Origin: an uncultured Clostridia bacterium | Lineage (GTDB): Bacteria; Bacillota; Clostridia; Oscillospirales; Acutalibacteraceae | Assembly (NCBI GenBank): GCA_946626015.1 | Contig: CAMOTT010000002.1 | Coordinates: 1 to 33,543, forward strand | Length of the DNA: 33,543 bases | Reading direction: 5' to 3' | Shown here: positions 1 through 33,543 of the stretch, in pieces | Position numbering within the stretch: position 1 is the first letter of the stretch | Layout of the letters: every line of letters starts with the position of its first letter | Translations under genes and position numbers: made by a program | The notes under the pieces: model-generated | Told to the model about the DNA's origin: nothing | What the model saw: only the letters and a program-made list of their open reading frames with translations | Database searches by the model: none

Positions 1-2
1 AA

Positions 3-374
3 AAGCAGAATGACGGCACAATAAAGATCACCATCGAGCTTAAGCCCGAGATGAACTCCCAGCCCTACTACCAGACAAAAAGTACCGCCAGCGCGGTGGG
101 AGCAATGTTCGGCCCCATCTCCAAGCAGGATATAGACAAGGAGCTTACCGGCAACAGGGCTGTTAAGATCGTTGTTAAAGATGTTGACTATGACCTCAAG
201 TATTATAACTGCATAGCCACCATCGTTTATGATCCGGCAACAAAGCACGTTAAGACCATCAGCCAGCTTATGGATACTCTTATCACTGTCAACAGCGGTA
301 AAGTTCTCGGCAGCTCATTCACAGGCTCAGCCGTGCTTCACGACGATCTTAAGATCTACAATATCAAATATTGA
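3..374 (+). CDS. C-terminal part of an uncharacterized protein, 5' truncated by the window edge
   Basis: Frame stays open from base 3 (KQNDGTIKITIELKPEMNSQPYYQ...) to the stop at 374; followed by a strong terminator. Confidence 0.6.
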   Translation, partial: KQNDGTIKITIELKPEMNSQPYYQTKSTASAVGAMFGPISKQDIDKELTGNRAVKIVVKDVDYDLKYYNCIATIVYDPATKHVKTISQLMDTLITVNSGKVLGSSFTGSAVLHDDLKIYNIKY

Positions 375-426
375 TTTTAAATATCGAAAGTTGATTTATT
401 TCAGTCTTTTGCATAAATCCGCACTT

Positions 427-456
427 AAAGGGAGGGCTTCCACGCCCTCCCTTTTA
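427..456 (+). terminator. Rho-independent terminator
   Basis: AAAGGGAGGGC-ttccac-GCCCTCCCTTTT perfect stem just after the partial CDS. Confidence 0.85.
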
Positions 457-513
457 TCACATTATTGCAACATTTGAAAATATTACAAAGAAAATCGGAG
501 TCTGCAATATATT

Positions 514-552
514 AAAAAGCAGCCTCCCTCACGCAGAGAAAGACTGCTTTTT
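514..552. terminator. Bidirectional terminator between the partial CDS and argD
   Basis: AAAAAGCAG ... CTGCTTTTT stem with A/T tracts on both sides, between convergent genes. Confidence 0.6.
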
Positions 553-567
553 ATCATATTTTTTCGG

Positions 568-1728
568 TTATTTTACCGCTTCTTTTATAACCTCAAGAGC
601 CTTTATCAAAAGCTCCTCCGGGATATTAAGTGGCGGGAGCAGACGGACTTTATCCTTTGCCTTGATGGGCAATACGCCGTTTTTCATACATTCGGCGATA
701 ACTTCCCCGGCGTCCTTTTCCGTCTTTATGCCGATCATAAGCCCCATGCCGTCAACGCTGACAACGCCTGGCTGACCGGCGAGGGTATCAAAGATCAGCT
801 TTGATTTTTTACGGACTTCCGCCAGAAAGCTGTCGTCCAGCCTGTTTATAACGGATAACGCCGCGGCGGCGCAGATGGGGTTGCCGCCGAAGGTGGAACC
901 GTGACTCCCGGGGGTCAGGACGTTTTCGGTTTTTGCCGAGAGCATTGTGGCGCCCAGAGGCAGACCTCCGGCCAGACCCTTTGCAGTGGAGACAACGTCC
1001 GGGGAGATGCCGTAGTTCATATAGGCGTACAGTTTGCCGCTCCTGCCGTTGCCGCTCTGCACCTCGTCGCACATGAGCAGCACGTCGTATTTTTCGCACA
1101 GCTCCGCCAGCCCGTGAACATAGGCCTCCGGCAGGGGCATAACGCCGCCCTCGCCCTGTATGGGCTCAATAAGTATACCGGCGCATTTTTCGGTTTTGAA
1201 AACCTCCTCTGCCTCGGCAAGGTCGCCCACTGTTACGGAAACAAAACCCGGAGTGAGGGGGGTGAAATCCTTGTGGAACACATCCTGCCCTGTGGCGGCA
1301 AGGGTGGTAAGGGTCCTGCCGTGAAAGCTGTTCTTCAGGGTGACTATCGTATAGTAGTCGGAGCCTTTTTTGTCTGCGGCATATTTTCTCGCCACCTTGA
1401 TGGCGCATTCGTTTGCCTCCGCGCCTGAGTTGGAGAAGAAAACCTTTTTCATCCCGGTGCGCTCACAGAGCTGCTGCGCAAGGAGCGCGCAGGGTTCTGA
1501 GTAATACAGGTTTGAGGTGTGCTGTAAAACGCCGGCCTGCTTTGCCACCGCCTGAGCCCAGATATCATCTGAGTAGCCAAAGGTGTTCACCGCTATACCG
1601 GCGGAAAGGTCAATGTATTCCTTTCCCTCATCGTCCCAGACCAGAGAGCCTTTGCCCCTGACAAGAGCCACGGGAAAACGGCCGTAGGTGTGGGCTATGT
1701 ATTCGTTGTCAAGCTGTTTTATATTCAT
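568..1728 (-). CDS. argD: Acetylornithine aminotransferase
   Basis: 386 aa class-III PLP aminotransferase (SNSGAEANECAIKVARKY, CDEVQSGNGRSGKLYAY, STAKGLAGGLPLGA); last gene of the arg operon. Confidence 0.95.
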   Translation of the reverse strand: MNIKQLDNEYIAHTYGRFPVALVRGKGSLVWDDEGKEYIDLSAGIAVNTFGYSDDIWAQAVAKQAGVLQHTSNLYYSEPCALLAQQLCERTGMKKVFFSNSGAEANECAIKVARKYAADKKGSDYYTIVTLKNSFHGRTLTTLAATGQDVFHKDFTPLTPGFVSVTVGDLAEAEEVFKTEKCAGILIEPIQGEGGVMPLPEAYVHGLAELCEKYDVLLMCDEVQSGNGRSGKLYAYMNYGISPDVVSTAKGLAGGLPLGATMLSAKTENVLTPGSHGSTFGGNPICAAAALSVINRLDDSFLAEVRKKSKLIFDTLAGQPGVVSVDGMGLMIGIKTEKDAGEVIAECMKNGVLPIKAKDKVRLLPPLNIPEELLIKALEVIKEAVK

Positions 1729-1731
1729 GGC

Positions 1732-2589
1732 TTACTCCTTTGTAAACATTGTGCCGATGCCTTCGTTTGTGAGCATTTCGATTAGTATGGCGTGGGGGAT
1801 CCTGCCGTCGATTATAAACACACGGTGCACGCCCCAGCTTATGGCGTCGGTGCAGCATTTGATCTTCGGGATCATACCGCCGGAGATTATGCCCTCTTTG
1901 ATAAGCTCCTCCGTCTCATCGCATTTGATGGTGGGGATAAGGCTGTCCGGGTCGTTCACGTCCCGCATAACGCCGCTGATATCGGTCATGCTGATAAGGC
2001 TTTCCGCCTCCAGCTTGCCGGCGATCTTTGCCGCCGCTGTGTCCGCGTTGACGTTGTAGACGTTGCCATCCTTGTCGCAGGCAACGGTGGAGATAACGGG
2101 GATGTAGCCCTTCTCCAGCACGTCGATTATGGGCTGGACGTTCACGTCCGTGATCTCGCCCACAAAACCCAGACGGTCGTCCTTGACCTTTGCCTGAATG
2201 ATGTGACCGTCTATTCCCGAAAGGCCTATGGCGTTGCCGCCCTTTGTGCCGATAAGGTTCACAAGTGATTTGTTGACCTTGCCCGCAAGCACCATCTGTA
2301 CTACGTCAACGGTCTCTTTGTCAGTGATACGCAGACCGTCCACAAATTGGCTTTCCTTGCCGACTTTTTTGAGCATATCCGTTATCTCGGGGCCTCCGCC
2401 GTGGACAAGCACGACCTTTACTCCGATAAGGTTGAGCAAAACGATGTCACGCATAACGGAGTCCTTGAGCTTTTCGTTTATCATGGCGTTGCCGCCGTAT
2501 TTTACAACAACGACCTTGCCGGTGTATTCCTGGATATAGGGCAGAGCGTGTACCAGTATTTTTGCCCTTTTGGCGTTTGATATCTCCAT
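1732..2589 (-). CDS. argB: Acetylglutamate kinase
   Basis: VVVKYGGNAM, LVHGGGPEI, INADTAAAKIAGKL-type motifs; start placed at MEISNAKRAK behind GGAGG (track start 2604). Confidence 0.95.
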   Translation of the reverse strand: MEISNAKRAKILVHALPYIQEYTGKVVVVKYGGNAMINEKLKDSVMRDIVLLNLIGVKVVLVHGGGPEITDMLKKVGKESQFVDGLRITDKETVDVVQMVLAGKVNKSLVNLIGTKGGNAIGLSGIDGHIIQAKVKDDRLGFVGEITDVNVQPIIDVLEKGYIPVISTVACDKDGNVYNVNADTAAAKIAGKLEAESLISMTDISGVMRDVNDPDSLIPTIKCDETEELIKEGIISGGMIPKIKCCTDAISWGVHRVFIIDGRIPHAILIEMLTNEGIGTMFTKE

Positions 2590-2606
2590 TGATTTTTCCT
2601 CCATTA

Positions 2607-3818
2607 TCAGGTGCGGTAGTCGCCGTTTATTTTAACGTAGTCATATGTAAGGTCACAGCCCCAGGCGGTTGAAGAACAGTCGCCGTCATTGAGGCTCACC
2701 AGAATTTCGATCTCGCTCTCCGTGAGCACTTTCTTTGCCAGATCCTCTGAGAATTCCACGCCCTCACCGTTGCGGCAAACCTCCACTTCGCCCGCCTTTG
2801 ATTTAAAGGAAACGCCGATCTTGTGCACGTCCACCGGGGCTCCGCTGTAACCGATGGCACAAAGCACCCTGCCCCAGTTGGCGTCCGCGCCAAACATGGC
2901 GGCCTTTGTCAGGGAGGAGCATATTACGCTCTTTGCCACGGTCTTGGCCGTCTGCTTGTCGGCGGCTCCGTCCACCTTGCACTCAAGGAGCTTGGTGGCG
3001 CCCTCGCCGTCCCCGGCTATCCGTCTGCAAAGGTAGACGGAAACAGTGTTGAGGGCCTTCATAAAGGCGTTGAAGGCTTCGCCCTCGCTGTCGATGAGCT
3101 TGTTCCCGGCCATGCCGTTTGCCAGCACGCAGACCATATCGTTTGTTGAGGTGTCTCCGTCGATGGAGATCATGTTGAAGGTCTCGGCGATATCTCCGGA
3201 AAGGGCTTTTTGAAGCATCGCGGGGGAGATGGCGCAGTCGCTGGTGATAAAAACGAGCATGGTGGCCATATTGGGGTGGATCATGCCCGAGCCCTTGGCG
3301 ATACCGCCGATGCGGCACTCCACGCCGTCGATCTCAAAAGAGACAGCAACTTCTTTTAACCTTGTATCAGTGGTCATTATTCCCTCGGCCGCCTCCGCCG
3401 AATTATTTCCCAGAGCTTTGTGCAGCAGGGGGATGCCGACCTTGAAGGGCTCGATATCCATAGGCAGGCCGATGACCCCCGTGGAGGCCACAACTATATC
3501 CGAGGCTTTAAGGGAAAGCTCCTCGGCCAGCAGCTTGCAGGTATCCTCAGCCAGCTGCTCGCCGCCGGTGTTGCAGGTGTTGGCGTTGCCGCTGTTGCAG
3601 ATGATAGCCTGAGCGTAGCCGTCGGAAATGTGATTTTTTGTCACGGCCAGGGGAGCGCCCTTGACCAGGTTGGTGGTATAGACTGCCGCCGCGGCCGCAT
3701 TTCTTTCGCTGTATATGAGGGCAATGTCGCGCTTTGTTTTATTCTTCCTTATTCCGCAGTGAACCCCTGCCGCAGTAAATCCCTTTGCGGCGCAAACTCC
3801 GCCTTCGATCATTTTCAT
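2607..3818 (-). CDS. argJ: Bifunctional glutamate N-acetyltransferase/amino-acid acetyltransferase
   Basis: ArgJ hallmarks (GGIAKGSGMIHPNMATMLVFITSD, ATGVIG-type cleavage region STGVIGLPM); start at MKMIEGG behind AAGGAGG. Confidence 0.95.
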   Translation of the reverse strand: MKMIEGGVCAAKGFTAAGVHCGIRKNKTKRDIALIYSERNAAAAAVYTTNLVKGAPLAVTKNHISDGYAQAIICNSGNANTCNTGGEQLAEDTCKLLAEELSLKASDIVVASTGVIGLPMDIEPFKVGIPLLHKALGNNSAEAAEGIMTTDTRLKEVAVSFEIDGVECRIGGIAKGSGMIHPNMATMLVFITSDCAISPAMLQKALSGDIAETFNMISIDGDTSTNDMVCVLANGMAGNKLIDSEGEAFNAFMKALNTVSVYLCRRIAGDGEGATKLLECKVDGAADKQTAKTVAKSVICSSLTKAAMFGADANWGRVLCAIGYSGAPVDVHKIGVSFKSKAGEVEVCRNGEGVEFSEDLAKKVLTESEIEILVSLNDGDCSSTAWGCDLTYDYVKINGDYRT

Positions 3819-3834
3819 AAAGCAGTCCTCCTTT

Positions 3835-4761
3835 TTAAATCTCAAGCCCTGTTTCCGGGGCCAGACCTAATTTTATATTCATACATTCTATTGCCGCGCC
3901 GGAAGCGCCCTTGCCCAGATTGTCGTATGTGGCGCAGAGGATTATTCTGTCATTGTTGCCGTAGGCGGCAACCGCCATGGTATCCTTGCCGGAGAGGGCG
4001 CCGGCGTTCAGAAAGCCCTCCTCGCCGCAGTCGGCGCAGTAAACGATGGGGGTGTTGTACTGAGCCTTGTATATTTTTGCGATGTCCTCAACAGAAGCGC
4101 CCTTGAGCATTGACTTGTGCAGTGGAACAGTCACCTGCATACCGCTGTAAATATCCGCCACCACGGGACAGAATACCGGGGGGATATCAACGCCGGTCTG
4201 GCACTGCATCTCCTTAAGATGCTTGTGGGTCTGCCCCAGCCCGTATTGTCTGGGAGCGTGGAGCAGGGGATCCCTGTCCTGAGCCTCATACTGGGCGATC
4301 ATCTTTTTGCCGCCGCCGCTGTAACCTGTCAAGGAAAAACAGGAAAGGGGAGCGGAGCTCTCCAAAACCCCGGCCTTTATCAGGGGGTAAACAAGGGCGA
4401 TAAAGCCGCTGGCATGGCAGCCCGGGGAGGCTATGCGGTCGCAGGCCAATATCTTTTGCCTGTGCTCCGGGGATAATTCCGGAAAACCGTAGGCCCAGCC
4501 GTCAGCTGTTCGGTGGGCGGTGGAGGTGTCGATTATCACGGCGCTGCTGCCCTCGGCCAGGGCGACGGCCTCTCTGGCGGCGTCGTCCGGCAGGCAGAGG
4601 AAAGATATATCGGATTGGAAGATAGCTTCCTTTATGCTTTTTGGATCCTTGCGCAGCTCGTCCGGGAGGATCAAAAGCTCTATATCCTTCCTTTCTTTCA
4701 GCCGTTCATATATGCGCAGCCCGGTGGTTCCGGCGCTGCCGTCAATAAAGATTTTATTCAT
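3835..4761 (-). CDS. argC: N-acetyl-gamma-glutamyl-phosphate reductase
   Basis: NKIFIDGSAGTTGLRIYERL nucleotide-binding start, catalytic-Cys region SPGCHASGFIAL; first gene of argCJBD. Confidence 0.92.
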   Translation of the reverse strand: MNKIFIDGSAGTTGLRIYERLKERKDIELLILPDELRKDPKSIKEAIFQSDISFLCLPDDAAREAVALAEGSSAVIIDTSTAHRTADGWAYGFPELSPEHRQKILACDRIASPGCHASGFIALVYPLIKAGVLESSAPLSCFSLTGYSGGGKKMIAQYEAQDRDPLLHAPRQYGLGQTHKHLKEMQCQTGVDIPPVFCPVVADIYSGMQVTVPLHKSMLKGASVEDIAKIYKAQYNTPIVYCADCGEEGFLNAGALSGKDTMAVAAYGNNDRIILCATYDNLGKGASGAAIECMNIKLGLAPETGLEI

Positions 4762-4804
4762 GAAAATTTCCACCTATTTTAAATGATTGCATAATTTTTC
4801 GTAA

Positions 4805-4833
4805 ATTATAACATCTAATGAATAAAAATTCAA
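4805..4833 (-). promoter_or_regulatory. Sigma-A type promoter of argCJBD
   Basis: On minus strand: TTGAAT - 17 bp - TATAAT with extended -10 (TGTTATAAT). Confidence 0.7.
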
Positions 4834-4852
4834 CCTATTGAATAATTATCAA
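4819..4852. promoter_or_regulatory. Two tandem ARG-box-like operators (ArgR/AhrC sites)
   Basis: TGAATAAAAATTCA (4819-4832) and TTGAATAATTATCAA (4838-4852), centers ~20 bp apart, overlapping the argC -35. Confidence 0.7.
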
Positions 4853-4915
4853 GAGATTTTTGTATAGTTGCTGAAAGGAATACCCATAAGATCCCCGGGT
4901 TTTGTACAATAAAGC

Positions 4916-4948
4916 AAAAACAGACGGCTGAAAAAAACAACAGTCTGT
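4916..4948 (-). terminator. Terminator downstream of the glg/UDG transcript
   Basis: Minus strand CAGAC...GTCTG stem followed by TTTTTGC. Confidence 0.5.
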
Positions 4949-4992
4949 TTTATGCGAAAAATATTCGTTTTGCTTAAGGCTGTATACGCGCC

Positions 4993-5562
4993 TCAGTATG
5001 TATTCTCACAGACCTCTTTTATCTTTGCCTGCATTTTCAGAAAATCCTCAAAGGCCTCCGGCTTCTGCCGTGGGTTTCTTAACAGTGCGGCGGGGTGGAA
5101 GGTGCCCATCATCAGTACGCCCTTCTTTTCAAAAAACTCGCCGTGCTGTTTTGTGACCTTGAAATTTTCGTCGATGAGCCGCTGGGCGGAGATCCTGCCC
5201 AGGCAGACAATGATCTTCGGGTGCATCAGGCGAACCTGCTCACGGAGCCATCCGATGCAGGCGTTCTGCTCCTCGGGCTTAGGATCCCTGTTCTTAGGCG
5301 GGCGGCACTTGACCATGTTGGCGATATATATATTCTTTTTGCGGTCAAGGTCAACAGCGTCAAGGAATTTGTCCAGAAGCTGACCGCCTCTGCCCACAAA
5401 GGGTTCCCCCTGAAGATCCTCGTTTTCACCGGGGCCTTCGCCTATAAACATTACCTCCGCCTTTTCGTTGCCTGTGCCGAAAACAAGGTTTGTCCTCGTT
5501 TCGCAAAGCTCGCACTTGCGGCAATCCATGCAGGCGGATCTCAATTCTTCCCAAGTGTTCAT
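4993..5562 (-). CDS. Uracil-DNA glycosylase, family 4 type
   Basis: GEGPGENEDLQGEPFVGRGGQLLDKFL, four-Cys Fe-S pattern at N-terminus (CMDCRKCELC), TFHPAALLRNP. Confidence 0.9.
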   Translation of the reverse strand: MNTWEELRSACMDCRKCELCETRTNLVFGTGNEKAEVMFIGEGPGENEDLQGEPFVGRGGQLLDKFLDAVDLDRKKNIYIANMVKCRPPKNRDPKPEEQNACIGWLREQVRLMHPKIIVCLGRISAQRLIDENFKVTKQHGEFFEKKGVLMMGTFHPAALLRNPRQKPEAFEDFLKMQAKIKEVCENTY

Positions 5563-5566
5563 AATA

Positions 5567-6988
5567 TTATTTCAGCAATCCTTTATACATTCTGATATAT
5601 TCGTTTGCGGAGCGACCCCAGCTGAAGTCGCAGAGCATGGCTCTCTTTGTGAGTATGCTCCAGCCTTCCTTGTCCGTGTAGCCGAAAATGGCGCGGCGGA
5701 TGGTGTGGAGCATATCATGGGCGTTGTAGTTCTCAAACACAAAGCCGTTGCCCTCGCCCGTGCCGCTGTCCACAATAGAGTCCTTTAAGCCGCCTGTCTG
5801 ACGGACGATGGGAATGGAACCATAGCGGAGCGCCACCATTTGAGCCAGACCGCAGGGCTCGCTCTTGGAGGGCATAAGGAAGATATCCGAACCGGCGTAG
5901 ATCTGCCGCGAAAGCTCGGGAACAAAGCCGATATAAACACCCACCTTGCCCGGATAACGGGTGGCCATTTCGTTAAAGAAGCTCTCGTATTTCCATTCGC
6001 CGGAGCCGAGAACAGCAATCTGAACGTCCTCGGTGTTGATAAGCTCTTCAAGCACTGCTTTGACCAGATCCAGACCCTTGTGCGCGACGAGCCTTGAAAC
6101 CATGCCGATGATCGGAACGTCGGGTCTGACTTCAAGCCCCAGCCGCTTTTGAAGAGCCTGCTTGTTGACAGCCTTGTTTGAGATATCCTCCGCGGAGTAG
6201 TTGGCGGCAATGGCCTTGTCCGTAGCCGGGTCATAGCTCTCGGTGTCGATGCCGTTCAGGATGCCCCGGAGCTTGTAGCTGCGCTGGTTGAGTATATTGT
6301 CCAATCCGTGGCTGAACCAGGGGTCAAGTATCTCTTTTGCATAGGTGGGGCTGACGGTGCTCACAAGGTTTGCGCACTCGATGCCGCCCTTCATAAGGTT
6401 AATATCCCCGTCATGGTCAAGCAGAGAGGCGTAACGCTCCTCCACGCCTAAAACGTCGTTGAGCACGCCGTAACCGTAAACGCCCTGGTACTGGATATTA
6501 TGGATGGTAAATACGGTTTTTATATTCTCAAAGCCCTCTCTTGTGGCGTACATGGTGTGGTAGTAAACCGGAACAAGAGCCGTCTGCCAGTCGTTACAGT
6601 GGATGATGTCGGGCTTAAAGCCGATGTGCGGGATTATTTCCAGAACGGCTCTTGAAAAGAATGCGAATCTTTCCGCATCGTCGTAATGGCCGTACATACC
6701 CTCGCGCTTGAAATAATATTGGTTATCGATAAGGTAATATATAACGCCGTCGCGCTTAGCCTCAAAAATACCGCAGTACTGGCGGCGCCACGCCACCGGC
6801 ACGGTGATGTTTGTGATGAATTTCATGGAGTCTTTAAGCTCCTGACTGATGGAGTCATAAAGGGGTATTACCACACGGCAGCCGATAAGCCTTTTCCTCA
6901 AAGCCTTGGGCAGGGAGCCTGCCACCTCGCCCAGTCCGCCACTGGCGGCAAAGGGCAGCGCCTCGCTTGCTGCATATAAAATCTTCAT
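5567..6988 (-). CDS. glgA: Glycogen synthase (ADP-glucose), GT5
   Basis: MKILYAASEALPFAASGGLGEVAGSLPKAL, SKSEPCGLAQMVALRYGSIPIVRQTGGLKDSI. Confidence 0.95.
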   Translation of the reverse strand: MKILYAASEALPFAASGGLGEVAGSLPKALRKRLIGCRVVIPLYDSISQELKDSMKFITNITVPVAWRRQYCGIFEAKRDGVIYYLIDNQYYFKREGMYGHYDDAERFAFFSRAVLEIIPHIGFKPDIIHCNDWQTALVPVYYHTMYATREGFENIKTVFTIHNIQYQGVYGYGVLNDVLGVEERYASLLDHDGDINLMKGGIECANLVSTVSPTYAKEILDPWFSHGLDNILNQRSYKLRGILNGIDTESYDPATDKAIAANYSAEDISNKAVNKQALQKRLGLEVRPDVPIIGMVSRLVAHKGLDLVKAVLEELINTEDVQIAVLGSGEWKYESFFNEMATRYPGKVGVYIGFVPELSRQIYAGSDIFLMPSKSEPCGLAQMVALRYGSIPIVRQTGGLKDSIVDSGTGEGNGFVFENYNAHDMLHTIRRAIFGYTDKEGWSILTKRAMLCDFSWGRSANEYIRMYKGLLK

Positions 6989-7037
6989 AGTATTTTACAC
7001 CGTTTAAAAATAAACGCCTTTCTTTATATTTTCAAAA

Positions 7038-8153
7038 TCAAACAGTAATATTTTTACCAACGCAAACAGGATAATCCGAAGCGCCGCAAAGAACTTTGCC
7101 GGGCTTCAATGTAACGCCCTTGTCAAAGATGACGTTTTCCGCCCTTGCGCCCTCTCCGATATAGCTGTCCTGCATGATGATGCTGTTTTTGACCACCGCG
7201 TTCTTCGCTATCACAACGTCCATGAACAGGATGCAGTTCTCAACTGTGCCGTAGATCTTGCATCCGTCGGCCACAAGGGAGTTCACTGCGCTTGAACCCA
7301 GAGCGTAGAAGGCCGGCTCGTTGTCGCGCACCTTTGTAAAAACGGGACGGTCGGGATGGAAGAGCGCCTTGCGGTTATCCTTGTCAAGGAGCTCAAGGCT
7401 GATATCAAAATAGCTTTGCAGGCTGTCGACAACGCGGACAAAGCCGGTTGCTTCATAGCCGTATATCTTGAGCCTTTCTATATTTCGGCCGATAACGTCG
7501 CAGAGGAAGCTGGTGTAATTGAGGCTGTTTGCCTCGTTGATAAGGCGCTCCAGCAGGCTGCGCCTGAGCACGTATATGTTAAGGGGATAATCGGAATCTT
7601 CAGCGTTGTCAACGGTGTACGGAGCTCGGTTTATCCTGCCGTTCTCATCAAATTCAAAGGTCAGTGGCTCCACCCCCGGGGTTTTGCCGTGATGATAAGC
7701 TATGGTGATATCCGCCCCGGTCTGAAGATGGGCGTTGAAAAGTTTTGCAAAATCTATGTTGCAAACGACGTTGCAATCGCACATCACAACATAGTCCTCT
7801 TTGGAGTTCCTGATAAAGTCCAGTGTTCCAGTAAGGGCTTCGATCCTGTTATTGTACGCCCGATGGGAATCCGCGTTGGAGAAGGGGGGTAGGATGAACA
7901 TACCGTTCATCCTCCTGGCCAGATCCCAGGGCTTTCCTGTGCCCAGGTGATCCATAAGGGATCTGTAATTGCTCTTTGTGATAACGCCAACTTTTGTTAT
8001 GCCGCTGTTGACCATTTCCGACAGGGCAAAGTCGATCAGCCTGTAACGTCCCCCAAAGGGCACTGAACCCATAGTGCGCAGGCTCGTAAGCTCGGAAAGA
8101 GCAAAATCATAGGAGTTTGAATAGATTATGCCGACTACATTATTAACTCTCAT
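7038..8153 (-). CDS. glgD: Glucose-1-phosphate adenylyltransferase subunit GlgD
   Basis: GlgC-like fold with GlgD-type N-terminus (VVGIIYSNSYDFALSELTSLRTMGSVPFGGRYRLIDFALSEMVNSGI). Confidence 0.92.
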   Translation of the reverse strand: MRVNNVVGIIYSNSYDFALSELTSLRTMGSVPFGGRYRLIDFALSEMVNSGITKVGVITKSNYRSLMDHLGTGKPWDLARRMNGMFILPPFSNADSHRAYNNRIEALTGTLDFIRNSKEDYVVMCDCNVVCNIDFAKLFNAHLQTGADITIAYHHGKTPGVEPLTFEFDENGRINRAPYTVDNAEDSDYPLNIYVLRRSLLERLINEANSLNYTSFLCDVIGRNIERLKIYGYEATGFVRVVDSLQSYFDISLELLDKDNRKALFHPDRPVFTKVRDNEPAFYALGSSAVNSLVADGCKIYGTVENCILFMDVVIAKNAVVKNSIIMQDSYIGEGARAENVIFDKGVTLKPGKVLCGASDYPVCVGKNITV

Positions 8154-8176
8154 TGTCCTTTTCCTTCCTTTCCCGA

Positions 8177-9394
8177 TTACCCGGCTGTTGACGGTTCAAC
8201 GTCTTTGTCCGTCATGGTATTGGCTTTGATGTGTACGCCCTTGCCTATGCGGACGCTTTCGCCCACAACGGCAACGCCCCAATCCCCGGGCTTGGTGTCC
8301 TCCGGACATTGACCCACAACCGCGTTTTCCTCAACCACGGTATTCTCCGCGATTATGGAATACTGGACGACGGCGCCCTTTTTGATCACCGCGCCGGGCA
8401 TGATGATGGAATATTGGACCAAAGCGTCCTTCTCTATGGTGACGTTGGCGAAAAGTACGGAGAAATCCACATGGCCTTCAATTTCGCAGCCCTCTGTTAT
8501 CATTGAGCTCTGAACGGTGGCCGCAGGCGCCACATAGTGGGGAGGCAGGGAGGGGTTGCGGGAGTATATCCTCCAGGAATCATCACTGAGATCAAGCCCG
8601 ATTTTGGGGTTGAGCAGGTCAAGGTTTGCGTCCCACAGGCTGCCGATGGTTCCAACGTCTTTCCAGTAGCCGTCAAACTGATAGGCAAACATACGCTGAC
8701 CGTCGCTGTGCATGGCCGGGATAACGTCCTTGCCGAAATCGTTGCTGGAGTCTTTTTTGTTCTCGTCCTCAATAAGATACCGGCGGAGCTTTTCCCATGT
8801 GAACACGTAGACGCCCATTGACGCCTTGTTGCTTCTGGGCTCCTTGGGCTTTTCCTCAAACTCGGAGATGGAGCCGTCCTCGTTTACCAGCATAAGTCCG
8901 AAACGGGAGGCCTCCTCCCAGGGCACCTCAAGCATGGCAATGGTGCAATCCGCCTGCTTTTCTTTATGGAAAGAGATCATCTTGGAGTAATCCATTTTAT
9001 ATATATGGTCGCCGGAGAGCACCAGAACGTATTCCGGATCGTATCTGTCGATGAAATTTATATTCTGATATATCGCGTTGGCCGTGCCCTTATACCATTC
9101 GCTGCCCTTTATCTGCTGATAGGGTGAAAGAATGTGTACGCCGCCCTGAGTTCTGTCCAGATCCCAGGGCTCGCCGTTGCCGATGTAATCGTTGAGCTCA
9201 AGGGGCTGGTACTGGGTGAGTACGCCTACGGTGTATATGCCGGAGTTCACGCAATTTGAAAGGGGAAAATCTATTATCCGGTATTTTCCTCCATAGGGTA
9301 CGGCAGGTTTAGCAATGTTTTTTGTAAGTATGCCCAAACGGCTTCCCTGTCCGCCGGCGAGAAGCATGGCAACACACTCTGTTTTGTTAGCCAT
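8177..9394 (-). CDS. glgC: Glucose-1-phosphate adenylyltransferase
   Basis: [54 protein letters not shown]. Confidence 0.95.
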
Positions 9395-9419
9395 AGTCTG
9401 ATCCTCCGTTTATATATTA

Positions 9420-11345
9420 TCAATTTGTTTTTTCGGTTTTGCTTTTCGGCTTTCTTCCCCTGCGCGCCGGGGGAGCGGTAAATTTGAGATATATGGCGCT
9501 CAGCCCGGGGAGGTCAAGGGAAAGGCTGTTTTCAAATCCGTGGGTGCTGTTTTTAAAGGATTTGAGCTTACCCTTGCTGCCTGCGCCTGTGCCGCCGAAC
9601 CGCTCTTCCTCCGAGGAGAATACGACCTCGTAAGTGCCTGCGCGGGGAGCGCCGATAACGTAGTTTTTGCGAGTGTTTACAGTAAAGTTGAACACCGCTA
9701 TCAATTCGTTGCCCTGCCTGTCCATCCTGCGGAAGGCTATCACCGAGTTGTCCGAATCATCGTTTGAGATCCATTCAAATCCGGCCCAATCATAATCGAT
9801 CTCCCAAAGGGGAGGATTGTCCTTGTAAAAGTTGTTGAGGGCTTTTACATACTCCCTGAGCCGGCGGTGCTTTTCGTAATCCAGAAGCATCCAGTCAAGC
9901 TCCTGCTTGTAGTTCCACTCAATGAACTGACCGAATTCCTGACCCATAAACAGCAGCTTTTTGCCGGGATGAGCCATCATATAGCCCAGCATGGAGCGTA
10001 CCCCGGCGAATTTCTCCTCGTAATTTCCCGGCATTTTGCTTATAAGAGAGCATTTGCCGTGAACCACCTCGTCGTGGGAGATGGGCAGTATGAAATTCTC
10101 GGAAAAAGCGTAGAAGAATGAGAAGGTAAGGCAGCTGTGGTTGAACTTCCTGTGTATACCGTCAAGGGAGAAATAACGCAGACAATCGTTCATCCAGCCC
10201 ATATTCCATTTGTAGTTGAACCCCAGTCCCCCGGAATCAACGGGCTTTGTTACCATCGGCCAGGCGGTGCTCTCCTCCGCTATCATCATAACGTCGTCAT
10301 GGTCGCGGAACACAAGGGTGTTGAGTTTGTTGAAAAAACTGATGGCCTCTAAATTCTCCCGGCCGCCGTAGATGTTGGGAAGCCACTCGCTGTCCTGCCT
10401 GCCGTAGTCCAGGTAGAGCATGGAGGCCACCGCGTCGATGCGCAGGCCGTCCGCGTGGTATTTGTCTATCCAGAACATTGCGCTGGAGGTGAGAAAGCTG
10501 ATGACTTCGTTCCTGCCGTAGTCAAAAACTCTTGTGCCCCACTGCAGGTGCTCACCCCGGGCGGAGTCGCTGTATTCGTAACAGGGTTCGCCGTCAAACT
10601 CATAAAGCCCGAAGGCATCCTTTGGAAAATGCGCCGGGACCCAGTCAAAGATAACGCCCAGACCGGCGTTGTGGCAGCGGTCGATGAAATACATAAAATC
10701 CGAAGGCTCGCCGTATCTTGAAGTCGGGGCAAAATAACCGGTGGCCTGATACCCCCAGGAGCCGTCAAAGGGGTGCTCGTTGACGGGCATCAGCTCAATG
10801 TGGGTGTAGCCCATATCCAGAACGTAGTCTATAAGCTCGTCCGCAAGCTCCCGGTAGGAGAGAAAGTTGTTATCCTTATGGCGTTTCCAGGAACCGATAT
10901 GAACCTCGTAGATATTGACAGGGGAATCATAGGTTTTTCTTTGGCTTCTTTTCTCCAGCCATTCCCCGTCCGTCCAGGGGTAATCCCCCAGATCGTAAAA
11001 TTTTGACGCCGTGCCGGGTCGGGTCTCGGCATGGAAGGCGTAGGGATCCGCCTTGTAAAGCTGCCTGCCGTCCGGCGCGGTTATGCAGAACTTATATAGA
11101 TCAAACTGTTTTATCGAGGGAAGCGTTACCTCCCACAGACCCTGATCGTTTATCCTGTTCATGTGGCAGGCATCGGGATCCCAGCTGTTGAAATCTCCGA
11201 CAACGCTCACCGCTCTCGCGTGGGGAGCCCATGTGCGGAAAACAGCCTGATCGCTGCCGGGGATCCTGTGGGCGCCCATATATTCATATGCCTTTATATT
11301 GTTGCCCTGATGGAACAGGTAAATAGGCACATCGTAATTATCCAT
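9420..11345 (-). CDS. glgB: 1,4-alpha-glucan branching enzyme
   Basis: GDFNSWDP, DGLRIDAVASMLYLDY, EESTAW, ISHDEVVHGK, MGQEFGQFIEW. Confidence 0.95.
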   Translation of the reverse strand: MDNYDVPIYLFHQGNNIKAYEYMGAHRIPGSDQAVFRTWAPHARAVSVVGDFNSWDPDACHMNRINDQGLWEVTLPSIKQFDLYKFCITAPDGRQLYKADPYAFHAETRPGTASKFYDLGDYPWTDGEWLEKRSQRKTYDSPVNIYEVHIGSWKRHKDNNFLSYRELADELIDYVLDMGYTHIELMPVNEHPFDGSWGYQATGYFAPTSRYGEPSDFMYFIDRCHNAGLGVIFDWVPAHFPKDAFGLYEFDGEPCYEYSDSARGEHLQWGTRVFDYGRNEVISFLTSSAMFWIDKYHADGLRIDAVASMLYLDYGRQDSEWLPNIYGGRENLEAISFFNKLNTLVFRDHDDVMMIAEESTAWPMVTKPVDSGGLGFNYKWNMGWMNDCLRYFSLDGIHRKFNHSCLTFSFFYAFSENFILPISHDEVVHGKCSLISKMPGNYEEKFAGVRSMLGYMMAHPGKKLLFMGQEFGQFIEWNYKQELDWMLLDYEKHRRLREYVKALNNFYKDNPPLWEIDYDWAGFEWISNDDSDNSVIAFRRMDRQGNELIAVFNFTVNTRKNYVIGAPRAGTYEVVFSSEEERFGGTGAGSKGKLKSFKNSTHGFENSLSLDLPGLSAIYLKFTAPPARRGRKPKSKTEKTN

Positions 11346-11412
11346 GCTTTTTCATCCCTTCTTTTGACATGAATACCATAATATTGCTATTATATCAAGC
11401 ATAATTATAACT

Positions 11413-11441
11413 ATTATAACAGCCTATGAAAAAATTATCAA
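11413..11441 (-). promoter_or_regulatory. Sigma-A type promoter of the glgBCDA operon
   Basis: Minus strand TTGATA - 17 bp - TATAAT, ~70 bp upstream of glgB. Confidence 0.65.
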
Positions 11442-11575
11442 TAGTTTTTGACTATTTTATTCAAATATTTTTTATTTAAAATATTTGTTTTTGGCTATTT
11501 TGTTAGAAGATCTATTGAGACCCGCGCTGCTGAAAATTTGTTTGATTTTCACCTGCAAAACAGCTAAAAAAAGGG

Positions 11576-11618
11576 TAAAAAAATACCGTATCACAGGGCT
11601 TAAAAGCTCCGGATACGG
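11576..11618 (-). terminator. Terminator of the thyA-folA transcript
   Basis: Minus strand CCGTATCC...GATACGG stem followed by TATTTTTTT. Confidence 0.75.
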
Positions 11619-11636
11619 CTTGCTTTTTGGCAAGTA

Positions 11637-12128
11637 TTATTTCTTGGTGTAGGTAACATAGCAGAATTTTATGCCGTTGTGCTCCCTGATCTCCGATGTT
11701 TCGAAGATCTCCCAATCCTGGCTTTCGTCAAGGTCGGGGAAAAATTTGTCCGGGTTTTCTCCCGCGCTTTGGATCTTTGTGATATAAGCCTCGCTGCAAT
11801 AGTCCAGCAGGAGCTTGTAGACCATGGCGCCGCCGATAACAAAGACCTTATCGCTGTCATAGTTCTTCAGCTCTTCCAAAAGAGCATCCAGAGAGCCGCA
11901 CATAACGGCCCCCTCAACATTCACCGACGGATCGTCGCACAGCACGATGTTTTTTCTGTTGGGAAGGGGCCTGCTGCCGGGGAAGGAGAGCAGGGTGTTG
12001 TAACCCATGACCACTATATTGCCGGTGGTAAAGGCTTTAAATCTTTTCATATCCTCCGGGATGTTGAACAGCAGGTCGTTGCCGCTGCCAATGGCCCAGT
12101 TGTTGTCTACGGCGACTATCAGTTTCAT
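11637..12128 (-). CDS. folA: Dihydrofolate reductase
   Basis: MKLIVAVDNNWAIGSGNDLLFNIPEDMKRFKAFTTGNIVVMG, RPLPNRKNIVL, VFVIGGAMVYKLLLDY. Confidence 0.92.
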   Translation of the reverse strand: MKLIVAVDNNWAIGSGNDLLFNIPEDMKRFKAFTTGNIVVMGYNTLLSFPGSRPLPNRKNIVLCDDPSVNVEGAVMCGSLDALLEELKNYDSDKVFVIGGAMVYKLLLDYCSEAYITKIQSAGENPDKFFPDLDESQDWEIFETSEIREHNGIKFCYVTYTKK

Positions 12129-12140
12129 TGCGAACGCTCC

Positions 12141-12971
12141 TTATATAGCAACGGGGATCTTTGTGTTGAACTCGTGATATTGGTAGTTTTCAAGGCTTAC
12201 ACTGTCCTTGGTGAACTTGTAAAAATCGGTTATGCACGTGTCGATTTTGAATGTGGGGGCGGGGAAAGGCTCCCGGGTTATGAGCTCCTTTACAAGGGGG
12301 ATGTGGCGGTCGTAAATGTGAGCGTCGGCAACGACGTGGACAAGCTCGCCCACCTTAAGGCCGCTGACCTGAGCAAACATATGGAGCAGGACCGCATACT
12401 GGCACACGTTCCAGTTATTTGCAACAAGCATATCCTGTGAGCGCTGGTTGAGGATGCCGTTGAGCTTGCCCTCTGTGACGTTGAAGGTCATGCTGTAAGC
12501 GCAGGGGTAAAGGTGCATTTCATGGAGATCCTGATGCACATAGATATTGGTCATTATCCGGCGGCTGACAGGGTTGTGCTTGAGGTCGTAGAGCACCCTG
12601 TCCACCTGGTCGAATTCGCCCTCGGCGTATTTGTGCTTTACCCCCAGCTGATAGCCGTAGGCCTTGCCGATGGAGCCGGTCTCGTCCGCCCAGGAATCCC
12701 AGATCCTGCTGCCCAGCTCGTTGATATTGTTGGATTTCTTCTGCCATATCCAGAGTATCTCGTCAACGGCTGATTTAAAGGCGGTCCTGCGCAGGGTCAT
12801 GGCCGGGAACTCCTTTGAAAGGTCGTACCGCGTTACCATGGCGAATTTCTTGATCGTGTGAGCCGGGGTGCCGTCCTCCCATTTGGGACGCACGTTATAA
12901 TCCTTGTCGCTGAATCCGTTTTCGATGATATCCCTGCAATTTTCTATAAAGCATTTATCCGCATAGCTCAT
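12141..12971 (-). CDS. thyA: Thymidylate synthase (ThyA-type)
   Basis: LNQRSQDMLVANNWNVCQYAVLLHMFAQVSGLKVGELVHVVADAHIYDRHI; LYPCAYSMTFNVTEGKL (active-site region). Confidence 0.93.
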   Translation of the reverse strand: MSYADKCFIENCRDIIENGFSDKDYNVRPKWEDGTPAHTIKKFAMVTRYDLSKEFPAMTLRRTAFKSAVDEILWIWQKKSNNINELGSRIWDSWADETGSIGKAYGYQLGVKHKYAEGEFDQVDRVLYDLKHNPVSRRIMTNIYVHQDLHEMHLYPCAYSMTFNVTEGKLNGILNQRSQDMLVANNWNVCQYAVLLHMFAQVSGLKVGELVHVVADAHIYDRHIPLVKELITREPFPAPTFKIDTCITDFYKFTKDSVSLENYQYHEFNTKIPVAI

Positions 12972-12997
12972 TATGTAACACCTCTTTCGTCAGCCTG

Positions 12998-13894
12998 TCA
13001 TTTTTCGGAGAACACTACGCTTATGTTGCCTGTTTCCGTTTCGGTTTTAAGGGTGCCCATGGCAGTTCTTGTGCCCTCGGGCACGGTTATCTTGCCCTTG
13101 TTGGGGGTGGTTTTCATAAAGTAGTCGTTGCTGCTGCCCAGCACGTAGGCGTCAATGGTTCCGCTGACGGTTTTGAGGTCAAAATAGTTCGCCTTGAGAT
13201 TGAGGGCGTTTATCTTGCCTGTCACGGATTCCATCTGGAGCTTGTCGGCCACTTCAAATTTATCCAGCTGAGTGGTGCCGCTTTCGGATTTTATGTAAGC
13301 GTTGCCGGACATTATGTTTGTGCAGTTCACGTCGCCCTTGCCTGCAACAGCGCCGAATTTTGATATGGTTATAACATCGTCCGCCGTTATGCCGCCGTTG
13401 ACCGAAGACATGGAGAGAAGGGTGGCCATCTTTATTCCGTTGGCGGTGACGCTGCCGTCCGTGGTGGAGACGTTCACTGCGCCTTTATATTCGGAGGGTA
13501 CGCTTAGAATAAGGGAAGTGTCCCTGTCGATCTTGAGAAAATTAAGCTTTGATTTGGTTTTTTTCTCAAGGGTGTAATCCAGCTGCAGCACACCGTCTTC
13601 GATATCGTCATACAGCTCATATTTGCCGAAATTGTCCTCATAGTATCTGAGATGGATCTTGTTGTCCTCCGATACCTTGACGTTTATATCGTTGCTGTAG
13701 ACCTTGATGAAAATAAGCTGGAGCTTGTCATCCTCCGGCAGCTCGTATTCCTTCTCCGTATAAACGGTCTTAAAGGTCTTGTGGGCTTTGTCGAAATTTA
13801 CGGTAATGAACATTATGCCGTAGATCAGCGACAAAACGCCTATCACAACAAGAACAATAATGAGTATCTTTTTATACTTGCTCAAATCAAACAC
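12998..13894 (-). CDS. DUF4097-like membrane-anchored beta-repeat (putative adhesin) protein
   Basis: Single N-terminal TM helix (ILIIVLVVIGVLSLIYGIMFI) then repetitive beta-strand region ending in METGNISVVFSEK-like repeats. Confidence 0.65.
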   Translation of the reverse strand: MFDLSKYKKILIIVLVVIGVLSLIYGIMFITVNFDKAHKTFKTVYTEKEYELPEDDKLQLIFIKVYSNDINVKVSEDNKIHLRYYEDNFGKYELYDDIEDGVLQLDYTLEKKTKSKLNFLKIDRDTSLILSVPSEYKGAVNVSTTDGSVTANGIKMATLLSMSSVNGGITADDVITISKFGAVAGKGDVNCTNIMSGNAYIKSESGTTQLDKFEVADKLQMESVTGKINALNLKANYFDLKTVSGTIDAYVLGSSNDYFMKTTPNKGKITVPEGTRTAMGTLKTETETGNISVVFSEK

Positions 13895-13908
13895 CGTCCA
13901 AATAAAAT

Positions 13909-14385
13909 TTATTCATCCTCCATATCGGGCAGATGCATATGGGTGCAGGTGATGCCGGAGGGCTCGATATCCACAACTCCGTACCTGCCCTTTTTCATAG
14001 CGCCGGGATTAAATAAATGAAGCCCGTTGACGCACTCGTAGTACTGGATGTGGGAATGGCCGAACAGAGCTATATCGGCGCCGGCCTTAAGAGCCTCGGC
14101 TATAAGACGCTCCGTGCCCTCTTTTACCCATTGCCTGTGTCCGTGGACGCAAAAGAGCTTCACACCCTCTACGGGAACGAGCCGGGATTCCGGATTTATG
14201 CGCGAGTGGTCGCAGTTGCCGCCCACGGCGACTATGGGCTTGCCGGGATAAAGCCTGCCCACCTGATCGATGTCGTTCTCTCCGTCGCCCAAAAAAATTA
14301 TCATACGGGCGGAGGGCTGAGCCTCAACGGCGGCCGTCAGGTAATCGGTTTTTCTGTGGGAATCGGAAACAACAAGTATACGCAC
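13909..14385 (-). CDS. YfcE/MJ0936-type metallophosphoesterase
   Basis: RILVVSDSHRKTDYL, FLGDGENDID, VGGNCDH, VHGHRQWVKEG, LFGHSHIQ; likely GTG start 14385 behind AGGAGG (track start 14409). Confidence 0.85.
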   Translation of the reverse strand: MRILVVSDSHRKTDYLTAAVEAQPSARMIIFLGDGENDIDQVGRLYPGKPIVAVGGNCDHSRINPESRLVPVEGVKLFCVHGHRQWVKEGTERLIAEALKAGADIALFGHSHIQYYECVNGLHLFNPGAMKKGRYGVVDIEPSGITCTHMHLPDMEDE

Positions 14386-14443
14386 GCATATATCCTCCTT
14401 GCGATTCATAAGTATATATTAACAAATCGGGAGCGTGATTTCA

Positions 14444-14692
14444 ATGCCTAACAGCAATAATTTATCCGCGCAGCAGCTAATAAATCTTGTCAAAGCCCTG
14501 AACAACGGCAAAAAAAGCGACGAGGAACAGAAAAACGCCCTTAAAGACTTTGCCGAAAGCAACCTGAACGGGGAACAGTTGAGCGCCTTGGGGCGTATAA
14601 TGGATAACCCGGAGGAAATAAAAAAATTACTTGGATCCCAAGCGGCAAAAAAACTTATCGAAAGGCTTAACGGGCAGGAAGGAAAAGGTTAA
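14444..14692 (+). CDS. Small uncharacterized protein (cluster gene 1)
   Basis: MPNSNNLSAQQLINLVKALNNGKKS...; GGGAG upstream of ATG 14444; tightly linked to next two ORFs. Confidence 0.75.
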   Translation: MPNSNNLSAQQLINLVKALNNGKKSDEEQKNALKDFAESNLNGEQLSALGRIMDNPEEIKKLLGSQAAKKLIERLNGQEGKG

Positions 14693-14698
14693 TTTTTT

Positions 14699-15037
14699 AT
14701 GGACATGGACAGCATAAACGATATTATCAGCGGCTTGTCCCCGGATGATATGGACGCGCTCAGAACAGCGGCGCAGTCGCTGCTGGGCAACGGCGGAGCG
14801 GAAAACAACAGCGGCGGAAGCAGGGAAGAACAAGGGGAGGCCGCTCCGGGGCTGTCTCCGGAAATGCTGGCTAAAATAAGCCGTATCATGGCGGCGATGA
14901 ACAGGCGTGACAGCCGCACGGAGCTTATCGCCGCCCTTAAGCCGCTGCTTAAGAAGGATAAACAGAAAAGGGCGGATGACGCCATGCAGCTGATAAGGTT
15001 GATCGACCTGCTGCCGCTTATAAATGAGGAATTTTAA
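14699..15037 (+). CDS. Small uncharacterized protein (cluster gene 2)
   Basis: 112 aa, ...SPEMLAKISRIMAAMNRRDSRTELIAALKPLLKKDKQKRADDAMQLIRLIDLLPLINEEF; 6 nt after previous ORF. Confidence 0.75.
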   Translation: MDMDSINDIISGLSPDDMDALRTAAQSLLGNGGAENNSGGSREEQGEAAPGLSPEMLAKISRIMAAMNRRDSRTELIAALKPLLKKDKQKRADDAMQLIRLIDLLPLINEEF

Positions 15038-15088
15038 GCCGGCAAGGCTCGGGCAGTGGAAAATTCGGTGGAAAGGGAGGGAAAACCT

Positions 15089-15460
15089 GTGGATTTTACT
15101 CAAAATGAACTTGACCGTATGAGAAAACAGGCGGTAAAAAAGGCCTTTGAAATGCAAAAAAGGTCAAAAACAGGGACGGAGGAGACTCCGGGAGAAATCA
15201 TTTTTGAAAAAACAGACGAAGGGAACCGGGTCAAAAACGACTATGTGAACACAGTGCTCAAAAACAGCAGCAGGGCTGAGGTGATAAAGGCAAGCGTGCC
15301 GTTTTCAGCTGAAAAGGAGGAGAAAAACGAGAGCCGGACATGGCCGGGGGAGGTTCAGCCTTACGACGACAGGCTGATGATTCTCGCCATTATAATTATT
15401 CTTGCAGAAAATAACGCAGATAGGCTGTTGATACTTGCATTATTTTATATTATGATGTAA
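15089..15460 (+). CDS. Small uncharacterized protein with hydrophobic C-terminus (cluster gene 3)
   Basis: Likely GTG start 15089 behind AAGGGAGGG (track start 15056); C-terminus DDRLMILAIIIILAENNADRLLILALFYIMM. Confidence 0.7.
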   Translation: MDFTQNELDRMRKQAVKKAFEMQKRSKTGTEETPGEIIFEKTDEGNRVKNDYVNTVLKNSSRAEVIKASVPFSAEKEEKNESRTWPGEVQPYDDRLMILAIIIILAENNADRLLILALFYIMM

Positions 15461-15548
15461 AATACATAAATGGAGGTTTTTGCTTCGCAAAATTTTAACA
15501 AGGAGAGTGACATGGACAGGCAGGGTTATTATGTCTGTTCCGACGGTT

Positions 15549-15824
15549 ATGATATACAACTACAAAACAAAGGGCACCTGCTCAAGGAGCATCTCCGTTG
15601 AGCTTGACGGGGACATTATAAAGAATGTAAATTTTGAGGGAGGCTGCGCAGGTAATCTCGCAGGTATCTCCGAGATAGTCAAGGGCATGAAAGTTGAAGA
15701 CGTTATCGAAAAATTCGGCGGCATCCGCTGCGGCTTTAAATCCACGTCCTGCCCGGATCAGCTCGCAAAGGCGCTGCTTGAGGCGAGGGAGGCTCAAAAG
15801 GCTCCCGGAGCATACGCCGATTAA
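15549..15824 (+). CDS. TSCPD-domain protein (TIGR03905-like)
   Basis: MIYNYKTKGTCSRSISVELDG...EGGCAGNLAGIS...GIRCGFKSTSCPDQLAKALLEA; start 15549 or 15531 uncertain. Confidence 0.85.
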   Translation: MIYNYKTKGTCSRSISVELDGDIIKNVNFEGGCAGNLAGISEIVKGMKVEDVIEKFGGIRCGFKSTSCPDQLAKALLEAREAQKAPGAYAD

Positions 15825-16001
15825 GCAAAAGTCCGCAGAGGGCGTAGCTTGCATCTTTATTTCGTTTGACGAAAAAATGTCCGATAAATTTTGCGATTTT
15901 GACATTATGATCGGTCTTTGAAGCAAAAAAATCAAAAATTTTAAAAAACATACAACATTTTTGCCTGTTCAAGCGTATTGTATGTGAGAGGAGGTTAATA
16001 A

Positions 16002-16508
16002 ATGCCTGATTCTCTGTCACGTACGGACAAAGAGTTTTCAGAGATTTATAACCGTCACGTCGATACAGTGTACCGTGTCTGCTTTATGTTTATGAAAAAT
16101 GAACACGATACGGAGGATGCTGTACAAGACACTTTCATAAAGCTTATGAACTATAAGGGTGAGTTCGAGAACGAGGAGCACGAAAAGGCATGGCTCATCA
16201 AAACCGCTTCAAACCACTGCCGTGATATTCTCAGGCATTTTTGGAGAAAGACAGTCAGCCTTGAAGTTGTGCCGGAGTCGGGAGATGACGGCGAGGATTC
16301 CTTTGAGATCGACAATACACTCGAAAAGGTCTTAGCTTTGCCGGAAAAATATAAAACAGCAATTTATTTATATTATTACGAAGGATATAAAACCCAGGAG
16401 ATCGCCGAAATAATGGGCAGACCGGACGCAACGGTCAGGGGTTATCTTCGCAAAGGCAGGGAACTGCTTAAGTTCAACTTAGGAGGTGATAACAATGAAA
16501 AGAAATGA
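16002..16508 (+). CDS. ECF-type RNA polymerase sigma-70 family factor
   Basis: Region 2 (VDTVYRVCFMFMKNEHDTEDAVQDTFIKLM) and region 4 (LPEKYKTAIYLYYYEGYKTQEIAEIMGRPDATVRGYLRKGRELL). Confidence 0.92.
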   Translation: MPDSLSRTDKEFSEIYNRHVDTVYRVCFMFMKNEHDTEDAVQDTFIKLMNYKGEFENEEHEKAWLIKTASNHCRDILRHFWRKTVSLEVVPESGDDGEDSFEIDNTLEKVLALPEKYKTAIYLYYYEGYKTQEIAEIMGRPDATVRGYLRKGRELLKFNLGGDNNEKK

Positions 16509-17598
16509 CATAGTCAGGGCTTTTGACGAGGTCAAGCCGACCAAAGAGCAGGCCGACAGAATGTACGAAAACATTCTCAACTCGAAAAAGAAGACTTCGC
16601 GCTTTGAGTGGCGCAACTTTGTCCCTGCAATGGCGGCTGCTTTAGTTGTTATCACTGTTCTCGCGGGCTTCAAGGCGCTGAACACAGCGGACAAGCTGCC
16701 CGTTTCTCTCGTTGGTTTTGCGGATACCGCCAAGAGCTTCTTTAAGGGCGAAAACGGCAAACATTCGGCTTTGGTCACCTCTGTGGATTCCACCACCAAT
16801 AAGAGCAACACAAAAACCAGCGGAACAGCTGAGTCGGATACAACGGCTGCTGCCGCGCCGACCACCGAGGCTCAGACAGTCAAGGCTGCAAAGACCTTCA
16901 AGGTAAACGACGTTACTTACAAAGAGGTAACCGAGGAGCTGGCAAAGGACCTGCCCGTTGACGGCGCTGTCAACGAAGAAGACGTGGGCGCTTTGATCTT
17001 CACCGTACCGGAGGAGGACAAAACCTGCGGCGGATCAAACATTTATGAGTATGCCCCCGTAAAAGGCAGATTTTTCACAGTGCTTGAGGATAAAGACGGT
17101 TCTTATAAGCTGTTTATGTTTGAAAAGACCGAAGCAGACGACGTTAAAACCTATTTCGATATTTTCGGTATCACATCGGCTGAGGATATCGCCCGGGTAA
17201 CGGTCTCAGAGGGCGAAAAGACCGTCGAGGTTCAGGATATCGAGGCTGTATTCAACGAGCTTTCAAAGGCGGAAAGTGACATTGCAGAATACGAAAAAAC
17301 GGCAAAGGCCTACCTTAAGGCAGTTCCGGCAGTTGAGCCCAAAACCACCGAGGCTCGGGCTGAGGAAGAAACAACAGAAGAAGCCGCTCAGGTCACCGAG
17401 GCAGCCGAGTCTGTTGACGCTGCCGATGACGCAGGCGCAAACGTCACGGAAACAGTGCTTAAGATAATCAAGCTGAAGATCCAAACCGTTTCCGGGCTGA
17501 CATACGAAACAGAGTTTTATCCCCAGATAGACTATATATCCACATGCAAAATAAGTGATGATTTTTCAGAGCTCTTGAAAACAGTTTTATCAAAATAA
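16495..17598 (+). CDS. Putative cognate anti-sigma / single-pass membrane protein
   Basis: Overlaps the sigma gene by 14 nt; ATG 16495 behind AGGAGGTGATAACA; cytoplasmic N-terminus, one TM (FVPAMAAALVVITVLAGF), long extracellular T/E/A-rich part. Confidence 0.75.
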   Translation: MKRNDIVRAFDEVKPTKEQADRMYENILNSKKKTSRFEWRNFVPAMAAALVVITVLAGFKALNTADKLPVSLVGFADTAKSFFKGENGKHSALVTSVDSTTNKSNTKTSGTAESDTTAAAAPTTEAQTVKAAKTFKVNDVTYKEVTEELAKDLPVDGAVNEEDVGALIFTVPEEDKTCGGSNIYEYAPVKGRFFTVLEDKDGSYKLFMFEKTEADDVKTYFDIFGITSAEDIARVTVSEGEKTVEVQDIEAVFNELSKAESDIAEYEKTAKAYLKAVPAVEPKTTEARAEEETTEEAAQVTEAAESVDAADDAGANVTETVLKIIKLKIQTVSGLTYETEFYPQIDYISTCKISDDFSELLKTVLSK

Positions 17599-17639
17599 AA
17601 ATGTATTCTTTGCAAAGGAACTCTGGAAATTCATATAGA

Positions 17640-17688
17640 ACCCCCCGTGATATGATTGGCGTTTCATATCGGGGGGCTTCTCTTTTTT
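17640..17688 (+). terminator. Rho-independent terminator after sigma/anti-sigma operon
   Basis: CCCCCCGTGATATGA...TTTCATATCGGGGGG then cTTCTCTTTTTT. Confidence 0.88.
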
Positions 17689-17786
17689 AAAGATAACTCG
17701 CCAATATATTAAAGTAATAAATAATATACGGGAAATAAGCAAAAAGTTAATAAAGGTTACAGCAGGTTACAGTAGTTTGATTTTTG

Positions 17787-17815
17787 TTGACAAAGGTAAA
17801 CGGTTCTTGTATTAT
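17787..17815 (+). promoter_or_regulatory. Sigma-A type promoter of the kinase-like gene
   Basis: TTGACA - 17 bp - TATTAT; preceded by tandem GGTTACAG(C/T)A at 17755-17774. Confidence 0.75.
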
Positions 17816-17880
17816 AAAAAATGGTGTTTAATATATGCTTATAATTCCTGAAGGGAAAATAATTCCAAAGGGGAGATTTG

Positions 17881-19566
17881 ATGATCAACACAGACGATCT
17901 GTGCATGAGCTGTATGCGTGATATCGGTAATCAAAAGCAATGTCCCCACTGCGGATTTGACGCGGATACTCTGCAGATCGCTCCTTACCTGCCTATTCGC
18001 ACTGTGATAGGCAACCGATATCTTGTGGGCAAGCTGCTGGATTATAACGGCGAGGGAGCGACTTATATAGGCTGGGATCTTACCCGCAAGGTTCCGGTGA
18101 ACATTCGTGAGCTGTTTCCGGACACTCTTGTGACCCGGGCGCCCAACGGCAAAACGGTCAATGTGCTTCCCGGCAAAGAAGAGGCGTTTTCTTCGATAAT
18201 GCAGAGTTTTCTTGAGCTGTGGCGCAAGCTTGTGCGCTTCAGGGGGCTTTCCGCGCTTATCTGCGCCGTTGATATCCTTGAGGAAAACAATACGGCTTAT
18301 ACCTTTTATGAGTATGAGGAGAGCGTTACTCTTCGTGAATATCTCCTCTCCAGCGACACGGGCTACCTCTCGTGGGAAAAGGTTCGCCAGCTGTTTATGC
18401 CGGTGCTCTCGACCCTTGGCACCCTCCATTCCTCGGGTATAATCCATCGTGGTCTTTCCCCCACGACGCTCTTTGTGGGCAAGGACGGTAAGATGAAAAT
18501 CTCCGGCTTCTGTGTGGGGCAGGCAAGGACGAGCCAGAGCGAGATAACCCCCCAGCTCTTTAAAGGCTACGCCGCCATTGAACAGTACGGGTATTCCGGC
18601 CAGCAGGGTCCGTGGACGGATATATACGCCTTTGGCGCTGTGATGTACCGCGCATTGATAGGCACTGATCCCATCGACGCTTCCATAAGGATCACAAACG
18701 ACAGGCTTATGGTTCCGGGCAAATTTGCGGAGCAGATGCCCGCATATTTCATCAACGGCCTTGTGAATTCCATGCAGATCCTGCCTGAGGACAGGACACG
18801 GAACGTGGAGCAGCTCCGCGCCGAGCTTTCCGCCGCACCAACCGCCGTGGCGGCCAGCGATTATGATATTGCGCAGCACGTTGCCGAAAATCCGGTTCCG
18901 GGCAAGCCCGCCAAAAAGAAGCTCTCCAACGCTTCGATCACCCTTATCACCGCCGCTTCAATAATTGCGGTGGGTGTGATAGTTACCTCTGTTTTGGCTT
19001 TGACTGTTTTCAAGGACAGGCTGTTCGCAAACCGCAGCGATCCGGGCATAACGGAGGAGACCTCGGTTATGGACGAGATCGTGGTGGTGCCCAACTTCGT
19101 CGGGCGCAGATATACACAGATATCCACGCAGACCGCGTATATTTCAAAATTCAAGATAATTAAAGAAGAAATGTATGACGACAAGATAGCGGAGGGTTAC
19201 GTAATATCCCAAAGCGTGGAGGCAAACTCCTCTGTCAGAAAGGGCACCGAGATAAAGGTATTCGTAAGCCTTGGCAAGGAGAGGATAGTCCTGCCCAAGA
19301 TCATGAATACAGGCATGAAGTACGAGGATGTCTACAAGCTTCTGTCCGGGCTGGGCTTTGTCTGCGAGAAAAAGGAGAACTCCAACGACGGTTCCCACGG
19401 CGAGGGCGAGATCATAAGCGTCCTGCCGCAGGAGGAAATGGAGTACGACAAAGGTACAAAGGTCTATATCACCGTCTGGGGCGCTCCGCCCACAACCGCT
19501 GAGGCAACAACAGAAGGGTCTGCCGCGGATGATGAGTATCCGTACAGCTACGAAGAATCCGATTGA
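17881..19566 (+). CDS. Zinc-ribbon / Ser-Thr kinase-like (predicted pseudokinase) / TM / PASTA protein
   Basis: CMSC...CPHCG ribbon, kinase-like core (IGNRYLVGKLLDYNGEGATYIGWD ... GPWTDIYAFGAVMYRALIG), TM, two PASTA-like repeats (VVVPNFVGRRYTQ..., IVLPKIMNTGMKYEDV...); catalytic motifs degenerate. Confidence 0.85.
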   Translation: MINTDDLCMSCMRDIGNQKQCPHCGFDADTLQIAPYLPIRTVIGNRYLVGKLLDYNGEGATYIGWDLTRKVPVNIRELFPDTLVTRAPNGKTVNVLPGKEEAFSSIMQSFLELWRKLVRFRGLSALICAVDILEENNTAYTFYEYEESVTLREYLLSSDTGYLSWEKVRQLFMPVLSTLGTLHSSGIIHRGLSPTTLFVGKDGKMKISGFCVGQARTSQSEITPQLFKGYAAIEQYGYSGQQGPWTDIYAFGAVMYRALIGTDPIDASIRITNDRLMVPGKFAEQMPAYFINGLVNSMQILPEDRTRNVEQLRAELSAAPTAVAASDYDIAQHVAENPVPGKPAKKKLSNASITLITAASIIAVGVIVTSVLALTVFKDRLFANRSDPGITEETSVMDEIVVVPNFVGRRYTQISTQTAYISKFKIIKEEMYDDKIAEGYVISQSVEANSSVRKGTEIKVFVSLGKERIVLPKIMNTGMKYEDVYKLLSGLGFVCEKKENSNDGSHGEGEIISVLPQEEMEYDKGTKVYITVWGAPPTTAEATTEGSAADDEYPYSYEESD

Positions 19567-19591
19567 TACTGATTTTTGAGGTGTTGTTATA

Positions 19592-20878
19592 TTGAAGTAC
19601 GATAATACATGGGAGTCGCTCAATACCCGCAAGGTGCCCGAGTGGTTTGAGGACGCAAAGTTCGGCATCTTTATCCATTGGGGGCTTTACTCCGTACCTG
19701 CCTACACAAGAAAGGGCGATTACGCAGAGTGGTACTGGCATCAGCTGAACAATGATTTTCAGGCAACAGTGGATTTTCACAAAAAAACCTACGGCGAAAA
19801 TTTCAGATACGAGGATTTTGTCGGTCAGTTCAAGGCTGAGCTTTTTGACGCGGACGAATGGGCTGAGCTTTTCCGGAAATCCGGGGCAAAGTATATCAAT
19901 CTCGTCTCCAAACATCACGATGGCTTTTGTATGTACAAGAGCGAGTATGCCTGGAACTGGAACAGCTTTGACGTGGGCCCTCACAGGGATTTCTGCGCGG
20001 AGCTGAAAGCGGCGCTGGACAAAACGGACGTTAAGTTCGGGGTATATCATTCCGTTTACGAGTGGTATAATCCCCTTTATCTTAAAAATCCGGAGGAATA
20101 TGCCCTCAAGCACCTTATCCCCATGCTCAAGGAGCTGGTTGAAAAATACCGCCCCTGCACCCTGTTTACAGACGGGGAGTGGGATCATCCCAGCAGCGTC
20201 TGGCACAGCACGGAATTCCTGCAGTGGCTTTATAATGAGTCTTCGGTCAGGGATTTTATAGTGCCCAATGACCGCTGGGGCAAGGAGACAAGAGGCCGTC
20301 TTGGGGGGAACTTCACCACCGAATACGGCTTTATTGAGGAGGGCAAAAAAATCGAGGACGTTACTCTGGACAGACCCTTTGAGGAATGTCGCGGAATAGG
20401 CAGATCCTTCGGCCTTAACAGGATAGAGACCCCGGAGGATTATCTCTCGCCCAAGGAGCTTATTGAAATGTTCGTGGAGCTGATAAGCAAGGGCGGCAAC
20501 TTCCTGCTCAACATAGGCCCCGCAGCGGACGGTACTATCCCTCCCATTCAGCAGGAAAGGCTGCTCCAGATCGGCCGTTGGCTGGGCGTGAACGGCGAGG
20601 CTGTTTACGGCAGCCGCAGATATAAAAACAGCACTCAGCCGGGGATCAAATACACACAGAAAAACGGCAGCGTGTACGCTTTTCTGTATGATTTCCCCTT
20701 TGGCAGCGTCACCCTGAATGAGGTGGAATACTCTCCGCAGCTCAAGGCGGAGCTCTTAGGCTGCGGCGCCGAGGTCAAGCTCGCGGAGGATAAGGGTCTT
20801 GTCAGGCTCAACTTCCCGGCCATCAACCCGGACGATATGGAGGCGCAGTATGTTTACTGCGTAAAGCTCTATAAATAA
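19592..20878 (+). CDS. Alpha-L-fucosidase-like glycoside hydrolase, GH29
   Basis: WFEDAKFGIFIHWGLYSVPAY, AKYINLVSKHHDGFCMY, LFTDGEW, GGNFLLNIGPAADGTIPPIQQERLLQIGRWLGVNGEAVYGSR; TTG start behind GAGGTG. Confidence 0.88.
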   Translation: MKYDNTWESLNTRKVPEWFEDAKFGIFIHWGLYSVPAYTRKGDYAEWYWHQLNNDFQATVDFHKKTYGENFRYEDFVGQFKAELFDADEWAELFRKSGAKYINLVSKHHDGFCMYKSEYAWNWNSFDVGPHRDFCAELKAALDKTDVKFGVYHSVYEWYNPLYLKNPEEYALKHLIPMLKELVEKYRPCTLFTDGEWDHPSSVWHSTEFLQWLYNESSVRDFIVPNDRWGKETRGRLGGNFTTEYGFIEEGKKIEDVTLDRPFEECRGIGRSFGLNRIETPEDYLSPKELIEMFVELISKGGNFLLNIGPAADGTIPPIQQERLLQIGRWLGVNGEAVYGSRRYKNSTQPGIKYTQKNGSVYAFLYDFPFGSVTLNEVEYSPQLKAELLGCGAEVKLAEDKGLVRLNFPAINPDDMEAQYVYCVKLYK

Positions 20879-20894
20879 AAATATTCAATAAAAC

Positions 20895-20933
20895 GGATCA
20901 CCGCTTCAAGCCTTGTGCCTGAAGCGGTGATCT
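20895..20933. terminator. Bidirectional hairpin terminator between GH29 and thiT
   Basis: GATCACCGCTTCA ... TGAAGCGGTGATC 13-bp perfect stem between convergent genes. Confidence 0.65.
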
Positions 20934-20954
20934 TATAAGGAGAGATGAAAAATC

Positions 20955-21593
20955 TTACTGATATTTTTTGATTACCTTGTGCAGTACGGAAATGAGGATT
21001 ACGCCCACCACCGCGGTTGCAATGATCTCGGGAATCATATAGCTGGCGTTATATATGGCTGAATATATCATTGAAAGCTTAAGGCCGGAATAATCGGCAA
21101 GGATCCTGCCCCCGAATTTCGGGAAGCCTTCCTGAGTAAAGTACCATTCGGCGTACTGACCAAAGAGGATAAAGCCGGAGACAAAATGCGCCGCAAACCT
21201 CGCAAGTCCCGCAACTATTATGCCAAGCAAAAATGAGGTTTGGGGATTTTTGATCTTCTTTGAGAACGCTCCGCCAAGACCGAGGACGGAAAAAGCGACA
21301 ATGTAGTCAAAGAACAGTATCAGCAGAACACCCCACCATTTTTGCCCCGCAAATGCGGAGGTCGCCGTGCCTAATATTGCCTGAATTACGCCGTCCACAA
21401 CTCCGCACAGCATACCGAAACGCACGCCGTACATATAGCCCACAAGCATTATTGGCAGCATACTGCAAAGGGTTATTGAACCGCCGTAGGGCAGCTCGAA
21501 CACCTTTATAAACGATAAGAGCGCCGCCGCCGCTACCATAATGCCGCCCATTGCAAGCTTGAGATTTTTTGGTTTTGCGTATGTCTTTTCCAT
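20955..21593 (-). CDS. thiT: ThiT-family thiamine transporter S component (ECF transporter)
   Basis: MLPIMLVGYMYGVRFGMLCGVVDGVIQAILG...; downstream of TPP riboswitch; start MEKTYAKPKN behind AAAGGAAG (track start 21659 falls in the leader). Confidence 0.88.
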   Translation of the reverse strand: MEKTYAKPKNLKLAMGGIMVAAAALLSFIKVFELPYGGSITLCSMLPIMLVGYMYGVRFGMLCGVVDGVIQAILGTATSAFAGQKWWGVLLILFFDYIVAFSVLGLGGAFSKKIKNPQTSFLLGIIVAGLARFAAHFVSGFILFGQYAEWYFTQEGFPKFGGRILADYSGLKLSMIYSAIYNASYMIPEIIATAVVGVILISVLHKVIKKYQ

Positions 21594-21608
21594 ATCTGTC
21601 TTCCTTTC

Positions 21609-21650
21609 AAAATAAAAATCCGGTGCAGCCCTCATCGGACGCACCGGACG
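21609..21650 (-). terminator. Intrinsic terminator of the TPP riboswitch expression platform
   Basis: Minus strand CCGGTGC...GCACCGG followed by ATTTTTATTTT, between aptamer and thiT start. Confidence 0.8.
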
Positions 21651-21682
21651 AAAATACAAAAACGGAACACAAAATTCCTGTT

Positions 21683-21766
21683 ATGTCAACTTCCTACGTC
21701 GGCATTATCCGAATCAGGTATAAAGGGTATGATCTCAGCCGACCGCAGTCAGCACCCCTGTTGTTC
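21683..21766 (-). ncRNA. TPP riboswitch (THI element)
   Basis: Minus strand CAACAGGGGTGCTGACTGCGGTCGGCTGAGATCATACCC...ACCTGATTCGGATAATGCCGACGTAGGAAGTTG; CUGAGA and ACCUGA..GGAUAAUGCC hallmarks. Confidence 0.95.
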
Positions 21767-21807
21767 TTTTTTAATATACTAACACTATTATGTGAATATG
21801 TCAAGCT

Positions 21808-23013
21808 TTATTTTGGGTCATGCAAAAAATGATAATAATCCGCCGCTGTGGGGAGGGGAGAGCTGAAGCTTACTGCCTTGCCGTCCCTGTAGTAAACCCG
21901 GGGCACACGGGGGCTGACGCCGCAAACCACCTCATAATTGAAGGAGCAGGACATATCGCCGATCTCCTCGGCAGAGATAAATTTGCCTTTGTCCTCACCC
22001 ATGAGCGTCACCTCATCCTCCGGATGAACTTCGCCGATATCAGTAACGTCCACCATCATCTGATCCATACATATCCGGCCTACGATGGGTGCGTATTCGC
22101 CGTTTATCAGCACCCTGCCCTTTGATGAAAGAGCCCTGGGGTAGCCGTCCGCATAACCCACCGGCAGGGTGACAAGCTTTGTGGGGCGCTTTGCCACAAA
22201 GGTCTGGCCGTAACCCACGCCCACGCCGATGTCAATGGTCTTGATAAAAATTATATGGGTTTTGATGGACATTACCGGCTTAAAGTCCAGAATATTCTGA
22301 TTTACGTCCTTTGAGGGGTACATACCGTAAAGCGAAATGCCCAGACGCACCATATCGAAATAATCATCAAATTCGATTATCGCGGCGCTGTTGCACATAT
22401 GCTTTATGGGGATGTTTATTCCCCGTTCCTCAAGCCTTGCCACAAAGTCCTTATACCTGCCGCTCTGAACAGCGGCAAAGGATTTGTCCGCGCAGTCGGC
22501 GGTGGCATAGTGGCTGAAAATGCCCTCAACAAAAATGTTGGGCAGCCTTGCTATGCGCTCCACTATTTCCACGCTTTTTTGGCTAAGATCAAAGCCTATG
22601 CGCGACATTCCCGTGTCGATGGCAATGTGGATCTTTGCCGTTTTGTTGAGCTTTACAGCCTGAGCGGAGAGCTTTATCGCGTCCTCCTCGGTGAAAATGG
22701 TCTGGGTGACGTCCGCGTCTATGAGTATGGGATACTGGGTGGGGGAGGTGTAATCGAGGATGAGGATGGGCAGGGTAATGCCGCTCTTCCTCAGTTCAAG
22801 AGCCTCCTCAAGTATTGCCACGCTGAAATAATCCACCTTATCCTGCAAAAACTTTGCAAGCCCCACTGCGCCGTGACCGTAGGCGTCAGCCTTTATCACA
22901 GCCATGAGCTTGGATGAGGCGGATATTTTGCCGCGCACTATTTTGACGTTGTGTTCCAAAGCGTCCAGATCGATCTTGGCATATACTCTGTGATAGTGAT
23001 TCATCTCGTTCAA
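21808..23013 (-). CDS. alr: Alanine racemase
   Basis: AVIKADAYGHGAVG PLP-Lys motif, GMSRIGFD, VGRICMDQMMVDVT. Confidence 0.95.
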   Translation of the reverse strand: MNEMNHYHRVYAKIDLDALEHNVKIVRGKISASSKLMAVIKADAYGHGAVGLAKFLQDKVDYFSVAILEEALELRKSGITLPILILDYTSPTQYPILIDADVTQTIFTEEDAIKLSAQAVKLNKTAKIHIAIDTGMSRIGFDLSQKSVEIVERIARLPNIFVEGIFSHYATADCADKSFAAVQSGRYKDFVARLEERGINIPIKHMCNSAAIIEFDDYFDMVRLGISLYGMYPSKDVNQNILDFKPVMSIKTHIIFIKTIDIGVGVGYGQTFVAKRPTKLVTLPVGYADGYPRALSSKGRVLINGEYAPIVGRICMDQMMVDVTDIGEVHPEDEVTLMGEDKGKFISAEEIGDMSCSFNYEVVCGVSPRVPRVYYRDGKAVSFSSPLPTAADYYHFLHDPK

Positions 23014-23083
23014 AAATGATCATGCCTTTCGGTTGTTTTTTAAATCAACGCGGATATAGTTATTATAGAAAAATCCGGTTTGA

Positions 23084-23995
23084 TCACGCCTCGTCCGCTA
23101 TGCCTATCAGGACGATGCCGGTGATGACGGTGAGGATGGCCATATACTGCTTGAAGGTCAGCTTTTCCTTGAGGAACAGCCTTGAAAGAACCACCGAGAA
23201 AACGCAGTAAGAGGAGACCATGGGAGCGGCGACTGAGGAGTTGCCGGACATTGCGAACACATAGAAATACTGGCCCGCTGTCTCAAACGCGGCGGCAAAG
23301 AATTTGTCGTGTTCTTTTATGACGTTGAAGCGTTCGCGTTTTACAAATCTCAAATAGATAAAGGCGATTACGGCGATCAGTAAAAAGGTGAACTCATAGG
23401 CCAAAAGAGCCTCATCCTCGGTCATCAGCTCTTTTTCGTCCAGATATATGGCGTCCGCAAAGGTGCCTAAGCCATCGATGATACAGTAAAGAATGGGGAA
23501 GATGATGGCCAGAAAGCCTTTTGTGTACTTTTTGTCCACCGCCTCGCCGGAGGCTCTCCTGAGTTTGTCCTCCTCTTTCTTCTCAAAGAGGGAGAGCAGG
23601 AAAATACCAACGCTTATAAGCACAATGCCGATTATGGCTATGGGCAGGGGCTTTTGCGCAAAGAAGATAAAACACAGTATGGCGGTCACCGCGCCGGATG
23701 AGTTCTGGATAGGGGAACAGACCGAAAGCTCTATGTAGCGCAGACCCACATAACCTATCGCCATGGAACCGGCATACATCAAAGAGACCGGCAGGTACTT
23801 TACCATGAGTATGGGAGAAAAATCCAGGTCGTTGACGATCATATATATGAGCGCGTGTATGCCCATTATCAGACCCACGGCTATTACTATCTTTAAAGCG
23901 CTGTATCTGTCCTCTTGCCTTGAACCTTTTTTGTAGAACAGGTCCGCAAAGCCCCAGGCGGCAATGACTATAAGCGAATAAACAAACCAACCCAT
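23084..23995 (-). CDS. EamA/DMT-family transporter
   Basis: Multiple TM segments with two EamA-like repeats; start MGWFVYSLIV behind GGAGG. Confidence 0.8.
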   Translation of the reverse strand: MGWFVYSLIVIAAWGFADLFYKKGSRQEDRYSALKIVIAVGLIMGIHALIYMIVNDLDFSPILMVKYLPVSLMYAGSMAIGYVGLRYIELSVCSPIQNSSGAVTAILCFIFFAQKPLPIAIIGIVLISVGIFLLSLFEKKEEDKLRRASGEAVDKKYTKGFLAIIFPILYCIIDGLGTFADAIYLDEKELMTEDEALLAYEFTFLLIAVIAFIYLRFVKRERFNVIKEHDKFFAAAFETAGQYFYVFAMSGNSSVAAPMVSSYCVFSVVLSRLFLKEKLTFKQYMAILTVITGIVLIGIADEA

Positions 23996-24256
23996 TTTAT
24001 TTACCTCCGTTTTGGAAACTGTGATTTGCATATAACAACACAGCATTTACATTATAGCACAACTGTCAACCTAATAGAACAAAAAAATAAAAAATAAGGA
24101 GTTTATCAGATCCATCGTAATTATATACAAAGGTTAAATACAAATGTTGTTATTTTATACATCAAAATCAACTTGCTTTTATTATTTAAATATGTTACCA
24201 TAATATATAACAATGCGTAAAAGGGCTTTTGCCCGCTTTAAACGGAGGTTGATCAC

Positions 24257-25120
24257 ATGGCTTCATATTGTCCCAAATGCGGATACAAGCTAAAGATTAA
24301 GGATATAAAACCGGAATGTCCCAAGTGCGGAGTAAATGTGCTTTATTATAAAATGGACGAGCGGCTGCTTGCCGATGCGGACAAGGTCGAGGAGGAGCAC
24401 GTTCACTTTCAGGCTAAGGTGGACAGAATAAAGGCCTCTCTTTTCGGCTCAAAGGCGGCGATAGCAAGGTTTGCCCTCTGCTTTGTTGCTATAGGAGTCC
24501 TGTTCCTGCCCCTTGCCAAGGTCTCCATCTCCGGGCCTTACATAGAAAAATCCAGCACAGTAAATCTGCTGTTCCTTTATGAGTTTATTTCAAAGCTTGA
24601 CTTTGACGCAGTGTTCGGATTTATGAAATCCGCAGTTCTTGGCAAAGTGTTCACGGAGTACTTTGCCGCCCTCGCGGCAGTCCTGCTTTCCGTTCTGCTT
24701 GTGGTTATCAATCTTATCTCGGTGTTTTTCTCCGCGCAAAAGAGGAGCAAGGCTCGCAACATCATCATTGATTCTTTGGCTGTTATCAGCGCCTCGGCTG
24801 GCGTTTTGATGTTCACAAAGTTCAGCAAATCAATAGTCGGCTTCTTCCCCGGCGCTTACTCCGGCAAGGTGTCCTTTGGCTCCTTTGTGTTTATCGGGGT
24901 CTTGGCTGTGTTGTTGATAGTCAATATTGTAATAGCTAAAAACGGTATTCCGGTAAAGTACAAGCAGTGTTACATCAGCGGCTTCCCGGCAGAGGAAGTG
25001 TTCGCGGCAAGGGAGAAGGGCATAACCCTTGAGCAGATGAGAGCTGAAAGAGACGCTGAAAATGCTGAGAAAGCCGAGGCACAAGCGGCAGAAGAAAAGG
25101 AACCTGTCGCCGCCGAATAA
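24257..25120 (+). CDS. Zinc-ribbon multi-pass membrane protein, unknown function
   Basis: CPKCGYKLKIKDIKPECPKCG ribbon, about four hydrophobic segments, charged Glu/Ala-rich tail. Confidence 0.8.
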   Translation: MASYCPKCGYKLKIKDIKPECPKCGVNVLYYKMDERLLADADKVEEEHVHFQAKVDRIKASLFGSKAAIARFALCFVAIGVLFLPLAKVSISGPYIEKSSTVNLLFLYEFISKLDFDAVFGFMKSAVLGKVFTEYFAALAAVLLSVLLVVINLISVFFSAQKRSKARNIIIDSLAVISASAGVLMFTKFSKSIVGFFPGAYSGKVSFGSFVFIGVLAVLLIVNIVIAKNGIPVKYKQCYISGFPAEEVFAAREKGITLEQMRAERDAENAEKAEAQAAEEKEPVAAE

Positions 25121-25132
25121 TTTATAATAAAA

Positions 25133-25172
25133 AACCATCACCACAGGGCATTAAAACCTTGTGGTGATTTTT
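25133..25172. terminator. Terminator between convergent genes
   Basis: ATCACCACAggg...ccTTGTGGTGATTTTTTGT. Confidence 0.75.
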
Positions 25173-25189
25173 TGTCGGTGTTTATTGAT

Positions 25190-27277
25190 TTATTTTAATG
25201 GATTGATAATTATATTGTCTCCCGGTTCGGTTTGCAGCTCGACCCGGTTTCCGTTTATCTTCTGCTCACCGGAGCTTGTAATTACCGCCGCGTCTTCGTA
25301 GGGGAGGATCACGGACAGATGACCGCCCTTTTCGGCAAAGATCGTAGTCTCGCCGAACCTGCCGCCCTGAACGCTTGAGGAAACAAGGAACGCGCCGTCC
25401 CCACGCAGAGAGGTGAAGGAGCAGTCCATCCCGGTATCCCAGCAGGGGAAGATACGCAAAGCGCCCTGATGGCTTTGCAGAGCCATTTCGTTAAGGGTGG
25501 AGGCGGCTATGGAGCAGTATTCAAGTCCGCCGCCATCCAATGTAAAAAGCAGGTTTGGCAGCCTGAATTCAAGCAGCAGGTTACGGAGGTTTTTCAATAT
25601 CCACCGGGGTGATTCTCCCAGACGGGCAGCCATGGGGTAATAGGAGCTTACGGCGTTGTCGTCCGTAAAGCAGCGCCGCTTTTGCCGGAAGGTGTTTCGG
25701 GCGATGCGAAGCTCCCGCTCAGGCGATGACAGCCCGATACATCCGCAGGGGTAAACGTGCTGCAACCCCACATCGCCGTTGCCGTTCCACCTCTGGCCGG
25801 ATTGGGTGTAGCGGAACACTCTTTTGCCCAGACGCAGGCAGGTGGGGAAGGGAGAAAGAGCCTTGAGCATATTTCCCCACAGCTCGACCTTGTCCGGGTC
25901 GATGCCAAGGACTGTGGCCATATCTATCCCGGCCTCAAATCCCATGCGCAGCAGCCCAAGGGTCAGGACGTTGTTTTTGTCATTGAGTACTTTTTTGTAT
26001 TTTTTCGGCGTGAAATCCTCCCGGTAGATGGGTACCTCGTGGGCGGAATCCTTGCAGACGGAAAAACTGCCGTCGGGTTCCCTTGTGCCGTATTGCTCAA
26101 AGAATTCAAGGCAGGCTTTCAAATAAGGGTAGGCGTGGTTACGGGCGTATTCCGTATCGCGGGTCGCCCGCCAGCGAAAAACGGGGATATCCGCCGGGTG
26201 GAGCTGATTGTTTTTCTGCCCGAGAAACAGCCGTTCAAAACTGTAACGGCATTTGTCGTCCAGCTCTGAGCAAAGCCCTTTTGGAGCTATCCCCACGGGG
26301 TAGAGTACGCCTGCGCAGCCGAAGCGCTCCGCAAAATCTCTGCCCTTTGGCATAAATTCTTCTAAGGGCGCCATATAACAATCCGTCAGCTCCGGGTGAT
26401 TGGAGGAACAGGCGGCGTAAAAGGGCGCCTGAAAGTTGTAATTAAGATGATAGTCGCCGTGCCATGACGGTTTTTCAACGGTTATAAAGTTCCCGTAAAG
26501 CCCCGGTGGGAATTTCGGGTTACCGGCGCAGATGGCCAAAAAATACTGTGAGCCGATCCAGGCGGTTTCAAGCAGGGGATCGGAACAGCAAAATGAGGAT
26601 CTTCCCCAAAAATCCCCCCAGGCCGCAAGGTGATTTTCCATGAGGGCGTCAAGACCTGCCGGGTCAATGCCGGTCAGCTTTTGTATGACCAGCTCCAGGG
26701 GATCTGAACAGTCGTGGTTAGTGGCGGCAAAATAGTAATATCTGCTCTCGTCCGCCTGAACGCCGCCGGCAAAGGCGTGGGTCTCGTAAAGGTGATCCTC
26801 TCCGCAGAAATGCCGGGCAATGCCGGAGATCCCCTCCTGCTCCCAGACTTGGGCAGTACCCTCCGCGGCATTTTCAAAAACCAGCAGAGCAGGCTCCGCC
26901 GGGATATTCCCGGTGCTTTCGATACAGATTGAGTTTTCCGTTTTATGTACGGTCACGGTGAAGGAACAGCATCTTTCTCCCTTAGCAAACCGGCAGCGCA
27001 GCATTCCTGAGCTCATATCCTGAACCACATCATATTCCGCGTAAAGCTCCGGTGGAACAGGAATGTCTATCATCCCAAGGGGCTTTATGCCGCCCCTTTC
27101 AGCCTGCTCAACACCCTCCCATATGTCGCATTTTGAAAGGTATAGACGGGCGCCGCCGGAATAGCTGCCCAGGATCACTCCAAGGTCCCCGTTGCCGCAC
27201 ACCGCGCCGTCGGGTACTGAGTATTTGCCGGAACGCTGTGGCGCCTGCGTGATATGTACCTCATAAGGAACAGCCAA
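25190..27277 (-). CDS. GH95-like (alpha/alpha)6 glycoside hydrolase
   Basis: GNGDLGVILGSYSGGARLYLSKCDIWEG near N-terminus; ALQSHQGALRIFPCW...FTSLRGDGAFLVSSSVQGG near C-terminus. Confidence 0.62.
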   Translation of the reverse strand: MAVPYEVHITQAPQRSGKYSVPDGAVCGNGDLGVILGSYSGGARLYLSKCDIWEGVEQAERGGIKPLGMIDIPVPPELYAEYDVVQDMSSGMLRCRFAKGERCCSFTVTVHKTENSICIESTGNIPAEPALLVFENAAEGTAQVWEQEGISGIARHFCGEDHLYETHAFAGGVQADESRYYYFAATNHDCSDPLELVIQKLTGIDPAGLDALMENHLAAWGDFWGRSSFCCSDPLLETAWIGSQYFLAICAGNPKFPPGLYGNFITVEKPSWHGDYHLNYNFQAPFYAACSSNHPELTDCYMAPLEEFMPKGRDFAERFGCAGVLYPVGIAPKGLCSELDDKCRYSFERLFLGQKNNQLHPADIPVFRWRATRDTEYARNHAYPYLKACLEFFEQYGTREPDGSFSVCKDSAHEVPIYREDFTPKKYKKVLNDKNNVLTLGLLRMGFEAGIDMATVLGIDPDKVELWGNMLKALSPFPTCLRLGKRVFRYTQSGQRWNGNGDVGLQHVYPCGCIGLSSPERELRIARNTFRQKRRCFTDDNAVSSYYPMAARLGESPRWILKNLRNLLLEFRLPNLLFTLDGGGLEYCSIAASTLNEMALQSHQGALRIFPCWDTGMDCSFTSLRGDGAFLVSSSVQGGRFGETTIFAEKGGHLSVILPYEDAAVITSSGEQKINGNRVELQTEPGDNIIINPLK

Positions 27278-27309
27278 GAAAACACCTCCCGAAGTTGGTT
27301 ACTGTTTAC

Positions 27310-27338
27310 AGCATACGCCTTTTTTCCCCGGTTTTCAA
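27310..27338 (-). promoter_or_regulatory. Promoter of the GH95-like gene
   Basis: Minus strand TTGAAA - 17 bp - TATGCT. Confidence 0.5.
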
Positions 27339-27386
27339 TAATCTGAGCAGAGAATTTTCGGCTATTTACGGAATTTGCAGATTAAA

Positions 27387-27441
27387 AAACTCCCTCCATG
27401 AGGGGCTGAATGCCCGCATGGCAGACTGAGGGAGTAAAAAA
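27387..27441. terminator. Nested hairpin, probable bidirectional terminator
   Basis: ACTCCCTC-CATGaGGGGC...GCCCgCATG-...GAGGGAGT flanked by A and T runs on both sides. Confidence 0.6.
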
Positions 27442-27474
27442 ATAAAAGTTGCCCGGCAAAGTTTTAATTGTATA

Positions 27475-27510
27475 CAAAAAGAATAAAATCGGCGGGGAAA
27501 AATCCCCGCC
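27475..27510 (-). terminator. Intrinsic terminator for minus-strand transcription through the islet left end
   Basis: Minus strand GGCGGGGA-TTTT-TCCCCGCC then GATTTTATTCTTTTT. Confidence 0.7.
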
Positions 27511-27544
27511 AAATATTTAATATTTTAAAATGTACACTTTAAGA

Positions 27545-27573
27545 TTGATTTTCGCATCTATATATGATATACT
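27545..27573 (+). promoter_or_regulatory. Sigma-A promoter of the candidate ncRNA
   Basis: TTGATT - 17 bp - TATACT with extended TGn. Confidence 0.7.
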
Positions 27574-27579
27574 ACAGCC

Positions 27580-27729
27580 AAGGAGTAAATGGTCAGTTTG
27601 CTTCTCTGGGTTGTAGCAATACGACCCTTTGGTTGCACGTATCGCGTTTTTCTTACTTTCTATTTTTCGCGATATGTCTCCATTTTTCTTACCTGACACC
27701 CCTTCTTAACGGGAGGGGTGTTTCTTTTT
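27580..27729 (+). ncRNA. Candidate structured small RNA, ~150 nt, family not recognised
   Basis: Promoter 27545-27573; hairpin GGGTTGTA-GCAA-TACGACCC (27608-27627); 10-bp hairpin ACGTATCGCG/CGCGATATGT (27637-27677) with 21-nt pyrimidine loop; terminator ACACCCCT...AGGGGTGT-TTCTTTTT (27696-27729). Confidence 0.6.
27696..27729 (+). terminator. Intrinsic terminator of candidate ncRNA
   Basis: ACACCCCT-tcttaacggg-AGGGGTGT then TTCTTTTT. Confidence 0.75.
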
Positions 27730-27745
27730 AGTATTTTGTATTACC

Positions 27746-27774
27746 ACTATAGCACAAATGTTCGGTTGCGTCAA
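27746..27774 (-). promoter_or_regulatory. Minus-strand sigma-A promoter opposing the candidate ncRNA
   Basis: Minus strand TTGACG - 17 bp - TATAGT; partial LexA-like CGAACATTTGTGCT in the spacer. Confidence 0.6.
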
Positions 27775-27802
27775 CAAAGGTTTAAAATAATATCTAACTC
27801 TT

Positions 27803-28432
27803 TTATGTTTCTAAAATATCCTTAGATATCCGAGTAAACGGTATCTCAATTGTATTGTATATTCTTTTTGTGGAGCCAACCGTAGTTCCATCTATAAATA
27901 TATGACCATAAACATATCTCCCATCTACATAACTCCCCAAACCAGAGATTGCTGCTCCGAATAAAACTGGACAATTATTATTTTTCAAATTGCTTTCTAC
28001 ACACTGCATTACTCTGAGGGATATGTCATATGAAAGCAGATTGTTTCCAACTTTGTTCAATATTCCAAAATTTGAAAGCCCGTAGGTTGTACTCCATGAA
28101 AGTTTACCAAACTTTGACATAACAAGATCCACTTTTTGTTGTTCTATTAAATGATTAAGAATTGGTATACTGTCGTCTCCGTTTGTTATATATTTCAGGT
28201 CATCTGCTAAGATTTGTTCAATTTTACTTTTGTTCTTTGATAAATTAACAAACCTTCTTACTAAAATTTCTAAATCTTTGTCACATAGAATAGTTTTATA
28301 ATAATCTTGGTTCTTTCGCGCTTCTTCTGCTCTTATTTTAAAATCTTTATCCGCCGCTGATTGCTTAAAAAAAACCGATCCAAGATATATGACTCCGAAA
28401 ATCAATCCAAAAGTCATGCCGAGTATTTCCAT
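27803..28432 (-). CDS. Uncharacterized membrane-anchored protein (islet operon gene 4)
   Basis: 209 aa, N-terminal TM (MEILGMTFGLIFGVIYLGSVFF) and soluble C-terminal domain; 6 nt after previous ORF. Confidence 0.75.
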   Translation of the reverse strand: MEILGMTFGLIFGVIYLGSVFFKQSAADKDFKIRAEEARKNQDYYKTILCDKDLEILVRRFVNLSKNKSKIEQILADDLKYITNGDDSIPILNHLIEQQKVDLVMSKFGKLSWSTTYGLSNFGILNKVGNNLLSYDISLRVMQCVESNLKNNNCPVLFGAAISGLGSYVDGRYVYGHIFIDGTTVGSTKRIYNTIEIPFTRISKDILET

Positions 28433-28438
28433 GTTAAT

Positions 28439-28669
28439 CTACTCCCTTGCTGAATTTATACTATCTGTAGCCGCATCAATAGATTCTATCGCCTCTTCAA
28501 GACTTTATACCGCGCTCTCTGCTTTTGAGTATCTGTCGCTATCCTGAAGGTTTTCAGGTATGTTATCAAAAGAGTCTTGCTCTTCATCTAATACTTGCGA
28601 TACTATGTTAGACGCTTCCTCAAGAAGTTTTAGCGCATCATTCAATGTAGACCTTCTTTTATTGTTCAC
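28439..28669 (-). pseudogene. Small coiled-coil-like protein gene interrupted by an in-frame TAA (islet operon gene 3)
   Basis: GTG 28669 overlaps upstream stop and follows GGGAGG; reads VNNKRRSTLNDALKLLEEASNIVSQVLDEEQDSFDNIPENLQDSDRYSKAESAV*SLEEAIESIDAATDSINSARE*; TAA at 28505-28507. Confidence 0.7.
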
Positions 28670-29022
28670 AAATTTTCCTCCCATATTCCGGGGAATGTAA
28701 TCTCAAGCATCATCAGATCATCGTTGATCCGACTAAAGCTAAATGACGTTGAGTTATTAAGTATATCATAAAGCGTATGTTTGTTAGAGTATATAGTTAT
28801 ATCGGGGCATTTAATCTTAATACCGATGCTTTTGCTGTTTTCGTCAATTTCAGCCTCTAATCCTTCGCCTTCAAATTCCTCTATGATAGAATCAATACAA
28901 TCACAAATATTGGATAATTGTTCCTGCTTCTCTCCATTGATTCTCCACATTGGATATACTTCTTTGGTATATTCATCGACCACCAAAGATACTGCATCAA
29001 AGCAATTTATAAAACTACTCAT
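28666..29022 (-). CDS. Uncharacterized protein (islet operon gene 2)
   Basis: 118 aa ORF, 4-nt stop/start overlap with gene 3, 13 nt from gene 1. Confidence 0.75.
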   Translation of the reverse strand: MSSFINCFDAVSLVVDEYTKEVYPMWRINGEKQEQLSNICDCIDSIIEEFEGEGLEAEIDENSKSIGIKIKCPDITIYSNKHTLYDILNNSTSFSFSRINDDLMMLEITFPGIWEENL

Positions 29023-29035
29023 GTTACACCTCTAT

Positions 29036-29443
29036 TTATTCCAAAGTCTCTGTCAGTCCCCCAAAACCAAAATCGATCTGAATCTTTCCATCCGTTCTCG
29101 GATATATATCACAATTACTCGCAATCTCAGCAGCTTTTAAAAACCACTTAGGGCTATTCAAATCAATTTTTTTGCCTATAACAGTTACGCTACCGAAGTC
29201 TTTGTAGGGCTCATGAAGATCGTAATCTACTTTTACATCTTTACCAGCAAATAAGTTCTTCATAATTTCATATGTATATTTAACATCTCTTACTCTTGTT
29301 GGAATTATCATCGAGGTTTTCTTATCTTGTTCCTCAAATTCCTTTGCAATCATAAGCAAAATGTCCTCGGGGTCTTCTATCCTATCCTCAGCTTCATCCT
29401 CAATGAACAAATCATTTTCTAACTCATAGTTGTTATCTTCCAT
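29036..29443 (-). CDS. Uncharacterized acidic protein (islet operon gene 1)
   Basis: 135 aa ORF behind GGAGGAAC; divergent from XRE regulator. Confidence 0.75.
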   Translation of the reverse strand: MEDNNYELENDLFIEDEAEDRIEDPEDILLMIAKEFEEQDKKTSMIIPTRVRDVKYTYEIMKNLFAGKDVKVDYDLHEPYKDFGSVTVIGKKIDLNSPKWFLKAAEIASNCDIYPRTDGKIQIDFGFGGLTETLE

Positions 29444-29515
29444 TAAAGTTCCTCCTCCCTTACATTCTTAACATCGTTAAAGCATCTTATTGATTTCTAA
29501 GAACCACATATTACA

Positions 29516-29544
29516 ATAGTAACATAAACATATAACCGTTTCAA
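29516..29544 (-). promoter_or_regulatory. Promoter of the islet operon
   Basis: Minus strand TTGAAA - 17 bp - TACTAT; -35 overlaps an operator half-site. Confidence 0.6.
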
Positions 29545-29605
29545 CACTTTAAGCAAAAATAATCAACACCTATTGTGTAGAAAATAAAAATACAATAAGT
29601 GTTGA
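29541..29605. promoter_or_regulatory. Operator-like inverted repeat and extra half-site in the divergent intergenic region
   Basis: TCAACACTT (29541), TCAACACCTATTGTGTA (29563-29579) and its inverted partner TACAATAAGTGTTGA (29591-29605). Confidence 0.6.
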
Positions 29606-29616
29606 GGTGAAACACA

Positions 29617-29919
29617 ATGATTAAAGATTTGCCGGTTAAACTTAAGGCGCTCCGGATAAAGTACGGTTATTCTCAAAAACAAGTTGCGGATAAATTGCAA
29701 ATTTCACTGTCCATTGTTTCGTGGTACGAAACAGGGGAAAGAACACCCAGCACCGATGTACTGCTGTCGCTTTCATATCTCTTTAATTGCAGTACGGATT
29801 ATTTATTAGGTAAACAGTCATCCGCTCCGCAGTTTGTAATTGATACAAGCGGGCTTACAGATAATCAGATAGTGGCGATAATAAATCTCATAGAAGCCAT
29901 AAAGGAAAACCAAAAATGA
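29617..29919 (+). CDS. XRE/Cro-type helix-turn-helix regulator
   Basis: LKALRIKYGYSQKQVADKLQISLSIVSWYETGERTPSTDVLLSLSYLFNCSTDYLLG. Confidence 0.93.
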   Translation: MIKDLPVKLKALRIKYGYSQKQVADKLQISLSIVSWYETGERTPSTDVLLSLSYLFNCSTDYLLGKQSSAPQFVIDTSGLTDNQIVAIINLIEAIKENQK

Positions 29920-29928
29920 TATTTTAAG

Positions 29929-29953
29929 AGGACGGGTTGACCGTCCTTTTTTC
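29929..29953 (+). terminator. Terminator after XRE gene
   Basis: AGGACGG-gttga-CCGTCCTTTTTT. Confidence 0.9.
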
Positions 29954-29990
29954 TGCACATTTTTATCTTTTGTGCAGAATTTGTGCAGAA
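29951..29990. repeat. TTCTGCACA / TGTGCAGAA inverted and tandem repeat
   Basis: TTCTGCACA 29951-29959; TGTGCAGAA 29971-29979 and again 29982-29990. Confidence 0.75.
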
Positions 29991-30015
29991 ATATAAAATT
30001 TGCCTGTGATCTACA

Positions 30016-30050
30016 AACAAAAAACAGCCCCCGGATATTTCACCGGGAGC
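30016..30050 (-). terminator. Terminator of the NifU-like/GGGtGRT transcript
   Basis: Minus strand GCTCCCGG-tgaaatat-CCGGGGGC then TGTTTTTTG. Confidence 0.8.
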
Positions 30051-30071
30051 CGGAAAGTGTTGATTTGCTTA

Positions 30072-31079
30072 TTACTTGATAGCCTCTTCAACTGCCACTG
30101 CGCAGGCGACTGTTGCGCCCACCATGGGGTTGTTGCCCATGCCGATGAGACCCATCATCTCAACGTGCGCGGGAACTGATGAGGAGCCGGCAAACTGAGC
30201 GTCGCCGTGCATACGGCCCATGGAGTCGGTCAAGCCGTAGGAAGCGGGGCCTGCCGCCACGTTGTCGGGGTGAAGGGTACGGCCTGTGCCGCCGCCGGAA
30301 GCCACTGAGAAGTATTGAACGCCGTTCTCAAGCGCCCACTTCTTGTATGTGCCGGCAACAAGGTGCTGGAAGCGGGTGGGATTGGTGGAGTTGCCTGTGA
30401 TGGAAACGTCAACGCCCTCATGCTTCATGATGGCAACGCCCTCAAGCACGTCGTTTGCGCCGTAGCATCTTACCTTAGCGCGCTCACCGTCGGAGTAGGG
30501 GGTTGTGTTGACAACCTTGAGGTCGCCGGTGAAAAAGTCGTACTCCGTCTGAACATATGTGAAGCCGTTTATACGGGAAATGATCATTGCGGCGTCCTTG
30601 CCAAGGCCGTTGAGGATGACCTGAAGGGGAGTTTTGCGAACCTTGTTGGCTGTGCGGGCAATGCCGATAGCGCCCTCAGCGGCGGCGAAGGATTCGTGGC
30701 CTGCGAGGAACGCGAAGCACTTGGTTTCTTCTTTAAGGAGCATGGCGCCTAAGTTGCCGTGGCCGAGACCCACCTTGCGCTGCTCGGCAACTGAGCCGGG
30801 GACACAGAAAGCCTGGAGCCCCTCGCCGATAACGGCGGAAGCCTCCGAAGCGTTTTTAACGCCTTTTTGGAGAGCGAGGGCGACGCCAAGGGTGTAAGCC
30901 CAGACAGCGTTCTCAAAGGCGATGGGCTGAACGCCCTTAACTATTGATTCAACATTTATTCCTTTTGAAAGACAAAGCTCCTGAGCGGCCTCCAAGCTTG
31001 CCAAACCGTTTTCGGCGAGACACTTTTCGATTTTTGCCATTCTTCTCTCTTTGCCTTCGAACTTTACGTCATTAGCCAT
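30072..31079 (-). CDS. GGGtGRT protein family
   Basis: Diagnostic SVASGGGTGRTLHPDNVAAGPASYGLTDSMGRMHGDAQFAGSSSVPAHVEMMGLIGMGNNPM. Confidence 0.9.
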   Translation of the reverse strand: MANDVKFEGKERRMAKIEKCLAENGLASLEAAQELCLSKGINVESIVKGVQPIAFENAVWAYTLGVALALQKGVKNASEASAVIGEGLQAFCVPGSVAEQRKVGLGHGNLGAMLLKEETKCFAFLAGHESFAAAEGAIGIARTANKVRKTPLQVILNGLGKDAAMIISRINGFTYVQTEYDFFTGDLKVVNTTPYSDGERAKVRCYGANDVLEGVAIMKHEGVDVSITGNSTNPTRFQHLVAGTYKKWALENGVQYFSVASGGGTGRTLHPDNVAAGPASYGLTDSMGRMHGDAQFAGSSSVPAHVEMMGLIGMGNNPMVGATVACAVAVEEAIK

Positions 31080-31099
31080 TTTCTAATCCTCCTTCTCGA

Positions 31100-31792
31100 T
31101 TATTCTTCTCTCGGGTCAATGTACTTGGCGGCGTCTGCAAAGCGGCCGTAGCTGCCGGTGTTCTTTTTGTAGGCTTCGTCCGGGGTCATACCGTGACGGA
31201 TGTCCTCAAGGAACTTGCCCAGCTTTACGAACTCGTAACCGATTACCTGGTCGTCAGCGTCAAGAGCCATGCGCGTAACGTAGCCCTCCGCCATCTCCAT
31301 GTAACGGACGCCCTTTGCCTTTGTGCTGAACATTGTGCCAACCTGTGAGCGCAGACCCTTGCCCAGATCCTCAAGGCCGGCGCCGATAACAAGGCCGTCC
31401 TCGGAGAAAGCGGACTGAGTTCTGCCGTATACGAACTGGAGGAATATTTCACGCATAGCCACGTTGATGGCGTCGCACACAAGGTCTGTATTAAGGCACT
31501 CAAGGAGAGTTTTGCCGGGAAGGATCTCAGCGGCCATAGCTGCCGAATGGGTCATGCCGGAGCAGCCGATAGTTTCGACAAGAGCCTCCTCAACGATGCC
31601 GTTTTTGACGTTAAGCGTGAGCTTGCAGGTGCCCTGCTGGGGAGCGCACCAGCCGATACCGTGTGAAAGACCGGAAATGTCCTTTATTTCATACGGTTTT
31701 ACCCATTTGCCCTCTTCGGGTATGGGCGCCGGACCGTGATGGGGTCCTTTTGCGACGATGCACATATTTTCCACTTCGTGGGAGTAGTTCAT
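31100..31792 (-). CDS. NifU-like iron-sulfur cluster assembly scaffold family protein
   Basis: IVEEALVETIGCSGMTHSAAMAAEILPGKTLLEC and other NifU-N-like features; adjacent to GGGtGRT gene. Confidence 0.8.
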   Translation of the reverse strand: MNYSHEVENMCIVAKGPHHGPAPIPEEGKWVKPYEIKDISGLSHGIGWCAPQQGTCKLTLNVKNGIVEEALVETIGCSGMTHSAAMAAEILPGKTLLECLNTDLVCDAINVAMREIFLQFVYGRTQSAFSEDGLVIGAGLEDLGKGLRSQVGTMFSTKAKGVRYMEMAEGYVTRMALDADDQVIGYEFVKLGKFLEDIRHGMTPDEAYKKNTGSYGRFADAAKYIDPREE

Positions 31793-31848
31793 AGATGTAT
31801 TCTCCTTTCGATTTTATAAGCAACGGGTAAAAACCCAATACTAAACAA

Positions 31849-31877
31849 ATTTTAACACAAATCGACGGTATAGGCAA
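31849..31877 (-). promoter_or_regulatory. Promoter of NifU-like/GGGtGRT operon
   Basis: Minus strand TTGCCT - 17 bp - TAAAAT. Confidence 0.55.
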
Positions 31878-31896
31878 TAGAAAATTGAGCCTGTTT

Positions 31897-32454
31897 TTAA
31901 AAAACAAAGCCCAATTCCTTGATCGTTTTGTTTATGTCATTGTAGACCGCTTCGTAAACGGATCTGCCAAGGGTTATATAATATTCATCCTCGTCTTTTC
32001 CGCAAAGGGAGGCGAACTGCGCGCCTATGTTGCGTGGAACGTCCACGCCCTTGCGCAGGATCAGATAATAGAAGGTGAAGGCCGCGCCGTCTGAGATGTT
32101 GTCGTAAAACTCTTTTGAGGTCTCCATAAGTCTGTTCGTCATCTCAGTGGTGGCGGCTGAGGAAAGGATGTTCACCGGCAGGGAAAAATCTATCGTGGTC
32201 ATGGCGGTGAAGATCATCAGCACGCGGAGCTGGTAAAGCGCGGACAAGGGCAAAGTCTTGTTGCCGATAAGAGCTCTTATTCCCGCGTTGTCCGGGTTGA
32301 GGGCGGACATACGCTCCCCCAGGAGCTTGGCGCGCTCCATGTTGCCGTTGGCGCGGTGGTGCTCGATATCCTGCGCCAAAAATTCGGGGTCGTCCGGCGT
32401 CAAATCCTTTGAACCGGTATAAATTTTAATATCTCTGTCATCTCCGGGACACAT
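31897..32454 (-). CDS. Uncharacterized protein
   Basis: 185 aa ORF with house codon usage, directly downstream of the PHP gene. Confidence 0.7.
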   Translation of the reverse strand: MCPGDDRDIKIYTGSKDLTPDDPEFLAQDIEHHRANGNMERAKLLGERMSALNPDNAGIRALIGNKTLPLSALYQLRVLMIFTAMTTIDFSLPVNILSSAATTEMTNRLMETSKEFYDNISDGAAFTFYYLILRKGVDVPRNIGAQFASLCGKDEDEYYITLGRSVYEAVYNDINKTIKELGFVF

Positions 32455-32475
32455 AAAATCACCATGCTTACGGCG

Positions 32476-33354
32476 TCATTCCCTGGCGGAAGCAGCCGCT
32501 TCGCTTTCCTTTTGCTGTTTTCTGCGCATTTTGTTTTTGTATGAGATCAAAGCCTGAAGAACGGAATCCGGAACGCTGACCGAACCCACGGAGGTGGAAT
32601 TGTAGGAGTACATGCCGTGAAAATCGCTGCCTCCGGTCATCAGCAGGCCGTGCTTTTTTGCTGTTTGCTGGAGGGCGCGCTGCTGCTCCTCGTTTGCGCT
32701 GGGGTGCCAGACCTCGATGCCGTCCAGCCCAAGGCCGATGAGCCTGTTCATTACGTCTATGCTGTCATAAAGATAGGGGTGCGCCAGAACAGCTATGCCG
32801 CCGGCCTCATGTATTGCGCTGAGGATCTCTTCGGGATCGGGGAAGGTGCAGTCCACAAGGACGCCGTTTTCCTTATCCCTGAAAAGCCCCTCGTAAAAAT
32901 CGCCGTAGACCTTGTCTGTGATACCGCACTCCATGAGGGCGTGCATCATGTGCTGCTTATATATACAGGTTGAACCGGTGGCGCATTTAATTACAAGATC
33001 GGGGGTTATGGGAAACCTTTGCGCGAGCTTTAGCATCATATACTGGCTTGCCTTTTTGCGAGCCATGAGATTGCGGCGGCAGAGACCTTCGAGCCTGTCG
33101 GGATAGTCACACAAATAGCAGATCAAATGGACGCTTCTGCCGGTTTGGTGATCCGTGCAGGAAAGCTCCACGCCGGGTATAACGTTGACCCCGTGCCGTT
33201 CACCGATGATTTTACCCCTTATTGTGCCGGCAAGGCAGTCGTGATCCGTTATGGAGATAGCGGACAGACCTCTTTTTTTAGCCAGAACTATAAGATCATC
33301 AATACCGAGAGAACCGTCAGACAGCCTTGTATGACAGTGTAAATCGACAGCCAT
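32476..33354 (-). CDS. PHP-domain phosphoesterase
   Basis: MAVDLHCHTRLSDGS, SITDHDCLAG, PGVELSC, VLAHPYLYDS, GGSDFHG; start 33354 behind AGGAGGG (track start 33483). Confidence 0.92.
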   Translation of the reverse strand: MAVDLHCHTRLSDGSLGIDDLIVLAKKRGLSAISITDHDCLAGTIRGKIIGERHGVNVIPGVELSCTDHQTGRSVHLICYLCDYPDRLEGLCRRNLMARKKASQYMMLKLAQRFPITPDLVIKCATGSTCIYKQHMMHALMECGITDKVYGDFYEGLFRDKENGVLVDCTFPDPEEILSAIHEAGGIAVLAHPYLYDSIDVMNRLIGLGLDGIEVWHPSANEEQQRALQQTAKKHGLLMTGGSDFHGMYSYNSTSVGSVSVPDSVLQALISYKNKMRRKQQKESEAAASARE

Positions 33355-33543
33355 TTTGAATATCCCTCCTAAAACAAAAGCTGTTATTTTCATCGCATAC
33401 GCAATTTTGCCGCAAAATATGCAATATGCGGGCAAATTACATTCCAATGGTTTAATTATAATACTCATTTTTTTAAAATGCAAGATGTTTTGGTAAAAAA
33501 ATCAATAATTATCAGTATTTTTTAAAATTTCTTAAAAAAGCCC

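Follow-up and report, generated by a model that had tools for sequence, protein, structure and literature searches.

An RNA of ~150 nucleotides, encoded on an islet of mobile DNA, appears to belong to a so far undescribed family of noncoding RNAs that has its own promoter and its own terminator, and of which two members are now known. We examined it within a stretch of 33,543 nucleotides (the window), which is part of a 1.9-Mb draft genome whose assembly is ~90% complete. The locus is very probably a genuine structured small RNA gene with good support, its transcription being predicted, and by the features tested it is not an LhrC RNA, a csRNA or a type I toxin mRNA. Read directly from the DNA are the anatomy of the RNA, a conserved promoter, conserved pairing and a conserved second hairpin, the shared neighboring genes and predicted opposing promoters in both loci. 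With regard to function, we tentatively favor, at somewhat below even confidence, a role as a cis-antisense RNA that would regulate an opposing transcript within a mobile module and in which hairpin 2 would be a fixed recognition element; here we infer transcription, pairing and effect alike.

Table 1. Predicted features of the RNA, its immediate surroundings and the islet genes, in window coordinates
Feature	Position	Strand	Evidence or remarks
Promoter of the RNA, TTGATT-17-TATACT, extended -10 (TGA TATACT; TG before -10)	27545..27573	+	L178 2996-3034 keeps both hexamers, the length of the spacer and the ACAGnnAAGG start region
Structured small RNA, ~150 nt, predicted start to U-tract	27580..27729	+	Fold, shuffles, homolog L178:3031-3167
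Hairpin 1, 10 bp, 5-nt loop (27581-27590 with 27596-27605)	27581..27605	+	Fold; 5/10 pairs covary in L178
Hairpin 2, GGGUUGUA-GCAA-UACGACCC, 8 bp, GNRA loop	27608..27627	+	Element with conserved sequence; positions 27603-27625 match L178 at 20/23 nt
Hairpin 3, 10 bp (27637-27646 with 27668-27677), 21-nt mostly pyrimidine loop 27647-27667	27637..27677	+	Hairpin kept in L178, loop not
UUUUUCUUAC copy 1, apical loop	27647..27656	+	Absent in L178
UUUUUCUUAC copy 2, linker	27683..27692	+	Absent in L178
Intrinsic terminator, 12-bp stem 27695-27722 plus U-tract	27695..27729	+	Three pairs with compensatory changes in L178
Opposing promoter, directed toward the RNA: TTGACG-17-TATAGT with extended -10 (27774-27746), 10/12	27746..27774	-	L178 counterpart 3270-3242, 11/12
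Intrinsic terminator, predicted 3′ end of a ~250-nt antisense transcript	27489..27512	-	Sequence
Islet ORF1, 209 aa, hydrophobic N-terminus	27803..28432	-	Distant relatives come after ORF3 in L138, L139
Islet ORF4, small protein related to 77-aa L178 protein (phrog_4068); in-frame TAA 28505-28507 breaks frame	28439..28669	-	
Islet ORF2, 118 aa	28666..29022	-	27% identity to L178 4949-5302, 1e-22
Islet ORF3, 135 aa, first operon gene	29036..29443	-	Nine other loci in the order carry relatives at 27-36% identity
Islet HTH (Cro/CI-type) regulator	29617..29919	+	L178 counterpart is a longer HTH-S24 repressor

An earlier note on this DNA had pointed out the promoter with its extended -10 element, an 8-bp hairpin closed by GCAA, a 10-bp hairpin with a 21-nt, almost entirely pyrimidine loop, and an intrinsic terminator, and each of these is present (Table 1). 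The resulting plan of three hairpins was nevertheless incomplete, as it left out the fourth, the 10-bp hairpin at the 5′ end. Also overlooked at that time were the opposing promoter and a 35-codon frame behind AAGGAG. Extended -10 sites as good as that of the RNA promoter are expected only 0.05 times per strand in the 561 nt of the region. All four hairpins appear in both the MFE (-55.3) and the centroid structures, and the RNA is far more stable than shuffled versions of itself, with z-scores of -6.8 over its full length, -5.4 once the terminator is removed and -6.0 for hairpins 2 and 3 together (0/200 shuffles as stable). The folded molecule is predicted to be the plus-strand RNA, since 8 of its 44 pairs are G-U pairs that turn into A-C mismatches on the opposite strand, which folds much worse (-36.0); the corresponding values for the L178 homolog described below are -53.4 for the plus strand and -26.0 for the minus strand.

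The earlier note did not recognize the family and proposed an Rfam search: no Rfam 15 family reaches its gathering score on the RNA, and the best, rnk_pseudo, attains 24.3 of 55 bits, mostly over the terminator. The sole Rfam family over threshold in the window is a TPP riboswitch (21674-21769, minus strand, 72.3 bits), located upstream of a membrane protein gene (20955-21659) that looks like a thiamine transporter. Searches with blastn returned no homolog of the RNA in 60 relatives, 396 genomes of the order, 3 genomes of the genus, plasmids or phages, and a single-sequence covariance model derived from the window RNA produced nothing convincing in 150 genomes of the family, 292 of the class and 300 of the phylum. 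Closer examination showed its weak matches (L008-L012, L168 and L169) to be terminators or coding sequence. A GTDB scan for two copies of TTTTTCTTAC spaced 16-46 nt apart gave 80 loci, all in coding DNA or repeats, none of which fits the model.

The route to a homolog was provided by the islet protein ORF3, whose relatives in nine other loci yielded 72 kb of stretches for scanning with the window model. The sole strong match in these islet-gene loci, scored with a model that used no sequence other than the window RNA, is L178:3031-3167 (28.2 bits). Three spurious matches of that strength arose in ~740 genomes, all of them rejected, so ~1e-4 such matches would be expected in 72 kb. When a model built from both RNAs (R2) was run over seven other ORF3-bearing stretches with filters off, and over ten whole genomes, only L178 was accepted. 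A further R2 match, L190 (27.1 bits), was set aside, as it carries neither the hairpin-2 sequence nor the module. The ORF4 trail leads to phage and plasmid contexts, none with the RNA, and the window genome holds a single copy. The RNA is missing from the seven other ORF3-bearing stretches, so the module does not always include it.

The L178 locus, which comes from another family of the same order, argues strongly for a conserved RNA structure. Its promoter has the same -35 and -10 hexamers and the same 17-bp spacer as that of the window, and TATACTACAGnnAAGG is common to both starts. Folded alone, the L178 RNA adopts the same four hairpins as its own MFE structure (z -6.2). In the joint alignment 79 of 80 cells are paired (98.8%), compared with 39-60% when the partners are slid. 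Ten pairs differ on both sides between the two RNAs (five in hairpin 1, two in hairpin 3 and three in the terminator), giving a covariation score of 0.64 versus 0.09-0.25 for slid partners, values that derive from one pair of sequences in an alignment fitted to the window structure. Compensatory substitutions of this kind had been named beforehand as a check, as had the possibility that homologs would conserve an encoded peptide rather than the stems; L178 keeps the stems and loses both the Shine-Dalgarno (SD) sequence and the ATG. The compact, structured unit of ~150 nt that had been proposed is borne out by this homolog, in which the promoter, all four hairpins and ten compensatory pairs are found.

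The two RNAs are conserved very unevenly. Kept are the promoter, the four-hairpin plan and hairpin 2 with its GNRA loop, which reads GCAA in the window and GAAA in L178. Hairpins 1, 3 and 4 differ in sequence, the pyrimidine loop and the linker are not preserved, and L178 has no copy of UUUUUCUUAC. The match of 20/23 nucleotides at hairpin 2 is reached in 0/5000 shuffles and at no site in ~0.79 million positions of sampled host DNA.

The AT-rich islet in which the RNA had been placed is evident from composition and from comparison with a relative. Window positions 27294-30015 (2.7 kb) are replaced by ~42 bases in congener G002, which is otherwise collinear with the window for ~16.5 kb on the left flank and to the contig end on the right flank. 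The islet has a GC content of ~32-37% (34% for the 2.7 kb) versus 53-58% in its surroundings, and no integrase was found inside it. The RNA sits near the left end, convergent with the minus-strand ORF operon. At 27392-27437 (minus strand), a long imperfect palindrome, CTCCCTCAGTC...GGAGGGAG, is followed by a T-run and forms a second terminator-like element upstream of a GH95 gene.

Two of the islet genes lie near the RNA in both loci, namely ORF3 (36%, 3e-27) and ORF2 (27%, 1e-22), and the L178 neighbors also include a small ORF4 and an HTH-S24 repressor. ORF3 belongs to an undescribed family of small proteins that occurs sporadically across the order (L138, L139, L174, L178-L182) and has no Pfam match above threshold. 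Neither ORF3 nor a 119-aa protein of L178 has a phage or plasmid match, and ORF1 is without a match in GTDB. Small phrog_4068 proteins related to ORF4 occur in many phages and plasmids, among them Microbacterium, Rhodobacter and Faecalibacterium phages and Enterococcus and Listeria plasmids. The L178 region 1114-5708 is itself element-like, carrying an integrase (phrog_5830), a MazF-like gene (phrog_1936), the 119-aa protein, the RNA, the HTH-S24 repressor and ORF4/ORF2/ORF3.

We favor a cis-antisense function because opposing promoters are predicted in both loci and because the hairpins are kept while their sequence drifts. Opposing promoters scoring at least 10/12 arise in only 35/10000 shuffles (0.35%) of the window region and 16/10000 (0.16%) of that of L178. 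The opposing window transcript is predicted to span ~250 nt, to be complementary to the whole RNA and to end at 27512-27489. Its L178 counterpart would be the leader of the 119-aa gene, followed by the MazF-like gene. No convincing gene was found on the opposing window transcript, in which a 60-aa GTG frame is without coding signal. A freely changing sequence with preserved structure in hairpins 1, 3 and 4 would be allowed in such an arrangement, because a target encoded on the opposite strand changes along with the RNA.

In the mechanism that we propose, the RNA would be carried by a mobile accessory module composed of ORF3-ORF2-ORF4, a CI-like HTH regulator and an ORF1-type protein, and would act as a cis-encoded antisense (counter-transcript) RNA. 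The promoter on the opposite strand, just past the 3′ end of the RNA, would generate a transcript containing its full complement, and the two RNAs might then meet via their hairpin loops. The resulting duplex would lower or end expression of the opposing transcript, such that the genes of the element stay quiet. Hairpin 2, with its fixed sequence, could be the part recognized by a partner that does not co-vary, either a protein or an RNA receptor. Several points weigh against a cis-antisense role: the opposing promoter of L178 may simply serve the divergent operon of the 119-aa and MazF-like genes, making the overlap incidental, the window offers no convincing gene on the opposing transcript, plain antisense pairing has no need of a fixed GNRA hairpin, and the RNA is missing from seven other ORF3-bearing stretches.

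Cis-encoded antisense RNAs are known from mobile elements, where they include the counter-transcripts of plasmids and type I antitoxins such as SR4. The window RNA resembles these in having stable hairpins on one strand, a predicted opposing promoter for a complementary transcript and a location on mobile DNA (general knowledge; PMC8309996). It differs from them in facing no replication gene or convincing toxin peptide, and in its fixed GNRA hairpin.

This same hairpin is the basis for the main rival to a cis-antisense function, which we consider rather unlikely. Hairpin 2 (UUGGGUUGUAGNAAUACRAC, with its GNRA loop) might be a protein site, perhaps for ORF2, ORF3, ORF4 or ORF1, with the other hairpins merely structural and the RNA serving as a titrator or as part of an RNP. 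Consistent with this, hairpin 2 is the only part in which both stem and loop are fixed (20/23), and the RNA co-occurs with ORF3 and ORF2 in two families. However, the module proteins yielded no RNA-binding domain, and seven other stretches have ORF3 but lack the RNA. A more specific proposal, that a new mobile-element RNA family has its GNRA hairpin 2 recognized by a protein of the ORF3-ORF2-ORF4 module, and so constitutes an RNA-protein system for element control or defense in Clostridia-like gut bacteria, strikes us as improbable.

Similarly doubtful is the reading that the earlier note put forward, in which a trans-acting RNA would use the C/U-rich UUUUUCUUAC in loop, linker and terminator loop to block SD sites by base-pairing, as do LhrC and the csRNAs. 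Both claimed copies of the 10-mer are present, and TTTTTCTTAC occurs nowhere else in the window; together with UUCUUAAC in the terminator loop region, every one of them is wholly or almost unpaired. As evidence the repeat by itself is nevertheless weak, because an exact 10-mer repeat arises in 200/5000 (4%) dinucleotide shuffles of this T-rich RNA. Potential targets were assessed on a sample of ~0.4 Mb of the host genome. The ribosome binding site (RBS) of ORF3 can pair with all 10 motif nucleotides, as can 6/336 RBSs in all, and it ranks 20/405 by energy. Pairing with RBSs is no better than composition predicts: against 150 sampled host RBSs, 60/60 shuffled versions of the loop and 44/60 of the linker bind at least as well as the natural sequences. 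The idea of SD blocking loses its main support because UUUUUCUUAC, the loop and the linker are unconserved in L178. The RNA also has only one copy in the genome.

The likeness to known RNAs of this type is likewise limited. In LhrC, a multicopy sRNA of Listeria, redundant motifs are carried by loop, linker and terminator loop (PMC4132741), and the motif layout of the window RNA is similar, a positional likeness seen in this one copy. The window motif differs in being U-rich and not conserved in the homolog; neither UCCC nor CUCCC occurs in the RNA, and there is no Rfam match. LhrC also has several near-identical copies per genome, compared with one here in an assembly that is ~90% complete. 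Streptococcal csRNAs of the CiaR regulon are, like the window RNA, short intergenic RNAs with stem-loops and a terminator. A CiaR-like direct half-repeat, TTTAAG-N5-TTTTCG, lies just 5′ of the RNA promoter (27538-27554). The CiaR repeat reads NTTAAG-N5-TTTAAG with at most one mismatch per half and stands 10 nt before the -10 element (PMC3091779), whereas the window repeat has two mismatches in its second half and a different spacing, 13 nt before the -10, and thus falls outside the CiaR definition. The window RNA further differs from csRNAs in being single copy and in having two more hairpins.

The RNA is very unlikely to act in cis as a leader or attenuator for a plus-strand gene downstream, such as the HTH regulator. 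An HTH gene does come after the RNA on the same strand in L178, but it has its own TTGACA-17-TACTAT promoter past the RNA. In both loci the RNA is closed by a terminator with a U-tract, and in the window four minus-strand genes (ORF1, ORF4, ORF2 and ORF3) separate it from the HTH gene.

Least probable of all, and close to refuted by L178, is a small mRNA, for example of a type I toxin-antitoxin system in which the plus-strand RNA encodes a 35-aa peptide and the opposing transcript is an RNA antitoxin. The 35-codon frame starts at ATG 27589, stops just before the terminator and has its SD sequence within a hairpin; an SD, a start and at least 30 codons are found in only 48/5000 shuffles. Type I toxins are usually hydrophobic peptides of <60 aa (PMC8309996), a description that this hydrophobic peptide fits, and an opposing promoter is predicted. 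However, its hydropathy peak (1.49) is marginal, it has no family match, and the frame shows no coding signal (p 0.16-0.17), in a test that gives p<0.05 for 93% of real-gene windows of the same size. In L178 the SD sequence is changed to AAGGCA, the ATG is lost, and the corresponding frame stops before hairpin 2 without an SD-led start. The absence of codon signal and the loss of SD and ATG make a toxin mRNA unlikely.

One lesson of this RNA is that a conspicuous repeated motif in a loop can be conserved less than any other part of the molecule; before function is deduced from such a motif, it is advisable to look for a homolog. Few small RNAs have been mapped in little-studied bacteria of this sort or in their mobile elements. 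The candidate family described here comes with a search signature, TATACTACAG followed by UUGGGUUGUAGNAAUACRAC in a GNRA hairpin, or as a pattern TATACTACAG N30-60 GGGTTGTAGNAATACRAC. An RNA that is tied to a module of unknown genes would also provide a direct way into the roles of those genes.
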